64,000 nt of DNA from positions 4,712,001 to 4,776,000 of the forward strand of contig NZ_CP049919.1 of the NCBI RefSeq assembly GCF_015624425.1, written 5' to 3'. Source of the stretch: Roseateles sp. DAIF2 (GTDB lineage: Bacteria; Pseudomonadota; Gammaproteobacteria; Burkholderiales; Burkholderiaceae_C). The position numbers and the translations under genes are program-made. Shown piece after piece: positions 1 through 64,000 of this stretch. Every line of letters starts with the position of its first letter. The stretch's first letter is position 1. The notes under the pieces are model-generated. The model saw nothing but the letters and a program-made list of their open reading frames with translations. It had not been told where the DNA came from and made no database searches.

Positions 1-2
1 CC

Positions 3-311
3 GAGCTGGCGCAATGGGTCAGCGGCAGGCCGGTGCAGACCTGCGGCATCGTCACGGTGCGCCAGCGCCCGCAGACCGCCAAGGGCACGATCTTCGTCTC
101 GCTGGAGGACGAGCACGGCAATGTGCAGGTGATCGTCTGGCACGACGTCTACGCCAAGTACCGCTCCACCATCATCGGCGCGCGGCTGCTGGCGGTGCGC
201 GGCCGCTGGCAGAAGGAGGAGAACGGCGTCGCGCATCTGCTGGCCCAGCATTTCGAGGACCTGTCGCCGCTGCTGGGCGCGATCTTCACGCCCAGCCGGG
301 ATTTTCATTGA
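3..311 (+). CDS. dnaE2: Error-prone DNA polymerase DnaE2, C-terminal fragment
   Basis: This is the last 102 codons of a gene whose start lies outside the window; the frame is open from the left edge. The product is the translesion C-family polymerase that works with ImuA and ImuB in SOS mutagenesis. The visible part is the C-terminal OB-fold: a V-x-Q-R-P-x-T-A-K-G strand, then the F-V-S-L-E-D-E-H-G-N turn and the V-I-V-W strand. The protein ends in S-R-D-F-H, typical of DnaE2 rather than replicative DnaE. imuA and imuB would be expected just upstream but cannot be seen. No terminator-like hairpin with a T-run follows the stop. Confidence 0.88.
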   Translation, partial: ELAQWVSGRPVQTCGIVTVRQRPQTAKGTIFVSLEDEHGNVQVIVWHDVYAKYRSTIIGARLLAVRGRWQKEENGVAHLLAQHFEDLSPLLGAIFTPSRDFH

Positions 312-389
312 GCCCCTAGCTTGCCGGATAGCGCTCCCCACGCCACGGCCTAGCATCGGCCCAGGTCGACAGCCGTACGGAGACCGCGC

Positions 390-1190
390 ATGGACTACCC
401 GGGTCGCAGCATCAAGCAGGGCGAGCAGGACGCCCGCATCGTTAGGGCGCTGAAGCAACGCCTGAACCAGGTGCTGGCCCTGCAGGACCAGGCCGCGGGG
501 TTCGCGCCGCTGGACCCGGACAACCCGAACTTCGGGCCGAACATGAAGCAGGCGGTGCGGCTGTTCCAGGCCCGCCATGTCGATGCCAGCGGCCGGCCGC
601 TGAAGACCGATGGCGAGATCGGCGCGATCACCTGGGCGGCGCTGTTCGGATCGCAGGCCGTGCCCGGCGCCGCCGGCAGCGCGGACCCGCTGCTGGCGCG
701 CGTGCTGAGCACCGCCGGCGCCGAATGCGACCGCGGCGTGCGCGAGCGCCCGCCCAACTCCAACCGCGGCCCCGAGGTCGAGCGCTACCTGGCTCGCGTC
801 GGCCTGGGGCCTGGCTATGCCTGGTGCTGCGCCTTCGTCTACTGGTGCTTCGACGAGGCGGCCCACCAGCAGGGCCGGGCCAACCCGATGCTCAGGACCG
901 CCGGCTGCCTGGCGCATTGGAGCGGCGCGGTCGGCCGCGGCGCCCGGCGCATTCAGCGCCACCAGGCGGTGGCCGATCCGGGGCTGGTGCGGCCCGGCAT
1001 GGTCTTCATCATGGACTTCGGCGGCGGGGCCGGCCACACCGGCCTGGTCGAGCGTCTGGACGGCGGCCTGATCGCCACCATCGAGGGCAACACCGATGCC
1101 TCCAAGACCCGCGAGGGCGGCGGCGTCTACCGCCTGTCGCGCAAGCTGGTCGACATCAACAAGGGCTTCATCGACTACGCCGGCGTCTGA
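390..1190 (+). CDS. Peptidoglycan-binding / CHAP-domain protein
   Basis: A 266-residue protein with two modules. Residues about 15-90 look like a PG_binding_1 fold (a regular A-V-R-L-F-Q-A-R-H helix, then D-G-E-I-G-A-I-T-W-A-A-L-F-G). Residues about 105-265 look like a CHAP-type cysteine amidase/endopeptidase: A-W-C-C-A-F-V-Y-W-C-F supplies the candidate catalytic Cys and G-H-T-G-L-V-E the candidate His. Proteins of this build cut peptide or amide bonds in peptidoglycan. No signal peptide is visible, so export would need another route, or it acts inside the cell or is a phage-type domesticated lysin. It stands alone between dnaE2 and a small membrane protein. The substrate cannot be told from sequence. 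Confidence 0.72.
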   Translation: MDYPGRSIKQGEQDARIVRALKQRLNQVLALQDQAAGFAPLDPDNPNFGPNMKQAVRLFQARHVDASGRPLKTDGEIGAITWAALFGSQAVPGAAGSADPLLARVLSTAGAECDRGVRERPPNSNRGPEVERYLARVGLGPGYAWCCAFVYWCFDEAAHQQGRANPMLRTAGCLAHWSGAVGRGARRIQRHQAVADPGLVRPGMVFIMDFGGGAGHTGLVERLDGGLIATIEGNTDASKTREGGGVYRLSRKLVDINKGFIDYAGV

Positions 1191-1270
1191 GCGCCCCGGG
1201 GCCGGGGTCCGCGCGTCCGGGTTATGCTGGGCCGCTCGCAAGACCTGTCCCCATCAAGGAGCGTCGACCC

Positions 1271-1492
1271 ATGAATGCCCTGCGCCTTGTCGCCATCCTG
1301 TTGATCGCCGCCGGCGTCGCCGGCCTGCTGTACGGCAAGTTCAGCTACACCAAGGACAGCCACGACCTGAAGCTCGGGCCGGTGGAGCTGAGCGTGAAGG
1401 AAAAGGAAACCGTGTCCGTGCCGACCTGGGCCGGCATCGGCGCGATCGCCGCCGGCGTGGTCCTGCTGCTGATCGGCGGCCGCAAGCCCTGA
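1271..1492 (+). CDS. Small two-helix membrane protein of unknown function
   Basis: A 73-residue protein preceded by a good ribosome site (AAGGAG at 1256-1261). Residues 4-22 and 53-70 are hydrophobic helices. They flank a charged loop of about 30 residues with the pattern K-D-S-H-D-L-K-L-G-P-V-E-L-S-V-K-E-K-E-T-V-S-V-P. The hairpin topology with a beta-prone polar loop is common among small conserved proteobacterial inner-membrane proteins with no assigned role. The start was chosen for the ribosome site and because it places the first helix at the N terminus. Longer open frames through this stretch are out of frame with it. Confidence 0.7.
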   Translation: MNALRLVAILLIAAGVAGLLYGKFSYTKDSHDLKLGPVELSVKEKETVSVPTWAGIGAIAAGVVLLLIGGRKP

Positions 1493-1508
1493 TACGCTTC
1501 GGGGTCCG

Positions 1509-2069
1509 ATGGAGTTCCGCCTGATCTACGAAGGCGCCCTGCATGGCCAGGGCGCGAAGTCCCCGCACAAATGGGAAATCCGCCGCGCGCTGCATCCGCA
1601 GCTCAAGCAGCTCTGGGCCACGCAGCGGCCCCTGCGCGAGCAGGCCGCGCATCTGCTGGCGCACCCGGCGCTGCCTGACCGTCCCTCGCTGATCGTCGAG
1701 AAGGGCGGCCTGCTGTTCGCGCCCCTGGTCAGCCCCAAGCTGGACCTCTATGCCGAGATCTCGGTGCTGCTGCTGCGCCAGCAGCCGCGCGGCCAGCTGC
1801 TGACCGACGGCGGCGACATCGACAACCGGCTCAAGACCCTGCTCGACGGCTTGCGCGTGCCGCATGGCGCCAACGAGGGCCGCGCAGAGCTGCCCGAGCA
1901 GGCCGATCCCAGCCCCTTCTTCTGCCTGCTGGAGGACGATGCGCTGGTCAGCAAGGTCACGGTCGAATCGGACCAACTGCTGCGCCCCGCGCCGGCGGAC
2001 GAGGTGGTCGCGATCATCAGCATCCATGTCAAGAAGACCACGCTGACCCCGCTCAATATGGCGCTCTGA
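1509..2069 (+). CDS. RusA-like nuclease-fold protein (putative)
   Basis: A 186-residue protein I do not recognise as a named family, but its centre resembles the active site of RusA Holliday-junction resolvases. Residues 103-114 read D-I-D-N-R-L-K-T-L-L-D-G, matching the RusA pattern D-x-D-N-x-x-K-x-x-x-D-A. Residues 143-147 read D-D-A-L-V, matching the second acidic cluster D-D-x-x-V. In E. coli RusA the equivalent Asp residues bind the metal. The 26-residue spacer between the clusters is longer than in RusA. The family match is by eye. RusA genes usually come from prophage, but no phage genes are nearby. Confidence 0.5.
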   Translation: MEFRLIYEGALHGQGAKSPHKWEIRRALHPQLKQLWATQRPLREQAAHLLAHPALPDRPSLIVEKGGLLFAPLVSPKLDLYAEISVLLLRQQPRGQLLTDGGDIDNRLKTLLDGLRVPHGANEGRAELPEQADPSPFFCLLEDDALVSKVTVESDQLLRPAPADEVVAIISIHVKKTTLTPLNMAL

Positions 2070-2108
2070 CGCCCACCGTTCTTTTACCCCAACGAGGAAG
2101 CCATCAAG

Positions 2109-2918
2109 ATGTACCGATGCCCCCGCCCCACCCCTTCTTCCCTGCTGATCGCCGGCCTGCTGGGCACGACGCTGCTGCTCGGCGCCTGCGCCGCGCCACC
2201 CACGCCTCCTGCCAAGCCCGACGCGGCCCACAACAGCGCCAACTCGCTCGACTGGGCCGGCCGCTACAGCGGCCGCCTGCCCTGCGCCGACTGCGAGGCG
2301 ATTGCCACCACCCTGCAGCTGAACGCCGACCGCAGCTATCTGCTGCAGACCCGCTATGAGGGCAAGGGCGACGGCCGGCTGTTCGAGCAGCGCGGGCGCT
2401 TCAGCTGGGACGCCGCCGGCGGCACGATCCGGCTGGAAGGCATCCAGGGCGGCCCGGACCGCTACCGCGTCGCCGAGGGCCGGCTGATCCAGCTCGATAT
2501 GAGCGGCGCGCCGATCACCGGCGCGCTGGCCGATCGCTATGTGCTGGCCAAGGCCACGCCGCCCGATGCGCAGCTGATCGCCGGCGGCCGCGCCTGGCGC
2601 CTGGTGGAGCTGATGGGCAAGCCGGTACCCGCCGGCCCCGGCACGCCGACCTTGATCTTCGGCGCCGATGGCGCCAGCGTCTCCGGCTACAGCGGCTGCA
2701 ACCAGTTCGGCGGCAGCGTCGAGCTCGGCAAGGCGCCGCAGCGCCTGCGCTTCGGCCAGATGGCCGCGACCCTGCGCGCCTGCCCGGAGATGACGCTGGA
2801 GCAGCAGTTCCTGCAGATGCTGGGCCAGGCCGATGGCTACCATGCCGACGCCAAGCAGCTGCAGCTGCACCGCGCGCGCATGGCGCCGCTGGCGCGCTTC
2901 GCGCCGTCCCAGCCCTGA
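2109..2918 (+). CDS. NlpE-like / META-domain lipoprotein
   Basis: A 269-residue predicted outer-membrane lipoprotein. The signal peptide ends in a lipobox L-G-A-C with the lipidated Cys at residue 27. Residues about 48-150 resemble the NlpE N-terminal domain (W-A-G-R-Y-S-G-R-L-P-C-A-D-C-E-A-I with a C-x-x-C pair, then T-T-L-Q-L-N). NlpE is the copper- and surface-sensing activator of Cpx signalling in enterobacteria. Residues about 160-260 form a META/HslJ-like domain (W-R-L-V-E-L, S-G-Y-S-G-C-N-Q-F-G-G, F-G-Q-M-A-A-T-L-R-A-C). The two domains together suggest an envelope-stress lipoprotein. AGGAAG at 2095-2100 is the likely ribosome site. No cpx-like genes are adjacent. Confidence 0.8.
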   Translation: MYRCPRPTPSSLLIAGLLGTTLLLGACAAPPTPPAKPDAAHNSANSLDWAGRYSGRLPCADCEAIATTLQLNADRSYLLQTRYEGKGDGRLFEQRGRFSWDAAGGTIRLEGIQGGPDRYRVAEGRLIQLDMSGAPITGALADRYVLAKATPPDAQLIAGGRAWRLVELMGKPVPAGPGTPTLIFGADGASVSGYSGCNQFGGSVELGKAPQRLRFGQMAATLRACPEMTLEQQFLQMLGQADGYHADAKQLQLHRARMAPLARFAPSQP

Positions 2919-2939
2919 AGTAGCCAAGCGGCGCGGCGG

Positions 2940-3929
2940 CTACTTGGCCCTCGCGCCGCGCGACCGCCCCGAGCCCGCCGCCTGAAGCCCTTGCAGCCCC
3001 TGCGCCAGATGCTCGACCAGCGCGCGCACCCGCTGCGGCAGGAAGCGCTGGCTGGGCAGCAACGCGTGCAGGGGCATGCGCGCGCCGACCCAGTCGGGCA
3101 TCACCTCGACCAGCGCGCCGCTGGCCAGGCTGCCCTGCACGTCCAGCTCGCTCTTGTAGCTCAGGCCATGGCCCTCCAGCAGCCATTGATGCGCGATGCC
3201 GCCATCGTCGGCCAGGCGCCGGCCCTGCACCCGCACCTGCACCGGCGGCGCCTGCAGCGCGCCGCGGCGCCAGAAGCGCCAGTCCTGCTCCAGCCGGTTG
3301 CCGATCCGGAAGCGGATGCAGTCATGCCCGGCCAGGTCCTGCGGCTGGCGCGGCCGGCCATGGCGCTGCAGATAGGCGGGTGAGGCGACCAGCAGGCGCC
3401 GGCCCTCCCACAGCTTGCGCGCCACCAGGCCCGAATCGGCCAGCTCGCCGTAGCGCAGCGCCAGGTCCACCTGATCGCGCACCAGGTCCAAGAGCGAATC
3501 GCCGACATGCAGCTGCAGCTCGACACCCGGGTGCAGTTCCAGGAACTCGTCCAGCAGCGGCAGCAGCACGCGCCGCGTCAGATCGCTGGACGCGCTGACG
3601 CGGATGCGCCCGCGCAGCTGCGGCGCTGCCGCCGCCGCCGCGCCGGCACGGCCCGCGGCGGCATGGCCCTCGCCGAGCAGGGACACGCCCTCCTCCAGCA
3701 GCTCCAGCACGCGCTGCGCATAGTCGCGCAGCTGCTCGCCGGCGGCCGTCAGGCGCAGCGCCCGCGTGCTGCGCTCCACCAGGCGCGCGCCGAGCCGCGC
3801 CTCCAGCTTCTTCAGCATCGCGCTGGCCGCCGCCGGCGTGATCTGCAGCACCCGAGCCGCGGCGGTCAGGCTGCCGCCGCGCGCGCATTCGACGAGCAGG
3901 CGCAGCTCTGCGATATTTTCAATTTCCAT
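2940..3929 (-). CDS. LysR-family transcriptional regulator
   Basis: A 329-residue regulator with the winged helix-turn-helix at residues 5-65 (L-x-x-L-V-E-C-A-R-G-G-S-L-T-A-A-A-R-V-L, then S-A-M-L-K-K-L-E-A-R-L-G-A-R-L-V). A periplasmic-binding-protein-like effector domain fills the rest. An Ala/Gly-rich linker at about residues 90-108 is longer than usual. The gene is divergent from the zinc-type alcohol dehydrogenase homologue at 4020 with 90 bp between them, the classic layout of a LysR regulator and its target. It probably controls that gene and itself. The effector cannot be inferred. Confidence 0.88.
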   Translation of the reverse strand: MEIENIAELRLLVECARGGSLTAAARVLQITPAAASAMLKKLEARLGARLVERSTRALRLTAAGEQLRDYAQRVLELLEEGVSLLGEGHAAAGRAGAAAAAAPQLRGRIRVSASSDLTRRVLLPLLDEFLELHPGVELQLHVGDSLLDLVRDQVDLALRYGELADSGLVARKLWEGRRLLVASPAYLQRHGRPRQPQDLAGHDCIRFRIGNRLEQDWRFWRRGALQAPPVQVRVQGRRLADDGGIAHQWLLEGHGLSYKSELDVQGSLASGALVEVMPDWVGARMPLHALLPSQRFLPQRVRALVEHLAQGLQGLQAAGSGRSRGARAK

Positions 3930-3959
3930 TTGAAATTGATAGCGATTACTAGGTATTCA
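3930..3959 (+). promoter_or_regulatory. Candidate sigma-70 promoter in the LysR / reductase divergent region
   Basis: TTGAAA at 3930-3935 and TATTCA at 3954-3959 are separated by 18 bp, ahead of the reductase gene at 4020. The stretch is clearly AT-richer than its surroundings and touches the start of the divergent LysR gene, so an operator is expected here as well. The match is moderate and rests on sequence alone. Confidence 0.4.
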
Positions 3960-4019
3960 TTGATTCTGCACGAGTCGGCAAGATGGCGGCCATCACACCA
4001 TCCAACCCGGAGATCACCG

Positions 4020-5057
4020 ATGAAAGCCGTTGGCTATTTCAAGAGCCTGCCGATCCATGACGCCGAATCCCTGCTCGACCTGGAGTTGCCGCGCCCGCGG
4101 CCCGGCGCGCAGGACCTGCTGGTCGAGGTGCGCGCCATCGCGCTGAACCCGGTCGACACCAAGATCCGCATGCGCCGCGCCAGCGCCGACGGGCAGACCC
4201 CGGTCGTGCTGGGCTGGGACGCGGTGGGCATCGTGCGCGAGACCAGCGCCGAGGTGCGCGGCTTCGCGATCGGCGACCGCGTCTGGTATGCCGGCGACAT
4301 CACCCGCCCCGGCAGCAATGCGCAGTTCCAGGCCGTCGACCACCGCATCGCCGCCCGCGCGCCCGCCTCGCTCGGCGATGCCGAGGCCGCCGCGCTGCCG
4401 CTGACCGCGATCACCGCCTGGGAGCTGCTGTTCGACCGCCTGCAGGTGCAGCAGCAGCCCGAGCGGCCGGTGGCGCTCCTGGCCACCGGCGCGGCCGGCG
4501 GCGTCGGCTCCATCCTCGTGCAACTGGCACGCGCGCTGCCGCACCTGACGATCGTCGGCACCAGCTCCGAGCCGGACGGCCCCGGCGGCACCTGGCTGCG
4601 CGGCCTGGGCGCCCATCATGTGATCGACCACCGTCGGCGGCTGGCACCGCAGATCGCCGCCCTGCAGGCCGGGGCCGGCCTGCCGCCGCTGCGCTATGTG
4701 GCCAGCCTGACGCACACGCCGCAGCATCTGGCCGACCTGGTCGCGGCGCTGGAGCCGCAAGGCCGGCTGGGGCTGATCGACGACTTCGGCGCCGGCGACA
4801 TCGACGTGACCGCGCTGAAGGGCAAGTCCCTCTCGCTGCACTGGGAGATGATGTTCACCCGCAGCATGCTGGGCACCCATGACATCGCCGAGCAGGGCAG
4901 GCTGCTGGCCGAGGTGGCGCGCCGCGTCGACGCCGGCGAGCTGCGCAGCACCCTGGCCGAGGTGCTGGGCCCGATCGATGCCGCCACCCTGAAGCGCGCC
5001 CATGCGCTGCAGGAGAGCCAGCGCCAGCGCGGCAAGCTGGTGCTGCAGGGGTTCTGA
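4020..5057 (+). CDS. Zinc-binding alcohol dehydrogenase family / quinone oxidoreductase-like protein
   Basis: A 345-residue medium-chain dehydrogenase/reductase. The N-terminal GroES-like domain carries V-E-V-R-A-I-A-L-N-P-V-D-T-K and W-D-A-V-G-I-V. The nucleotide-binding motif is A-T-G-A-A-G-G-V-G-S-I-L-V-Q-L-A near residues 155-170. The structural and catalytic Cys ligands of true zinc alcohol dehydrogenases are not seen, so it is more like the NADPH:quinone reductase branch. The start is the ATG after GGAGATCACC, whereas a much longer frame runs antisense through the LysR gene. Control by the divergent LysR protein is likely. The substrate is unknown; quinones or small enones are typical for the family. 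Confidence 0.83.
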   Translation: MKAVGYFKSLPIHDAESLLDLELPRPRPGAQDLLVEVRAIALNPVDTKIRMRRASADGQTPVVLGWDAVGIVRETSAEVRGFAIGDRVWYAGDITRPGSNAQFQAVDHRIAARAPASLGDAEAAALPLTAITAWELLFDRLQVQQQPERPVALLATGAAGGVGSILVQLARALPHLTIVGTSSEPDGPGGTWLRGLGAHHVIDHRRRLAPQIAALQAGAGLPPLRYVASLTHTPQHLADLVAALEPQGRLGLIDDFGAGDIDVTALKGKSLSLHWEMMFTRSMLGTHDIAEQGRLLAEVARRVDAGELRSTLAEVLGPIDAATLKRAHALQESQRQRGKLVLQGF

Positions 5058-5064
5058 AGGGCGA

Positions 5065-5886
5065 TCAGCCGGCCAGCTCGGCCGCCAGGTCGCGGATCAG
5101 GTGGCCGGCGATCGAGAAGCGCGGCGGGATGCCCGGCAGCGCGTCGAGCGCGAACCAGCGCGCATCCTCGATCTCGCCGGCCTGCGGCACGATCTCGCCC
5201 GCCGCCCATTCGGCGCTGAAGGCCACCATCAGGCTGTGCGGGAAGGGCCAGCTCTGGCTGCCGTAATAGCGCAGCGCGGGCCGCAGCCGCACGCCCACCT
5301 CCTCGGCCACCTCGCGGTGCACGCAGTCCTCCAGCGACTCGCCGGCCTCGACAAAGCCGGCCAGCGCGCTGTAGACGCCCGGCTTGTAGCCCGGCGAGCG
5401 CGCCAGCAGCAGCTCGGGGCCGGCGGCGCCGCGGCGCCACACCAGGCACATCATCGCCGGGCTCAGGCGCGGATAGACCTGATGGCCGCAGGCCGGGCAG
5501 CGCCGCGCGCGCTCCTGCGCCAGCGCCTCGGTGGCCGTGCCGCAGACGCCGCAAAAGGCATGCGTCCGGTCCCATTCCAGCACCTGGGCCGCGCGCCCGG
5601 CCAGCTCCAGCAGCGGCGAGGGCAAGGCCATCATCGCGGCGCGCAGCGGCAGCGCCTGCCAGCCGGGCGGCGCCTGCTCCAGCTGCAGGGCCCAGCAGTC
5701 CAGCCCCTCCAGCCGGCCCAGGTAATGGCGCCGGCGCAGGCCGCCGGCATCGAACAGGGTCGCGGGCTGCGGCGTCAGGCTCTGCTGCTCCTGCAGGAGC
5801 AACAGTTGGCCCTCGACAAAGGCGAAACACCAGGCCGAGGCGCTGGCGGCCCCGCGGTCATGGAATACGGCGGCGTCAAATTGCAT
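5065..5886 (-). CDS. nudC: NADH pyrophosphatase NudC
   Basis: A 273-residue Nudix hydrolase that cuts NAD(H) into NMN(H) and AMP; family members also remove NAD caps from RNA. It has a four-Cys zinc ribbon (C-G-V-C ... C-P-A-C), a full Nudix box (G-F-V-E-A-G-E-S-L-E-D-C-V-H-R-E-V-A-E-E-V-G) and the NudC signature S-Q-S-W-P-F-P-H-S. Length is close to the E. coli enzyme (257). It converges with the reductase gene, the two stops lying 8 bp apart. The start at 5886 gives an N terminus M-Q-F-D that fits the family. Confidence 0.93.
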   Translation of the reverse strand: MQFDAAVFHDRGAASASAWCFAFVEGQLLLLQEQQSLTPQPATLFDAGGLRRRHYLGRLEGLDCWALQLEQAPPGWQALPLRAAMMALPSPLLELAGRAAQVLEWDRTHAFCGVCGTATEALAQERARRCPACGHQVYPRLSPAMMCLVWRRGAAGPELLLARSPGYKPGVYSALAGFVEAGESLEDCVHREVAEEVGVRLRPALRYYGSQSWPFPHSLMVAFSAEWAAGEIVPQAGEIEDARWFALDALPGIPPRFSIAGHLIRDLAAELAG

Positions 5887-5910
5887 GATGCATCCACTGT
5901 ACGTCAGCGT

Positions 5911-5939
5911 TTGGCGTGCGGCGCTCCGCTGGCTATAGT
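5911..5939 (+). promoter_or_regulatory. Sigma-70 promoter for the chemoreceptor gene
   Basis: TTGGCG at 5911-5916 and TATAGT at 5934-5939 are separated by exactly 17 bp, close to the vegetative consensus. Transcription would start near 5946, about 36 nt before the ATG of the chemoreceptor. A ribosome site (AAGGGAGAG) lies at 5968-5976. Confidence 0.65.
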
Positions 5940-5981
5940 CGCTGCAGGCGCCCCGGGCGGGCGTCCAAGGGAGAGAACAAC

Positions 5982-7544
5982 ATGCCCCTCGACGCCCTGT
6001 TCGCGCGCGTACCGAGCGTGCGCGCCCGCCTCACCCTGCTCACCGCCATCCTGTGCCTGCTGATGGCCACCCTGGCCTTCGGCGGCGTGCTGCTGCTGGC
6101 CCAGGCCAACGAGGCGCTGCGCACCGTCTACGACGACCGCGTGATACCGCTGCGCCAGCTGAAGACCGTCTCCGACATGTATGCGGTCAACATCGTCGAC
6201 ACCACCCACAAGGTGCGCATGGGCGTGCTGGACTGGCCTGCCGGCGCGCGCCTGGTCGAGGCGGCCGATGTCAGCGTGCAGCGCCACTGGGGCGAATACA
6301 CCCGCACCTTCCTGGTCCCGCAGGAACAGCGTCTGGTGGCCGAGATCGGGCCGCTGATGGCGCGCGCCGATGCGCTCGGCAAGCGCCTGCAGGCGCTGCT
6401 GAACGCGCGCGATACGGCCGGGCTAGAGCGGCTGGCGCGCGAGGAGCTCTACCCGGTGATCGACCCGCTGGGCGACAAGCTCAACGCGCTGGTGGCGGTG
6501 CAGCTGGAGGTGGCCAAGCAGGAATACGAGCAGGGCCTGGCGCGCTACGAGCGGGCGCGCTGGAGCGCGCTGGCGGGGCTGGTCATCGCCTGCCTGGTCG
6601 GCATCGGCGTCGCCGGTCTGATCACCGGCCGCATCATGGGTTCGCTGGGCGCCGAGCCGAGCGCGGTGCGCGACGTGGCCCAGGGCATCGCGCGCGGCGC
6701 GCTGAACCAGCGCCTGACCGTGGCCCAGGGCGACCAGAGCAGCGTGATGGCCTTCATGCACAGCATGCAGCGCGCGCTGGCGGCCCTGGTCGGCGAGGTG
6801 CGGGCCAATGTCGACGAGCTGCATGCCGCCTCGGGTCAGATCGCGCAGGGCAATATGGACCTGTCCAACCGCACCGAGGAGACCGCCGCCACCACGCAGC
6901 GCGCCAGCGCGCGGCTGGACGAAGTGATGCAGCGCCTGCGCCTGCGCATCGGCCATGCCGGCGAGGCGCGCGCGCTGGCCGAGGCCAGCCAGACCGTGGC
7001 GCGCCAAGCCGGCACGCAGATGGAGGAAGCGATCGACGCGATGCGCGGCATCAGCGGCTCGACCCAGCGCATCACCGAGATCATCGGCGTGATCGACGGC
7101 ATCGCCTTCCAGACCAATATCCTGGCGCTGAACGCCGCGGTCGAGGCGGCACGCGCCGGCGAGAGCGGGCGCGGCTTCGCGGTGGTCGCGTCCGAGGTGC
7201 GCGCGCTGGCCCAGCGCTCGGCCCATGCCGCACGCGAGATCAAGAGCCTGATCGGCGAGGCCTCAACGCGCAGCGAGGCCGGCTCGCAGCGGATCGAGGA
7301 CACCGGCCGCACCCTGGCGCAGATGGTCGAGGAGATCCAGCGCCTGGGCGGGCTGATGGCGCGGCTGGACCAGAGCTCGGGCCAGGACAACGAGGACATC
7401 GCCGAGCTGCAACTGCAGGTGCGCGAGCTGGATCGCGTCGCGCAGCAGAACGCCGCGCTGGTCGAGGAGATGGCCGCCTCCAGCGAGCAGCTGAAAGACC
7501 AGGCCGGCCGGCTGGCGCAGGCGGTGCAGGTGTTCCACGTCTAG
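5982..7544 (+). CDS. Methyl-accepting chemotaxis protein
   Basis: A 520-residue transmembrane chemoreceptor. TM1 is about residues 18-40, followed by a periplasmic four-helix-bundle-type ligand domain, TM2 about 194-216 and a HAMP segment. The cytoplasmic coiled coil has the conserved hairpin tip [21 protein letters not shown] near residue 375. This tip binds CheA and CheW. No C-terminal NWETF-type CheR pentapeptide is present, so adaptation probably relies on other receptors. The gene stands alone, with no che genes nearby, and has its own promoter. The ligand is unknown. Confidence 0.92.
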
Positions 7545-7573
7545 CGCCCTGCGCGCCGGCACCGGCGCGGACC

Positions 7574-8014
7574 TCAGGCCGGATCGGCGGCGTCCGGCCG
7601 TTGCTCCTGCTTCTTCATCTGGACCAGGTCCCACAGATTGCCGTACAGGTCCTTGAAGACGGCGACCGTGCCATAGGGCTGCTCCGCGGGCTCGCGATGG
7701 AACTCGACGCCCTTGGCGAGATAGTCGCGGTAGTCGCGCCAGAAGTCGTCGGTGTAGAGGAACAGGAAGACGCGCCCGCCGGTCTGCCGGCCGATGCAGC
7801 GCGCCTGCTCCTCGTCCGCCGCCCGTCCCAGCAGCAGATGGGCACCGCCCGTGGCCCCGGGCGGCGCGATGACCACCCAGCGCTTGTTCTGCTCGGGGAC
7901 GAAGGCATCGTCGACCAGCCTGAAGTTCAGCTTGCCGACGAAGAAGGCCAGCGCCTCGTCATAGTCCCGCACGACCAGGGTGAGGAGTCCGAGCGATTGT
8001 TGGGGTCCTTGCAT
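7574..8014 (-). CDS. VOC (glyoxalase/bleomycin-resistance fold) family protein
   Basis: A 146-residue single-module vicinal-oxygen-chelate protein. It starts with L-G-L-L-T-L-V-V-R-D-Y-D-E-A-L-A-F-F-V and ends with the strand Y-G-N-L-W-D-L-V-Q, the usual N- and C-terminal signatures of the beta-alpha-beta-beta-beta repeats. The Glu metal ligand normally seen near the end of the second repeat is not obvious (D-L-Y-G-N-L-W-D), so metal binding is uncertain. Such proteins include isomerases, dioxygenases and drug-binding proteins, and the function here cannot be narrowed. It is transcribed towards the chemoreceptor. Confidence 0.8.
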   Translation of the reverse strand: MQGPQQSLGLLTLVVRDYDEALAFFVGKLNFRLVDDAFVPEQNKRWVVIAPPGATGGAHLLLGRAADEEQARCIGRQTGGRVFLFLYTDDFWRDYRDYLAKGVEFHREPAEQPYGTVAVFKDLYGNLWDLVQMKKQEQRPDAADPA

Positions 8015-8129
8015 GACGATGGGTCCTGTGCCGGGTGAAGCAGCCCCAAAGGGCGACGCCGCAAAGCTGCGATGATGCCGCAGCCCGCCGCCCTTGCCTC
8101 TTCACCTTGATGAGAAATCACGAGCCCCC

Positions 8130-9059
8130 ATGCAGCTGATCGGCCAGCCCCACCAGCTGGCCTGCCCGCAATGCGCCGCGCCGATGAGCCATCTGAGCCT
8201 GGCCGGGCGCGATGGCCGGACGGTGCCGGTGGACCATTGCACGCCCTGCCGCCTGGTCTGGTTCGACCGCTTCGAGTCTGTGCAGCTGGCCGGCCTGGGC
8301 TGGATCGCGCTGCTGCGCGAGCTGCAGCAGGGCCTCGGCGACCCGCTGCCGCCGCCGCGCACCGCGCGGCTGGCATGCCCGTTGTGCCGCGTCGCGCTGA
8401 AGCCGGTGCACAACCGAACCCGCTTCGGCCGCTTCCCGGCGCTGGAATGCCCGCGCTGCCAGGGCCATCTGCACAGCCATGCCGGCGTGCTGGCCGAGCG
8501 CGGCCTGGTGCGCCCCTTGCTGCCGGTGGAGCGCCGCACGCTGCAGGAGGACGAGCAGCGGCGCCTATGCTGCCTGAACTGCGGCGCGCCGGCCGACGGC
8601 CAGGGCGAGGCCTGCGCCTACTGCCGCAGCCCCTTCGTGATGCTGGACCTGCCGCGCCTGGCCCAGGCGCTGCGCCTGCGGCCGGGCCGCGACGAGACGA
8701 AGAGCCCGACACCAGCGCCCCGCGGCCGCCCGCTGGCCTGGCCCTGCCGCGGCTGCGGTGCGGCGCTGGACCCGAGCCGCCATGCCGGCTGCCCGCAATG
8801 CGGCCATGCGGTGCTGGCGCCCTCGCTGCTGGACGTCACGCCGCTGCTAGATCAGGTCGAGACCGAGCTGCGCGCCGAGATCGCGTCCCGCACGCCGCCG
8901 GCGCAGCGCCCGCCGCGCCGCCGCGTGCGCGACTGGCGCGACACCGGCCTGGCACGGCTGCTGCACCGGCTGCCGCCCGAGCGCGAGGATGTCGCGGCGC
9001 TGGGCTGGCAGTTCGGGCTGGGTCTGCTGCTGTGGTTGGCCTGGCGCTGGTTCTTCTGA
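8130..9059 (+). CDS. Multi-zinc-ribbon protein with C-terminal membrane anchor
   Basis: A 309-residue protein with eight C-x-x-C pairs, enough for four zinc ribbons: C-P-Q-C / C-T-P-C, C-P-L-C / C-P-R-C, C-L-N-C / C-A-Y-C, and C-R-G-C / C-P-Q-C. The first two ribbons resemble the TFIIB-type ribbon of a widespread unnamed family (C-P-x-C ... D-x-C-x-x-C-x-x-x-W-F-D). The C terminus (about residues 290-308) is a single hydrophobic, Trp-rich helix, so the ribbons should face the cytoplasm from a tail anchor. It has no operon partner. A role in membrane-protein quality control or regulation is possible but not shown. Confidence 0.65.
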   Translation: MQLIGQPHQLACPQCAAPMSHLSLAGRDGRTVPVDHCTPCRLVWFDRFESVQLAGLGWIALLRELQQGLGDPLPPPRTARLACPLCRVALKPVHNRTRFGRFPALECPRCQGHLHSHAGVLAERGLVRPLLPVERRTLQEDEQRRLCCLNCGAPADGQGEACAYCRSPFVMLDLPRLAQALRLRPGRDETKSPTPAPRGRPLAWPCRGCGAALDPSRHAGCPQCGHAVLAPSLLDVTPLLDQVETELRAEIASRTPPAQRPPRRRVRDWRDTGLARLLHRLPPEREDVAALGWQFGLGLLLWLAWRWFF

Positions 9060-9072
9060 ACGCCTGTCGCGT

Positions 9073-11067
9073 TCAGAAGTGGATGCCGCGCATCATCTGC
9101 TGCAGCGCGATCGCCTCGGCCGAGAGCTGGGGCCGGCCGGCCTTGTCGCCCTTGGCCGCCTCGCTGTCGGGGAACATGCGGAAGCTGGTGTTCATCACGA
9201 TCTGCGCGACGCGCGGCAGCAGCGCGTGCAGCAGCTCGCCGGTGATGCCCAGCCGCGTCGCCACCCGCACCGGCTTGCTGATGCAGGCCTGCGCGATCAT
9301 GTCGGCCGCCTCCTCCGGCGCCAGGGTCGGCACATTGTTGTAGATCTTGGTCGGCGCGATCATCGGCGTGCGCACCAGCGGCATGTTGATGGTGGTAAAG
9401 GTGATGCCCTGGTCGGCGAATTCGCTGGAGGCGCAGCGCGTCCAGGCGTCCAGCGCGGCCTTGCTGGCCACATAGGCCGAGAAGCGCGGCGCATTGGTCA
9501 GCACGCCGATGCTGGAGATGTTGACCACATGGCCCTTCTTCTTCGCCACCATGCCGGGCAGCAGGCCCATCGTGACGCGCAGGCAGCCGAAGTAGTTCAG
9601 CTGCATCGTGCGCTCGTAGTCGTGGAAGCGGTCGTAGCTGGACTCGATCGCGCGGCGGATCGAGCGGCCCGCGTTGTTGATCAGGAAGTCGACACCGCCG
9701 AACTGCTCGCTCAGCCAGGCGATCATCTCGGCGCAGCTCTGCTCGCTGGCGATGTCGGCCGAGTAGCTGTGCACCTGGGCCTTGGCGCCGGCGAAGGCAC
9801 GGATCTCCTTGATCGCCTCGGCCAGCTTGGCCTCGTCGCGCGCGCAGATCACGGTGATCGCGCCGGCCTCGGCGAACTTCTTGGCCGCCGCCAGGCCGAT
9901 GCCCGAGGAGCCGCCGGTCACCAGCACCACCTTGCCGGCGGTCGCGCCGCGCAGGCTGCGGTCGATGAACAGGTCCGGGTCGAGATGGCGCTCCCAGTAG
10001 TCCCACAGCCGCCAGGCATAGTCCTTCAGGTTCGGGCAGACGATGCCGGAACCCTTCAGCGCCTTGTCGGTCTCACGGCAGTCGAAGCGGGTCGGGTAGT
10101 TGATGAAGGTCAGCATGTCCTCGGGCAGGCCGAGGTCCTTCATCACCGCATTGCGGATGCGGCGCACCGGCGCCACCGCCATCAGGCCCTTCTTGACGCT
10201 CTTCGGGATGAAGCCCAGGAGCGCGGCATTGACGAACAGGTTCATCTTCGGCGCATGCGCGGCCTTGGAGAAGATGTCCAGCACATCGCCGACGCGGTAG
10301 CCGACCGGGTCCACCAGATGGAAGCAGGAACCGCTCTTGCGATCCTGGTGGCTGATATGCACCAGCGCGTCGACGACGAAGTCCACCGGCACGATGTTGA
10401 CCCGCCCGCCCTCCAGGCCCACCGAGGGCATCCAGGGCGGCAGGATCTGGCGCAGGCGCTGGATCAGCTTGAAGAAATAGTAGGGGCCGTCGATCTTCTC
10501 GGCCGCGCCGGTGTTCGAATCGCCCACCACCATCGCCGGGCGGTAGACCGTCCAGGGGCGCTTGCACTCCTTGCGCACGATCTTCTCGCTCTCGTGCTTG
10601 GTCATGAAGTACGGATGGTCCAGGCCCTCGGCCTCGTCGAACATGTCCTCGCGGAACACGCCCTCGTAGAGGCCGGCGGCGGCGATCGAGCTCACATGGT
10701 GCACATGGCCGGCGTCGATCGCCTGCGCGAACTCGACCAGCGCGCGCGTGCCGTCGATATTGGCGCGCACCTGCGATTCCTCGGCCGCGGCCAGGTCGTA
10801 GATCGCGGCCAGGTGGTAGACATGGTCGATCTGACCCTTCAGCGCCTTGATCGCGTCGGCCGCGACACCTAGCCTCTTCGCGTCTAGATTGCCGAACACC
10901 GGAATCGCGCGCGTCTTGCTCACGCCCCAGAAGGCCAGCAGTTCGGGCAGCTTGTCGCGGCTCTCCTCGCGCAGCAGGAAATACACCGTGCTGCCGCGCC
11001 TGGCCAGCAGCTTGGCCACCAGCCGTTTGCCGATGAAACCCGTCGCGCCCGTGACGAAATACTGCAT
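9073..11067 (-). CDS. Two-domain fatty acyl-CoA reductase (alcohol-forming), SDR-SDR fusion
   Basis: A 664-residue fusion of two Rossmann domains. The N-terminal male-sterility/NAD-binding-4 type domain has G-A-T-G-F-I-G at 7-13 and Y153-x-x-x-K157. The C-terminal classical SDR has T-G-G-S-S-G-I-G at 384-391, N-N-A-G and Y532-x-x-x-K536. As I remember it, the Marinobacter bifunctional acyl-CoA reductase (about 660 residues), which reduces acyl-CoA through the aldehyde to fatty alcohol for wax esters, has the same order and near-identical motifs (Y-F-x-T-G-x-T-G-F-I-G, D-G-P-Y-Y-F-F-K, F-I-N-Y-P-T-R-F-D). The start at 11067 follows AGGAGACA. It is divergent from a phasin gene, which fits a storage-lipid role. 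No wax-ester synthase is in the window. Confidence 0.78.
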   Translation of the reverse strand: MQYFVTGATGFIGKRLVAKLLARRGSTVYFLLREESRDKLPELLAFWGVSKTRAIPVFGNLDAKRLGVAADAIKALKGQIDHVYHLAAIYDLAAAEESQVRANIDGTRALVEFAQAIDAGHVHHVSSIAAAGLYEGVFREDMFDEAEGLDHPYFMTKHESEKIVRKECKRPWTVYRPAMVVGDSNTGAAEKIDGPYYFFKLIQRLRQILPPWMPSVGLEGGRVNIVPVDFVVDALVHISHQDRKSGSCFHLVDPVGYRVGDVLDIFSKAAHAPKMNLFVNAALLGFIPKSVKKGLMAVAPVRRIRNAVMKDLGLPEDMLTFINYPTRFDCRETDKALKGSGIVCPNLKDYAWRLWDYWERHLDPDLFIDRSLRGATAGKVVLVTGGSSGIGLAAAKKFAEAGAITVICARDEAKLAEAIKEIRAFAGAKAQVHSYSADIASEQSCAEMIAWLSEQFGGVDFLINNAGRSIRRAIESSYDRFHDYERTMQLNYFGCLRVTMGLLPGMVAKKKGHVVNISSIGVLTNAPRFSAYVASKAALDAWTRCASSEFADQGITFTTINMPLVRTPMIAPTKIYNNVPTLAPEEAADMIAQACISKPVRVATRLGITGELLHALLPRVAQIVMNTSFRMFPDSEAAKGDKAGRPQLSAEAIALQQMMRGIHF

Positions 11068-11201
11068 GCCTTGTCTCCTGATCGTTGGTGCTTTGCCCGA
11101 TTCTTGTCGATGCCCGCGAGGGGGCCGCTGCGCGCTTTCCCGGAGACGCCGATAGAGCATCCTCACTAGGATTGCGCGTGGTCGGGCCGCCCCGCGGCCC
11201 T

Positions 11202-11207
11202 ATAGTG
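11202..11207 (+). promoter_or_regulatory. Candidate -10 box for the phasin gene
   Basis: TATAGT at 11202-11207 lies 45 bp before the phasin ATG. No good -35 hexamer stands 16-18 bp upstream, so an activator or an extended -10 may be needed. The 184-bp region also holds the promoter of the divergent acyl-CoA reductase, which I could not place. Confidence 0.4.
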
Positions 11208-11251
11208 AAGCCAGAAACACCTTATTCCATCGACGACAAAGGACTGCAGAC

Positions 11252-11833
11252 ATGGTCAAGAAGCTTCAGAAGATGGCCGCCAAGAAGAAGGCCGCCGACA
11301 GCAGCGCCATCCCCGGACTGCCCGCCGGCCTGCTGGACAGCCAGCTCGCGCAGACGGTGAAGGACTCGGCCCAGCAGATCTGGGCGGCCGGTCTGGGCGC
11401 CTTCGCGAAGGCGCAGGGCGAAGGCGGCAAGGTGTTCGAGACCCTGGTCGGCGAAGGCATGAAGCTGCAGAAGAAGACCCAGAGCGCCGCCGAGGAAAAG
11501 CTTGGCGCCGTCGCCAGCAAGATGAGCGGCATGGCCGGCGAGGTCGGCGCCAAGGCCGGCCAGCATTGGGACAAGCTGGAATCGATCTTCGAGGACCGCG
11601 TCGCCAATGCGCTGAAGCGCCTGGGCGTGCCGACCGCCAAGGAGGTCGAGGCCCTGATCGAGCGCATCGACGCGCTGAGCGCCGCGGTCAATGGCAGCGC
11701 CAAGCCGGCGACACGCAAGAAGGCCGCGGCCGCCAAGCCCGCCGCCGCCAAGCCTGCAGCTCGCAAGGCGCCGGCCAAGAAGGCCGCCGCCGCGCCGCGC
11801 AAGCGGGCCAGCGCCAAGCCGGCGCGCGCCTGA
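11252..11833 (+). CDS. Phasin-family polyhydroxyalkanoate granule protein
   Basis: A 193-residue protein. An N-terminal amphipathic helical domain (about residues 20-145, with A-Q-Q-I-W-A-A-G-L-G-A-F-A-K-A and L-x-x-I-F-E-D-R-V-A-N-A-L-K-R-L-G) is typical of the PHA granule-associated family. Its basic tail is rich in Lys, Ala and Pro (about residues 148-193, A-A-A-K-P-A-A-A-K repeats), as in PhaF-type phasins that bind DNA as well as granules. Phasins coat storage granules and set their size and segregation. The patatin-like gene starts 8 nt after its stop, so the two form an operon, suggesting granule lipid turnover. Confidence 0.86.
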   Translation: MVKKLQKMAAKKKAADSSAIPGLPAGLLDSQLAQTVKDSAQQIWAAGLGAFAKAQGEGGKVFETLVGEGMKLQKKTQSAAEEKLGAVASKMSGMAGEVGAKAGQHWDKLESIFEDRVANALKRLGVPTAKEVEALIERIDALSAAVNGSAKPATRKKAAAAKPAAAKPAARKAPAKKAAAAPRKRASAKPARA

Positions 11834-11841
11834 GCCGCTAG

Positions 11842-13062
11842 ATGGTCCAGCCGCACCGCCGCCCCGGCAAGACCTGCGCGCCGCGCATCGGGCTGGCCCT
11901 GGCCGGCGGCGGGCCGCTCGGCGCGATCTACGAGATCGGCGCCCTCTGCGCGCTGGAGGAGGCGATCGAGGGGCTGGACTTCACGCGTTGCGACAGCTTC
12001 ATCGGCGTCAGCGCCGGTGGCTTCGTCGCCGCGGGCCTGGCCAACGGCCTGACGCCGCGCCAGCTCTGCGCCGCCTTCATCGAGAACAGCGGCCCGGCCC
12101 ATGACCGCTTCGATCCGGGCCTGCTGCTGCGCCCGGCCTGGGACGAATATGCCGGCCGCCTGCGCGGCCTGCCCGTCCTGCTGGGCCAGGCGCTGTGGCA
12201 GAGCACCCTGCAGGGCCGCTCGATGCTGGCCGCCTTCGAGCGCCTAGGCCGCGCGCTGCCGACCGGCCTCTTGTCCGGCGAGGCCTTGGCAGCCCAGTTG
12301 CGGCGCCAGTTCGACCGCCCCGGCCGCAGCGACGATTTCCGCCGCCTCGGCAAGCGCCTGGTGCTGGTGGCCACCGACCTGGACAGCGGCGAGGCCACGC
12401 CCTTCGGCATGCCCGGCCTGGACCATGTGCCGATCTCCCGCGCGGTGCAGGCCAGCGCGGCGCTGCCGGGCCTGTTCCCGCCGGTCGAGATCGACGGCCG
12501 CCACTATGTGGACGGCGCGCTGAAGAAGACCATCCATGCCTCGGTGCTGCTGGACGAGGGCCTGGACCTGCTGATCTGCCTGAATCCGCTGGTGCCCTAT
12601 GCGGCCGGCCCGCAGCAGCATTCGCGCATCCCGCGCCTGGCCGATGGCGGCCTGCCGCTGGTGCTGAGCCAGACCCTGCGCGCGCTGATCCATTCGCGCC
12701 TGGAGCTGGGTCTCAAGCGCTACGAGCTGAGCCATCCGCACACCGACATCCTGCTGTTCGAGCCCGACCCGCGCGATGCCGAGATGTTCCTGGCCAACAC
12801 CTTCAGCTACTCGCGCCGCCGCCATCTGGCCGAGCATGCCTACCAGGCCACCCGCGCCGCGCTGCGCGCGCGCCGCGCGGAGCTGGCGCCCAAGCTGGCC
12901 CGGCAAGGCCTGACCCTGCGCGACAGTTCCGCGCTGGCCGATGGCGCGCAACGCCTGCTGCCGCCGGGCCGCGCCGCCACGCCGGCCGCCGCCCGCACCG
13001 AAGCGGCGCTGCAGCGCCTGCACGAAAGCCTGGAGCGGCTGGAGCAGCGCCGGGCGGCGTGA
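11842..13062 (+). CDS. Patatin-like phospholipase family protein
   Basis: A 406-residue serine hydrolase with the patatin Ser-Asp dyad. The oxyanion loop is G-G-G-P-L-G-A (22-28), the nucleophile elbow G-V-S-A-G (Ser57), and the Asp lies in V-D-G-A (Asp224, with G-A in place of the usual G-G). No signal peptide or membrane helix is seen, so it should be cytoplasmic. It shares an operon with the phasin, which makes granule-surface lipids or storage polymer plausible substrates. Patatins range over phospholipids, triglycerides and intracellular polyester, so this is inference. The C-terminal 60 residues are Ala/Arg-rich and probably helical. Confidence 0.82.
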   Translation: MVQPHRRPGKTCAPRIGLALAGGGPLGAIYEIGALCALEEAIEGLDFTRCDSFIGVSAGGFVAAGLANGLTPRQLCAAFIENSGPAHDRFDPGLLLRPAWDEYAGRLRGLPVLLGQALWQSTLQGRSMLAAFERLGRALPTGLLSGEALAAQLRRQFDRPGRSDDFRRLGKRLVLVATDLDSGEATPFGMPGLDHVPISRAVQASAALPGLFPPVEIDGRHYVDGALKKTIHASVLLDEGLDLLICLNPLVPYAAGPQQHSRIPRLADGGLPLVLSQTLRALIHSRLELGLKRYELSHPHTDILLFEPDPRDAEMFLANTFSYSRRRHLAEHAYQATRAALRARRAELAPKLARQGLTLRDSSALADGAQRLLPPGRAATPAAARTEAALQRLHESLERLEQRRAA

Positions 13063-13077
13063 TCAATGTCACGCCGC
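13054..13077 (+). other. Perfect 9-bp hairpin across the patatin stop codon
   Basis: GCGGCGTGA (13054-13062) pairs with TCACGCCGC (13069-13077) around a 6-nt loop. The left arm contains the patatin TGA. No T-run follows, so it does not fit an intrinsic terminator. It could protect the 3' end of the phasin-patatin mRNA. Confidence 0.45.
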
Positions 13078-13264
13078 GACCCTCGAGCCCCTGCGCTCGC
13101 GGGATCGACGAACCATGCACGACCAGAACAATGGTCGACATGCAGCAAACGGGCTTGTCGCATCCGACCGGTGAATGCTCAGCGTCGGTTTTCTTTACAG
13201 AGCTCCCTACCGCCTATTCTGGAGACAGTCGTAAATCCTTGAAAACACGGAGTTAAACCCTGCC

Positions 13265-13280
13265 AGGCCCGGCATTTGCT
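13265..13280 (+). promoter_or_regulatory. Sigma-54 (-24/-12) promoter for the PEP-CTERM gene
   Basis: AGGCCCGGCATTTGCT has the invariant GG at -24 and GC at -12 exactly 10 nt apart, and matches the RpoN consensus (TGGCACG-N4-TTGCW) at most positions. Transcription would start near 13292, leaving a short leader with AGAGGAAG before the ATG at 13326. In exosortase-bearing betaproteobacteria, PEP-CTERM genes are often under the PrsK/PrsR sigma-54 system, which fits. Neither prs gene is in this window. Confidence 0.65.
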
Positions 13281-13325
13281 TGCCGATGCGGTTCGTACAT
13301 CAACACCAACAGAGGAAGTCACGCC

Positions 13326-13955
13326 ATGTCAGTCTTTTCCTTGCGCCCGACGGTTGCGGCCCTTGTCCTGGGCTTCAGCAGCCTGAGCCCCGCCATCGCA
13401 GCGCCGGTAGCACTCGACGTGGGTGTCTGGGGCAGCAACGGCCCCTCCGGCCTAACTCGCGGCTATTGGTTCACGGCACCGACCGACTTCCTGATCACCG
13501 GCATCTATCTGCCCGGACGAGCCGCAGCTGGCGACGGTTCAACCCTTGAATTGCTGCGCTTCAACAGCGACGTCACCGACTACCCGACCACCACCAATAA
13601 CTTCAGTTCGCTGGGTTTTTGGGCCAATGTGGGGTCGGTAAGCACCAGTATCCAGGTCAGCGCGGGAGACATCATTGGCGTGCTCGGTTACAGCGGCGGC
13701 GACAACTCCACGCCTTACCGCAACCAAGGCGGCAACTACAGCACGCAGCTTGGCGGTTTCAATATCGATCTAGTGCGCTTGGGCTTCCAGGGCTTGGGTC
13801 AGGCCCAGAATGTGTGGCAGGAAGAGGGCGGCACCACCGGCGTGATCGGCCTCAACTACGAGCTGCTGAACACCGTGCCCGAACCCGCCGGCTTGGCACT
13901 GGCGCTGTCGGCCCTGGCGCTGATGGGCTTCGTGCGCCGACGCCCGACGGTCTGA
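13326..13955 (+). CDS. PEP-CTERM sorting-domain protein
   Basis: A 209-residue exported protein. Its signal peptide ends near A-I-A-A-P (about residue 23), followed by a beta-rich middle with many Gly, Ser, Thr and Asn. The C-terminal sorting signal is V-P-E-P, a 16-residue hydrophobic helix and R-R-R. Exosortase cuts and anchors or releases such proteins at the outer surface, often with exopolysaccharide and biofilm matrix. The coding sequence is visibly less GC-rich than its neighbours, common for surface proteins or recent gain. It has its own sigma-54 promoter and a strong terminator. No exosortase gene is in the window. Confidence 0.88.
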   Translation: MSVFSLRPTVAALVLGFSSLSPAIAAPVALDVGVWGSNGPSGLTRGYWFTAPTDFLITGIYLPGRAAAGDGSTLELLRFNSDVTDYPTTTNNFSSLGFWANVGSVSTSIQVSAGDIIGVLGYSGGDNSTPYRNQGGNYSTQLGGFNIDLVRLGFQGLGQAQNVWQEEGGTTGVIGLNYELLNTVPEPAGLALALSALALMGFVRRRPTV

Positions 13956-13984
13956 GAAACCCACCCAAGCACGTAAGAACGAAC

Positions 13985-14019
13985 AACGCCCGGACCGCGA
14001 TCGCGGTACCGGGCGTTTT
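13985..14019 (+). terminator. Intrinsic terminator after the PEP-CTERM gene
   Basis: A long stem with a single bulged A: AACGCCCGG (13985-13993) pairs with CCGGGCGTT (14009-14017), and the inner ACCGCG/CGCGGT continues it. TTTT follows at 14016-14019. It lies between convergent genes. AA stands at the far side (13985-13986), so it serves mainly the plus strand. Confidence 0.85.
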
Positions 14020-14040
14020 GCATTCGGGAATCTGAGCCGC

Positions 14041-15537
14041 TCAACCCACCAGATAGCGGCTTTCCAGATGCGCCCGGAAATGCGCCGGGTTCAGCGCGGC
14101 CTCGCCGCTGGCGCGACGCACCAGTTCCGGCGTCTCCCAGCGGCTGCCCTGGCTCCAGACCTGGGCCTTCAGCCAGTCGAACACCGGCGCCAGCTCGCCG
14201 GCAGCGATCTTCGCGTCCAGGTCGGGCATCGTGCGGCGCATCGCGGCGAACCATTGGGCGGCGTACATCGCGCCCAAGGTGTAGCAGGGGAAATAGCCGA
14301 ACAGGCCGGCGCCCCAGTGCACGTCCTGCATCGGGCCGTCCTTGAAGTTGCCGCGGGTGTCGATGCCCAGCAGTTCCTGCATCTTGGCGTCCCACAGCGC
14401 CGGGATGTCCTCGACCTCGATCTCGCCCTCGATCAGCGCGCGCTCGATCTCGTAGCGCAGGATCACATGGGCCGGGTAGGTCACCTCGTCGGCGTCGACG
14501 CGGATATGGCCCGGCACCACGCGGGTCATCAGCCGGTTCAGGTTGGCGGGCTCGAAGGCCGGCTGCTCGCCCAGGTGCCTGACCACCAGCGGGCTCAGCA
14601 GGCCGGCAAAGGCAGGATGGTTGGCCAGCTGCATCTCGAAGGACAGGCTCTGGCTCTCGTGCAGGCCCATCGAACGGGCTCGCGCGATCGGCTGCCCCAG
14701 CCATTCGCGCGGCAGGTTCTGCTCGTAGCGGCCATGGCCGGTCTCGTGGATGGTGCCGGTCAGGCTGGGCAGGAAGCTGTCCTCGCGGTAGCGCGTGGTC
14801 ATGCGCACATCCTCGGGCACGCCGCCGCAGAAGGGATGGGCGCTCTCGTCCAGGCGACCGGCCTCGAAGTCAAAGCCCATCAGCCGCATCGCGTCCAGGC
14901 CCAGCGCGCGCTGCGCGGCGGCCGGGAAGCGGCCCTCGGGTACGCGCACCAGTTCCTGCTGCTGGCGCTGCTGCACGCGCAGGATCAGGCCCGGCAGCCA
15001 TTGACGCAGATCGCCGAACAGGCGGTCCACCTCGGCCGCGCGCATGCCGGGCTCGTACTGGTCCATCAGCGCGTCGTACTTGGCGAGGCCGCTGTCCTCG
15101 GCCAGCAGGCGGGCCTCCTCGCGAGCAAGGCGCACGACCTCGCGCAGATTCTCCACATAGCCGGCCCAGTCATTGGCCGGGCGCTGGCTGCGCCAGGCAT
15201 GCTCGCAGCGCGAGTTGGCCAGGCTCTTGGCCTCGACCAGGCTCTGCGGCAGCGCGTTGGAGGCGCGCCAGGCGCGGCGCATCTCGCGCAGATTGGCGCG
15301 CTGCACTTCGTCCAGGCTCTCGCCAGCGGCCGCATCCAGCAGGCCCTGCAGCGCGGGCTCGGTGGCCAGTTGGTGCAGCAGGCCGCCCATCTCGGCCAGG
15401 GCCAGCGAGCGGGCCTCGTTGCCCTTGGGCGGCATATGGGCCGACTGGTCCCAGGAGGCGATCGATTGCAGATGGGCCAGGCGGTGCATGCGCTGATGGC
15501 GGCGGCACAGGTCGTCGTAAGCGGGGGTGGTGCTCAT
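14041..15537 (-). CDS. M32-family metallocarboxypeptidase (carboxypeptidase Taq type)
   Basis: A 498-residue zinc carboxypeptidase of the thermostable carboxypeptidase 1 family, which removes C-terminal residues from peptides. The H264-E-T-G-H268 motif gives two ligands and the catalytic Glu, and G-L-H-E-S-Q-S (His293-Glu294) holds the third ligand. Other family marks are D-E-V-T-Y-P-A-H-V-I-L-R-Y-E-I-E near residue 345 and W-G-A-G-L-F-G-Y-F-P-C-Y-T-L-G. No signal peptide is present, so it is cytoplasmic. Length is the family norm. It is tail-to-tail with the PEP-CTERM gene and followed on the minus strand only by the terminator region. Confidence 0.93.
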   Translation of the reverse strand: MSTTPAYDDLCRRHQRMHRLAHLQSIASWDQSAHMPPKGNEARSLALAEMGGLLHQLATEPALQGLLDAAAGESLDEVQRANLREMRRAWRASNALPQSLVEAKSLANSRCEHAWRSQRPANDWAGYVENLREVVRLAREEARLLAEDSGLAKYDALMDQYEPGMRAAEVDRLFGDLRQWLPGLILRVQQRQQQELVRVPEGRFPAAAQRALGLDAMRLMGFDFEAGRLDESAHPFCGGVPEDVRMTTRYREDSFLPSLTGTIHETGHGRYEQNLPREWLGQPIARARSMGLHESQSLSFEMQLANHPAFAGLLSPLVVRHLGEQPAFEPANLNRLMTRVVPGHIRVDADEVTYPAHVILRYEIERALIEGEIEVEDIPALWDAKMQELLGIDTRGNFKDGPMQDVHWGAGLFGYFPCYTLGAMYAAQWFAAMRRTMPDLDAKIAAGELAPVFDWLKAQVWSQGSRWETPELVRRASGEAALNPAHFRAHLESRYLVG

Positions 15538-15580
15538 GAGGCTCGCAGTGATGGAGTGGTGATGGTGCTGCGCGGCATTG

Positions 15581-16069
15581 TCAGGGATTCGGAAAGACCC
15601 ACAGCAGCAGCGCCGTCATGCACAGATAGCGGGCGAACTTGCCGATCGCCATGTAGAGCACGCAGGGCCAGAAGGGCAGCCGTAGCCAGCCGGCCAGCGC
15701 GCACAGCGGATCGCCGACCAGCGGCAGCCAGCTCAGCAGGCAGGCCTTGGCGCCGAAGCGCTGCAGCCAGGTCAGTACCCGGCGCTCGCGCGGCGGATGA
15801 TGGGCGGCGCGCTCGTACAGGCGCTCGGCGCCATAGCCCATCCACCAGCTGATCGCGCCGCCGAGGGTGTTGCCGGCGGTCGCCACCAGCACCGCCGGCC
15901 AGAACAGCTCCGGGTTCAGCTTGACCAGGCCGAACACCGCCGGCTCCGAACCGAGCGGCAGCAGGGTGGCCGACACCAGCGCGACGATGAAGACGGCCGG
16001 CAGCCCCAGCTGCGGCAGCGCCAGCCGGTCCAGCAGCGCGTTAATCAACTCTTGCAGCCAGGCCTCCAT
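15581..16069 (-). CDS. YqaA-type small membrane protein (DedA/VTT-like)
   Basis: A 162-residue integral membrane protein with about four hydrophobic segments. The reentrant-type core (S-A-T-L-L-P-L-G-S-E-P, then A-T-A-G-N-T-L-G-G-A-I-S-W-W-M-G and L-L-S-W-L-P-L-V-G-D-P-L-C-A-L-A-G) is shared with DedA/SNARE-associated family proteins. Relatives act in lipid flipping or membrane homeostasis. I chose the ATG at 16069 because the family starts just before the first helix; an ATG at 16135 would add 22 residues and run closer to the divergent gene. The next gene downstream on this strand is the carboxypeptidase. Confidence 0.75.
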   Translation of the reverse strand: MEAWLQELINALLDRLALPQLGLPAVFIVALVSATLLPLGSEPAVFGLVKLNPELFWPAVLVATAGNTLGGAISWWMGYGAERLYERAAHHPPRERRVLTWLQRFGAKACLLSWLPLVGDPLCALAGWLRLPFWPCVLYMAIGKFARYLCMTALLLWVFPNP

Positions 16070-16232
16070 CAGCGCGATTATGTGCAGGGCGGCCAGCGCA
16101 CATTCGCGGGTAATCGGCGGCTTGTCGGGAGGCAATGAAGCAATGCAGACTCACCCCCGAGAAGCCAGCCTGATGGAGCCCCGCGATGAGGAAGAGGTGC
16201 GGGAGCCATCGTTGAGGATCAAACACAAGAAC

Positions 16233-17075
16233 ATGCTGCCATCCCTGCCCTTGTGGCGCCCGGGCAAGACCTGGCGCCGTCTGCTGTGCTGCGCGCTGGC
16301 CGGCGCCGGCCTGCTGGGCGCGTCCGCCGCGCGCGCGCAGGAGGGCGGTGCTGCCGCCTGCAAGCAACTGATCGCCTCCGGCAATCCGCAATACCCGCCC
16401 TATCTGTGGCGCGACACCGAGGACGAGAGCCGCCTGGTCGGTGCCAATGCCGAGATGCTGACCTGGCTGTCCAAGGAACTCGGCCTGCCGATCGAGGCGC
16501 GCTACATCGGTCCCTGGGGCCGGGTGCAGGAGGAGGCGCGCGCCGGCCGCATCGACCTGATCGCCGGCGCCTTCTTCACCCTGCCGCGCACCGAGTACAT
16601 GGACTATTTCCATCCGCCCTTTCGCGAGACGCGCTCGGTCGTCTGGGTGCGCGAGGGCAGCCGGCTCAACTACCGGCGCTGGGCCGATCTGGCGCCGCTG
16701 CAGGGCATCACCGTGATCAACAACAGCTTCGGCGAGGAGTTCGATCGCTACGCCCGCGAGCACCTGAAGCTGGCCCAGGTGGCCAGCCTGGAGCAGGCGC
16801 TGCAGATGCTGCAGCGCTCGCGCGCCGACTACCTGGTCTACGAGGACAGCCCGGCCGCCGCCTACCAGGCGCGGCTGAACATCGGCGACCTGAAGGCCCT
16901 GACCCCGCCGGTCGCCAACGAGAACCTGCACCTGACCCTGTCGCACCGCTCGGCCTGCAACACACCCGAGCTGCGCGGCCGCATCGCCCGCGCGATGTAC
17001 AAGCTGGCGCGCCAGGGCCTGATGCAGGCCTGGGTCGACAAGCACATCCAGCTCTGGAAACGCCAGAGCCCCTGA
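16233..17075 (+). CDS. Periplasmic amino-acid-type solute-binding protein
   Basis: A 280-residue SBP_bac_3-like protein. The N-terminal signal peptide has an Arg-rich start, a hydrophobic core and A-A-R-A-Q at the cleavage site near residue 35. The mature part has the usual pattern (P-Q-Y-P-P-Y-L-W, G-A-N-A-E-M-L-T-W-L, R-I-D-L-I-A-G-A-F-F-T-L-P-R-T-E-Y-M-D-Y, then a C-terminal helix). In-frame upstream ATGs at 16143 and 16173 would add polar residues before the signal peptide, so 16233 was preferred. No permease or ATPase is adjacent. Orphan proteins of this type may feed a distant transporter or a sensor. Confidence 0.8.
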   Translation: MLPSLPLWRPGKTWRRLLCCALAGAGLLGASAARAQEGGAAACKQLIASGNPQYPPYLWRDTEDESRLVGANAEMLTWLSKELGLPIEARYIGPWGRVQEEARAGRIDLIAGAFFTLPRTEYMDYFHPPFRETRSVVWVREGSRLNYRRWADLAPLQGITVINNSFGEEFDRYAREHLKLAQVASLEQALQMLQRSRADYLVYEDSPAAAYQARLNIGDLKALTPPVANENLHLTLSHRSACNTPELRGRIARAMYKLARQGLMQAWVDKHIQLWKRQSP

Positions 17076-17108
17076 GGACGGCGACATCGCCTCGACCGGG
17101 GTCGGGGG

Positions 17109-17114
17109 TATAAT
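17109..17114 (+). promoter_or_regulatory. Perfect -10 box ahead of dusB-fis
   Basis: TATAAT at 17109-17114 lies 40 bp before dusB and 33 bp after the preceding stop. The -35 region is poor (only weak matches at 17082-17091), as in many dusB-fis promoters that rely on discriminator and growth-rate control. The leader before dusB is pyrimidine-rich and has no clear Shine-Dalgarno sequence. Confidence 0.55.
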
Positions 17115-17153
17115 CCTGCCTCATTTTTCAGCAGAACTCCCCTCCCCCACCCC

Positions 17154-18206
17154 ATGTTCATCGGCCCCCATGAGCTGCCGAACCGCTTGTTCGTGGCGCC
17201 GATGGCCGGCGTCACCGATCGGCCGTTCCGCCAGCTGTGCAAACGCCTGGGTGCCGGCTACGCGGTCTCCGAGATGGTGACCTCGCGCAAGGACCTGTGG
17301 AACAGCCTGAAGACCTCGCGCCGCGCCAACCATGAGGGTGAGACCGCGCCGATCGCGGTGCAGATCGCCGGCACCGAGGCCGCGATGATGGCCGAGGCCA
17401 CCGCCTACAACATCGAGCGCGGCGCCCAGATCATCGACATCAACATGGGCTGCCCGGCCAAGAAGGTCTGCAACAAATGGGCCGGCTCGGCCCTGATGCA
17501 GGACGAGCCGCTGGCCCTGGCCATCGTCGCCGCGGTGGTCGAGGCGGCGCGCCCCTACAAGGTGCCGGTCACGCTGAAGATGCGCACCGGCTGGTGCGCG
17601 GCCGAGAAGAACGCGGTGGCGCTGGCGCGTGGCGCGCAGGAGCTCGGTATCGCGATGGTCACCGTGCATGGCCGCACCCGCGAGCAGGGCTACAAGGGCC
17701 AGGCCGAATACGACACGATCAGGGCGGTCAAGGCCGCACTGAGCATCCCGGTGGTCGCCAACGGCGACATCGACTCGCCGTTCAAGGCCCGGGAGGTGCT
17801 GGAGCGCACCGGCGCCGACGCGATCATGGTCGGCCGCGCGGCCCAGGGCCGGCCCTGGATCTTCCGCGAGATCGCCCATTTCCTCGCCACCGGCGAGGAG
17901 CTGCCGGCGCCGCCGGTCGCGCAGGCGCGCGACTGGCTGCTGGAGCATCTGGACGACCATTACGGCCTGTATGGCGCCCTGACCGGCATGCGCACCGCGC
18001 GCAAGCATATCGGCTGGGCCGTGCGCGCCCTGCCGGGCGGCGAAGACTTCCGCCAGCGCATGAACCGGCTGGAAAGCTGCGAAGCCCAGGTGGCCGCGCT
18101 GCGCGAGTTCTTTGACGCCCTGGCCGACCACCACGAGCGGCTGCCCTACCTGGACCTGGTGGCGGCCAATGACGAAGACCAAGAAGAAGACGTGACGGCA
18201 GCATGA
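17154..18206 (+). CDS. dusB: tRNA-dihydrouridine synthase B
   Basis: A 350-residue flavoenzyme that reduces specific uridines in the tRNA D-loop using NADPH. The TIM-barrel start is L-x-V-A-P-M-A-G-V-T-D-R-P-F-R. The catalytic Cys lies in I-N-M-G-C-P-A-K-K-V, followed by G-S-A-L, and the phosphate-binding strand is G-A-D-A-I-M-V-G-R-A-A-Q-G-R-P-W-I-F. Length is slightly above the E. coli protein (321). The stop overlaps the start of fis (ATGA at 18203-18206), the conserved dusB-fis operon of proteobacteria. Confidence 0.96.
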   Translation: MFIGPHELPNRLFVAPMAGVTDRPFRQLCKRLGAGYAVSEMVTSRKDLWNSLKTSRRANHEGETAPIAVQIAGTEAAMMAEATAYNIERGAQIIDINMGCPAKKVCNKWAGSALMQDEPLALAIVAAVVEAARPYKVPVTLKMRTGWCAAEKNAVALARGAQELGIAMVTVHGRTREQGYKGQAEYDTIRAVKAALSIPVVANGDIDSPFKAREVLERTGADAIMVGRAAQGRPWIFREIAHFLATGEELPAPPVAQARDWLLEHLDDHYGLYGALTGMRTARKHIGWAVRALPGGEDFRQRMNRLESCEAQVAALREFFDALADHHERLPYLDLVAANDEDQEEDVTAA

Positions 18207-18436
18207 CGCCCAAGCCCATCGATACCGTGGTTCGCGAGAACCTCGAAGCCTATTTCCACGACCTGGACGGCGAGGAGCCGCACTCGATGCACGAGATGCT
18301 GATCAAGCTGGTCGAGAAGCCCCTGCTCGAGATGGTTATGCAGCGCACCGGCGGCAACCAGAGCAAGGCCGCCGACTGGCTGGGCATCAACCGCAACACC
18401 CTGCGCCGCAAGCTCACCGACCACAAGCTGCTGTAG
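18203..18436 (+). CDS. fis: Fis-family nucleoid/transcription factor
   Basis: A 77-residue Fis homologue. It has the short beta-hairpin-plus-helix N terminus and the C-terminal DNA-binding helix-turn-helix (G-N-Q-S-K-A-A-D-W-L-G-I-N-R-N-T-L-R-R-K-L). Betaproteobacterial Fis is usually 75-80 residues against 98 in E. coli, so this is full length. It is translationally coupled to dusB by a 4-nt overlap. purH follows 37 bp later on the same strand. Confidence 0.95.
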   Translation: MTPKPIDTVVRENLEAYFHDLDGEEPHSMHEMLIKLVEKPLLEMVMQRTGGNQSKAADWLGINRNTLRRKLTDHKLL

Positions 18437-18473
18437 TAACCCGATTCGAAACCCCTGATCCCCGGTATCCGCC

Positions 18474-20057
18474 ATGAGCCAACTCACCGCCCTGATCTCC
18501 GTGTCCGACAAGACCGGCATTCTTGAATTCGCCCAGGCCCTGCACGGCCTCGGCGTCAAGCTGTTGTCCACCGGAGGGACCGCCAAGCTGCTGCTTGAGG
18601 CCGGCCTGCCGGTGACCGAAGTCGCCCAGCACACCGGCTTCCCCGAGATGCTGGACGGCCGCGTCAAGACCCTGCACCCGAAGATCCACGGCGGCCTGCT
18701 GGCGCGTCGCGACCTGCCCGAGCATGTCGCCGCGATCCAAGCGCATGGCATCGCGACGATCGACATCCTGGCGGTGAACCTCTATCCGTTCGAGGCCACC
18801 GTCGCCAAGCCCGGCTGCACGCTGGAAGACGCGATCGAGAACATCGACATCGGCGGCCCGGCGATGGTGCGCAGCGCCGCCAAGAACTGGAAGGACGTCA
18901 CCGTGCTGACCGACGCTTCGCAGTACGCCGGCGTGCTGGCCGAGCTGAAGAGCGCCGGCAAGACCAGCGACAAGACCCGCTTCGCCTGCTCGGTGGCCGC
19001 CTTCAACCGCATCGCCCAGTACGACGCCGCGATCAGCAACTACCTGAGCGCGATCAACGAGGACGGCTCGCACAACGCCTTCCCCGGCCAGATGAACAGC
19101 AGCTTCGTCAAGGTGCAGGACCTGCGCTACGGCGAGAACAGCCACCAGAGCGCCGCGCTCTACCGCGACCTCTACCCCGCCCCCGGCTCCCTGGTGACGG
19201 GCAAGCAGCTGCAGGGCAAGGAGCTGAGCTACAACAACATCGCCGATGCCGACGCGGCCTGGGAATGCGTGAAGTCGTTTGAAGCGCCTGCCTGCGTGAT
19301 CGTCAAGCATGCCAACCCCTGCGGCGTGGCCGTCGCGGCGACGGCTGCCGAGGCCTATGCCAAGGCCTTCAAGACCGACCCGACCAGCGCCTTCGGCGGC
19401 ATCATTGCCTTCAACCGCGTGGTGGACAAGGCAGCCGCCGAACTGGTGGTCAAGCAGTTCGTCGAGGTGCTGATGGCGCCCGGCTTCACCGAGGAGGCCA
19501 AGGCCGTCTTCGCGCCCAAGGTCAATGTGCGCCTGCTGCAGATCGAATTGCCCGCCGCCGGCGGCAAGACGCCCTGGGAACAGGGCCGCAACGCGCAGGA
19601 CAGCAAGCGCGTCGGCTCCGGCATCCTGATCCAGAGCGCCGACAACCATTTCCTGCAGAAGTCCGACCTGAAGGTCGTCACCACCCTGCAGCCGAGCGCG
19701 CAGCAGCTCGATGACCTGATGTTCGCCTGGACCGTCGCACAGTACGTCAAGAGCAACGCCATCGTGTTCTGCGGCGGCGGCATGACCCTGGGCGTCGGCG
19801 CCGGCCAGATGAGCCGCGTGGACTCGACCAAGATCGCCGCGATCAAGGCCGCCAACGCCGGCCTGGCCCTGCAGGGCTCGGCCGTCGCCAGTGACGCCTT
19901 CTTCCCCTTCCGCGACGGCCTGGACGTGCTGGCCGACGCCGGCGCCAGCTGCGTGATCCAGCCGGGCGGCTCGATGCGCGATGAGGAAGTGATTGCCGCC
20001 GCCAATGAGCGCGGCATCGCGATGGTCTTCACCGGCATCCGTCACTTCCGCCACTGA
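18474..20057 (+). CDS. purH: Bifunctional AICAR transformylase / IMP cyclohydrolase PurH
   Basis: A 527-residue enzyme for the last two steps of IMP synthesis. The N-terminal MGS-like cyclohydrolase domain has [14 protein letters not shown] and [10 protein letters not shown]. The AICAR formyltransferase domain has [16 protein letters not shown] and the C-terminal F-F-P-F-R-D-G-L. Length matches the family. It follows fis and probably shares the dusB-fis transcript. A structured repeat begins 5 nt after its stop. Confidence 0.97.
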
Positions 20058-20062
20058 CAGCC

Positions 20063-20140
20063 CACCCCCTACGCGCTTCGCGCGCCCCCTCAAGGGGGCA
20101 ACGCCGACCGACCGGCAAAGCCGGATCGGCGGCGTTCGCG
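20063..20140 (+). repeat. Post-stop structured repeat, copy A (after purH)
   Basis: A copy of a repeat also found at 40229-40310 and, inverted, at 59622-59700. Its parts in order are CACCCCCTAC, a small GCGC/GCGC hairpin, CCCCCTCAAGGGGG, and a larger stem CCGA-CCGGC-AAA-GCCGG-A-TCGG with a bulged A. It starts 5 nt after the purH stop and reads with the gene. Copy A and the inverted copy differ at only about five of 79 positions. It is a REP-like element, and a terminator or mRNA-end role is possible. Confidence 0.8.
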
Positions 20141-20299
20141 CGATCACTCGCGTCGGCGTCGCCGAACGCTCGGCACAGCAGCCGGGCCTGTCGCCTTCGC
20201 GACTAGTCCCGCCTCTCTAGTCCAGGGTCCGCACCCTTGGTCTGCATCCCGTTTGGGCTTAGCCTCGGTCCAAACGACAAGGAAGGATGGAGACTCACG

Positions 20300-21712
20300 A
20301 TGGACCAGTCCCTGCAAGAACGCCTGCACCTGGTGCTGGAACAACAGCGCGCCGCCTTCGAACGCGAGCGCCTGCCCAGCCTGGCCCAGCGGCGCGACCG
20401 CCTGCGGCGCCTGCTGGCGATGACGCGCCAGCATGGCGAGGCGCTGGCCGCCGCGATGGCGCAGGACTTCGGCCATCGCGCGCGCCAGGAAAGTCTGCTG
20501 GCCGACATCTTCACCGTCGAGTCCGGCGCGCGCCACGCGATCCGCCATCTGCCGCGCTGGATGGCCGTCAAGCGCGCGCCGACCGCGCTGCATTTCCTGC
20601 CCGGCCGCAACCGCCTGATGCCCCAGCCGCTGGGCGTCGTGGGCATCGTCTCGCCCTGGAACTATCCCTACAACCTGGCGATGAACCCGGCGCTGGCGGC
20701 GCTGGCCGCCGGCAACCGGGTGATGATCAAGCCCTCGGAGCTGACGCCCCTCACCTCGGCGTTGATGGCGCGCATCGTTGCCGAGCATTTCGCGCCCGAC
20801 GAGATGACCGTGCTGGTCGGCGACGCCGAGCTGGGCCGCGCCTTCAGCGCCCTGCCCTTCGACCATCTGTTCTTCACCGGCTCCACCGCGGTGGGCCGCC
20901 TGGTGGCCCAGGCCGCCGCGCAACACCTGACCCCGGTCACCCTGGAGCTGGGCGGCAAGTCGCCGGTGGTGGTGGACCGCAGCGCCGACCTGGCGCTGAC
21001 CGCCGAGCGCCTGGCCTTCGGCAAGCTGCTGAACGCCGGCCAGACCTGCGTCGCGCCCGACTATGTGCTGGCGCCGCGCGAGCTGGTGCGGCCGCTGGCC
21101 CAGGCGCTGCAGGCCGCGATGCGGCGCCTGTATCCGCGCATCGCCGGCAATCCCGACTACACCGCGATCGCGACGCCGCGCCACCATGCGCGCCTGCGGG
21201 GCCTGCTGGACGATGCCCGCGCGCGCGGCGCCACCCTGCTGAGCGCGCACGACGAGCCGCCGCCCGCCGACCGCCGCCTGCTGCCGACCCTGCTGCTGGA
21301 CGTGAACGAGCAGATGGCCGTGATGCGCGAGGAGATCTTCGGCCCGCTGCTGCCCATCCTGCCCTACGAGCAGCCGGCCGAGGCGATCGCATACATCAAC
21401 CGCCATGACCGGCCGCTGGCGCTGTACTGGTTCGGCCGCGACGCCACGGCGCGCGACTATCTGCTGCGCGAGACCCATGCCGGCGGCGTCACCGTCAACG
21501 ACTGCATCTGGCATCTGGGCCAGGAGGAACAGCCCTTCGGCGGCATCGGCGCCAGCGGCATGGGGAGCTATCACGGCGTCTGGGGCTTCAACCGCTTCAG
21601 CCATCTGAAGCCGGTGTTCCACCAGCCGCGCCTGGCCGGCACGAAGCTGTTCCACCCGCCCTATGGCCGGACCTTCGAGCGCCTGTTGGGCCTGCTGAAG
21701 AAGATCGCCTGA
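20300..21712 (+). CDS. NAD(P)-dependent aldehyde dehydrogenase, coniferyl-aldehyde-dehydrogenase type
   Basis: A 470-residue ALDH-superfamily enzyme oxidising aldehydes to acids. Catalytic Cys250 lies in G-Q-T-C-V-A-P-D-Y, the general-base Glu216 in T-L-E-L-G-G-K-S-P, and the cofactor motif is F-T-G-S-T-A-V-G. The C-terminal Y-H-G-V-W-G-F-N-R-F-S-H is close to the coniferyl-aldehyde / class 3 fatty-aldehyde branch. The ATG at 20300 follows AAGGATGGAG. A GMC alcohol oxidase starts 13 nt after the stop, so the two probably convert an alcohol to its acid in sequence. Whether the alcohol is aromatic or long-chain is open. Confidence 0.87.
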   Translation: MDQSLQERLHLVLEQQRAAFERERLPSLAQRRDRLRRLLAMTRQHGEALAAAMAQDFGHRARQESLLADIFTVESGARHAIRHLPRWMAVKRAPTALHFLPGRNRLMPQPLGVVGIVSPWNYPYNLAMNPALAALAAGNRVMIKPSELTPLTSALMARIVAEHFAPDEMTVLVGDAELGRAFSALPFDHLFFTGSTAVGRLVAQAAAQHLTPVTLELGGKSPVVVDRSADLALTAERLAFGKLLNAGQTCVAPDYVLAPRELVRPLAQALQAAMRRLYPRIAGNPDYTAIATPRHHARLRGLLDDARARGATLLSAHDEPPPADRRLLPTLLLDVNEQMAVMREEIFGPLLPILPYEQPAEAIAYINRHDRPLALYWFGRDATARDYLLRETHAGGVTVNDCIWHLGQEEQPFGGIGASGMGSYHGVWGFNRFSHLKPVFHQPRLAGTKLFHPPYGRTFERLLGLLKKIA

Positions 21713-21724
21713 GGCCCGCCCGCG

Positions 21725-23341
21725 ATGGATGCCGACTACCTGATCATCGGCGGCGGCTCGGCCGGCGCGGCGCTGGCCGGCCGGCTCAGCGAGGATCCGG
21801 ACTGCCGCGTGCTGCTGCTGGAGGCCGGCGGCCGCGGCGACGGCTGGGTCGTCAACACGCCCTTCGCCGGCGTGCTGCAGATCCCCAGCAAACTCAACAA
21901 CTGGGCCTTCGAGACCGTGCCCCAGGCCGGGCTCAATGGCCGGCGCGGCTACCAGCCGCGCGGCAAGGTGCTGGGCGGCTCCTCGGCAATCAATGCGATG
22001 GTCTATATCCGCGGCCATCGCAGCGACTACGACGCCTGGGCCGCCGCCGGCAACCCCGGCTGGGGCTTCGACGAGCTGCTGCCCTACTTCATCCGCTCCG
22101 AGCACAACGCGCGTCTGGGCGCGCCCTGGCATGGCCAGGCCGGGCCGCTGCGGGTCGGCGACCTGCGCACCGACAGCCCGCTGCATGCCGCCTGGCTGGA
22201 AGCCGCGCGCGCGCAGGGCCACCCGGTGCTAGACGACTTCAATGCCGGCGAAATGGAGGGCCTGGGCGTCTACCAGGTCACGCAGCATGAGGGCGAGCGC
22301 TGGAGCGCGGCGCGCGGCTATCTGCAGCCGCATCTGGGCCGGCGCCCCAATCTGCAGGTGCTGACCGGCGCGCGCGCGCTGCGCGTGCTGCTGGAGGGCC
22401 GTCGCGCGGTCGGCGTCGAGATCCTGCAAGGTGGGCACCAACGCCGCCTGCGCGCCGCGCGCGAGGTGGTGTTGAGCGCCGGCGCGCTGCAGTCACCGCA
22501 GCTGCTGATGCTCTCGGGCATCGGCGACGGCGCGGCGCTGCAGCGGCTGGGCATCGCGGTCGCGCAGCATCTGAGCGGCGTCGGGCGCAATCTGCACGAC
22601 CACCCGGACTTCGTGTTCGGCTATCTGTCGGACAGCCTGGACACGGTGGGCATCTCGCTGCGGGGCGGCCTGCGCCTGCTGCAGCAGATCGGCCTCTACC
22701 GGCGCGAACGCCGCGGCATGGTCTCGACCAACTTCGCCGAATGCGGCGGCTTCCTCAGCACCCGCCCCGGCCTGCCGGCGCCCAATGTGCAGCTGCATTT
22801 CGTCGTCGCGCTGGTGCAGGACCATGCGCGCCGGCTGGGCTTGGGCCATGGCCTGTCCTGCCATGTCTGCCTGCTGCGGCCGCAAAGCCGCGGCAGCCTG
22901 CAGCTCGCCAGCGCCGACCCGCTGGCCGCCCCCCTGATCGACCCGGCCTTCCTGCAGCATCCGGACGATGTGCGGCAGCTGATCGAGGGCTACCGCCTGA
23001 CCCGCGAGCTGATGCGCGCGCCCAGCCTGAAGGCCTTCTGGACGCGCGAGATCTGGACCCGCGACGCGAACAGCGATGCCGAGATCGAGGCCCTGCTGCG
23101 CCAGCGCGTCGACACCGTCTACCACCCGGTGGGCAGCTGCCGCATGGGCCCGGCCGGCGATGCGCTGGCCGTGGTCGATGCCGAACTGCGCGTGCATGGC
23201 ATCCAGGGCCTGCGCGTGGTCGACGCCTCGGTGATGCCCCAGGTCGTCAGCGGCAACACCAATGCGCCCTCGATCGTGATCGGCGAGAAGGCGGCCGACC
23301 TGCTGCGCGGCCGCGCCGCGCCGCCACCCCTGCCGAACTGA
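21725..23341 (+). CDS. GMC-family FAD alcohol dehydrogenase
   Basis: A 538-residue glucose-methanol-choline oxidoreductase. The N-terminal FAD-binding motif is I-I-G-G-G-S-A-G-A-A-L-A-G-R-L-S, the signature P-R-G-K-V-L-G-G-S-S-A-I-N-A-M-V-Y-I-R-G-H and the catalytic His is His467 in Y-H-P-V-G-S-C-R-M-G. It is closest in look to quinone-linked AlkJ-type alcohol and choline dehydrogenases. With the aldehyde dehydrogenase just upstream it makes a two-step alcohol-to-acid cassette. The fatty-alcohol-forming reductase elsewhere in the window suggests, but does not prove, aliphatic substrates. Confidence 0.9.
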   Translation: MDADYLIIGGGSAGAALAGRLSEDPDCRVLLLEAGGRGDGWVVNTPFAGVLQIPSKLNNWAFETVPQAGLNGRRGYQPRGKVLGGSSAINAMVYIRGHRSDYDAWAAAGNPGWGFDELLPYFIRSEHNARLGAPWHGQAGPLRVGDLRTDSPLHAAWLEAARAQGHPVLDDFNAGEMEGLGVYQVTQHEGERWSAARGYLQPHLGRRPNLQVLTGARALRVLLEGRRAVGVEILQGGHQRRLRAAREVVLSAGALQSPQLLMLSGIGDGAALQRLGIAVAQHLSGVGRNLHDHPDFVFGYLSDSLDTVGISLRGGLRLLQQIGLYRRERRGMVSTNFAECGGFLSTRPGLPAPNVQLHFVVALVQDHARRLGLGHGLSCHVCLLRPQSRGSLQLASADPLAAPLIDPAFLQHPDDVRQLIEGYRLTRELMRAPSLKAFWTREIWTRDANSDAEIEALLRQRVDTVYHPVGSCRMGPAGDALAVVDAELRVHGIQGLRVVDASVMPQVVSGNTNAPSIVIGEKAADLLRGRAAPPPLPN

Positions 23342-23354
23342 ACCGCGCGCTCGC

Positions 23355-24329
23355 TCAGGCCGCCGGCCAGTCTCCGAAGGCAAAGCCCTGGGCCGCGGCG
23401 CAGCCCTGGCGGAACATCGCCGCATGGTCATGGCCGGCCAGTTCCTCGTGGCTCACACGCAGGCCGGGCCAGTCGTGCGAGCGCGCGGCGTCCAGCGCCC
23501 CGCGCAGCAGGCGCAGGTTGTCCAGCATGCGGCGCGACTGCAGATGGCGGTTGCGCTCCTCGCCCAGCGCGGCGTCGAACTGCTGCTCCGGCAGGCCCGC
23601 GGCCAGATGCACGCGGCGTTCGCCGGCCGGTTTGCCCAGGCGTTCCAGCCGCGCCGCCAGCGGCTTGGTCAGGGCATGGTCGTCGAACCACAGGGAGGGG
23701 CTGGAGGCCCAGTAGCGCGCGAACAGCGCCGGGCGGCTCAGCAGGGTGTGCACGGTGAACAGGCCGCCATAGGAATGGCCGAACAGGGTGCGACGCGCCG
23801 GGTCCAGCGGGTACAGGCGGCCCAGCAGCGGCAGCAGCTCCAGCTCGATGAAGTCCAGGAAACGGTCCGCCCCGCCATGGCGCGGCGACAGCTGATCGCA
23901 GGGCGAGCAGCCGGCCGGTGGGGTGTAGTCCAGCGCGCGGGCATCGATGTCAACCGGATCGCCGCTGGCATAGCCGATGCCCACCACCAGCCCCGGCGCC
24001 AGGCTGCCGCGCTTCAGACGCGTGAACTCGCGCGCCGGCAGCCCGGAGCGCGGGCGTTGCGGATCCATCAGCGCGAACGCCGCCTGGCCGTCCAGCGCCA
24101 GCAGCGCCGGATAGCCGCGCGGGCCGGGCTCGCCGACCGGCAGGCCAAGCCAGATGCGGTAGTCCTGGCCGGTATGGCGCGAGCGCAGGGCGAATGTCTG
24201 GGCATGCGCCAGCCTTGCCGGCTCCAGGGCGGGCAAGGCCGGCGGCGTGGAGCCCGCCTCCTGCGCGAGTGCCATGCCACTCGCGCCCAGCCCCAGCCAA
24301 GCCAGGCAAGTCCTGCGCGCCATGTTCAT
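23355..24329 (-). CDS. Exported alpha/beta-hydrolase of the esterase D / siderophore esterase family
   Basis: A 324-residue hydrolase. An Arg-Arg N terminus (M-N-M-A-R-R-T-C-L-A-W-L-G-L-G) leads to a signal peptide ending A-L-A-Q near residue 23; the R-R-T-C start could suggest Tat export but lacks the full motif. The nucleophile elbow is G-H-S-Y-G-G with Ser186. The D-R-F-L-D-F-I-E-x-E-L-L-P segment before it is typical of the BesA/IroE/Fes-like esterases that cut ferric siderophores. No siderophore uptake genes are adjacent, so the substrate is unknown. It is convergent with the GMC gene, 13 bp apart. Confidence 0.8.
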   Translation of the reverse strand: MNMARRTCLAWLGLGASGMALAQEAGSTPPALPALEPARLAHAQTFALRSRHTGQDYRIWLGLPVGEPGPRGYPALLALDGQAAFALMDPQRPRSGLPAREFTRLKRGSLAPGLVVGIGYASGDPVDIDARALDYTPPAGCSPCDQLSPRHGGADRFLDFIELELLPLLGRLYPLDPARRTLFGHSYGGLFTVHTLLSRPALFARYWASSPSLWFDDHALTKPLAARLERLGKPAGERRVHLAAGLPEQQFDAALGEERNRHLQSRRMLDNLRLLRGALDAARSHDWPGLRVSHEELAGHDHAAMFRQGCAAAQGFAFGDWPAA

Positions 24330-24575
24330 GCCTGCCCTCCTGCAGATCCGCTACGAGGCGCCGAGTATCGGCCGGCGGCGGCGGCGCGGCTTTTGCGCCG
24401 GCCAGCACCGCCTTTGCGCGCACCAATGCCACGGCCTGGCCACGGAGCGTGCAGGAATGCACGGCCGGCGGCGTGAATCGTCATTTGACACCCGATTGGT
24501 AGACATTTTCTTGAGAGCGGGGTCAGGTCTTGCCTCTAAGCTGGTGCCCCGCCTTTTTCCTCCTGAGACCCTTCA

Positions 24576-26198
24576 ATGACCCGCTCCGCACGCCCGCAAG
24601 ACCTGGGCTTCTTTGCCTACCATGGCCTCTGGGCGCCGGGCATACGCCTGTTCCGCAATCTGCGCTTCGCCAGCAAGGCGCTGCTGATTTCCGCCTGCTT
24701 CGCGCTGCCGATGGTGGCGCTGATCGTCTGGCAGCTGCAGGGCGCCGCCGCCGATGCCCTGCAGGCGCGCCAGGACGCGACCCGCCAGCATGTCGAGGTG
24801 GCGCATGGCGTGCTGCGCTGGGCCCATGGCCTGGAGGGTGGCGGCATGGCACGCGAGGAGGCCCAGGCCCTGGCCCGCAAGACGGTGGCCGGCCTGCGCT
24901 ACGACGGCCAGGAGTATTTCTGGATCAATGACATGCAGCCGCGGGTCGTCATGCACCCGATCCGGCCCGAGCTGGACGGCCAGGACGCCGGCGGCATCAA
25001 GGACCCGAACGGCCTGCGCCTGTTCCAGGCCTTCGTCGACCTGGTGCGCCGCGAGGGCCAGGGCTTTGTCGGCTATCAATGGCCCAAGCCGGGCAGCGCC
25101 GAGCCGGTGGACAAGCTCTCCTATGTGAAGGGCTTTGAGCCCTGGGGCTGGATCATCGGCACCGGCATCTATGTCGACGACCTGCGCGCACAGACGCGCC
25201 GCCATGCGCTGCAGGTGGCCCTGGTGGTCGGGCTGGCCCTGCTGGTGGCCGGCTATTTCTTCATCAGCTTCTACAAGGTGATGGAGGGCGGCCTGAACGA
25301 GACCCGGCGCCATCTGCACGCGATGACCGAGGGTGACCTGACCACCTCGCCCTCGCCCTGGGGCCGCGACGAGGCGGCCCAGCTGATGCGCGATCTGCAT
25401 GCGATGCAGCAGTCGCTGCGCCGGATGGTACTGAGCGTGCGCCATTCCAGCGACGCGATCGTGCGCAGCAGCGAGGAGATCGCCAGCGGGGCGCTGGACC
25501 TGTCGGCCCGCACCGAGCAGGCCGCGGCCAGCCTGGAGCAGTCGGCCGCCTCGATGGAGCAGATCGCCGCCACGATGCACAGCAGCACTGAGCACACCCA
25601 TGAGGCCTCCAGCCTGGCGCGTGGCAATGCCGGCACCGCGGCCGACGGCGGGCGCGTGATGCAGGAGGTGGTGCAGACCATGGAGGGCATACGCACGGCC
25701 TCGACCCGCATCGCGGACATCATCGGCACGATCGATGGCATCGCCTTCCAGACCAATATCCTGGCCTTGAACGCCGCGGTCGAGGCCGCGCGCGCCGGCG
25801 AACAGGGTCGCGGCTTCGCGGTGGTAGCCGGCGAGGTGCGCAGCCTGGCCCAGCGCAGCGCCACCGCGGCGCGCGAGATCAAGGCCCTGATCGGCGGCAG
25901 CGTCGAGCGGGTCGAGAGCGGCACCGCCATCGTGCAGCGCGCCGGCGGCACCATCGCCCAGATCGTCAGCGGTTCGCAGCGGGTGGACCAGCTGCTGGGC
26001 GAGGTGGCCCGCGGCGCACGCGAGCAGAGCCAGGGCATCGCCCAGATCGGGCAGGCGGTGCAGGAGCTGGACCGCAACACCCAGCAGAACGCGGCCCTGG
26101 TGGAGCAGACCGCGGCCGCCGCGGCCTCGATGAAGCGCCAGGCCGATGCGCTGGCGACCGAGGTCTCGCGCTTCCAGCTGCCGGCTCGGCCGCATTGA
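24576..26198 (+). CDS. Methyl-accepting chemotaxis protein with Cache sensor
   Basis: A 540-residue chemoreceptor. TM1 is about residues 34-55. A periplasmic single-Cache domain (about 60-210) has the hallmark Y-F-W-I-N-D-M-Q-P-R-V-V-M-H-P and G-W-I-I-G-T-G-I-Y. TM2 is about 213-235, followed by HAMP and the signalling coiled coil with hairpin tip [16 protein letters not shown] near residue 390. sCache_2 receptors commonly sense small organic acids. No C-terminal CheR-binding pentapeptide is present. The gene is divergent from the esterase over a 246-bp region in which I found no convincing promoter. Confidence 0.93.
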   Translation: MTRSARPQDLGFFAYHGLWAPGIRLFRNLRFASKALLISACFALPMVALIVWQLQGAAADALQARQDATRQHVEVAHGVLRWAHGLEGGGMAREEAQALARKTVAGLRYDGQEYFWINDMQPRVVMHPIRPELDGQDAGGIKDPNGLRLFQAFVDLVRREGQGFVGYQWPKPGSAEPVDKLSYVKGFEPWGWIIGTGIYVDDLRAQTRRHALQVALVVGLALLVAGYFFISFYKVMEGGLNETRRHLHAMTEGDLTTSPSPWGRDEAAQLMRDLHAMQQSLRRMVLSVRHSSDAIVRSSEEIASGALDLSARTEQAAASLEQSAASMEQIAATMHSSTEHTHEASSLARGNAGTAADGGRVMQEVVQTMEGIRTASTRIADIIGTIDGIAFQTNILALNAAVEAARAGEQGRGFAVVAGEVRSLAQRSATAAREIKALIGGSVERVESGTAIVQRAGGTIAQIVSGSQRVDQLLGEVARGAREQSQGIAQIGQAVQELDRNTQQNAALVEQTAAAAASMKRQADALATEVSRFQLPARPH

Positions 26199-26255
26199 TG
26201 ATTTAGGCGCGCGCCCCGAAAGCGCGGGGCGCGCTGGCAGGGATAATCCCGCCCC

Positions 26256-26888
26256 ATGTCCCTTGCCGAATTCACCGGCCTATTCCTGGCCTGGCTGGCG
26301 CGCCTGATCACCGGCGCACAAGGCCACTGGAAGGGCTGCCCGCCGATCGCGGAACAGCGCATCTACTTCGCCAACCACCAGAGCCACTTCGATTGGGTGC
26401 TGATCTGGGCCGCCCTGCCGGCCGAGCTGCGCGCCCGCACGCGGCCGATCGCCGCGCGCGACTACTGGACCGGCAGCCGGCTCAAGACCTGGCTCACCTC
26501 GGCGGTGTTCAACGCGATCTATGTCTCTCGCACCCGCTCGAGCCCCGAGGAGGATCCGCTGGAACCGCTGGTCGAGGCGCTGGCCGCCGGCGATTCGCTG
26601 GTGATCTTTCCCGAGGGGACCCGCTCCAACAAGGGTGACCCGCAGGCCTTCAAGGCCGGCCTGTTCCATCTGGCGCAGCAGTTCCCCGAGGTGCGCCTGA
26701 TCCCGACCTGGATCGACAATGTGCAGCGCGTGATGCCCAAGGGCGAGGTCGTGCCGGTGCCTATCCTGTGCACCGTCACCTTCGGCGAGCCGCTGGCACC
26801 GCCCGGGCCCGAGGAGGACAAGCGCGCCTTCCTGGAACGCGCGCGCGCCGCGGTGATGGCGCAACGTCCCATCGGGGGCGGCGCATGA
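26256..26888 (+). CDS. Lysophospholipid / 1-acylglycerol-3-phosphate acyltransferase
   Basis: A 210-residue PlsC-superfamily acyltransferase. The catalytic H-x4-D is H41-Q-S-H-F-D46, and the glycerolipid-binding motif F-P-E-G-T-R-S lies at 118-124. An N-terminal hydrophobic segment anchors it to the membrane. Its stop overlaps the start of the CDP-diacylglycerol synthase gene (ATGA at 26885-26888), so phosphatidic acid formation and its activation to CDP-DAG are coupled. It is shorter than typical PlsC, like the accessory acyltransferases found beside cdsA in Burkholderiales. Confidence 0.88.
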   Translation: MSLAEFTGLFLAWLARLITGAQGHWKGCPPIAEQRIYFANHQSHFDWVLIWAALPAELRARTRPIAARDYWTGSRLKTWLTSAVFNAIYVSRTRSSPEEDPLEPLVEALAAGDSLVIFPEGTRSNKGDPQAFKAGLFHLAQQFPEVRLIPTWIDNVQRVMPKGEVVPVPILCTVTFGEPLAPPGPEEDKRAFLERARAAVMAQRPIGGGA

Positions 26889-27871
26889 GGTCGCTGCGTC
26901 TGATGAGCGCGAGCGACCAGATCGCGCTGCTGTTCCTGATCCTGTTCGGCCTGCTGGTGCTGATCACCCTGGGCGGCTTCCTGCTGTCGCTGCGCAGCGT
27001 CGAGGCGCAGCGCAGCCAGCGCTCGACCGACAACTGGCGCCAGTTCAAGCGCGACCTGAAGGCGATCTGGGTCGGCTCCTGCATGTTCTGGGCCGCCTGG
27101 GTCTCGGGGCCGATCGGCGCCACCTTGCTGTTCGGCGTGCTGTCCTTTCTGGCGCTGCGCGAGTTCATCACCCTGATGCACACGCGCCGCGCCGACCACC
27201 GCAGCCTGATCCTGGCCTTCTTCGCGATCCTGCCGCTGCAATATGTGCTGGTGGGCACGCGCCACTTCGACCTGTTCTCGGTGCTGATCCCGGTCTACGG
27301 CTTCGTCGCTATTCCCGTGGCCAGCGCGCTGGCCGACGATCCGCAGCGCTTCCTGGAGCGCAATGCCAAGATCCAGTGGGGCATCATGGTCTGCATCTAC
27401 GGTCTCTCGCATGCGCCGGCCCTGCTGCTGCTGGACTTCAAGGGCTACCAGGGCCGCGGCGCCTTCCTGCTGTTCTTCATGGTGTTCGTGGTCGGCATCG
27501 CGCAGATCGTGCAGGAGGCGGCCAGCCGCTCGCTGCGGCGCCGGCCGGTGGCGCGCCGCATCAGCCGCAGCTTCTCGCTGCGCGCCTGGTGGCTGGGCCT
27601 GGCCGCCGCGGCCGTCTGCGGCACCCTGCTGTACTGGATCACGCCCTTCAAGGCCGGCCAGGCCCTGGTGATGGCGGTGATCGCCGCCGCCGCCGGCACC
27701 CTGGGCGGCCTGGTGATGAAGGCGCTCAAGCGCGACGCCGGTGTGATCTACTGGGGCAACCGCAGCTCGATCACCGGCGCGGTTGGCCTGCTGGACCGCA
27801 TCGCGGTGCTGTGCTTCGCGGCCCCGGTGTTCTTCCATTCCGTGCGCTGGTACTTCAAGTTGGATCTCTGA
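26885..27871 (+). CDS. cdsA: Phosphatidate cytidylyltransferase (CDP-diacylglycerol synthase)
   Basis: A 328-residue polytopic membrane enzyme making CDP-DAG from phosphatidic acid and CTP. It has about eight hydrophobic helices. Conserved C-terminal residues lie around G-T-L-G-G-L-V-M-K-A-L-K-R-D-A-G-V, with a second conserved stretch S-S-I-T-G-A-V-G-L-L-D-R, which fits the family signature although the first Asp-rich part is relaxed. Its start overlaps the acyltransferase stop. Its stop overlaps the ATG of a truncated ruvC-like frame (TGATG at 27869-27873), which looks like the ancestral cdsA-ruvC junction. Confidence 0.85.
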   Translation: MRSLRLMSASDQIALLFLILFGLLVLITLGGFLLSLRSVEAQRSQRSTDNWRQFKRDLKAIWVGSCMFWAAWVSGPIGATLLFGVLSFLALREFITLMHTRRADHRSLILAFFAILPLQYVLVGTRHFDLFSVLIPVYGFVAIPVASALADDPQRFLERNAKIQWGIMVCIYGLSHAPALLLLDFKGYQGRGAFLLFFMVFVVGIAQIVQEAASRSLRRRPVARRISRSFSLRAWWLGLAAAAVCGTLLYWITPFKAGQALVMAVIAAAAGTLGGLVMKALKRDAGVIYWGNRSSITGAVGLLDRIAVLCFAAPVFFHSVRWYFKLDL

Positions 27872-28026
27872 TGCGAATTCTTGGCATCGACCCGGGTCTG
27901 CAGACCACCGGCTTTAGCTGCGGCCCGGCGCTGGCGCGCCTTCACATTCGCGATGCGAATGTGAGCCTGCGCAGAACCCCTATCAATGCCAACAACCCGC
28001 GAGGTCTTCGACCATGCGTATCCTAG
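27871..28026 (+). pseudogene. Truncated duplicate of the ruvC 5' end running into an inserted element
   Basis: An open frame of 51 codons. Its first 15 residues are identical to the first 15 of RuvC ([15 protein letters not shown]), but nine codons differ, all synonymously (9 of 45 nt). From 27916 it runs into a 62-nt two-hairpin element and then unrelated sequence. It stops at 28024-28026, inside the true ruvC, overlapping it by 13 nt. Its ATG overlaps the cdsA stop. It may preserve translational coupling between cdsA and ruvC. It is annotated as a broken copy and is not claimed to make a working protein. Confidence 0.85.
27916..27977 (+). repeat. Two-hairpin element, ruvC copy
   Basis: A 62-nt unit that also occurs at 62292-62353. 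Shared blocks are GCTRCGGCCCG at the left, TTCAC before the second hairpin, and TGAGCCTGCGC-M-GAA at the right. The main stem here is perfect: TCACATTCGC (27942-27951) pairs with GCGAATGTGA (27955-27964) around GAT. The first, smaller hairpin is GGCGC/GCGCC. The element sits between the truncated ruvC copy and the intact gene. It lies entirely within the 51-codon frame and causes no stop in it. Confidence 0.75.
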
Positions 28027-28571
28027 GCATCGACCCCGGCTTGCAGACAACGGGGTTTGGCGTCATCGATGCCGATGGCCCGCGCCTGGCCTATGTGGCC
28101 AGCGGCACGATCAAGACCACCGGCGCCCAGGGCGCGGCGATCGGTGACCTGCCGGGGCGGCTGAAGATCCTGTTCGACGGCATCCGCGAGGTCCATGCGC
28201 GCTACCAGCCGCAATGCGCGGCGGTCGAGATCGTGTTCGTCAACGTGAACCCGCAATCGACCCTGCTGCTGGGCCAGGCCCGCGGCGCGGCGCTGACGGC
28301 CCTGGTTTCCTGCGAGCTGCCGGTCAGCGAATACACCGCGCTGCAGATGAAGAAGGCCATCGTCGGCCATGGCCACGCGAAGAAGGAGCAGATCCAGATG
28401 ATGGTGCAGCGCCTGCTGAACCTGCCCGGCGAGCCTGGCAAGGACGCCGCCGACGCGCTGGGCATCGCGATCATGCATGCCCATGCGCGCGTCTCCTTCG
28501 AGGCGATGAGCCGCAACACCACGCTGCAGCGCAAGCAGCATGCGCAGTTCCGCGGCGGGCGGACCTACTGA
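28014..28571 (+). CDS. ruvC: Crossover junction endodeoxyribonuclease RuvC
   Basis: A 185-residue Holliday-junction resolvase. The four metal-binding acids are Asp7 (L-G-I-D-P-G), Glu72 (A-A-V-E-I-V-F), Asp144 and Asp147 (K-D-A-A-D-A-L). GAGGT at 28000-28004 gives it a ribosome site. The first 15 codons use codons rare in this genome (CTA, TTG, ACA, ACG, GGG), unlike the rest of the gene. Just upstream lies a truncated second copy of this 5' end. ruvA and ruvB, often next to ruvC in Burkholderiales, are not downstream; an endonuclease V-like gene converges instead. Confidence 0.97.
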
Positions 28572-28613
28572 ACCGCCAACCCTCGACGGCTCGACTGAGC
28601 GTCGGGCCGCCCT

Positions 28614-29120
28614 TCAGTCCCGGTTCTTCGCCAGGCGGGCCACGAGCTTCAGGAGCGTAGGGATGCGCTTCCTGCCATGCATCGAGCGCAGGCGCACCTT
28701 GGCCGCGCCGATGTCGATGCCCGCGCAGGTCACGAGCAGCGGCGCCGTTTCCTCTTCCCGCATGACCTCGTATTGCGACGACAGGCCGGGCCGGGCCGTC
28801 TTCGACACCCCGACGACGGGCGTGTTCCCGCCCAGCGCCTGGAACAGGTGCTGACCCAGACCCGGCGTCTGCTCGGCATCGAGGTGGACAAAACCGTCGA
28901 TCAGGATCAGCTCGGGCTCCAGGCGGTGTTCGCGCAGCAGCTGCATCACGCAGGGCAGCACGCGCAGGTCGAGCTCGCCGGGCTTCGCTACCTTCTTCTC
29001 GACCTCGGCGATAGGCGAGAGATAAGTCTTCTCAGCCTCCGGGGCGTCCCAGGCCTCGAAAGCCACGCCGGCGGCCATGGCTTGCGCCCCCTCGAAATGA
29101 ACAGCGACTGCGAGTTTCAT
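28614..29120 (-). CDS. Endonuclease V-like protein with key catalytic positions changed
   Basis: A 168-residue protein resembling the short branch of endonuclease V (deoxyinosine 3' endonuclease). The core L-I-L-I-D-G-F-V-H-L-D, the G-L-G-x-H-L segment, V-V-G-V-S-K-T and the C-terminal G-R-K-R-I-P-T-L-L-K all fit. The first catalytic strand, normally V-D-V-D-Y/S, reads V-A-V-H-F here. The E of the expected R-E-L-P motif is V (R-V-L-P). The second Asp (I-D-G) and the Lys (V-S-K) remain. By eye, two of the metal-binding acids are missing, so the protein may bind rather than cut DNA or RNA. It converges with ruvC. Confidence 0.62.
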   Translation of the reverse strand: MKLAVAVHFEGAQAMAAGVAFEAWDAPEAEKTYLSPIAEVEKKVAKPGELDLRVLPCVMQLLREHRLEPELILIDGFVHLDAEQTPGLGQHLFQALGGNTPVVGVSKTARPGLSSQYEVMREEETAPLLVTCAGIDIGAAKVRLRSMHGRKRIPTLLKLVARLAKNRD

Positions 29121-29243
29121 GCGGCGGGATTATGAAGCGCGCCATCCGCTGGCTTGCCCCGCCAAGCAAGATCGCATAGCCTGCGGCGGCCGGCGCCGTC
29201 CGGCAGGTCAAGCCGCCGCGCAGGAAGAACAGATAGGAACCCC

Positions 29244-29846
29244 ATGGCCCCCGTCATCGTCGATCCCGGCAAAGTCCACGAGTTCAAGAATGCCGAGAGC
29301 TTCTACCAGTGGCTGGGCCGGCATCACGACCGGGAAACCGAGGTCTGGATCAAGATCCACAAGCTGGCTTCGGGGCTGGCCTCGATCACGCCGATCGAGG
29401 CGATCGACGTCGCCCTGTGCTGGGGCTGGATCGACGCCATCCGCAAGGGGCTGGACGAGCAGAGCTATCTGCAGCGCTACACGCCGCGCCGCAGCCGCAG
29501 CATCTGGAGCCAGATCAATGTCGACAATGTCGCGCGCCTGATCGCGGCGGGCCGGATGACCGAGCATGGGCTGCGACAGGTCGAGGCGGCCAAGGCCGAC
29601 GGGCGCTGGGACCGCGCCTACGCCGGCAGCAAGAACATGCAGATGCCCGAGGATCTGCAGGCCGCGATCGATGCCGAGCCCGCGGCTCGGGCCATGCTGG
29701 CCCGGCTCACTGCGCAGAACCGCTTCGCGCTGGCATCACGCGTGCACAACCTGAAGGCCGCGGCCGGTCGCGAGCGCAAGATCGCGAGCTTCGTCGAGAT
29801 GCTCAAGCGCGGGGAGACGATCTACCCGCAGGGCAAGCAGAAATAA
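29244..29846 (+). CDS. YdeI/OmpD-associated family protein
   Basis: A 200-residue cytoplasmic protein of the YdeI family (YdhG/YjbR-related alpha-beta fold). Family marks are F-x-x-W-L-G-x-x-H, E-V-W-I-K-I-H-K, E-A-I-D-V-A-L-C-W-G-W-I-D and Y-L-Q-R-Y-T-P-R-R-S-R-S-I-W-S. The tail (N-R-F-A-L-A-S-R-V-H-N-L-K-A-A-A-G-R-E-R-K-I) completes the usual length. Members are linked to envelope-stress or bacteriocin tolerance in some bacteria, but the molecular role is not known. The ATG at 29244 has AGGAAC just upstream. It is flanked by unrelated genes. Confidence 0.8.
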   Translation: MAPVIVDPGKVHEFKNAESFYQWLGRHHDRETEVWIKIHKLASGLASITPIEAIDVALCWGWIDAIRKGLDEQSYLQRYTPRRSRSIWSQINVDNVARLIAAGRMTEHGLRQVEAAKADGRWDRAYAGSKNMQMPEDLQAAIDAEPAARAMLARLTAQNRFALASRVHNLKAAAGRERKIASFVEMLKRGETIYPQGKQK

Positions 29847-29855
29847 GCCCCTGCC

Positions 29856-30266
29856 TCAGGCCGCTGCCTTGAGCAGCCCCAGCACGCGCACATGCGCGGC
29901 GGCCAGCTCCGGCGAGGCGTCGAAATGGGCGATATAGGCCAGGGAAAAGGCATCGTCCTCGCGCGTGCGGTCCAGGCCTAGCAGCTGCTGCAGGCGCGCG
30001 CCCACGACGACCGGCGTCGCTTCCGGCGCGGCGCCCTCCAGCGCCTCGTCCAGCAGCACGATCAGGCGGTTCAGCGGCTCCAGCCAGCGCATCTCGTCCG
30101 AGAAGGCCACCAGCTGCAGGAAGTCGCCCGCGCTCTGGGCGCCATGCAGCTTCTCGTAACGGCGCCGCTCCAGCTCGAGCAGCTGGCGGTGCAGGTCCAG
30201 CAGGGCCTGACGCAGGGCCTGGCAGCGCTGCGTCAGCAGCTGTGGGGTCGATTGGGGGTCGGACAT
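29856..30266 (-). CDS. Hypothetical helical protein
   Basis: A 136-residue protein I do not recognise. It is almost all helix: Gln/Leu/Arg-rich heptads at residues 10-45 (Q-R-C-Q-A-L-R-Q-A-L-L-D-L-H-R-Q-L-L-E-L-E-R-R-R-Y-E-K), a middle W-L-E-P-L-N-R-L-I-V-L-L-D-E-A-L, and a short helical end. There is no signal peptide or membrane segment. The start at 30266 follows AGGAGC at a good distance; the frame is open further upstream but without such a site. It converges with the YdeI-like gene, 9 bp apart. Confidence 0.6.
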   Translation of the reverse strand: MSDPQSTPQLLTQRCQALRQALLDLHRQLLELERRRYEKLHGAQSAGDFLQLVAFSDEMRWLEPLNRLIVLLDEALEGAAPEATPVVVGARLQQLLGLDRTREDDAFSLAYIAHFDASPELAAAHVRVLGLLKAAA

Positions 30267-30417
30267 GGGTTTCGCTCCTGGTGGCTTGGATGATGGTGAC
30301 GGTTGCTGGCGCCGATTCTGCCCCGCGGCGACGGGGCGATGCGACACGCGTACCATCGGGAACAGCGCGCGGCCTCCCCCTCCCCGCCCTCACCCGCACG
30401 CCAGGAGCAGTCCCACC

Positions 30418-31032
30418 ATGTTCGGCATTTCCGACTACGGCGCCTTCGTCGCCGCCATCATCGTCTTCCTGCTGATTCCCGGCCCGGGCAATCTGGCACT
30501 GATCTCGTCTACCGGCAAGGGGGGCTTCAAGGGCGGGCTGGCCGCTACCCTGGGCCTGATCGTCGGCGACCAGGTGCTGATGTGGCTGGCGGTGGCCGGC
30601 GTCGCGGCGCTGCTGGCGACCTCGCCGCGCCTGTTCGCCGGCGTGCAATGGCTGGGCGCGGCCTACCTGGCCTGGCTGGGCTGGCGCATGTTGCGCGCCC
30701 GGCCGGGCGAGGGGCCGGTGCTGCAGATCCGGCCGCGCCAGTATTTCCAGCAGGCCCTGATCATCACCCTGCTGAACCCCAAGGCCATCGTGTTCTACAT
30801 GGCCTTCTTCCCGCTCTTCGTCGATCCGGCGCGGCACCAGGGCCTGATCAGCTTCGGCGCGATGGCCGCGACGATCGCGGTGCTGACCCTGGCCTATGGC
30901 CTGATCGTCGCGCTGCTGACCCTGCGCCTGGCCGATCGCCTGCGCAACAGCCCGCGCCTGAGCCAGGCGCTGGAGAAGCTGGCCGGCACGGTGCTGATCG
31001 GCTTCGGCCTGAAGCTGGCGCTATCGCGCTGA
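30418..31032 (+). CDS. LysE/RhtB-family amino-acid exporter
   Basis: A 204-residue inner-membrane protein with six predicted helices. The family signature is P-G-P-G-N-L-A-L-I near residue 21 and the central L-L-N-P-K-A-I-V-F-Y-M-A-F-F-P-L-F-V at about 118-135. The N terminus (I-S-D-Y-G-A-F-V-A-A-I) is usual for RhtB-type exporters of homoserine, threonine or similar. AGGAGC at 30403-30408 is the ribosome site. No adjacent regulator of the LysG type is seen. Confidence 0.9.
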   Translation: MFGISDYGAFVAAIIVFLLIPGPGNLALISSTGKGGFKGGLAATLGLIVGDQVLMWLAVAGVAALLATSPRLFAGVQWLGAAYLAWLGWRMLRARPGEGPVLQIRPRQYFQQALIITLLNPKAIVFYMAFFPLFVDPARHQGLISFGAMAATIAVLTLAYGLIVALLTLRLADRLRNSPRLSQALEKLAGTVLIGFGLKLALSR

Positions 31033-31055
31033 ACTGAATTTTTTCGGCGCAGCAT

Positions 31056-31084
31056 GGAATAAAGCGCCTCGTCCCGGTGTTCAT
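31056..31084 (+). promoter_or_regulatory. Candidate ECF-sigma promoter for the lipoprotein / sigma / anti-sigma operon
   Basis: GGAATAA at 31056-31062 followed after 14 nt by GTGTTCAT at 31077-31084 resembles the GGAAT-type -35 and short -10 of ECF-controlled autoregulated genes. It lies 27 bp before the lipoprotein gene, which heads the operon that encodes an ECF sigma factor. AAGGAG at 31099-31104 is the ribosome site. Confidence 0.4.
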
Positions 31085-31110
31085 GCAGGGTCATACCCCC
31101 AAGGAGACCC

Positions 31111-31524
31111 ATGATGATCCGTTCCTCCAAGCGACTCCTGCACCGCGGCGCCCTGCTGCTGACGGTCCTGGCCCTGGCCGCCTGCGCCGGCATGCAGCCA
31201 GAGAAAAAGCCTGCCGCGCCGGCGATGGCCGACAACGGCGCCCTGGTCGGCCCGAGCAAGATGACGCTCTACACCTTCGACCGCGACAACGCCGGCTCCG
31301 GCAAGAGCGTCTGCAACGGCCCCTGCGCCACCAACTGGCCGCCGCTGATGGTCGCGCGGGCCGAGGACAAGGCGCAGGGCGACTGGAGCATCGTGCTGCG
31401 CGACGACGGCAGCCGCCAATGGGCCTACAAGGGCCGGCCGCTGTACTACTGGGTCAAGGACCAGAAGCCCGGCGACCGCACCGGCGACGGCGTCAACCAG
31501 GTCTGGCGCACCGCTACGCCCTGA
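31111..31524 (+). CDS. COG4315-type secreted-repeat lipoprotein
   Basis: A 137-residue lipoprotein with lipobox L-A-A-C (Cys about 25). The mature part has the repeat found in predicted secreted lipoproteins of unknown role: M-T-L-Y-T-F-D-R-D-N-x-G-x-G-K-S-V-C-N-G-P-C-A-x-N-W-P-P, then R-Q-W-A-Y-K-G-R-P-L-Y-Y-W-V-K-D-x-K-P-G-D. The pair of Cys in C-N-G-P-C may form a disulfide or bind a ligand. It is followed 24 nt later by an ECF sigma gene and then its anti-sigma factor. This gene order recurs in Burkholderiales, so the lipoprotein is probably a target of that sigma factor. Confidence 0.85.
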   Translation: MMIRSSKRLLHRGALLLTVLALAACAGMQPEKKPAAPAMADNGALVGPSKMTLYTFDRDNAGSGKSVCNGPCATNWPPLMVARAEDKAQGDWSIVLRDDGSRQWAYKGRPLYYWVKDQKPGDRTGDGVNQVWRTATP

Positions 31525-31548
31525 GCCGGCGCATCACTCCCTGCTCCC

Positions 31549-32079
31549 ATGATCCTCGACGAGGCCCTGCCGCATCTGCCGCGCCTGCGCCGCCATGCGC
31601 GGCTCCTGACCGGCGATGCGGCGCGCGCCGACGATCTGCTGCAGGACACGCTGGAGCGCGCGCTGCTGAAGGCCGCCCTGTGGCGGCCCGAGCTGGGCGG
31701 GCCAGACCGGGGTCAGGCCTTGCGCGCCTGGCTGCTGAGCCTGATGCACCGGCTGTTCCTGAACCAGCTGCGCGACGAGCGCCGCCATGCGCATGAGGAA
31801 TTCGACGATGCGCTGCATGGCGGCGCTAGCGCGCAGGACAACGCGCTGCCGCTGCGCCTGGACCTGGAGAAGGCGCTGGCCGCGCTGCCGGCCGCGGGAC
31901 GCGAGGTGCTGCTGCTGGTCTGCGTCGAGGAGCTCAGCTACGAGGAGGCGGCCCGGGTGCTGGACCTGCCGCTGGGCACGGTAATGTCGCGCCTGTCGCG
32001 CGCCCGCGAGCGGCTGCGCCAGCTGATGCAGGAGCAACCCCTGCAGCGCGCGCCGGCCGCGCTGCGGGTGATCAAGTGA
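31549..32079 (+). CDS. ECF-family RNA polymerase sigma factor
   Basis: A 176-residue sigma-70-family factor. Region 2 is at residues 12-75 (L-R-R-H-A-R-L-L-T-G-D-A-A-R-A-D-D-L-L-Q-D-T-L-E-R-A-L). Region 4 is at 105-160 (L-P-A-A-G-R-E-V-L-L-L-V-C-V-E-E-L-S-Y-E-E-A-A-R-V-L-D-L-P-L-G-T-V-M-S-R-L-S-R-A-R). Region 3 is absent, as in all ECF factors. The gene lies between the lipoprotein and a membrane anti-sigma gene 20 nt downstream. The signal is unknown. Confidence 0.93.
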   Translation: MILDEALPHLPRLRRHARLLTGDAARADDLLQDTLERALLKAALWRPELGGPDRGQALRAWLLSLMHRLFLNQLRDERRHAHEEFDDALHGGASAQDNALPLRLDLEKALAALPAAGREVLLLVCVEELSYEEAARVLDLPLGTVMSRLSRARERLRQLMQEQPLQRAPAALRVIK

Positions 32080-32098
32080 GCACCGCCGCATCCCCATC

Positions 32099-32950
32099 AT
32101 GAGCACACAAGAGATCAGCAGCATGGACGAGACCCGGCTGCATGCCTATGTGGACGGCCGGCTGGATGCCGAGGCCAGCGCCGCGGTGGCCGCCTGGTTG
32201 CAGCAGCATCCGGCCGAGGCGCAGCGGGTGGCCGACTGGCGCCGCCAGCGCGAGGCGCTGCGGGGCCTGCATGCCGGGCTGCTGGACGAGCCGCTGCCGC
32301 GGGCCCTGCTGCAGGGCCTGCGCCGCGGCGAGCGCGGCCTGGCCGCGAATGCACCGAGCTTCCGGCTCCAGGCCCTGGCCGGCGTGGCCCTGCTGGGCCT
32401 GGGCCTCGCACTCGGCTGGCAGGCGCGCGAGTGGACGACAACGGCGCCCGCCATCGCCACGCCCGGCTTCGTCCGCGATGCCGGCATCGCCCATGCCGTC
32501 TACCAGCCCGAGCGCCGCCATCCGGTCGAGGTCGGCGCCGAGCAGCAGGCCCATCTGGTGCAATGGCTCAGCAAGCGCCTGGGCGAGCCGCTGCGCGTGC
32601 CGCATCTGGAAGGCCTGGGCTGGCGCCTGATGGGCGGGCGCCTGCTGCCGGCCGGCGCGGAGCAGGATGAAGGCCCGCCGCAGGCCCGCGCGCAGTTCAT
32701 GTACGAAGAACGGGACGGCGCCGCGGGCGAGCGGCTGACCCTGTATGTCTCGGTGCTCGGCACCGCGCAGGCCAGGCCCGACGGCACCGCCTTCCGCTTC
32801 AGCGAGTCGGCCGACGGCCAGCGCCGCAGCTTCTACTGGGTCGACGGCCGGCTGGGCTATGCGCTGACCGGTCGGCTGCCGCGCGAGCAGCTGGCGCGGC
32901 TGGGCGAACAGGTCTACCGACAGCTGCGGCAGGAGCCGTCGCCGCCATGA
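32099..32950 (+). CDS. Membrane-bound anti-sigma factor
   Basis: A 283-residue protein with a short cytoplasmic anti-sigma-like domain (L-H-A-Y-V-D-G-R-L-D-A-E, residues about 14-60), one transmembrane helix at about 90-108 and a periplasmic domain of 170 residues. The zinc-binding H-x3-C-x2-C of classic ZAS domains is absent, so it would bind the sigma factor without zinc. Position directly after the ECF gene supports the pairing. A second in-frame ATG at 32123 gives the more usual N terminus M-D-E-T-R-L-H and has AGAG upstream, so the start is uncertain by eight codons. Confidence 0.8.
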   Translation: MSTQEISSMDETRLHAYVDGRLDAEASAAVAAWLQQHPAEAQRVADWRRQREALRGLHAGLLDEPLPRALLQGLRRGERGLAANAPSFRLQALAGVALLGLGLALGWQAREWTTTAPAIATPGFVRDAGIAHAVYQPERRHPVEVGAEQQAHLVQWLSKRLGEPLRVPHLEGLGWRLMGGRLLPAGAEQDEGPPQARAQFMYEERDGAAGERLTLYVSVLGTAQARPDGTAFRFSESADGQRRSFYWVDGRLGYALTGRLPREQLARLGEQVYRQLRQEPSPP

Positions 32951-32977
32951 AAGAAAACGGGGCCCGAGGGCCCCGTT
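32951..32977 (-). terminator. Intrinsic terminator for the minus-strand nuclease / PEP-CTERM operon
   Basis: AACGGGGCCC pairs with GGGCCCCGTT (32956-32977), giving a very stable stem. On the minus strand it is followed by TTTTCTTT. It lies 27 bp beyond the stop of the PEP-CTERM gene and also touches the end of the convergent anti-sigma gene, but the T-run favours minus-strand termination. Confidence 0.8.
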
Positions 32978-33003
32978 GAGGATGAGAGGCCGCCAGGACC
33001 TGC

Positions 33004-33510
33004 TCAGACGGCCGCCACCGCCTTGCGACGGCGCACGATCGCCCCCACGGCCGCCAGGCCGGCCAGGCTCATCAGCCAGGTGCTGGGCTCGGGAACGGCG
33101 CTGATGCTCAGCGCGCCGCTGCCGAAATCACCACTGGAGGTTTCGTATCGCAGATAGGGCTCGCCGAACCCGCTGCTCAGCAGCAGATTGTCGGCACTGC
33201 CGACGTTGTACACGGCATCCAGGCCCACGACTCGTCCATCGATGAACGAGACCGAGGCCGAATTGGGCTCGGCACCGGCCAGGGCGTAGCTCTTGCCGGC
33301 AAAGCTGAACTGCAGCGCCGTCAGAGACAGCCATTCGGTGCCGGCCGTGAGCTGGCTGTCGTCAAAGCTGAACTGGCCGCTGAAGACCTGACCCTTGAGC
33401 AGGCCGTCCTCGATGCTGCCGCTGAAGTTGTAGGTCGCGGCCTGGGCCACACCGACCAGGCTCAGGGCCGCCAGGGCCAGCAGGGATTTCTTGGCGATGT
33501 TGTTCATCAT
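33004..33510 (-). CDS. PEP-CTERM sorting-domain protein, second gene
   Basis: A 168-residue exported protein with a classic signal peptide (A-K-K-S-L-L-A-L-A-A-L-S-L-V-G-V-A-Q-A-A, cut near residue 22). A beta-rich domain follows with F-S-G-S-I-E-D-G and F-S-G-Q-F-S-F-D-D-S. It ends in V-P-E-P-S-T-W, a hydrophobic helix and V-R-R-R. AAGGAG sits 6 nt before the ATG at 33510. It lies downstream of, and is probably co-transcribed with, the ExeM-type nuclease, whose stop lies 29 bp upstream. It should be processed by an exosortase encoded elsewhere. Confidence 0.9.
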   Translation of the reverse strand: MMNNIAKKSLLALAALSLVGVAQAATYNFSGSIEDGLLKGQVFSGQFSFDDSQLTAGTEWLSLTALQFSFAGKSYALAGAEPNSASVSFIDGRVVGLDAVYNVGSADNLLLSSGFGEPYLRYETSSGDFGSGALSISAVPEPSTWLMSLAGLAAVGAIVRRRKAVAAV

Positions 33511-33539
33511 GGTTTTCTCCTTGAAGCGGCGCGCGCTCA

Positions 33540-36347
33540 TCAGAACTTGAAGCTGGAGGCGTTCAGGGCCGTGCAGGCCACGCCCTTGAGCTGGACCAGC
33601 GGGCGACTCTTGGCCGGGCCGGCCGCGCCGTCGGTGTCGATGCCGACCACCGCATTGGCGCCCGACATGCTGCAGCTCACATGACCCTGGCCCAGCGGGT
33701 CGCCGCCGGCCACGCCGATGGACTGCAGCAGCTTGGTCAGCACCAGGCGGTCCTCGCCGACCGTGAAGTCGGTGATGGTGTCGCCGGCGTCCAGCAGGCT
33801 GCCGTAGACGAAGTTGTCGCGCCCCGCGCCGCCGGTCAGGGTGTCGGCGCCCGCGCCGCCCTCGATCAGGTCGTCGCCGGCCGTGCCGACCAGGGTGTCG
33901 CGGCCGCTGGTGCCGAGCAGCGACTTCTGCAGGTTCAGGCCCAGCACGACCGGGTCATGGTCGGAGGACTTGTAGGCGGTCGGCGCGTAGTAGTCGGGGC
34001 CGCAGGTGGCGCAGGCCGGCTTCTTGAACTCCAGGTTGTAGTCGATGATCAGCGGCTCGTCGGCATTGATGTGCCAGGGCGCGGCGCTGACGATCTTGGC
34101 CGACAGGCCCGGGGTGGCCAGCGCATGGTCCAGGCGGCCGGCCAGGCCGTCGAACACATAGCTGTAGGCGCCCGGCTCGAAGCGGCCTTCCTGGTCCAGC
34201 ACGAAGCCGTCATGGGTCAGCGCGTGGATCGGGTCTTCCTGGGCATAGGCGTTGAAGTCGCCCAGCAGCATCACGTCGGGCGTGCCGGCCTGGGCCTGCA
34301 CGGTGCCGACGAACTCGCGCAGGCGCTGGGCCTGTTCCACCCGGGTGGCGTTCCAGCAGCTCTGGCCGTCGCGCTGGTCGGCATCGGCACCACCGCCGCT
34401 GGGGCAGCTGCCCTTGGACTTCAGGTGGTTGACCAGCACCGCGAAGCGCTCGCCGTTGGGCGCCTCGAAGCCCTGGGCGAAGGTCGGCCGGTTGTTCACC
34501 GCATCGGTGTCCGACAGCGCGGCGCCGCGCAGGCTCAGGCGGCCGGGCTTGTAGATCAGCGCGACGCGGATCGCATCGCTGCCGGTGTCCAGGCCGCCCT
34601 TGGGCACGACCTTGTAAGTGTTGGCGCCCAACCTGGCGTTCAGCGCGTCGACCAGGTTCTGCGCCGCCACGTCGCCGTTGTTCTGGATCTCCATCAGGCC
34701 CACGACATCGGCATTGATGGTCGACAGCGAGGCCACCAGCTTGGTCTGCTGGCGCTGGAACTCGGCCAGGTTGCTGGCGCCGCGGCAGTTGCTCGCCGAG
34801 ACCGCGCCGCCCAGGCTGCAGCCCTGGCCGCTCTGGCCGCTGGCGGTCTGGCCGTTGGTGAAGGTGGTGAAGTAGTTCAGCACATTGGCGCTGGCCACCT
34901 TGTAGTTGCCGCCCGCGGCGGCCGGCGCGGCCGTGCGCGGGTTGCTGCGCTCGAAGGCCACCGGCTGGGTCGGCTGCAGCTTGTACATCGCGGCGCCGGC
35001 CGTGTTGTTGGTCGCCAGGCCGAAGTCGATCACGCCGGTCAGCGCGGGCGTGGTGTCGCCGGCGCGCACGGTGTTGTCGGCGCCGATATAGGGCGTCGGG
35101 TCGGGGTTCTGGGCCGTGGTGTTGTCGTCCAGAATGAACATGCGGCGCGCGTTGTCGAGCGCCAGGCTCTGCGCATCGGCCGAGCCGGGGCGGTGCAGAT
35201 TGGTCGGCTGCTGCAGGCGGCCGCCGGCGGCCATCGTCAGCTGGCCGTAGCGGCCCAGGAAGTAGTTCTGCTGCACGGTCAGCGGGCCCTTCAGCGTGAC
35301 CAGCATGCCTTCATAAGCCTCCAGGCCGCCGCTGGCCAGCTGGTTCAGGTCCACCTCGATCGGCGCGATCGCATGGCCGCTGCTCAGCACGGTCTGCGCG
35401 GTCGGCGCGCTCAGCTGGGTGATCGGGTTGGCCTGGGCATCGGCGCTGCCGCTGGAGACGACGAACTCGCCGACCTTGGCGGTGATCTTCAGCTCCTGGC
35501 CCAGCTGGGCGCTGTTGGCCGCGTTGGTGTAGACGAAGATGCCGTCCGAGGTGGCGGCGTCGCCGTCGCCCAGGCGGTCCTGCAGGTAGAAGCCGGTGGC
35601 CGTCACATGGGTCACGACGCCGGTGGTGGTGACCGTGCGGTCCTTGTAGGGGCTCTGCTTGCCGCTGCCCTGGATCTTGTAGATCGCCGCGGCCTCGCCG
35701 GCCGGCGGGTTGCCGCCGTTGTCGCAGCTGACGGCGGCGCTGGCGCTGTTGCGCGGCGCCGGGGCGGCGACGCTGAAGTCCGCCTTGTTGTCGTTGTTGT
35801 CGGTGCAGCCCTGGCCCGCGCGCAGCGCGGCCGTGGTGGCGCTGAGCTTGCCGGTGGCACCGCTGCCCTCGAAGAAGGCCGCGCTGCCGTAGCCGACCAG
35901 GTCGACCAGATTGCCGCCGCTGGGGGTGGCGCTGTTCAGGCCGGCGCTGCTGGAGACCAGCGCGAGCTTGCCGTCGCTGCCGCCCAGGGCCAGGCTGCCG
36001 ATCACGTCGGGGGTCGGCAGGTTCTCGCTGCCGCCGGTGCCGTCGGCGCCCTTGATCAGCAGGTATTTGCCCGGGGCCAGGAACAGGTCGTTGTCCGAGA
36101 TGCGGTTGATCTGGCCGGCATTGCCGCCGATCAGGCCGCTGGCCGAGCCATATTGCACCGACCAGCCCTTCAGATTGACCGGAGCGCTGCCGGCATTAAA
36201 GAGCTCGATGAAATCGCTCTTCAAAACCGCGCCGCCGTTGCCGCCGCCGCCGAAAACCTGGCTGATCACGACACCATTTGCCGAGGCCATCGCCGTCGGC
36301 GCCGCAAATACCGCGGCCAGCAGGAAAACAAGGGGTTTTAGTTTCAT
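33540..36347 (-). CDS. ExeM/NucH-family extracellular endonuclease
   Basis: A 935-residue secreted nuclease. Domains in order: signal peptide (1-23); lamin-tail domain (about 24-170, [12 protein letters not shown]); an OB-like middle; endonuclease/exonuclease/phosphatase domain (about 490-805) with metal Glu in L-M-E-I-Q-N-N, H-L-K-S-K, L-G-D-F-N-A-Y and terminal D-H-D-P-V; then RTX-like G-G-x-G-x-D repeats (about 815-865). In Shewanella ExeM degrades extracellular DNA for phosphate or biofilm control. Both a Sec signal and RTX repeats are present, so Ca2+ binding rather than type I secretion is likely. The gene heads an operon with a PEP-CTERM protein. Confidence 0.92.
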
Positions 36348-36889
36348 GGCAGAAGGACGAGGGTGGAGCTTGGGGAAAACACATCCGCCGACCGGTCATG
36401 CCCGCGAAACCCCCATGGAATCATGGGCTTGCGCGAACCGTCGGGAGCGGCACCGGCGCGATGCTAGCGGTTCAATATGACAGCTTGAGACACCATGAAC
36501 GCGGGGGTGTCGGCGCCGAGATACTGCGCGGCCCGATATTGATTCAGGGTATCTGCGTAGCAAAGGCACGCAAATTTTGCGCAAATACAGCGCAAATTGA
36601 ACGCAAACGCGCAAACGGTTGCACATACTCGGGCAAGTGCTTGATTCTGCGCGCTGGGCGGCGCAATTCCGGCCCTGGCGCCGCGGCCGCCGATGGGGCG
36701 CGGCGCCCCGATTTGGAACGCCTGGGACTTTCCCGGGGTTTGGTGCGGCGGGCCGCGGCAAACCCAGTCAAACCCCGGGGGAACCCGCGTCCTGCCGGTT
36801 ATGCCCGGGCCACCGACCGGAATGAGCCGGTGCGCGACCCGCTACCCATAATCGGCGCCGTCCCGGCCTCCCCTCCCCCCTGCCCATCC
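36348..36889. other. 542-bp intergenic region between divergent nuclease and symporter genes
   Basis: The only gene-free stretch over 300 bases. It should hold the promoters of both divergent genes, but I could not place either with confidence. It contains the CGCAAA repeat at 36569-36616. From 36660 to 36800 it becomes very G/C-rich, with GGCGCGGCGCC-type short inverted repeats and no apparent gene. No tRNA, small conserved RNA or mobile element was recognised. Confidence 0.7.
36569..36616 (+). repeat. Phased CGCAAA direct repeats
   Basis: Five copies of CGCAAA start at 36569, 36580, 36591, 36602 and 36610, so the first four are exactly 11 bp apart and the last 8 bp. The first three units read CGCAAAT. 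The run of short A-tracts in near-helical phase could bend DNA. It could also be a cluster of binding sites for one protein. It lies 222 bp from the nuclease start and 274 bp from the symporter start. Confidence 0.75.
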
Positions 36890-38350
36890 ATGTCGCCCCT
36901 GCTGCTGCTGACCGTCGTGCTCGCCTATTTCGCGCTGCTGCTGGGCGTGGCCTGGTGGAGTTCGCGCGCGGCCGACAACCAGAGCTTCTTCATCGGCAAC
37001 CGCAACAGCAACTGGGGCCTGGTGGCCTTCGGCATGGTCGGCACCTCGCTGTCGGGCGTGACCTTCATCAGCGTGCCGGGCCAGGTCGGCGCCTCGGCCT
37101 TCGGCTATTTCCAGATCGTGCTGGGCCAGTTCCTCGGCTATGCGGTGATCGCCTTCGTGCTGCTGCCGCTCTACTACCGGCTGCAGCTGACCTCGATCTA
37201 CCACTACCTGGGCCAGCGCCTGGGCCCGCGCAGCTACCAGACCGGCGCCGGCTTCTTCATCCTGTCGCGCACCCTGGGCGCGACCGCGCGCCTGTACCTG
37301 GTCGTGAAGATCCTGCAGGAAGCGATCCTGGACAGCTTCGGCCTGCCCTTCTGGGTCACCGCGCTGGTGATCCTGCTGATGATCCTGGCCTACACCTACG
37401 AAGGCGGGGTCAAGACCATCGTCTGGACCGACACCCTGCAGACCAGCGGCATGCTGCTGGGCCTGGTGGTCTGTGTGGCCTATCTGCTGCAGGCGCTGGA
37501 CCTGGGGCTGGGCCAGAGCCTGGTCAGGTTGAACGAGACCGGCCTGTCCCAGGTCTTCGTCGGCGACCCGATGAGCAAGAGCTTCTGGGCCAAGCAGATC
37601 CTGGCCGGCATGTTCATCGCGATCGCGATGACCGGCATGGACCAGGAGATGATGCAGAAGAACATCTCGGTCAAGCGCCTGGCCGATTCACAGAAGAACG
37701 TGATGGTGCTGGCCACCATCATGCTGGGTGTGGTGCTGCTGTTCCTGTTCCTGGGCGGCCTCTTGCACCTGTTCGCGGCCCAGCAGGGCCTGGCGGCCCG
37801 GGGCGACGACCTGTTCGCCGCGGTGGTGCTGAACCACCTGCCGGCCTGGGTGCAGCTGGTCTTCATCATCGCGCTGATCTCGGCTCTGTTCCCCAGCGCC
37901 GATGGCGCGATCACCGCGCTGACCTCCAGCTTCTGTATCGACCTGCTGGGCCTGCAGCGCCGCCAGGACTGGAGCGAGGCGAAGAAGCTGGCGGTGCGCA
38001 AGCGCGTGCACCTGGCCTTCGCAGCTCTGTTCCTCTTGCTGGTGATGGTGTTCAAGTGGATCAACGACCCCAGCATGATCGGCCTGATCCTGAAGCTGGC
38101 CGGCTATACCTACGGGCCGCTCTTGGGCCTGTTCGCCTTCGGCATGCTGACCCGGCGCGCGGTGCGCGATGCCTGGGTACCAGCGGTGGCCATCGCCGCG
38201 CCGCTGCTGTGCTGGCTGGTCGACAGCCGGCAGGCCAGCCTGTTCGGCCATTACGGCATCGGGCTGGAGCTGCTGCTGCTCAATGGGCTGCTGACCTTCG
38301 CGGGCCTGTGGCTGGTCTCCGCCCCGGCACCGGGCGAGCAGCGAACATGA
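36890..38350 (+). CDS. Sodium:solute symporter (SSS) family transporter
   Basis: A 486-residue membrane protein with about 13 helices and the LeuT-like SSS fold. Recognisable parts are Y-F-A-L-L-L-G-V-A-W-W-S-S-R, F-F-I-G-N-R-N-S-N-W, M-V-G-T-S-L-S-G-V-T-F-I-S-V-P-G-Q-V and the Na+-site helix I-S-A-L-F-P-S-A-D-G-A-I-T-A-L. The start at 36890 has a C-rich leader without a clear ribosome site. The substrate cannot be told. An ABC exporter operon follows 80 bp later behind a hairpin. Confidence 0.88.
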   Translation: MSPLLLLTVVLAYFALLLGVAWWSSRAADNQSFFIGNRNSNWGLVAFGMVGTSLSGVTFISVPGQVGASAFGYFQIVLGQFLGYAVIAFVLLPLYYRLQLTSIYHYLGQRLGPRSYQTGAGFFILSRTLGATARLYLVVKILQEAILDSFGLPFWVTALVILLMILAYTYEGGVKTIVWTDTLQTSGMLLGLVVCVAYLLQALDLGLGQSLVRLNETGLSQVFVGDPMSKSFWAKQILAGMFIAIAMTGMDQEMMQKNISVKRLADSQKNVMVLATIMLGVVLLFLFLGGLLHLFAAQQGLAARGDDLFAAVVLNHLPAWVQLVFIIALISALFPSADGAITALTSSFCIDLLGLQRRQDWSEAKKLAVRKRVHLAFAALFLLLVMVFKWINDPSMIGLILKLAGYTYGPLLGLFAFGMLTRRAVRDAWVPAVAIAAPLLCWLVDSRQASLFGHYGIGLELLLLNGLLTFAGLWLVSAPAPGEQRT

Positions 38351-38388
38351 AGCCCTGAGTCCCGGCACGGGACGGCGCGCGGGGCTTT
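38351..38388 (+). terminator. Candidate terminator after the symporter
   Basis: GTCCCG-GCA-CGGGAC (38359-38373) forms a perfect 6-bp hairpin, and flanking AGCCC/GGGCT can extend it. Only TTT follows (38386-38388), so the evidence is moderate. Confidence 0.4.
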
Positions 38389-38430
38389 GGGCACAATCGC
38401 CGCTCCTCGCTGTCATCGCCCCCTGCCCGC

Positions 38431-40224
38431 ATGACCCTGACCCGATTGATCGCCGGCTTCGTGCGCCAGCATTGGCCCGCCTATGCCGCCTCCGCCCTGA
38501 TGCTGGCCGGCATCGCGGTATTGACCGTCTGGATCCCGCGCCAGGTCGGCGCGGTGGTGGACGGCATGGTGGCCGGCCGGCTGCAGAGCGGCGGCCTGCT
38601 GAACGAGCTGGGCCTGCTGCTGGCCGCCGGCGCGGCGATCTACCTGATGCGGGTGGGCTGGCGCATCGCGCTGTTCGGTGCGGCCTACAAGCTGGGCCGC
38701 CAGCTGCGCATCCGGCTCTATGAACGCCTGACCCTGCAGGGCCCGACCTTCTTCCAGGCCAAGCGCACCGGCGACCTGATGGCCCTGGCCACCAACGATG
38801 TCGACGCGGTCGAACTGGCCGCCGGCGAGGCCCTGCTCGCGGCCTTCGACGGCACGCTGACCCTGGTGCTGGTGCTGGCGATGATGACGGTGGGCGTGGA
38901 CTGGCGCCTGGGCCTGGCAGCGCTGCTGCCCTTCCCGCTGATGGCGCTGGCCTTCTGGCGCATCTCCGAACATGTGCACCAGGCCTGGAAGAGCTCGCTG
39001 GACCGCTTCTCGCTGATGAACCAGCATGTGCAGGAGGGCATGAGCAGCGTGCGCACCCTGCGCGCGCTGGGCCTGACGCCGCGCAATGCCCAGCAGCTCC
39101 ATGCGCTGGCCGACAGCGCCGGCGAGGCCAGCTACCGCGCGCAGCGCTGGGAGGCGGCCTATGAGCCGGCGGTGGGCATGACCCTGACCGCCGCGATGGT
39201 GATCGCGCTGGGCCTGGGCGGCTGGCTGGTGGCGCAGCAGGAGCTGACGATCGGCCAGCTGACCTCGTTCACGATGTACCTGGGCCAGCTGATCTGGCCG
39301 ATGTTCGCGGCCGGCTGGGTCTTGTCCCTGCTGGAACGCGGCCGCGCCGCCTGGGGCCGGCTCGCGCCGGTGCTGGAGGCGCCGCTGACCCTGGACGATC
39401 GCGGCGGCCAGGCCGCGCTGCCGGCGCGCGCCGCGATCGCCTTCGAGCGGGTCGGCTTCGCCTATCCGGCCCAGGCCCCCACCGAGGAGCAGGAGCCGCC
39501 GGCGGCGAGCGCTGCGCGCCCCGCGCTCGAGGAGGTGGAGCTGAGCCTGGCGCCCGGCCAGACCCTGGGCCTGGTGGGCCCGACCGGCGCCGGCAAGTCC
39601 ACCCTGCTGCGCCTGCTGCTGCGCCAGTTCGAGCCGGACGCCGGCCGCATCACGCTCGGGGGCCAGGCCTTGCCCGACTACAGCCTGGCCGCGCTGCGCG
39701 GCGGCATCGCCTGGGTGCCGCAGGAGCCCTTCCTGTTCTCCGCCTCGATCGCCGACAACATCGCGCTGGCCCGGCCCGGCGCGACGCGCGAGCAGGTCGA
39801 ATGGGCCGCCGGCCTGGCCGCGGTGCACGAGGATGTGCGGCGCCTGCCGCAGGGTTACGACACCCTGGTCGGCGAGCGCGGCGTGACCCTGTCCGGCGGC
39901 CAGCGCCAGCGCGTCGCGATCGCCCGCGCCCTGCTCAGCGACGCCCCGATCCTGCTGCTCGACGATGCGCTGTCGGCGGTGGACACCGGCACCGAGACCC
40001 AGATCCTCGAGCATCTGCGCGAGCTGCGTGCCCAGCGCCCGGAGCGCTGCGTGATCATCGTCAGCCACCGCCTCTCGGCGGTGATGGAGGCCGACCAGAT
40101 CGCGGTGCTGCGCAAGGGCCGCATCACCGAACGCGGCAGCCACGACGAGCTGCTGACCGCGGACGGCTGGTATGCCACCCAATGGCGCTACCAACAACTG
40201 GAGGCCAGCCTCGATGCGGCTTGA
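38431..40224 (+). CDS. ABC exporter half-transporter, MdlA-like (degenerate ATP site)
   Basis: A 597-residue fusion of a six-helix membrane domain and an ATPase. Walker A is G-P-T-G-A-G-K-S-T, the signature L-S-G-G-Q-R-Q-R, and the Walker B end I-L-L-L-D-D-A-L-S-A-V-D has Asp where the catalytic Glu is expected. That is typical of one half of heterodimeric exporters such as MdlAB, TM287/288 and BmrCD. The partner, which has a normal D-E but a weakened signature, follows at 40342. Substrates of this class are drugs, lipids or peptides. A copy of the post-stop repeat separates the two halves. Confidence 0.9.
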   Translation: MTLTRLIAGFVRQHWPAYAASALMLAGIAVLTVWIPRQVGAVVDGMVAGRLQSGGLLNELGLLLAAGAAIYLMRVGWRIALFGAAYKLGRQLRIRLYERLTLQGPTFFQAKRTGDLMALATNDVDAVELAAGEALLAAFDGTLTLVLVLAMMTVGVDWRLGLAALLPFPLMALAFWRISEHVHQAWKSSLDRFSLMNQHVQEGMSSVRTLRALGLTPRNAQQLHALADSAGEASYRAQRWEAAYEPAVGMTLTAAMVIALGLGGWLVAQQELTIGQLTSFTMYLGQLIWPMFAAGWVLSLLERGRAAWGRLAPVLEAPLTLDDRGGQAALPARAAIAFERVGFAYPAQAPTEEQEPPAASAARPALEEVELSLAPGQTLGLVGPTGAGKSTLLRLLLRQFEPDAGRITLGGQALPDYSLAALRGGIAWVPQEPFLFSASIADNIALARPGATREQVEWAAGLAAVHEDVRRLPQGYDTLVGERGVTLSGGQRQRVAIARALLSDAPILLLDDALSAVDTGTETQILEHLRELRAQRPERCVIIVSHRLSAVMEADQIAVLRKGRITERGSHDELLTADGWYATQWRYQQLEASLDAA

Positions 40225-40228
40225 CGCC

Positions 40229-40310
40229 CACCCCCTACCGGCTGCGCCGGCCCCCTCAAGGGAGCGAGCTCGCAGGACCGGCCAAGCCGGATCCTCGGGC
40301 TCCGCTGGGT
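40229..40310 (+). repeat. Post-stop structured repeat, copy C (between the two ABC genes)
   Basis: A diverged copy of the repeat at 20063. It starts 4 nt after the stop of the first ABC gene and reads with it. CACCCCCTAC and CCCCCTCAAGGG are kept. The first hairpin has become CCGG-CTGCG-CCGG instead of GCGC-TTC-GCGC. The second stem reads AGGA-CCGGC-CAA-GCCGG-A-TCCT where copy A has CCGA/TCGG, so both sides changed together and the bulged A is kept. Confidence 0.78.
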
Positions 40311-40341
40311 CAAGACCCGACGTTTGCAACGAGAGTGCCAC

Positions 40342-42159
40342 GTGACGAATCCAGATACCGACAAACAAGAGAAACCCTGGCGCTCGGTCGGCCTGCTGCT
40401 GGAATCGGCGCGCGGCGAGAAGCCCGAGCTGCTGCGCGGCCTGGCCTGGCTGGTGCTGGCCGCGGGGCTGGAGGCGCTGGGGCCGATCATCGGCAAGTTC
40501 TTCATCGACCATTACCTGCTGCCGCGCCAGTTCGACCACAGCCTCGGCGCGATGGCCGGCCTGCTGCTCGCGCTGCTGCTGTCGGGCTGGGCCGCCAGCT
40601 GGATCCGCTATGGCCAGCTCGCGCGCATGGCCGGCATCGCGCGGCGCTCGGTGCTGCGCCTGCGCGAGCGGGTCTATGCCCATGTGCTGGCGCTGCCGAT
40701 GGCCTTCTTCGACAAGGCCATCACCGGCCAGCTGGTCAGCCGCGTCACCAACGACACCGAGGCGGTGAACCAGCTCTACCGCCAGGTGCTCTACGTGATG
40801 CTGGACTCCAGCATCGTCGTGCTCGGCTCGATGATCGCGATGGCCTGGCTGGACTGGCGGCTGATGCTGATCGTCGCGATGCTGGTGCCGGCGATGCTGA
40901 TCATCATCACGCTCTACCAACGCCTCTCGGGCGCCGCGGTGGCGCGCTCGCGCCAGCTGCGCAGCGACATCAATGCGCAGATGTCCGAGAGCATGGCCGG
41001 CATGGCGGTGCTGCAGGCCGCCGGCGCCGCGCCGCGCTTCGCCGCCCATTTCACCGGCACCAACCAGCGCCAGCTGAAGGCGCGCATGGACGAGCTGCGC
41101 GCCAATGCCTGGCTGCTGCGCCCGGCGCTGGACCTCCTGAACGTGCTGCTGGTGGTGGGCTTGATCTACGGCTTCGGCCAGCGCCAGCTGAACCTGGAGA
41201 CCGGCCTGGGCACGGCCGCGCTGGAGGTGGGCCTGCTGTACGCCTTCCTCGGCTATATCGCCCGCGTCGTCGAGCCGCTGATCCAGATCACCCTGCAGTT
41301 CGGCCAGTTGCAGCAGGCCATGGTGGCCGCCGCGCGCGTGCGCACCCTGCTGCAGGAGACGCAGGCCGTGCAGCCCGCCGCCGACGGCCCGCGCCCGCCG
41401 CTCGCCATCACCCAGGGCCGGATCGCGATCGACTCGCTCAGCTTCGGCTACGACCCGGCGCATCCGGTGCTGCACGACCTGAGCCTGGACTTCGCGGCCG
41501 GCAGCTTCGTCGGCATCGTCGGCCATACCGGCAGCGGCAAGTCCACCCTGCTGTCGCTGCTGCTGCGCTTTTATGCGCCGCAGGCCGGCCGCATCGAGAT
41601 CGACGCGCAGCCGCTGGCGCAGATCCCGGACCAGGTCTTCCGCGACCGCGTCGGCCTGGTGCCGCAAGAGCCCTATCTGATGGCCGCCAGCGCTCGCGAG
41701 AACATCGCGATGGGCCGCCAGGACATCGCCGAGGCCGACCTGATCGCCGCCGCCAAGGCCGCGCGCATCCACGACTTCCTGGAGAACCTGCCGCAGGGCT
41801 ACGACACCCTGCTGGGCGAGGGCGGCGCGCGCGTCTCGACCGGCCAGAAGCAGCTGATCGCGATGGCCCGCGCGCTGGCCGGCGCGCCGACCGTGCTGTT
41901 CCTGGACGAGGCCACCTCCAATATCGACAGCGCCACCGAGCGCGTGATCGGCGAGGCGCTGGAGGCGCTGCATGGCCGCGTCACCGTGGTCGCGATCGCG
42001 CACCGCCTCTCCACCATCCGCGCGGCCGACCAGATCGTCGTGCTGAATCATGGCCATTTGGCCGAGCGCGGCACGCATGAGCAGCTGATGGCGCATGAGG
42101 GCGGCATCTACCAGCGCCTGGTGGCGCTGCAGGCGCTGGACACCAGCGGGCCGCAATGA
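40342..42159 (+). CDS. ABC exporter half-transporter, MdlB-like (catalytic Glu present)
   Basis: A 605-residue half-transporter, partner of the preceding gene. Walker A is G-H-T-G-S-G-K-S-T and Walker B V-L-F-L-D-E-A-T-S-N-I-D with the catalytic Glu. The signature is V-S-T-G-Q-K-Q instead of L-S-G-G-Q, as in E. coli MdlB. The most likely start is GTG at 40342 with GAGAG upstream; a TTG at 40324 is possible but has no ribosome site. The stop overlaps the start of a patatin lipoprotein gene (ATGA at 42156-42159), so all three are likely one operon. Confidence 0.88.
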   Translation: MTNPDTDKQEKPWRSVGLLLESARGEKPELLRGLAWLVLAAGLEALGPIIGKFFIDHYLLPRQFDHSLGAMAGLLLALLLSGWAASWIRYGQLARMAGIARRSVLRLRERVYAHVLALPMAFFDKAITGQLVSRVTNDTEAVNQLYRQVLYVMLDSSIVVLGSMIAMAWLDWRLMLIVAMLVPAMLIIITLYQRLSGAAVARSRQLRSDINAQMSESMAGMAVLQAAGAAPRFAAHFTGTNQRQLKARMDELRANAWLLRPALDLLNVLLVVGLIYGFGQRQLNLETGLGTAALEVGLLYAFLGYIARVVEPLIQITLQFGQLQQAMVAAARVRTLLQETQAVQPAADGPRPPLAITQGRIAIDSLSFGYDPAHPVLHDLSLDFAAGSFVGIVGHTGSGKSTLLSLLLRFYAPQAGRIEIDAQPLAQIPDQVFRDRVGLVPQEPYLMAASARENIAMGRQDIAEADLIAAAKAARIHDFLENLPQGYDTLLGEGGARVSTGQKQLIAMARALAGAPTVLFLDEATSNIDSATERVIGEALEALHGRVTVVAIAHRLSTIRAADQIVVLNHGHLAERGTHEQLMAHEGGIYQRLVALQALDTSGPQ

Positions 42160-43925
42160 AGACCAGCAGCAAGCGCTGGCTGCTGGCCCTGGGCGCGGCC
42201 CTGGCCCTGGCCCTGCTCGGCGGCTGCGCCTCGCGCCCGGCGCTGGTGGCCCGCAACGCCCCGGCCTGCCCGCCGGGCACGCTGCCGACGCAGGCCCTGA
42301 GCCCGGCGCTGGTGAGCGGTACGCAGGTCCGCTGCACCGGCCCCGGCGCCGATGCGCCGCTGGCGCCGACGCGCGTGCCGCGCGCCCGCGACCGCTTCGA
42401 GGAGCAGGACCGCGACCTGCCGGAGCAGTTCATCGGCGTCGCGATCTCCGGCGGCGGCAGCCGCGCGGCGGTGTTCGGCATGCGCGCGCTGCGGGAGCTG
42501 TCGCGGCTGGGCATCCTCGACCATGTCAGCGCCGTCTCGACCACCTCCGGCGGCGGCCTGCCCGGCGCCTACTACGCGCTCAATGCCCGCTTCATGAACT
42601 GGGACGCCGCCGAGGACGCGATGGCGCGCGACTACCTGGCGCCCTGGATCGGCAAGAACCTGGACCCGATCGCGCTGTTCAGCGTGATCGCGACCGAGGA
42701 GAACCGCTCCGACCTGATGGCCGCGGTGTTCGACGAGCTCTTCGTCGACGGCCATACCTATGGCGATCTCGGCGAGTTCCGCCCCGGCATCGCGCCGATC
42801 TGGCTGGCCAACGCCACCGAGATCGGCCATGCGCGCCGCTTCACCTTCGCCGAGCGGGAGTTCGCGCGCATCAACTCGGCGCTGGCCCCGTTCCCGATCT
42901 CGCAGGCGGTGATGGCCTCGGCCGCCTTCCCCGGCGTCTTCAACTCGGTGACCCTGCGCCATTTCGCGACCGCCTACCAGCCGCCGGCCCAGGGCGGCAA
43001 GGCGGCTGCCGCCGCAGCGCCACCGCAGGTCCGCTACAAGCATCTGATCGACGGCGGCCCGACCGACAACCTCGGCATCGAGGCCCTGCTGGGCCTGGCC
43101 ACCTCGCATGAGCGCGCGCTGCGCGCGCAGGGGCGTGCCCCCGCATCGGCGGCGGGCAGGCCGGCCGGCCCGGGCCGCTGCCTGCTGGTCGTCGTCGACG
43201 CCCACCCGCGCGGCGTGCCCAGCCGCTTCGACCACCGGCCGGACCTGCGCGGCACCCTGGGCCGTTTCATCGACCTGAACTTCCTGGAGGCGATCGACGC
43301 GCTGATGGAGGTGCGGCGCGCCGACCTGCTCGGCTATGTCGGCCTGCGCGATCCCGGCATGGCCGGCGGCGCCGCCCGCAGCTCGCGCGTCGTCCACTTC
43401 GACGTGCCGCTCGCGGCCAGCCGCCTCGGCCAGGTGCGGCCGGTGGGGGGCGATGCGCCGCGCCTCGAGACCCAGCCGGTGCCGGCCGACCATTTCCGCT
43501 GCGCCGCCTGGCATATCGGCCTGGGCCATCTCGAATCGCTGCAGCAGGACGCCAAGCAGCAGCCTCAACAAGACCTGACCCCGGAGCTGACCGCGGCGCT
43601 GGAGGAGCAGCTCGGGTTGCACCAGCATCTGGTGTCCCAGGTCGCCACCAACTTCCGGCTCGCCGGCCCGGCCCAATGTTCACCCGAGCTGATCCGCGCC
43701 TCGCTGCAGGAGGCCGCCACCCTGCTGGTCCGCGAGGACGGCCGCCATCAGCGCATGGTCTGCGACTGGCTGAAGGGCCATGGCCTGAAGGTCGACGCCA
43801 GCTGCGGCCAACCCCGCCCGATCGGGTCGCTTGCGCGCCTGCCCCTGCAGCAGCGGGTGCTGATGAAGAACCGCGGCACGCCGGGCGGGTTTACCGAGGA
43901 GGTGGAGTGCGTGGCGGTGAAGTGA
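42156..43925 (+). CDS. Patatin-like phospholipase lipoprotein
   Basis: A 589-residue predicted lipoprotein with lipobox L-G-G-C (Cys24). The patatin core has the oxyanion loop S-G-G-G-S-R-A-A (about 98-105), a nucleophile elbow V-S-T-T-S-G-G with Ser131 (first Gly of G-x-S-x-G replaced by Thr or Ser) and the Asp in L-I-D-G-G-P-T-D-N. The C-terminal 250 residues have no family I recognise. It is translationally coupled to the MdlB-like transporter, which suggests lipid handling at the envelope, such as exporting and trimming a lipid or acylated product. This link is inference from the operon. Confidence 0.82.
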   Translation: MKTSSKRWLLALGAALALALLGGCASRPALVARNAPACPPGTLPTQALSPALVSGTQVRCTGPGADAPLAPTRVPRARDRFEEQDRDLPEQFIGVAISGGGSRAAVFGMRALRELSRLGILDHVSAVSTTSGGGLPGAYYALNARFMNWDAAEDAMARDYLAPWIGKNLDPIALFSVIATEENRSDLMAAVFDELFVDGHTYGDLGEFRPGIAPIWLANATEIGHARRFTFAEREFARINSALAPFPISQAVMASAAFPGVFNSVTLRHFATAYQPPAQGGKAAAAAAPPQVRYKHLIDGGPTDNLGIEALLGLATSHERALRAQGRAPASAAGRPAGPGRCLLVVVDAHPRGVPSRFDHRPDLRGTLGRFIDLNFLEAIDALMEVRRADLLGYVGLRDPGMAGGAARSSRVVHFDVPLAASRLGQVRPVGGDAPRLETQPVPADHFRCAAWHIGLGHLESLQQDAKQQPQQDLTPELTAALEEQLGLHQHLVSQVATNFRLAGPAQCSPELIRASLQEAATLLVREDGRHQRMVCDWLKGHGLKVDASCGQPRPIGSLARLPLQQRVLMKNRGTPGGFTEEVECVAVK

Positions 43926-43928
43926 CGC

Positions 43929-44522
43929 TCACGCGTCCTCAGCATCGATGGCCCGCCAATGCGCGTCGACGCCGCGCGGCGACAGCGTGAAGCGATAGTA
44001 GTTGCCGCCGCCGTTGGCGGGCTGGTCCCAGCGCCGCGAGATCGGCCGGCCGCTCAGGTGGCAGTACAGCAGGGTGCCGACCGCGCCATGCGAGACGATG
44101 GCGATGGCCCCCGACGACCGGTCGGCCGCGGCGAGTTCGGTCACGGCGCGCACAATGCGCGCCTGCGCATCGACGGCCCGCTCCCAGCCGCGCACGGCCT
44201 CCACGGGGCGCGCGAAGAACTGGTCCGCCATCGCCTCGAACTCCGCCGGCGGCAGGAAGCCGGTCGAGGACCGGTCGTTCTCGCCCAGCGCCTCGATCGG
44301 CGTGAAGCCCAGGCCGAGCCGCCCGGCCAGGATCTCGGCGCCGTCGAGCGCCTTCTGCTCGGTGCTGCAGTAGATCGCCGTCAGCTCGGCCATCCAGGGC
44401 TGCGCCCGCACGCCCTGCTCCATGCGCAAGCGGCCCAGCTCGGACAGCGGCCAGCGCGGCACCGGGACGTCACGGCTGATGACGACATTGGGATGGGTGA
44501 TGAAGTAGAGGGGCCGGGTCAT
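43929..44522 (-). CDS. Histidine-phosphatase-fold protein without the RHG motif
   Basis: A 197-residue protein of the phosphoglycerate-mutase-like superfamily. The N-terminal catalytic motif R-H-G is replaced by T-H-P (F-I-T-H-P-N-V, His10). The second part keeps S-E-L-G-R-L-R, Y-C-S-T-E-Q-K-A and the late His in I-V-S-H-G-A-V-G. This T-H-P variant recurs in a subgroup of bacterial proteins annotated as histidine phosphatases. The loss of the first Arg may lower or change activity. The frame stays open far upstream through the AraC gene, but the conserved start is at 44522. No ribosome site is obvious there. Confidence 0.72.
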   Translation of the reverse strand: MTRPLYFITHPNVVISRDVPVPRWPLSELGRLRMEQGVRAQPWMAELTAIYCSTEQKALDGAEILAGRLGLGFTPIEALGENDRSSTGFLPPAEFEAMADQFFARPVEAVRGWERAVDAQARIVRAVTELAAADRSSGAIAIVSHGAVGTLLYCHLSGRPISRRWDQPANGGGNYYRFTLSPRGVDAHWRAIDAEDA

Positions 44523-44682
44523 GAACGAGCGCGTTCGCAGGCGGCGATCAAGCCAATGCGGCGTGATTGGACGTGGGTGTGCCGGGCCGGTCAATCGCAC
44601 CTGCGAGGGAGCATCCCCCTCTCCCGCCTTCCGCCTTCTTCTTCGGGTCAAATGCCCGCCATCGACCCGCCCCCTACGGACC

Positions 44683-45435
44683 ATGACCGCAACCCCCGCT
44701 CCCGATGCCGACAACACCTGGCACGGCACCCTGACCCTCGGCACGGACTGGGCCTTGTGGGAGGGCACGATCGGCGACACCTCGGTGCATCGGCATTTCG
44801 CGGCGCAGGCGGTGCTGGCGCAGCGGCCGGATGATGGTCCATCGACGCTAGCCATCGCGGCAGCGAATGGAGAGGTGCTGCATGCGCCGGCGCTGCTGAT
44901 CGAGCCGCTGCAGCCGCATCGCCTGCTGCATTCGGCATCATCCGGCCCGGCCCGGGTCGTGTTCATCGAACCGCGCCGCCGGCCGGCGGCGAGCCTGCCG
45001 GCCGAGATCCGGGCCGCGCTGAGCGCGGCGATGGGCAGCGCGCGAATGCTGCCGCCGACCTCGACCGGGTTCTGGTCTGCGTGGCAGGCGGATGCCGGCC
45101 CCGATGTTCCGGCGGAAGAGGACGCCTGGGAGGCCACGGTGCGTGCGGCGATCGACGAGCTGGCGCCGCAGGGCGCGGTCGCGCTGGCCGAGATTGCGCG
45201 CCGGGTATACCTGTCGCCGGAGCGGCTGCGCCATGTGTTTGCCGATCGCATCGGCATGAACTTCCGGCGCTTCGTGCTGTGGCGGCGCCTGCTGCTGGCC
45301 GGGCCCTGGCTGCAGCGCGGTGCCAGCATCACCGAGGCGGCGCATGGTGCGGGCTTTGCCGATGCCGCGCATTTCGCGCGCACCCTGCGCTCGACCTTCG
45401 GCCTCAACGCGAGTCGGGCAAGGCTGATCCGCTGA
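44683..45435 (+). CDS. AraC-family transcriptional regulator
   Basis: A 250-residue regulator. An N-terminal cupin-like sensor half (residues about 10-110, W-H-G-T-L-T-L-G-T-D-W-A-L-W-E-G) precedes a double helix-turn-helix (about 150-248: L-A-E-I-A-R-R-V-Y-L-S-P-E-R-L-R-H-V-F and I-T-E-A-A-H-G-A-G-F-A-D-A-A-H-F-A-R-T). It is divergent from the histidine-phosphatase-like gene over 160 bp. Its 3' end overlaps that of the sterol-desaturase-like gene by 32 bp. The target is unknown; either neighbour is plausible. Confidence 0.88.
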   Translation: MTATPAPDADNTWHGTLTLGTDWALWEGTIGDTSVHRHFAAQAVLAQRPDDGPSTLAIAAANGEVLHAPALLIEPLQPHRLLHSASSGPARVVFIEPRRRPAASLPAEIRAALSAAMGSARMLPPTSTGFWSAWQADAGPDVPAEEDAWEATVRAAIDELAPQGAVALAEIARRVYLSPERLRHVFADRIGMNFRRFVLWRRLLLAGPWLQRGASITEAAHGAGFADAAHFARTLRSTFGLNASRARLIR

Positions 45436-46306
45436 TGGCCGCCGGCTCGGGCTTGAAGGGCTCGACCAGCTGGGCCAGATAGGTCTGCGGATAGTCCGGC
45501 CGGGTGCCGATGCCGAAGTCGCCCGGGCCGAAGCGGGCCTGTGGATCGAAGACCGCGGTGCCGAGCAGCCGGTCCCAGAAGGTCGTGAACAGGCCGAAGT
45601 TCACATCGCCGATGCCGGCCCATTTGCGATGGTGAAAGCGGTGCACCGGCGCGACGGCCCAGACATGGCGCAGCGGGCCGATCCGCATGTCCACATTGCT
45701 GTGCTGGAGCAGCAGCTGCAGCCCGGCCGCAAAGGCCAGCAGCGCAGCCACCTCGGCCGGCAGGCCGATCAGCAGCAGCGGCAGGGTGCCGGCACCGGTC
45801 TCGATCAGTTGGTGCAGCGGATGCTTGACCAGGCCGTTCAGGCCATGGAAGCGCTCGACCGCATGGTGCACCGCATGCAGCCGCCACAGCGGCGCCCAAT
45901 GGTGGCTGGCCCAATGCGTCAGGGTGATCCCGGCATCGGCCACCAGCACCGCCAGCAGCCATTGCAGCCACAGCGGCCATTGCGCGGGCCAGAGTTCCGC
46001 GAACGGCGCATAGGCGCTCAGCCAGGGCAGCAGCAGCACCGAGGCCATCGCCCCGCTCTCGTTGACCAGGGCATGCAGCAGGTCGCGCCCGAGATCGCCC
46101 TGCGCGCGGTTCCAGCGCGGCTCATAGGGCGCGAAACGCTCGGCCAGGCAGGACAGCAGCGCCGCCGCGGCCAGCAGGCCCAGCAGCCAGAAATGGCTGT
46201 GGCCGGCCTGGATCAGCGCCAGCGCCGCCGCGCCGAACAGCAGCAGCATGCCCGGCGCGAAGGACAGCCGCAGCGCGGCCCGCAGGGTGTGGGTCAGTTT
46301 CGTCAT
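45404..46306 (-). CDS. Sterol desaturase / fatty acid hydroxylase superfamily protein
   Basis: A 300-residue integral membrane di-iron enzyme. The eight-His motif is complete: T-H-W-A-S-H-H, L-H-A-V-H-H and V-H-R-F-H-H, with a further His in L-Q-H-S-N-V-D. Four or five hydrophobic helices surround it. Bacterial members hydroxylate or desaturate lipids, hopanoids or carotenoids, so the substrate is open. The stop lies inside the 3' end of the convergent AraC gene (32-bp antisense overlap). It stands 96 bp downstream of the epimerase gene on the same strand. Confidence 0.87.
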   Translation of the reverse strand: MTKLTHTLRAALRLSFAPGMLLLFGAAALALIQAGHSHFWLLGLLAAAALLSCLAERFAPYEPRWNRAQGDLGRDLLHALVNESGAMASVLLLPWLSAYAPFAELWPAQWPLWLQWLLAVLVADAGITLTHWASHHWAPLWRLHAVHHAVERFHGLNGLVKHPLHQLIETGAGTLPLLLIGLPAEVAALLAFAAGLQLLLQHSNVDMRIGPLRHVWAVAPVHRFHHRKWAGIGDVNFGLFTTFWDRLLGTAVFDPQARFGPGDFGIGTRPDYPQTYLAQLVEPFKPEPAAISGSALPDSR

Positions 46307-46402
46307 CGCATCGCCTCAGGGTCGGAAAGAAAGATCGATGGCGCCCAGCATCGGCGAGCGCCGCGCCGCTGGCTTGAACGTTCCGGTCGACCCGAGTCCG
46401 GC

Positions 46403-47419
46403 TCAGGCGCGGGCCGGCGCCGCCTGGACGGCTTCGCCGTCCAGGCAGCCGATGCCCGCCAGGGTCGCCTCGATCGCCTCGTCCAGCGGCGTGTGCGGCT
46501 CATGGCCCAGGGTGCGCAGCAGCAGGGCGTTGTCCATGCGAACCTCGCGCTGCCACAGATAGCGCATCTCCAGCAGCTCGCGCAGGGTCGCCACGAAGGG
46601 CGAGACCAGGCGCACCAGCCACCAGGGAAAGGCGCGCAGCCGCGGCGCGGCGCCGCCCCGGCGCTGCACCACGCGCTGGATCGCGCGGCCGAACTCGCGG
46701 CCATCGGCATCCCAATGCCCGGCCATCTGGAAGCTCGCGAAGGCCGGCAGCGCACCGCGCTTTTCCAGCAGCGCGAGCATCGTGCGCGCCACGTCGGGCA
46801 GATAGGCGAACTGGTGGCCGACGCCGGCGCGGCCGGGCAGCTGCACCGCGCGCACCGGCCGGCCCGGCTTCACCATCGCCTGGGTGAACCAGCTGTTGCC
46901 GGCCCGCGGGCCGAAGAAGTCGCCAGCGCGCAGCACGATCGCGCGCATGCCGCCGGCCTCGGCCGCGGTGGCCAGGCGTCGCTCCAGCTCGACCCGGATC
47001 GCGCCCTTGCGGGTCAGCGGCCGCTGCGGCGAGTCCTCGCGCAGCAAGGGAAAGGCGTCCGGGCCGTAGTTGTAGACCGTGCCCGGCAGCAGCACCGTGG
47101 CACCCTGCGCGCGCGCCGCCGCGATGGTGTTGTCGATCATCGGCAGCACCAGTTCCGACCAGCGGCGGTAGCCGGGCGGGTTGACCGCATGCACGATCAC
47201 CGCGCAGCCCCGCGCGGCCGCCAGCACATCCGCCGCATTCAGCGCGTCGCCGCGCACCCATTCGATGCCCTGCGCGTCACGGCCGGCCGACTCCGCGGTC
47301 CCGCGGTGCAGCGCCCGCACCGCCCAGCCGGCCGCGCGCAGCTGCCGCGCCAGCTCGCCGCCGATGCCTCCGGTGGCGCCCAGCACCAGGGCTTGCTGCT
47401 GTTGTTCCTGCTTCGACAT
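46403..47419 (-). CDS. NAD(P)-dependent epimerase/dehydratase-type (extended SDR) protein
   Basis: A 338-residue Rossmann-fold protein. The cofactor motif G-A-T-G-G-I-G-G-E lies near residue 15, and V-Y-N-Y-G replaces the usual Y-x-x-x-K region (G-T-V-Y-N-Y-G-P). The C-terminal half carries W-H-W-x-x-x-type substrate-domain features. It lacks a clear signal or membrane segment. The start at 47419 follows AGGAGCAGGAAAAA. It is divergent from a LysR regulator at 47517, which probably controls it. The substrate is unknown. Confidence 0.82.
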   Translation of the reverse strand: MSKQEQQQQALVLGATGGIGGELARQLRAAGWAVRALHRGTAESAGRDAQGIEWVRGDALNAADVLAAARGCAVIVHAVNPPGYRRWSELVLPMIDNTIAAARAQGATVLLPGTVYNYGPDAFPLLREDSPQRPLTRKGAIRVELERRLATAAEAGGMRAIVLRAGDFFGPRAGNSWFTQAMVKPGRPVRAVQLPGRAGVGHQFAYLPDVARTMLALLEKRGALPAFASFQMAGHWDADGREFGRAIQRVVQRRGGAAPRLRAFPWWLVRLVSPFVATLRELLEMRYLWQREVRMDNALLLRTLGHEPHTPLDEAIEATLAGIGCLDGEAVQAAPARA

Positions 47420-47503
47420 TTTTTCCTGCTCCTGGCTGGTTGCGATGGACGAATTCTTGGCCCGCGCTCGATAAAAGGAAATTACGAAACACCGCACAGT
47501 CGC

Positions 47504-47516
47504 TATACATTTATGC
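47504..47516 (+). promoter_or_regulatory. -10 box abutting the LysR ATG (leaderless start) and candidate operator
   Basis: TATACA at 47504-47509 would place transcription at or within a few bases of the ATG at 47517, giving a leaderless mRNA; there is no ribosome site. ATACATTTATGCAT (47505-47518) is a near-perfect dyad that fits a LysR T-N11-A site, so autorepression is plausible. Confidence 0.4.
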
Positions 47517-48434
47517 ATGACTCGGAACATCGGCTGGGAGCTCTACCGCTCCTTTCTCGCGGTGCTGCAGGAGGGTTCGCTCTCGGCCGCGGCGCGCTCG
47601 CTGGGGTTGACCCAGCCGACCATCGGGCGCCATGTCTCGGCGCTGGAGCGGGCGCTGGGCCTGAGCCTGTTCACTCGCTCGCAGGCCGGGCTGCAGGCCA
47701 CCGAGGCGGCGCTGGCGCTGCGCGAGGATGCCGAGCTGATGCGCAGCACCGCCGCCGCGCTGGAGCGTGCGGCGCGCGGCCTGGGCCAGGCCGTGCAGGG
47801 CGCCGTGCGCATCTCGGCCAGCGAGGTGATCGGCGTCGAGGTGCTGCCGCCCATCCTGGCAGCGCTGCAGGCACAGCATCCGCGGCTGGAGATCGAGCTG
47901 GTGCTGAGCAACCGCGTGCAGGACCTGGTGCGGCGCGAGGCGGACATCGCGGTGCGCATGACCGCGCCACGTCAGGATGTGCTGCTGGCGACCCGGGTCG
48001 GCGAGGTGAGCCTGGGCCTGCATGCGCACCGGCGCTATCTGGAGCGGCATGGCGAGCCGACGAAGCTGGCCGATCTGGCCGGGCACCGGCTGATCGGCTT
48101 CGACCAGGAAACGCCCTTCCTGCGCGCGGCCGGCGCGGGACTACCCGCCTGGTCGCGCGAGCAGTTCGCGGCGCGCTGCGACAGCGACCTGGGCCAGTTG
48201 GCCCTGCTGCGCGCCGGCTTGGGCATCGGCATCTGCCAGCTCGCGCTGGCACGGCGCGACCCGGACCTGGTGCGGCTGCTGCCGCAGAAGTTCTTGCTGG
48301 CGCTGGACAGCTGGATCGTGATGCACGAAGGCCTGCGCAGCAGCCCGCGCTGCCGCGTCACCTTCGACGCGCTGGTGCGCGGCCTGCGCGACTACACCGC
48401 CCCGCGCCGCGGCAAGGCGGCGGCGGCAAGCTGA
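47517..48434 (+). CDS. LysR-family transcriptional regulator
   Basis: A 305-residue regulator with a winged helix at residues 8-66 (Y-R-S-F-L-A-V-L-Q-E-G-S-L-S-A-A-A-R-S-L, then Q-P-T-I-G-R-H-V-S-A-L-E-R-A-L-G) and a LysR substrate-binding domain from about 95 to 295. The N-terminal sequence W-E-L-Y-R-S-F-L is common among regulators divergent from SDR or epimerase genes. The gene is divergent from the epimerase, 97 bp apart, and may be translated from a leaderless message. Confidence 0.9.
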   Translation: MTRNIGWELYRSFLAVLQEGSLSAAARSLGLTQPTIGRHVSALERALGLSLFTRSQAGLQATEAALALREDAELMRSTAAALERAARGLGQAVQGAVRISASEVIGVEVLPPILAALQAQHPRLEIELVLSNRVQDLVRREADIAVRMTAPRQDVLLATRVGEVSLGLHAHRRYLERHGEPTKLADLAGHRLIGFDQETPFLRAAGAGLPAWSREQFAARCDSDLGQLALLRAGLGIGICQLALARRDPDLVRLLPQKFLLALDSWIVMHEGLRSSPRCRVTFDALVRGLRDYTAPRRGKAAAAS

Positions 48435-48463
48435 CGAACGTCGGACGACGGCACAATCGCCCG

Positions 48464-48724
48464 ATGGCTCAAGGCAAACGAATTTCCGCAGAGATCGATG
48501 GCGCCGCGCTGCAGGCGATCAAGGACCTGGGCGCGGCCGCCAAGCAGGCGCGGCTGCGCGCGGGCGAAGGCCAGGCCGCGGCGGCGGCGCGGCTGGGCGT
48601 GCATGTGCAGACCATCGCCCGCATCGAGTCCGGCGAACCGGGCGTGGCGATCGGGCATATGGTCGGGCTGCTGGCGCTCTACGGCCTGGCGGTGGGCGCG
48701 GCGGAGATCCCGCCGTCGCCCTGA
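48464..48724 (+). CDS. Small XRE-family DNA-binding protein
   Basis: An 86-residue Cro/C1-type helix-turn-helix protein (L-G-A-A-A-K-Q-A-R-L-R-A-G-E-G-Q-A-A-A-A-A-R-L-G-V-H-V-Q-T-I-A-R-I-E-S-G). It is short and made only of the DNA-binding fold with a C-terminal helix. Such proteins are often antitoxins, but no HipA-like or other toxin gene is adjacent. It follows the LysR gene by 29 bp on the same strand. Confidence 0.78.
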   Translation: MAQGKRISAEIDGAALQAIKDLGAAAKQARLRAGEGQAAAAARLGVHVQTIARIESGEPGVAIGHMVGLLALYGLAVGAAEIPPSP

Positions 48725-48728
48725 ACGG

Positions 48729-48914
48729 TCACAGCATCAGCGCCAGGCGCTCCAGGATCAGCACCGCGAAGAAGCCCAGCGCCGCGATCACCGTCCACTT
48801 GATGATCACGATGCCGCGGTGGCGCCAGACGGGCTGGCGCGTGCCGATGTAGAGCGCGAAGCAGAGGATGCCGGCGAACAGCAGCAGACCGACGACGAGG
48901 CGGAAGATCAGCAC
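48729..48914 (-). CDS. Small two-helix membrane protein
   Basis: A 61-residue protein made of two hydrophobic helices (about residues 3-22 and 38-58) joined by a basic loop (G-T-R-Q-P-V-W-R-H-R-G). I do not recognise a family with a known role, though similar small proteins are conserved in Burkholderiales. It is convergent with the XRE gene and 43 bp downstream of the TRAP substrate-binding gene on the same strand. Confidence 0.65.
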   Translation of the reverse strand: MLIFRLVVGLLLFAGILCFALYIGTRQPVWRHRGIVIIKWTVIAALGFFAVLILERLALML

Positions 48915-48957
48915 GGGCGCAAATCCTGGTGAGACATGGTGGCGATGGTAGCCGGGG

Positions 48958-50004
48958 TCAGGGCTTGCGCGCCGCGATCGCCTTCTCGGCCTTGCTCACC
49001 AGCTCCGCGCCGATCTGCGGCTTCCATTTGCCGTAGACGCCGCGGGTGGCCTTGACGAAGGCTTCGCGCTCGGCGGCGCTGGGCTGGGTGACCGTGACGC
49101 CCAGGCCCGCGATCTCCTTCAAGAGCGGCTGGCCCGGCTCGACCAGGCCCTTGCGCGCGATCGCGATCTGCTGCTGGCCGGCGTCCAGCGCGGCCTGGCG
49201 CACGATGGCCTGGTCGGCTGGCGTCCAGGAGGCCCAGACCTCCTTGTTGACGACGAAGATCAGCGGGTCGGCCACATAGCCCCAGAGCGTGATGTGCTTC
49301 TGCGCCACGCTGTGCAGCTTGGCCGCGGTGAAGATCGCCAGCGGGTTCTCCTGCCCGTCCACCGCGCCGCTGGCGAAGGCCGGCTGCGCATCGGCCCAGC
49401 TCATCTGCGTCGGGTTCGCGCCCAGCGCCGTGAAGGTGTCGAGGAACAGCGGCGAGCCGACCACGCGGATCTTCAGGCCCTTCAGGTCCTCAGGCGTCTT
49501 CACCGCGCGCTTGCTGTTGCTCAGCTCGCGGTAGCCGTTCTCGCCCCAGGCCAACGGCACGACGCCGGCCTTGTCCAGGGTGGCGAAGAGATCCCGGCCG
49601 ACCTCGCCCCGGGTCAGCGCGTCGATCGCCGCATAGTCGGGCATCAGGAAGGGCAGGGAGAACAGGTTCAGCTGCTTGACCTGCGGCGACCAGTTGATCG
49701 TCGAGCCGATCGCCATGTCGATCACGCCCTGGCGCAGCGCGCTGAACTCGCGCGTCTGGTCGCCCTGGATCAGCGAGACGCCGGGATAGAGCTTGATGTT
49801 GATGCGGCCCTGGGTGCGCTCGCGCACGAGGTTGGCCCAGATCTCGCCGCCCTTGCCCCAGGGGAAGGCCGGGCCCAGCACCAGGGACAGGCGGTACTCG
49901 CTCTTGTAGGAGCTGCCCTGCGCCAGGCAGGGATTGATGAGGCTCAGCGCCGCGGCGGCGGCCAGGGCCGCCAGCAGGGCACGACGGGGGAAGCGGGTCT
50001 TCAT
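48958..50004 (-). CDS. TRAP transporter substrate-binding protein (DctP family)
   Basis: A 348-residue periplasmic protein. The signal peptide ends near L-A-Q (about residue 29). The DctP signature is seen in R-I-N-I-K-L-Y-P-G, the G-V-I-D-M-A-I-G-S segment, R-E-L-S-N-S-K-R-A-V-K-T-P-E-D-L-K-G-L-K-I-R-V and G-A-V-D-G-Q-E-N-P-L-A. The conserved Arg of K-I-R-V usually binds a substrate carboxylate, so an organic acid is expected. It completes a full TRAP system with the two permease genes upstream. Confidence 0.92.
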   Translation of the reverse strand: MKTRFPRRALLAALAAAAALSLINPCLAQGSSYKSEYRLSLVLGPAFPWGKGGEIWANLVRERTQGRINIKLYPGVSLIQGDQTREFSALRQGVIDMAIGSTINWSPQVKQLNLFSLPFLMPDYAAIDALTRGEVGRDLFATLDKAGVVPLAWGENGYRELSNSKRAVKTPEDLKGLKIRVVGSPLFLDTFTALGANPTQMSWADAQPAFASGAVDGQENPLAIFTAAKLHSVAQKHITLWGYVADPLIFVVNKEVWASWTPADQAIVRQAALDAGQQQIAIARKGLVEPGQPLLKEIAGLGVTVTQPSAAEREAFVKATRGVYGKWKPQIGAELVSKAEKAIAARKP

Positions 50005-50048
50005 CGGCTTGTCTCCTGTTGTTGGTGGGTCGGTCTGCATGCCATCCA

Positions 50049-51347
50049 TCAATAGCCCAGCCGCGCCGGCAGCCACAGTGCCAGCGCGGGCCAGGCGATC
50101 ACCGCGACGATCACCGCCAGCATCGCCAGCACCAGCCAGCGCACCCAGCGCACCGTCTGATCCATGCTGACCCGCGCGATGCGACAGGCCACCATCAGGT
50201 TCACCGCCATCGGCGGCGTGAACTGGCCCAGCGCCACCAGCAGGGTCAGCAGCACGCCGAACCACACCGGGTCCCAGCGGAAATGCTGGACGATCGGCCA
50301 CAGCAGCGGCACGAAGATCAGGAAGATCGAGATGCCGTCCAGGAACATGCCGACCACGATCAGCAGCGCGACGATCGCCGCCAGCACGCCGTACTCGCCC
50401 AGGCCGGAGCTCGTGATCGCGCGCGTCAGCGGGTCGATCACGCCCAGGGTCGAGAGCGAGAAGGCGAAGATGCCGGCCAGCGAGACCACCACCAGGATCA
50501 CCGCCGACAGCTCGCCCGCCTCGCGCAGGATCTCGAACAGGTCGCGCGCGCGGATCGTGCGATGCACCACCATGCCGACGAACAGGCCGTAGAACACCGC
50601 GACCACCGCCGCCTCGGTCGGCGTGAACCAGCCGGCGCGCATGCCGCCGAGGATCAGCACCGGCGCGATCAGGCCCCAGGCCGCCTCGCGCAGGCTGCGC
50701 CAGAACGGCGGCCGCGGCAGGCCGGCCTCCTGCACGCCCATGCCATGGCGGCGCGCCAGCCACCAGGCCGGCGCCATCAGCGCCAGGCCGACCAGCAGGC
50801 CCGGCAGCACGCCGGCCGCGAACAGCGCCGGCACCGAGGCGCCCGGCACCAGCACCGAATAGACGATGAAGGCGATCGAGGGCGGGATCAGGATGTCGGT
50901 GGCGGCCGCGGCGCCGACCACGCTGGCCGAATAGGCGGCCGGATAGCCGGCGCGCGCCATCGCCGCCAGCATCACGCCGCCGACCGCCGCCGCGGTGGCC
51001 GGGCCCGAGCCGGAGATGCCGCCCAGGAACATCGCTACGCCGATTGCCACCAGCGGCAGCATGCCCGGGCCGCGCCCGACGATTGCAATCGCCAGATTCA
51101 TCAGGCGCAGCGCGACGCCGGAGCGGTCGAAGATGGAGCCGACCAGCACGAACATCGGGATCGCCAGCAGCGGGTATTTGCCCAGGCCGGCATAGAAGTT
51201 CTGCGGCACCGCCAGCAGGCCGAACCATTGCACCTCGGCATTCGCCAGCGCGATGCAGGCCGCGCCGGCCAGGCCCATCGCGGCGCCGATCGGCACGCCG
51301 GCCAGCATCAGCACGACAAAGGCCGCGAACAGCAGCGCGGCGATCAT
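50049..51347 (-). CDS. TRAP transporter large permease (DctM family)
   Basis: A 432-residue polytopic membrane protein, the 12-helix transport subunit of the TRAP system. Family features are M-L-A-G-V-P-I-G-A-A-M-G, F-V-L-V-G-S-I-F, F-L-G-G-I-S-G-S-G-P-A-T-A-A-A-V-G and D-I-L-I-P-P-S-I-A-F-I-V-Y. The ATG at 51347 overlaps the stop of the small permease gene (ATGA). Transport is driven by Na+ or H+ in this class. Confidence 0.94.
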   Translation of the reverse strand: MIAALLFAAFVVLMLAGVPIGAAMGLAGAACIALANAEVQWFGLLAVPQNFYAGLGKYPLLAIPMFVLVGSIFDRSGVALRLMNLAIAIVGRGPGMLPLVAIGVAMFLGGISGSGPATAAAVGGVMLAAMARAGYPAAYSASVVGAAAATDILIPPSIAFIVYSVLVPGASVPALFAAGVLPGLLVGLALMAPAWWLARRHGMGVQEAGLPRPPFWRSLREAAWGLIAPVLILGGMRAGWFTPTEAAVVAVFYGLFVGMVVHRTIRARDLFEILREAGELSAVILVVVSLAGIFAFSLSTLGVIDPLTRAITSSGLGEYGVLAAIVALLIVVGMFLDGISIFLIFVPLLWPIVQHFRWDPVWFGVLLTLLVALGQFTPPMAVNLMVACRIARVSMDQTVRWVRWLVLAMLAVIVAVIAWPALALWLPARLGY

Positions 51348-51871
51348 GCGCCGTCCGGCCCGCGGCGGCTGCGGCGGATCAGCAGGCCCAGCGCGCGCAA
51401 GGCGATCGCCAGCGACACGAACGGCAGCCAGATCGAATACCACCATTGCGGCACGCCGATGCCCGGCGAGGTCTCGCCGAAGCGGTAGTCGTCCCAGACC
51501 ACGCGCAGGCTCAGGCCCGCGATCAGTCCGAACAGCAGCAGCAGCACCGCCGCGCCCAGCTGCTGCAGACGCCGGCGCCGCGCCGCGCTGCCGCGCTCCA
51601 GCAGGAACTCGATGCGGATATGCCGATCGCGCGCCACCGCGGCGGCCGTGCCGACCAGCACCAGCAGGATCATCAGGAAGACCGAGACCTCCTCGGTCCA
51701 GGCGAAGGAGGCATCGGTGAAGTAGCGCACCAGCACATTGGCGAAGGTGATGCCGGCCAGCAAGGCCATGATGATCACGGTGGCCCAGTCCTCCAGCGCC
51801 AGCGGCACCCGGGTGGGTTCGTCAACGGCAGCGGGTTCGGGAGCGTCGGGCTCGGCAGAGTCGGGCGTCAT
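51344..51871 (-). CDS. TRAP transporter small permease (DctQ family)
   Basis: A 175-residue protein with four helices and the DctQ pattern (N-V-L-V-R-Y-F-T-D-A-S-F-A-W-T-E-E-V-S-V-F-L-M, then R-D-R-H-I-R-I-E-F-L). It is the first gene of a three-gene TRAP operon on the minus strand. The N-terminal 22 residues are acidic and Pro-rich, an extension not needed for the fold. The cluster lies just downstream of lpxC on the same strand but is separated from it by 95 bp. Confidence 0.92.
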   Translation of the reverse strand: MTPDSAEPDAPEPAAVDEPTRVPLALEDWATVIIMALLAGITFANVLVRYFTDASFAWTEEVSVFLMILLVLVGTAAAVARDRHIRIEFLLERGSAARRRRLQQLGAAVLLLLFGLIAGLSLRVVWDDYRFGETSPGIGVPQWWYSIWLPFVSLAIALRALGLLIRRSRRGPDGA

Positions 51872-51966
51872 CGTGCGGCGCGGCGGGCGGGATGGGTTCG
51901 GCCCATCCTAGCCCGCGGTTCCCGCACGCCGCCCTGGGGCTTACCTTGAAGCCCGCGCGCTACGCC

Positions 51967-52902
51967 TCACCAGGCCGGCGCCAGCTCCGCGAAGCCCGCA
52001 GGGGCCTGCTTCTCGTCCTCGAAGCTGACGATCTCCCAGGCCTCGCTGTCGGCCAGCAGCGCGCGCAGCAGCTTGTTGTTCAGCGCGTGGCCGCCCTTGA
52101 AGGAGGTGTAGGCGGCCAGCAGCGGATGGCCGGCCACATGCATGTCGCCGATGGCGTCGAGGATCTTGTGCTTGACGAACTCGTCGTCGTAGCGCAGCCC
52201 GTCGGCGTTCAGCACGCGGTAGTCGTCGACGACGATCGCGTTGTCCATCGAGCCGCCCAGGGTCAGGCCGCGCGAGCGCATGGTCTCGATGTCGCTGGTC
52301 ATGCCGAAGGTTCGGGCGCGCGCGATCTGCTTCTTGTACTGGCCCGAGCCCATGTCGAACACGAACTGCTGGCCGGTGGCCGCCACCGCCGGGTTGTCGA
52401 ACTCGATCTGGAAACTCAGGGTGTAGCCATGGTGCGGCTCCAGCCTGGCCCACATCAGGCGCTTGCCCTCGCCCTGGCGCACCTCGACGGTCTTCTTGAC
52501 CCGCAGAAACTTCTTCGGCGCGTTCTGCAGCTCGATGCCCGCGCTCTGCAGCAGGAACACATAGCTGGCGGCCGAGCCGTCGAGGATCGGCACCTCGTCG
52601 GCATTGATGTCGACATAGAGGTTGTCCAGCCCGAGGCCGGCGCAGGCCGACAGCAGATGCTCGATGGTCTGCACCTTGGGCGCGCCGGGGTCGCCGCCGG
52701 GGCTGACCGTGGTGGCCATGCGGGTGTCGCAGACGGTGTCGGCGCGCACCGGGATGTCGACCGGCGTGTTCAGGTCCACGCGGCGGAACACGATGCCGGT
52801 GTTCGGTGCGGCGGGGCGCAGGGTCATCTCGACCTTCTGCCCGCTGTGGATGCCGACGCCGACCGCACGGGTCAGCGACTTGAGCGTTCTCTGTTGCAGC
52901 AT
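51967..52902 (-). CDS. lpxC: UDP-3-O-acyl-N-acetylglucosamine deacetylase LpxC
   Basis: A 311-residue zinc enzyme for the committed step of lipid A synthesis. The start L-Q-Q-R-T-L-K is standard. Zinc ligands are seen in I-E-H-L-L-S-A and in H-K-I-L-D-A-I-G-D (the H-x3-D type motif), and the general catalytic His lies in G-G-H-A-L-N-N. It closes the dcw cluster. Its start is only 17 bp after the stop of a sensor kinase gene that lies between it and ftsZ, so lpxC may be read from the kinase transcript. No clear ribosome site precedes its ATG. Confidence 0.97.
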
Positions 52903-52919
52903 GCCCCGATTGTCGGTGA

Positions 52920-54947
52920 TTACCCTGGTTTTTGCTGGCCCGAGGTCTCCGTGACGGGCGCCGCCGAACGCCGCCGCACCGGCAGGCGCAGGCTCAGCTG
53001 GGTGCCATGGCCGGGGCGGCTGTCCACATGCACGCTGCCGCCCAGGCGGTTCGCGCGCTTTTGCTGGCTGCGCAGGCCGCGGCCCTTCTGCGCGGTGTCG
53101 AGGTCGAAGCCCAGGCCGTCGTCCTCGACGCGGATCTCCACCTTGTGACCCAGGTCGCGCGTCGCGATGCGCACGCGCGAGGCGCGCGCATGCTTGAGCA
53201 CATTGTTCAGCGCCTCCTGCAGCAGGCGCAGCACATGCAGCGCGTCGGGCGGCTCCAGCCAATCGAGCGGCGGCAGGTCCTGCACGTCCCAGTCCAGCAC
53301 CAGGCCGCCGGCCTGCAGGCGCTTGCCCAGGCGGTAGCGCATCGTCGCCAGCAGCGAGACCAGGTCATGGCCGACCGGCTCCAGCGAGTCGATCACCAGG
53401 CGCAGATCGTCCACGCATTCGCGCAGCACCTCGACCACCTGATCCTGCTGCATCGAGCCCTGCTCCACCGCCACCATCGCCGACAGCAGCGAGCTGCCGA
53501 GGCCGTCGTGCATGTCCTGCATCAGGCGCTGGCGCTCCAGCAGCAGGGCCTGCTGGCGCTCGGCCTCCGACAGGCGCTCATGCTGGGTTTGCAGCTGCGC
53601 GCCCTGCTGGGCCAGGCGCTGGCCGAGCTGATCGTTGGCCCGCTCGACCTGGCGCAGCGCGCCGAGGAAGCGCTGCTGCACCGCATAGAGAAAACTCGCG
53701 ACGATCACCAGGGTCGCGAAGGGCATCAGGTAGATATGCTCGCTCCAGCCCCAGCCGGCCAGCAGACCCAGGTCGTGGATGCCGAAGCCCAGGCCCAGCA
53801 GCAGGCTCAAGGCGATCAGGCGCAGCTCGCGGCTGCCCTCGCGCAGCGCCACCACCGCGACGAAGACGGTGCCGACCAGGCCCACCACCGCATTGACGAT
53901 GTGCTGCAGCACCAGCGGGTCCATCAGGTCGATCACCAGCGGCATCGTCAGCACGCTGGTCAGCACGACGAACAGGCCCATCAGCCGCTCGAAGCGCGGG
54001 AAGCGCTGGCGCGCGAAACGCAGCGCGAACAAAAAGGTCAGCAGCATCACCCAGGACATCGAGGCATGGGTCGCCCACCAGAACCATTCCAGGCCCAGCC
54101 GGGTGCTGGGCAGGTCGACGTGGTAATGCAGATTGCGCACCAGCCAGGCCACGGTGGCCAGCGCGAACAGCAGATAGGCCGGCTCCTCGCGCCGCTGCAG
54201 CCACAGGGTGAAGGCGAACAGGCCCAGCACCACCAGCAAGAGGCCGGTGGCCTGCGGCACGCCGATCTGCAGCGCCCAGCGCGTGTCGTAGAGCGGCTCC
54301 AGGTCCTCGCGCGCGCCCAGCCAGGCGCTGGAGACCGCGAAGAAGCTGTCCTTCAGCACCGGCACCGCGACGACCACCTCGATCGCGCGGTCCTGCTGCA
54401 GCTCGGTGAAGGCGCCGGGGAACACCGCCCACAGCGGCCGCACCCATTGCTCGCGCGCGCCGCTCTGGTTGTCGAACACCGGGCGCCAGCCCTCCTCGGT
54501 GCGCACCAGCACCGCGGCCGCCATGCCCACCAGGCGCGGCATGTAGAGCGCGACGCTGGTCGGCCAGCGCTTGTCCGGCGGCGCGTAGCGCAGCCGGTAC
54601 CAGCGCATCTGGAACTGCGGGTCGCCGGCATGGTGGACGCCGGCCGCGGCGCGCTGGCGCACATCGGGCAGCTGCACCGGCGACCAGGCCTGCGGATCCT
54701 CGGGCGGCTGCAGCTGCGGCGGCAGCAGGGCGGCGGAGCCGTCCATCGCCCGCAGCGCGGCCCACCAGCCGCGCAGATCCGCACGGCTCCAGTTCGAGAT
54801 CGCCAGCTGCGCGCCGGTGGCCTGTTCGCCGGCATTGCGCGTCGGCGCTTCCGGCAGCCCCAGCCGCTGGGCCTGCGCCGCCATGGCCAAGCAGGCCAGC
54901 AGCCATAGCAGCAGCAGACGCGACAGCAGCGAAAAAGACGGACCCAT
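52920..54947 (-). CDS. 7TMR-DISM-type sensor histidine kinase (NarL/DesK class)
   Basis: A 675-residue sensor kinase. It has a signal peptide (1-27, ending A-Q-A), an extracellular beta-rich domain (about 40-200), seven hydrophobic helices (about 205-420), a coiled coil (430-475), a HisKA_3 phosphorylation site (M-H-D-G-L-G-S-S-L, His about 478) and an HATPase domain ([19 protein letters not shown]). This class normally pairs with a LuxR/NarL-type response regulator, but none is nearby. It sits between ftsZ and lpxC, after the ftsZ terminator and directly before lpxC. A link between envelope signals and lipid A synthesis is possible by position only. Confidence 0.88.
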
Positions 54948-55080
54948 CCTGAGAATGTTGTTGTTATCGGGCGGGGCCGATGCCGGCCCGCGGCGAATAG
55001 TCTGCCCGCAGTCGGCCGCGCTGGCTACGACGCTTACAAGATTGGCCCGCCGCTGTGGCATGGCCGCCGCACCCGCAAAC

Positions 55081-55130
55081 GCAAAAGCCCGCCGGGGCAG
55101 CGAGAAGGAGGGTTCGCTGCCCGACGGGCT
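55081..55130 (-). terminator. Intrinsic terminator after ftsZ
   Basis: On the minus strand a long stem (AGCCCG...CGGGCT outside, GGCAGCGA/TCGCTGCC inside) is followed by TTTTGCGTTT. It starts about 48 bp past the ftsZ stop and separates the division operon from the sensor kinase. Confidence 0.82.
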
Positions 55131-55177
55131 CTTGCTCTGGCCGATGCGCTCCCGCCGCGGGCGGGAGGGAAGATCGA

Positions 55178-56398
55178 TCAGTCCGCCTGCTTGCGCAGGA
55201 AGGCCGGGATCTCGATCTCGTCCATGCCGTTGGACGACAGGGCCTCGACCTTGGCCGCGGCGGTGCGGCCATGGCGCCAGACGCTGGGCACGCTCATGCC
55301 GGCGAAGTCGTTGTTGACGCCGCCCACGGTGGCGCCGGCGCTCGGCACGCTGACGGCCTGGTTCAGCACCGGCAGGTTGTCGGTACCGGTGCGCAGCTGC
55401 GCGGCCGGCTGCACCACCTGCAGCGGCGCCTGCACGCGGGCGCGCTGGCTGGTCAGGCCGGTGGCGATCACGGTGACGCGCAGCTGGTCGCCCAGGCTCT
55501 CGTCATAGGCAGTGCCGTAGATGATGTGCGCATCGTCCGCGGCGTAGCGCTTGATCGCGTTCATCGCGTTGCGGCTTTCGGCCAGCTTGAAGGTGTTGCG
55601 GTTCGCAGCGATCAGCACCAGCACGCCACGCGCGCCGGACAGGTCGATGCCCTCCAGCAGCGGGCAGGCGACGGCGGCCTCGGCGGCCTTGGTCGCGCGG
55701 TCCGGGCCACCGGCCACGGCCGTGCCCATCATCGCCTTGCCCGGCTCGCTCATCACGGTCTTGACGTCTTCGAAGTCGACGTTGACCAGGCCTGGCATGT
55801 GGATGATGTCGGAGATGCCGCCGACCGCGTTCTTCAGCACATCGTTGGCATGCGCGAAGGCCTGGTCCTGGGTGACGTCGTCGCCCAGCACGTCGAGCAG
55901 CTTGTCGTTCAGCACGACGATCAGCGAGTCGACATTGGCTTCCAGCTCGGCCAGGCCGGCATCGGCGGCCTTGGAGCGGCGGCCACCTTCGAACTCGAAG
56001 GGCTTGGTCACGACGCCGACGGTCAGGATGCCCATTTCCTTGGCGACGCGCGCGATCACCGGCGCGGCGCCGGTGCCGGTGCCGCCGCCCATGCCGGCGG
56101 TGATGAACAGCATGTTCGCGCCCTGGATCGATTCGCGGATGCGCGCTTCGGCTTCCTCGGCCGCGGCCTTGCCCATTTCGGGCTTGGCGCCGGCGCCGAG
56201 ACCGGAGGTGCCCAGCTGCAGCAGCTGGTCGGCCTTGGAGCGGTTGAGAGCCTGGGCGTCGGTATTGGCGCAGATGAATTCCACGCCCTGCACACCCTGG
56301 GCAATCATGTGGTCGACCGCGTTGCCGCCGCCACCACCAACCCCGATCACCTTGATCTGAGTGCCCTGATCAAACTCTTCGATCATCTCGATCGCCAT
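55178..56398 (-). CDS. ftsZ: Cell division GTPase FtsZ
   Basis: A 406-residue tubulin homologue that forms the Z-ring. The nucleotide-binding G-G-G-G-G-N-A-V and tubulin signature G-G-G-T-G-T-G-A-A-P are intact, as is N-x-D-x-Q. A C-terminal linker of about 60 residues ends in the conserved peptide E-I-E-I-P-A-F-L-R-K that binds FtsA and ZipA-like partners. AGGAGG lies 7-8 nt before the ATG. A 119-bp leader with two hairpins separates it from ftsA. Confidence 0.98.
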   Translation of the reverse strand: MAIEMIEEFDQGTQIKVIGVGGGGGNAVDHMIAQGVQGVEFICANTDAQALNRSKADQLLQLGTSGLGAGAKPEMGKAAAEEAEARIRESIQGANMLFITAGMGGGTGTGAAPVIARVAKEMGILTVGVVTKPFEFEGGRRSKAADAGLAELEANVDSLIVVLNDKLLDVLGDDVTQDQAFAHANDVLKNAVGGISDIIHMPGLVNVDFEDVKTVMSEPGKAMMGTAVAGGPDRATKAAEAAVACPLLEGIDLSGARGVLVLIAANRNTFKLAESRNAMNAIKRYAADDAHIIYGTAYDESLGDQLRVTVIATGLTSQRARVQAPLQVVQPAAQLRTGTDNLPVLNQAVSVPSAGATVGGVNNDFAGMSVPSVWRHGRTAAAKVEALSSNGMDEIEIPAFLRKQAD

Positions 56399-56433
56399 AG
56401 CAAACCTCCTTCAGCAATTGTGCAGTTGCCAGC

Positions 56434-56490
56434 AAATAAAAACCACAGGGGAAGGACCCCTTTTTACGTTTCAGCCCGTATTTTTCGGGC
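56434..56490 (-). promoter_or_regulatory. Two hairpins and a U-rich tract in the ftsA-ftsZ leader
   Basis: In the minus-strand transcript GCCCG/CGGGC (56474-56490, loop of 7) is followed by AGGGG/CCCCT (56447-56461, loop of 5), then after four bases a U-rich run TTTTTATTT (56434-56442). This looks like a weak intrinsic terminator or attenuator that would lower read-through from ftsA into ftsZ, or a processing site. Confidence 0.5.
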
Positions 56491-56517
56491 CTGATACCAC
56501 AGCGCTTCCTCGGCGCT

Positions 56518-57747
56518 CTAGAAATTACCCAGAAACCAGTCCTTGGCGCGGCCGATGATGGTTTTCACCGAACCGGCCTGCTGTGCCGCCTTCAAACCCC
56601 GGGTGCGCGACAGGCGGGCCTCTTCCAGCAGGCCCATCACGGTCGCGGAGCGGGGATTCGAAACCATGTCGAACAACGCGCCGTTATAGGTCGGGTTGCC
56701 GCGCCGCACCGGTTTCAGGAATATGTCCTCGGCCAGTTCCACCATGCCCGGCATCACCGCCGAGCCGCCGGTCAAAACAATGCCGGAGGACAGCAATTCC
56801 TCGTAGCCGCTTTCCCGGATCACCTGGTGGACCAGCGAAAAAATCTCCTCGACGCGCGGCTCGATAACCCCCGCCAGCGCCTGTTTGGAGAGCATGCGCG
56901 GGGCCCGGTCGCCCAGGCCCGGCACCTCCACCTGGTCGGACGGATCGGCCAGCAGCTGCTTGGCCACGCCATGCTCGACCTTGATTTCCTCGGCATCCTT
57001 GGTCGGCGTGCGCAGCGCCATCGCGATATCGCTGGTGATCAGATCGCCGGCGATCGGAATTACCGCGGTATGGCGGATCGAACCGCCGGTGAAAATCGCC
57101 ACATCGGTGGTGCCGGCGCCGATATCGACCACCGCCACCCCCAGATCCCGCTCGTCCGAGGTCAGGGCCGCGGCGCTTGAGGCGCTGGGATTCAAAACCA
57201 GCTGGTCGACTTCCAGGCCGCAGCGGCGCACGCATTTGACGATGTTTTCCGCCGCGCTCTGGGCGCCGGTCACGATATGGACCTTGACCTCCAGCCGGCC
57301 GCCGCTCATGCCGATCGGTTCCTTCACCTCATGGCCGTCGATCACGAATTCCTGCGGCTCGACCAAAAGCAGGCGCTGGTCGTTCGGGATATTGATGGCC
57401 TTGGCGGTTTCCACGACCCGGGCGACATCGACCGGCGTCACTTCCTTGTCGCGCACGATCACCATGCCGGTGGAGTTCTGGCCGCGAATATGGCTGCCGG
57501 TAATCCCGGTGAAAACCCGCGAAATCTTGCAGTCGGCCATCATTTCAGCCTCTTTCAGGGCCTGCTGGATCGATTGCACGGTCGCGTCGATATTCACCAC
57601 GACGCCGCGCTTCAGACCATGCGAGGGCGCCACGCCCAGGCCGGCGATGCGCAACTCCCCATTGCCCAGCACCTCGGCCACCACCGCCATGATCTTGGCG
57701 GTGCCGATATCCAGCCCGACGACCAAATCCTTGTATTCCTTGGCCAT
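56518..57747 (-). CDS. ftsA: Cell division protein FtsA
   Basis: A 409-residue actin-like protein that anchors FtsZ to the membrane. It begins V-V-G-L-D-I-G-T-A-K, has the 1C domain and D-I-G-A-G-T-T-D-V-A-I-F near residue 205, and ends in the amphipathic membrane-targeting helix (T-I-I-G-R-A-K-D-W-F-L-G-N-F). Silent positions look AT-richer than in the flanking ftsQ and ftsZ (many AAA, TTT and AAT codons), which I note but cannot quantify. The start at 57747 is 7 bp after the ftsQ stop. Confidence 0.97.
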   Translation of the reverse strand: MAKEYKDLVVGLDIGTAKIMAVVAEVLGNGELRIAGLGVAPSHGLKRGVVVNIDATVQSIQQALKEAEMMADCKISRVFTGITGSHIRGQNSTGMVIVRDKEVTPVDVARVVETAKAINIPNDQRLLLVEPQEFVIDGHEVKEPIGMSGGRLEVKVHIVTGAQSAAENIVKCVRRCGLEVDQLVLNPSASSAAALTSDERDLGVAVVDIGAGTTDVAIFTGGSIRHTAVIPIAGDLITSDIAMALRTPTKDAEEIKVEHGVAKQLLADPSDQVEVPGLGDRAPRMLSKQALAGVIEPRVEEIFSLVHQVIRESGYEELLSSGIVLTGGSAVMPGMVELAEDIFLKPVRRGNPTYNGALFDMVSNPRSATVMGLLEEARLSRTRGLKAAQQAGSVKTIIGRAKDWFLGNF

Positions 57748-57754
57748 ATGCCCC

Positions 57755-58588
57755 TCAGCGTTTTCTGGCCGTGCCCTTGGGGGCCGGCGTCGTGATAGTC
57801 GATATTCCGCGCAGTCGCACCGCGTAGCCGTCGGCATGGCGCAGGTCCGCCGTCAGCAGCGGCGTCTGGAAGCGCGAGGTGATCTGGGTGATGCTGGCGG
57901 CGAACTGGCGGTAGCGCGCCAGCACCTCGGTCTCGTCGCCGCGGCCCAGTTCCAGCACCGCGCCCTTGTCCAGGGTGGCGCGCCAGGAGCCGCGGCTGGA
58001 CAGGTCCAGGCGCTCGACCGTCTCGCCCAGCCCCTGGCTGACCGCCTGCAGCTGGCGCCACATCGACAGCATGCGCGTCGAGCTGCCCTCCGGCCCGGCC
58101 AGCACCGGCAGGTCCTCGTCCTCGACATCGCCCAGATTGGCCTCGAACACCTCGCCGAAGCTGTTGACCAGCGCGCGCTCCGCGCTGGCCTCGCTGTTGG
58201 CGTCGGCGCCCTCGGCCTTCTGCTCCCAGTAGGCGGCGGGCTTGTGTTCCTCCAGCCGCACCTTCAGCCGGTTCGGCCAGACCCGCTGCACCTGGGCCTT
58301 GCGCACCCAGGGCACGGCCTCGAAGGCCTCGCGGCCCTGGCGCAGGTTCATGCTCAGGAAGCTGCCCGACAGATGCGGCAACGCGTTGGCGCGCAACGAG
58401 GCCACGCTGTTGCGCGACACCTCGCCCTCCACCTGGATATGGCGGATCGCGAACACCGGCAGCCGCGCCAGCTTGTGCACGGCCAGCGCCAGCCCGCTCA
58501 GCACCAGGCCGGCCAGCAGCAGCGCCGTCACGCCATTCATCAGGCGGACGTCGGGCGGCAGCGGGGTAGCGGCGGCGAGCGTGCTCAT
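57755..58588 (-). CDS. ftsQ: Cell division protein FtsQ
   Basis: A 277-residue bitopic protein of the divisome. It has a short cytoplasmic part, one helix at about residues 17-40, a POTRA domain (F-A-I-R-H-I-Q-V-E-G-E-V to about 110) and the FtsQ beta domain with V-P-W-V-R-K-A-Q-V-Q-R-V-W-P-N-R-L. Position between ddlB and ftsA confirms the call. Confidence 0.95.
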   Translation of the reverse strand: MSTLAAATPLPPDVRLMNGVTALLLAGLVLSGLALAVHKLARLPVFAIRHIQVEGEVSRNSVASLRANALPHLSGSFLSMNLRQGREAFEAVPWVRKAQVQRVWPNRLKVRLEEHKPAAYWEQKAEGADANSEASAERALVNSFGEVFEANLGDVEDEDLPVLAGPEGSSTRMLSMWRQLQAVSQGLGETVERLDLSSRGSWRATLDKGAVLELGRGDETEVLARYRQFAASITQITSRFQTPLLTADLRHADGYAVRLRGISTITTPAPKGTARKR

Positions 58589-58601
58589 CGGGGAGTTGGC
58601 G

Positions 58602-59573
58602 TCAGGCGCGGTCCAGCCGGGCCTGGGACAGCACCCACAGGCAGAGCTTCGAATAGGAGATGCCGGCTGCGCGCGCGGAGATCGGCACCAGCGAATGCGA
58701 GGTCATGCCCGGCGAGGTGTTCATCTCCAGCAGGAAGGGCTTGTTGTCGCTCTTGCGCAGCATCAGGTCGGCGCGGCCCCAGCCGCGGCAGCCAAGCGAG
58801 CGGAAAGCACGCAGCACCAGGTCCTTGACCTCGGCCTCCAAGGCCGGCGACAGGCTGCCGGCGTGATAGCGGGTCACGTCGGTGAAGTACTTGTTCTGGT
58901 AGTCGTAGTTGCCCTCGGGCGCCTCGATGCGCACGGTCGGCAGGGGCTGGGCCTTGTCGTCCGCGCCCAGCACCGGGCAGGTCAACTCCTGACCCTCGAC
59001 GAACTCCTCGCACAGCAGCTCGTCGTCGAACTGCGCGGCGGCCTCCAGCGCGGCGCGCAGCGCGCCGGCCTCGCTGACCTTGGTGATGCCGATGCTGGAG
59101 CCCTCATGCGGCGGCTTGACGATCAGCGGCAGGCCCAGCGCCCGCACGATCCCGGCCAGGCGCGCATCGTCACCCAGCTCGCTCTTGTGCACGATCTGGT
59201 AGCGCGGCGACGGCAGGCCATCGGCCAGCCATAGGCGCTTGGTCATGATCTTGTCCATCGCGATGCTGGAAGCCATCACGCCGGAGCCGGTATAGGGAAT
59301 GCCCAGCAGCTCGAGCGCGCCCTGCACCGTGCCGTCCTCGCCATGGCGGCCGTGCAGCGCGATGAAGACGCGCTCGAAGCCCTCGGTCTTCAGCTCGTGC
59401 AGGCCGCGCTCGGCCGGGTCGAAGCCATGCGCGTCGACACCCTCCTCGCGCAGCGCCGCCAGCACGCCCGGGCCCGACATCGTCAGCGAGACCTCGCGCT
59501 CGGCCGAGGTGCCGCCCATCAGCACGGCCACCTTGCCCAGGGCCTTGGGGTCGATATTCAGATCAATACTCAT
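58602..59573 (-). CDS. ddlB: D-alanine--D-alanine ligase
   Basis: A 323-residue ATP-grasp ligase making the D-Ala-D-Ala end of the cell-wall precursor. It shows [10 protein letters not shown] at the start, H-G-R-H-G-E-D-G near residue 76, P-H-E-G-S-S-I-G-I in the substrate loop and [12 protein letters not shown] with the metal ligands. ftsQ follows after 13 bp, and the murC stop lies 130 bp upstream across a structured repeat. Confidence 0.97.
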
Positions 59574-59621
59574 GTCAATGGCTCCACCGCATTTCGCAAC
59601 AGAGGAAACGGCTGCATTCCC

Positions 59622-59700
59622 GCGCGAGCGGCGCCGATCCGGCTTTGCCGGGCGGTCGGCGCTGCCCCCTTGAGGGGGCGCGCGAAGCGCGTAGGGGGTG
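59622..59700 (-). repeat. Post-stop structured repeat, copy B (after murC)
   Basis: A near-identical inverted copy of the repeat at 20063-20140, read on the minus strand from 3 nt after the murC stop. It has CACCCCCTAC, GCGCTTCGCGC, CCCCCTCAAGGGGG and CCGGC-AAA-GCCGG-A-TCGG in order. It occupies most of the 130 bp between murC and ddlB, so any termination effect would act on ddlB-ftsQAZ expression. Confidence 0.8.
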
Positions 59701-59703
59701 GTC

Positions 59704-61095
59704 TCATTTCAGCAGTTCCACGGTTGCGGCCGGCACCGCGCCGATCGAGCCGGCCCCCATCACGATCACCACATCGCCGTCGCGCGCCTGCTCGGCGATG
59801 GTCTGCGGCAGCGCCGCGGCGTCCTCGACGAACAGCGGCTCCACCTTGCCGGCCACGCGCAGCGCGCGCGCCAGGGCGCGGCCGTCGGCCGCGACGATCG
59901 GCGCCTCGCCGGCCGCATAGACCTCGGTCAGCAGCACCGCGTCGGCGCCGCCGATCACCTTGACGAAGTCCTCGAAACAGTCGCGCGTGCGGGTATAGCG
60001 GTGCGGCTGGAAGGCCAGCACCAGGCGCCGGCCCGGGAAGGCGCCGCGCGCGGCCGACAGCACCGCGGCCATCTCGACCGGGTGGTGGCCGTAGTCGTCG
60101 ATCAGCGTGAACGTGCCGCCGTCGGCCGAGCGCAGCTCGCCATAGCGCTGGAAGCGCCGGCCCACGCCGCCGAACTTGGCCAGCGCCGCGGCGATCGGCG
60201 CGTCGGGCAGTTCCAGCTCGGTGGCCACCGCGATCGCGGCCAGCGCGTTCAGCACGTTGTGCACGCCCGGCAGGTTCAGGGTGATGTCCAGATCGGCCAG
60301 GCCGGGGCGGCGCGCGGTGAAGCGCATCTGGCCGCCGGCCAGCGCCTGCACATCGACCGCCCGCACCTGGTTGTCCTCGGCGAAGCCGTAGCTGACCACC
60401 GGGCGCGAGATCAGCGGCAGGATGCCATGCACGCCCGGATCGTCGCCGCAGACCACCGCCGCGCCATAGAAGGGCATGCGATGCAGGAAATCGACGAAGG
60501 CCTGCTTCAGCCGCGCGAAGTCATGGCCATAGGTGTCCATGTGGTCGGCGTCGATATTGGTGACGACCGCCATCATCGGCAGCAGGTTCAGGAAGGAGGC
60601 GTCGCTCTCGTCGGCCTCGACCACGATGTAGTCGCCGCTGCCCAGCGCCGAGTTGGCACCGGCGCTGTTGAGCTTGCCGCCGATCACGAAGGTCGGGTCG
60701 ACGCCGGCCTCGGCCAGGATCGTCGTCACCAGCGAGGTGGTCGTGGTCTTGCCATGGGTGCCGGCGATCGCGATGCCCTTCTTCAGGCGCATCAGCTCGG
60801 CCAGCATCACCGCGCGCGGCACCACCGGAATGCGCGCCGCGCGCGCGGCCAGCACCTCGGGGTTGTCGGTCTTCACCGCGGTCGAGGTCACGACCGCCTG
60901 CGCGCCGGCGATATGGCCGGACGCATGGCCGATGAACACCTGCAGGCCCAGCTGACTCAGGCGCTCGGTGGTGGCGCTGGCGCCCTGGTCCGAACCGGAC
61001 ACGGTGTAGCCCAGGTTGTGCAGGATCTCGGCGATGCCGCTCATGCCGGCACCACCGATGCCGACGAAGTGGATATGTTTGACCGCGTGTTTCAT
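59704..61095 (-). CDS. murC: UDP-N-acetylmuramate--L-alanine ligase
   Basis: A 463-residue Mur ligase adding L-Ala to UDP-MurNAc. It begins with the N-terminal [11 protein letters not shown] motif, has the ATP loop [15 protein letters not shown] in the centre and D-D-Y-G-H-H-P in the C-terminal part. Length is normal. It lies 85 bp after murG, separated by a short stem. Confidence 0.98.
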
Positions 61096-61127
61096 GTCTG
61101 CCCCTCGTCCGACGGGTACGTCGACCG

Positions 61128-61142
61128 ATCCCCCAAGGGGAT
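61128..61142. other. Hairpin in the murG-murC spacer
   Basis: ATCCCC/GGGGAT forms a 6-bp stem with a 3-nt loop in the 85-bp spacer between murG and murC. A second imperfect dyad (CGACG-GGTA-CGTCG) lies beside it at 61110-61123. The spacer may hold another REP-like element, but only this one example is in the window. Confidence 0.4.
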
Positions 61143-61180
61143 GGCCACTTGCTTGGGGCGGCCCTGCGCTGCGTGGCTCA

Positions 61181-62260
61181 TCACTTCACCATCCCCTCGA
61201 TTTCGTCCGCCACGCGCGCCGCGGCGCGCGGGCGCGCCAGGCCGCGGGCCTTCTCCGCCATCGCCAGCAGCTGCTCGCGGTCCAGCCCCTGCAGCAGGGC
61301 CAGCAGGCCCTCGGGGCTCAGCTCCTCCTGCGGCAGATGCAGGGCCGCGCCATGCTGGGCCATGAAGCGCGCGTTGTCGCGCTGATGGCTGGTGGTGCTG
61401 ACCACCAGCGGCACCAGCACACTGGGCAGGCCGGCGGCGCAAAGCTCGCTGACCGTCACCGCGCCGGCGCGGCAGATGATCAGGTCGGCCGCGGCCAGCT
61501 GGGCGGCCATGTCGTCGATGAAGGGCAGGATCTCCGCCTGCGCTCCGGCCGCCTGGTAGGCCGCCTGCACCGCGCTCAGGTTCGCCTGGCCGGCCTGGTG
61601 CACCACCTGGGGCCGCGTCGCCGCGTCGCTCCATTGCGCCAGCATCTTCGGGATCACCGCATTGATCGCGCGCGCGCCCAGCGAACCGCCCACCACCAGC
61701 ACGCGCAGCGGGCCCGTGCGGCCGGCATAGCGTTCGGCGGGTAGCGGCAGCGCCTCGATCTCGGCGCGCACCGGGTTGCCGGTCACCACCGCCTTGGCGG
61801 TCGAGGCCGCGGCCGAGCCGTCGAAGCCGAAGGCGATCTTGCGCGCCAGGCCCTTCAGCGCCTGGTTCGACATCAGCATCGCCGCATCGGCGTTCACCAG
61901 CATCAGCGGGCGGCGCATCAGCCAGGCCATCAGCCCGCCGGGGAAGCAGACATAGCCGCCCATGCCCAGCACCGCATCGGCGCTGCGCGTCACGAAGACC
62001 TGGCGCGACTGGATGAAGGCCTTCACCAGCCCCACCAGGCCGCGCAGCATGTGCATCGGACCCTTGCCACGCAGGCCCGCGAAGGCCAGCCGGTCCAGCG
62101 GGATGCCACTGGGCGGCACCAGCTTGTTCTCCATGCCCTGCTCGGTGCCGACCCAGGACACGCTCCAGCCGCGGCGCTTCATCTCTTCGGCGACTGCCAG
62201 GCCGGGGATGATGTGGCCGCCGGTGCCGGCGGCCATGATGACCAGGTGTTTCGTGCTCAT
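61181..62260 (-). CDS. murG: UDP-GlcNAc:lipid I N-acetylglucosaminyltransferase
   Basis: A 359-residue peripheral membrane GT-B glycosyltransferase converting lipid I to lipid II. The donor loop is [12 protein letters not shown], the second glycine-rich loop [10 protein letters not shown], and the acceptor region contains [18 protein letters not shown] precedes the ATG at 62260. Its start overlaps the stop of a 51-codon inserted frame rather than that of ftsW. Confidence 0.97.
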
Positions 62261-62412
62261 GCGCGACCTCCTCGCATGAGCTGTCGGTTCTGGCTACGGC
62301 CCGCGCACTGCGTGCGCTTCACGTCGCTACGCGACATGAGCCTGCGCCGAAACAGGCCATCGCCGCGCTTGACGCGCGCCGACGCCTGGCTGCCCTGCAT
62401 CCAGGCGCTCAT
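62257..62412 (-). CDS. 51-codon inserted frame between ftsW and murG
   Basis: A 51-residue basic, Arg- and Ser-rich frame. Its ATG overlaps the ftsW stop (ATGA) and its stop overlaps the murG start (ATGA), so translation can pass ftsW to frame to murG. The last ten residues before the stop, [10 protein letters not shown], repeat the C terminus of FtsW, with four synonymous codon differences. In its middle it holds the two-hairpin element at 62292-62353. I would not claim a function. It is most simply an insertion that stays open in frame. Confidence 0.6.
62292..62353 (+). repeat. Two-hairpin element, ftsW-murG copy
   Basis: A 62-nt unit in the same family as 27916-27977 and of equal length, lying on the strand opposite to the operon. 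The ends GGCTACGGCCCG and TGAGCCTGCGCCGAA match the ruvC copy. The first hairpin is GCGCAC-TGC-GTGCGC (shifted by a base) and the second TCACGTCGC-TAC-GCGACATGA with one mismatch. The stem sequences differ from the ruvC copy but still pair. Confidence 0.75.
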
Positions 62413-63677
62413 GCTCGGCCTCCTCGCATGAGTTGCCTGTTTTCAATATCTATCCTCAAACAGATCGCCAGCGCCACACAGTTCATCAGGATCGCCGAGC
62501 CGCCGAAGCTCATCAGCGGCAGGGTCAGGCCCTTGGTCGGCAGCGCGCCCAGGTTCACGCCCATATTGATGAAGGCCTGGCCGCCCATCCAGATGCCGAT
62601 GCCCTGGGCATAGAGACCGGCGAACACGCGGTCCAGCGCGACCGCCTGGCGGCCGATGTGGAACAGGCGGCGCGACAGCCAGAAGAAGGCGCAGATCACC
62701 AGGGCCACGCCGACCAGGCCCAGCTCCTCGCCGATCACCGCCAGCAGGAAGTCGGTATGCGCCTCGGGCAGGTAATGCAGCTTCTCGACGCTGCCGCCCA
62801 GGCCCTGGCCGAACCATTCGCCGCGGCCGAAGGCGATCAGCGAATGGGTCAGTTGGTAGGCCTTGCCCTGCGCGTACTTCTCGTCCCAGGGGTTCAGGTA
62901 GGCGAAGATGCGCTCGCGGCGGAACTCGCTGAAGGTGATCATCAGCACGAAGGCGCCGACCAGCACCGCGACGATCAGGAAGAACATGCGGCCGTTGACG
63001 CCGCCCAGGAACAGGATGCCCATCGCGATCGCCGCGATCACCATGAAGGCGCCCATGTCCGGCTCGGCCAGCAGCAGCACGCCCACCACCGCCAGCGACA
63101 CCGCCATCGGCCAGACCGCGCGGACGAAGTTCTCCTTCACCTCCATCTTGCGCATCATGTAGTTGGCCGCGTACATCGCGATCGCCAGCTTGGCCAGCTC
63201 GGAGGGCTGGAAGTTCATCACCCCCAGCGGCAGCCAGCGACGCGCGCCGTTGACGCCCTTGCCGATGCCCGGGATCAGCACGATCACCAGCAGCACCAGG
63301 GCCACGACGAACAGCCAGGGCGCCGCACGCTCCCAGGTTGCGATCGGCACCTGCACCACCACCAGCGCCGCCAGCAGCGCCAGGCTGATCGCCACCACAT
63401 GGCGCACCAGGAAATGGGTCGGCAGGTACTTCGCGAACTTGGGGTTGTCCGGCAGCGCGATCGAGGCCGAATAGACCATCAGCAGGCCCAGCGCCAGCAG
63501 CGCCACCACCACCCAGACCAGGGTCACGTCGAAGTTCGAGAGCTTGGCCGGCTGGCCCGAGGACACGCTGACCCAGTCGCGCACCGGCACCTCGCCGCCG
63601 CGCTCGCCGGCAGCGGCGCCGCGCTGGAACAGGCCGGCCGCGCGGTCGCGCAGGGTCTGGAGCAGGGCCATGCTCAT
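62409..63677 (-). CDS. ftsW: Septal peptidoglycan glycosyltransferase FtsW
   Basis: A 422-residue polytopic SEDS-family protein. Ten helices follow an N-terminal cytoplasmic stretch of about 45 residues. Family marks are [37 protein letters not shown] and [16 protein letters not shown]. Its start overlaps the murD stop by one base (TGATG). Its last ten codons are duplicated just upstream of murG. Confidence 0.96.
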
Positions 63678-64000
63678 CAGGCCAGCCCTCCCTCGTCGGC
63701 CAGGGCCTGCACCTCGGCGACGAACACCTCGGCGCGATGCGCATAGTTGCGGAACATGTCCAGGCTGGCGCAGGCCGGGCTCAGCAGCACGCTGTCGCCG
63801 CTGTGCGCCTGCGTCAGCGCCCAGCGGGTCGCGGCCTGCAGGGTCTCATGAGTCTGCGCCGGCAGGCCCTCCGGCAGCACGCTGGCGATCGCCGGCGCGT
63901 CGCGGCCGATCAGCGCCACCGCGCGCGCATGGCGCGCCAGCGGCTCGCGCAGCGGCGAGAAGTCCTGGCCCTTGCCGTCACCGCCGAGGATCAGCACCAG
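63677..64000 (-). CDS. murD: UDP-N-acetylmuramoylalanine--D-glutamate ligase, C-terminal part
   Basis: The last 107 residues of MurD, cut by the right edge of the window. Visible are [11 protein letters not shown] at the C-terminal domain start and the [21 protein letters not shown] motif, which marks the family. The gene order murD-ftsW agrees. Confidence 0.95.

Follow-up and report, generated by a model that had tools for sequence, protein, structure and literature searches.

In integrons, gene cassettes are arranged head-to-tail, attC sites can fold into a stem with an internal loop and entry takes place at a short core. Some phages and integrative elements that enter near the end of a target gene restore that end, and CTX-type phage enters as folded single-stranded DNA. 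The family of small elements described here shares with integron cassettes its head-to-tail units, a foldable stem with an internal loop and entry at a short core, but its arms misfit the attC boxes, it carries no gene and it has no link to an integrase locus. Like the end-restoring phages and elements, it enters near the end of a conserved gene and carries a replacement end, but it measures only about 90–160 bp, is without an integrase of its own and uses about 16 target sites. By analogy with CTX-type phage, a folded strand would rebuild a double-stranded core in the model proposed below.

The family is probably the uncharacterized repeat named BRE in 2011, with which it is matched by description only. 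The passages of that report on the repeat give BRE as a GC-rich chromosomal sequence of about 90 bp from Betaproteobacteria (Comamonadaceae, Bordetella), tandem in variable number, overlapping or inside ORFs and suspected of mobility (Hot et al., 2011; PMC3110155). Our family is likewise a tandem chromosomal repeat of Betaproteobacteria of about 90 bp (arrays at 87 and 89 bp) that also occurs in ORFs; in contrast, a fold, a target core, a duplicated gene end, a complementary arm and excision do not appear in those passages. In the relevant passages of PMC10969869, the Rickettsia palindromic elements are small palindromic DNA lying in frame inside genes, as do our copies in RND-type transporter genes, but half of the copies examined here have a duplicated host end and many lie at gene ends or between genes. 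A search of the open-licence literature found no account of repeats of this kind restoring gene ends, and within that literature we are dealing with a real, widespread and apparently undescribed behaviour of what is probably an already named repeat.

The window, the whole stretch of DNA that was analysed, covers 64 kb of a genome assembled as a single contig of 6.01 Mb. An earlier note on its sequence had described two 62-nt two-hairpin units at 27916–27977 (unit 1, ruvC) and 62292–62353 (unit 2, ftsW–murG), and a direct check of the sequence finds both as claimed. A sequence-only model made from the two units matches just these two across the genome (6.0 Mb; E = 3e-15 and 2.5e-14, the next match having E = 0.02), and the pattern CTTCAC..TGAGCCTGCGC occurs twice, with no occurrence of the reversed control pattern. 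The conserved core, E, is about 70 nt long, slightly longer than the units as first drawn (Table 1). The duplicated gene end described beside each unit is present, as are the two 51-codon frames, and at ruvC the start codon of the detached copy overlaps the stop of an upstream cytidylyltransferase-like gene. The units had also been said to lie in opposite orientation to their operons; since unit 1 runs with ruvC and unit 2 against ftsW–murG, this holds for unit 2 only. Neither of the two complete cassettes of the host (143 and 152 bp) has any enzyme-coding content. Elsewhere in the window, a weak structure-model match at 2714–2792 (19 bits, E = 0.006) is probably due to chance.

Table 1. Features of the two units, in window coordinates.
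Feature	Position	Strand	Description
D1 at ruvC	27871..27915	+	Detached ruvC start (ATG and 14 codons); end = core CTTT
Element E at ruvC	27909..27979	+	Structure-model match, 95 bits
P1 5' strand, ruvC copy	27911..27918	+	Pairs with 27971-27978; imperfect here
Hairpin 1, ruvC copy	27927..27940	+	GGCGC/GCGCC
Hairpin 2, ruvC copy	27942..27964	+	TCACATTCGC/GCGAATGTGA
P1 3' strand, ruvC copy	27971..27978	+	Continues into T'
T' at ruvC	27975..27980	+	AACCCC, complementary to T GGGGTT at 28052-28057
Spacer S at ruvC	27981..28013	+	Precedes second ruvC start; GCGAGG-type stretch, possible ribosome site
D2 at ruvC	28014..28058	+	Start in present use by ruvC; end = core GTTT
51-codon frame at ruvC	27871..28026	+	D1 through E; length varies in relatives
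D1 at ftsW-murG	62256..62291	+ (genes on -)	ftsW end, murG ribosome site and start; end = core TTCT
Element E at ftsW-murG	62285..62354	+	Antisense to genes
T' at ftsW-murG	62350..62357	+	AAACAGGC, complementary to T GCCTGTTT in D2
Spacer S at ftsW-murG	62355..62407	+	First three bases shared with T'
D2 at ftsW-murG	62408..62443	+	ftsW end in present use; end = core TTTT
51-codon bridging frame at ftsW-murG	62257..62412	-	ftsW stop (D2) to murG start (D1)

Folded as DNA, unit 1 has a z score of -3.4 and unit 2 only -1.2 (+ strand) or -2.4 (- strand). The fold is supported by covariation in an alignment of 48 copies made with MAFFT and not fitted to the model, the rows of which are distinct and were chosen from different loci and targets. 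The consensus comprises P1 (8 bp), a 3 × 3 internal loop, P2 (3 bp) and two hairpins, with 89.4% paired. Its covariation score is 0.269, compared with 0.084 on shuffling and no more than 0.084 with the partners slid. All four helices add to this signal, and 17 of the 26 pairs have changed on both sides, which bears out the claim that the stems differ in sequence and still pair. Two departures recur, namely a T–G pair in P1 (47 of 48 copies; columns 8/72) and a C–A mismatch in hairpin 2 (columns 40/58; not paired in 25 of 48), and we note that these could mark which strand folds. With respect to the features of MITEs, the P1 arms are inverted relative to each other and the flanking duplications vary in length. 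A known RNA family was dropped as the identity of the units on the Rfam results (no match in the window at the gathering threshold and none at E ≤ 1 in ten loci).

The earlier note had suggested a covariance-model search of this genome and its relatives. Model R2, built from five copies at the ruvC site (the host genome and four relatives), recovers the ftsW copy, which was absent from the training set, with E = 1.6e-12. In the host genome it gives six matches at E ≤ 0.05, of which the sixth is near chance and five are convincing: ruvC, ftsW–murG, argF (L125), proB (L127) and a copy upstream of lepA (L126), the last three genes being named from their translated ends. Further copies are found in 169 of 399 genomes sampled from the host's family, representing 77 of 141 genera, compared with three of 369 genomes in a class-wide draw (E ≤ 1e-4), one of the three lying outside the family. 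One metagenome-assembled genome, G239, has 65 matches at E ≤ 0.05. A stricter pattern gave 110 stretches in named genomes, among them Acidovorax, Simplicispira, Ideonella, Roseateles, Rubrivivax, Thiobacillus, Gallionella and Methylophilaceae; a few matches, for example in Yinghuangia, look like chance. Roseateles saccharophilus has the copy at ftsW (L215). Sequence context was listed for 80 of the 110 stretches and for eight viral ones, and the remainder entered through the duplication test only. Units also occur in tandem, head-to-tail, with periods of 87 to 161 and short arrays at 87 and 89 bp.

Carriage by plasmids or phages was considered and is weakened: one element used as a BLAST query had no match among plasmid and phage records, although the pattern search found the element in eight viral contigs. 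In seven of the eight (L256–L262) it is placed after a terminator-like GCGGGTTT or GTGGGTTT, and phage portal and capsid families are among the proteins near copies. A linked enzyme gene was ruled against, as no transposase or recombinase is among the Pfam families listed (25 of 77) for 100 proteins from 304 ORFs near copies; the commonest families there are PAPS reductase (6), SAM synthetase (5) and lipid A acyltransferase (4).

The duplicated gene ends were surveyed in 161 distinct copies from 137 loci, mostly fetched because they bear an element, with tandem copies counted separately. We refer to the copy of the gene end detached from its gene as D1 and to that carried beyond E as D2, which was sought only on the 3' side of E. 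At a threshold of 21/30 there is a duplication across the element in 80 of the 161 copies, the maximum after one shuffle per copy being 19/30, and none is detectable in the other 81. The duplicated copies form 21 sequence clusters but, by reading, about 16 different sites, because argF, metK and recA each fill more than one cluster. The earlier view of a mobile, non-autonomous element tied to duplicated gene ends is supported by the 169/399 genomes, the 80/161 copies and the lack of any enzyme in the units.

In the gene-end form the order is D1, the folded core E, an arm T', a spacer S and the carried end D2. At the framed loci and ruvC, D2 lies between E and the gene body; the element therefore runs antisense to the gene at 3' ends and with it at 5' ends, its orientation following the core. 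With an arrow marking the core, the reading frames run into the carried end as DEAEN↓RMHVQKALMEYLLLGRVA-stop in argF, KLYEI↓GAGTSEIRRMLIGRELFAETM-stop in an acyl-CoA dehydrogenase, WERTDK↓AAALRAAAGL-stop in metK, LAREIEN↓RVRESLG... in recA, HRDN↓LVLV-stop in proB and TLEEK↓MNKIFEKFGM-stop in a cheY-type gene, and ftsW is framed likewise. The acyl-CoA dehydrogenase, recA, proB and cheY were named from these peptides; for argF, ftsW and metK the Pfam scan shows the families as well. The argF copy of the host encodes NRMHVQKALMEYLLLGRIG-stop on both sides.

D1/D2 identity between core and stop, compared with that after the stop, falls from 0.94 to 0.35 in ftsW (n = 7), from 0.84 to 0.34 in the acyl-CoA dehydrogenase (n = 4) and from 1.00 to 0.20 in the L193 copy. 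The fall is less sharp in argF (0.90 to 0.54, n = 18; 0.97 to 0.68 in another argF frame class), and there is little or none in L149 (0.97 to 0.95), L134 (0.91 to 0.95), L152 (0.97 to 0.80), L073 (1.00 to 1.00) and metK-type copies (0.93–0.95 to 0.62–0.68); some of the low-fall copies are tandem units. For the 5'-end targets ruvC and L189 the extent of the duplication was judged by eye. Identity that is high from core to stop and then falls indicates that, for the larger groups, what has been duplicated corresponds to the stretch of gene severed by the insertion, so that the element supplies the lost end. In these groups the carried copy completes the target gene, the 81 copies without a duplication being the exception. 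The larger target groups thus show, as read from their sequences, a gene-end-restoring anatomy.

The same observations bear on ordinary homologous recombination, by which alleles comprising E and a foreign gene end would be imported by transformation, the distal join being made at microhomology to the end of the element and tandems arising by slippage. The end of D1/D2 identity at the stop codon in the larger groups speaks for it, and the differences between D2 and D1 are often of the kind expected of an imported allele. At ruvC, a clean division into a native D1 and a foreign D2 failed, since it is D2 and not D1 that is nearer to the gene of the same-genus genome G002 (6 and 4 compared with 10 and 6 differences of 42). 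Across ten genomes D1 and D2 of ruvC differ by 49 nucleotides in synonymous codons and by five non-synonymous differences, three of these in G019, where D1 is shifted by a base. The pattern is as if the detached copy had been kept or only recently detached; in G336, in which the upstream gene has moved, translation shows the detached ruvC D1 to be decayed. Pairs of D1 and D2 in 3'-end frames (59 pairs, some of the frames being doubtful) differ synonymously at 119 nucleotides and non-synonymously at 101, three pairs contributing 44 of the latter.

Empty sites allow a further comparison. At ruvC, G038, G201, G278 and G405 have a single start and no insertion, and in G345, G185 and G002 the genes are separated by DNA other than E. 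In G002 (L025), a member of the same genus, this amounts to about 1 kb between the upstream gene and ruvC, which suggests that the ruvC junction has been disturbed repeatedly. The ftsW–murG site is empty by sequence in G002 and G009, and further genomes look empty from overlapping BLAST pieces. Within the host's genus the flanks of G001 and G002 are the closest (identity 0.935/0.939, compared with 0.895/0.903 for the host, G000, and G001). The cassette common to G000 and G001 has normal divergence (E 60/63, S 47/53), and this drift of S and E, in the manner of vertical DNA, speaks for homologous recombination. The empty gene end of G002 has no differences from D1 of G001 (0/36) and 7/36 from D2, and the joins read GGTTCT↓CGATATC in G002, GGTTCT↓GGC-E in G001 and D2-GTTTT↓CAATATC on the other side. 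The simplest history of these sequences would be a loss in G002 exactly at the core; alternatively, there could have been separate insertions in G000 and G001, or an exchange of the locus. G000 and G001 differ at three positions in D1 without any change to the encoded ten-residue peptide, and D1 may have been kept here because it contains the ribosome site and start of murG. The position of the G002 join at the core, and not within D1/D2, argues against homologous recombination, as does the fact that the distal join uses one and the same end of the element at about 16 sites. Together with the matching of T' to D2 described next, which it leaves unexplained, this makes homologous recombination an unlikely source of the family. 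In our view, the mobility of the family is well supported and precise excision at one site is supported.

Beyond the 3' strand of E lies the arm T', which tends to be complementary to the start of D2 next to the core. T' is complementary to its own D2 at 8/11 or better in 54 of 80 copies, compared with 9.3% of 5386 pairings with the D2 of other clusters and 28 of 80 with the copy's own D1. The stems formed by T' with its partner T reach 15–18 bp in the RND-type transporter, proB and some other copies. In the host genome T' differs with each T, at ruvC and ftsW (Table 1) and at argF (GAATCGGATGC for GCATCCGATTC), and so follows each target. A stem search in 88 copies left 23 without a stem under the threshold, including five of ten ruvC copies (no exact 6-bp stem), and a few of the stems listed are not located at the core. 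The matching arm suggests that base pairing with the host gene belongs to the reaction. A retroelement or group II-like partner that copies the target sequence into T' during insertion would account for T' being an inverted copy, up to 18 nt long, of the host sequence beside the core. Reverse transcriptase (RVT_1) is, however, missing from six of 18 genomes searched (G239, G312, G379, G317, G333 and G001) and present in the other 12, and we regard such a partner as very unlikely.

We think it reasonably likely that both units belong to a single family of small integrative cassettes that lack an enzyme and are inserted site-specifically by a recombinase acting in trans. In this model the point of entry would be a TTYT↓C-type core close to the end of a conserved gene. 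On one side the end of E would take the place of the host sequence that lies 3' of TTYT, and on the other side that host sequence would be joined by the core of D2. The gene body would thereby be joined to D2 and completed, leaving D1 orphaned or still serving a neighbour, as with the ribosome site of murG, and a precise exit could restore D1. D2 may first have been acquired when an excision took place at a core within the host gene rather than at the proper end of the element.

More speculatively, recombination might act on a folded, perhaps single-stranded, circle in which an E lobe and a T'/D2 lobe meet at the core, and T' would follow D2 because the reaction uses this two-lobe form. In predicted folds of such circles all six units (two from the host genome and four others) beat their shuffles (60 each; z from -3.9 to -10, to which E's own fold contributes a part in every case). 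The lobes meet at the core in four of the six (the host ftsW unit, argF in G333 and G266, and RND in G119) and do not in the host ruvC unit and the G391 proB unit. In view of these folds we prefer a folded circle as the form that recombines, but purely as a proposal. That the family constitutes a class of mobile DNA consisting of circular single-stranded dumbbells of about 90–160 nt, their lobes being a recognition fold and a host gene end paired to its arm, inserted and removed precisely at the TTYT↓C core by a host recombinase, is a tentative idea that we hold to be doubtful. If it were true, housekeeping genes would carry exchangeable end pieces. Small repeats in bacteria tend to be regarded as inert. 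In the present case an element without genes could live near conserved gene ends by bringing a spare end, with the gene still working. The family explains odd duplications of gene ends, and short overlapping frames, in many genomes; the model predicts an excision product that can be tested for, and it may suggest how the BRE-type repeats known since 2011 make their living.

As to the recombinase, the cassettes could be recombined in trans by integron integrases that act on the T'-S-D2-T hairpin as an attC-like site. Tandem arrays of the element resemble cassette arrays, and an integron integrase scores above the curated cut-off in 172 of 399 family genomes, including the host (full-length, G000:C1:5062329-5063276). 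Integrase and element are associated with an odds ratio of 1.78 (p = 0.007, kinship ignored), on the basis of 155 strong integrase matches hand-selected from 199 (best E below about 1e-100); in this selection, 21 of the 30 genomes with five or more copies have an integrase. This association is weak, however, and G379 (11 copies), G145 (8) and G329 (7) fall outside the 155. Within 4.6–12 kb around six integrase genes the best element match has E = 0.005 and lies inside an integrase gene. Furthermore, the consensus of the attC core boxes is RYYYAAC/GTTRRRY, which the element arms, GCCGMAAC/GTTKTGGC, do not fit. Taken together, these points make integron integrases a rather unlikely agent. The earlier note had named a REP-type transposase as a possible partner, and movement of a REP/RAYT or IS200-type element by a Y1 transposase would suit small hairpin repeats in high copy. 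Y1_Tnp was found in only five of ten genomes searched and is missing from G239 with its 65 matches, as well as from G139, G312, G148 and G329, and we consider this partner highly improbable.

Insertions are targeted to a TTYT↓C-type core, which lies within conserved genes or close to their ends. The suggestion that the element is specialized for tight gene junctions is not supported by the wider sample: some copies follow terminators, some sit within another repeat, and others are placed in other intergenic DNA or, in frame, within RND-type transporter genes. In the last of these (L078, L080, L083, L084, L144, L201 and L204) the element is read through in frame and in the gene's direction, encoding a peptide like VSAQAHVGxADVKxAxAxGRSQN after E-N, and in several copies a partial repeat of the host peptide follows that of the element. 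These genes were named from VDDAIVMIEN-type peptides and one Pfam ACR_tran match. In some frame, 55 of 149 copies are open for 65 codons on either side, but many of these frames are probably not genes, given the GC-rich DNA. Nor is the length of 51 codons a shared feature: the ruvC frame is 43 codons long in G001 and 34 in G015, and lengths vary at ftsW–murG, where the bridging frame is open in all eight other loci examined (L217 and L226 being outside the set). A functional 51-codon peptide was rejected, as the ruvC frame is not conserved and, at ftsW–murG, coupling between the genes is a simpler reason for the frame to be open.

Several further positions may be mentioned. In L126, which in the host genome lies upstream of the lepA-like start, and in L082, L089, L093 and L122 the element directly follows a similar T-run terminator. 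Copies L112, L113, L116, L117 and L119 of G239 split another short repeat, CCCCACGCTC..GCTGCCCCC, the empty form of which occurs elsewhere in the fetched loci. Finally, the copy in L196 lies beside a sequence resembling part of a tRNA gene, which may be a further target.
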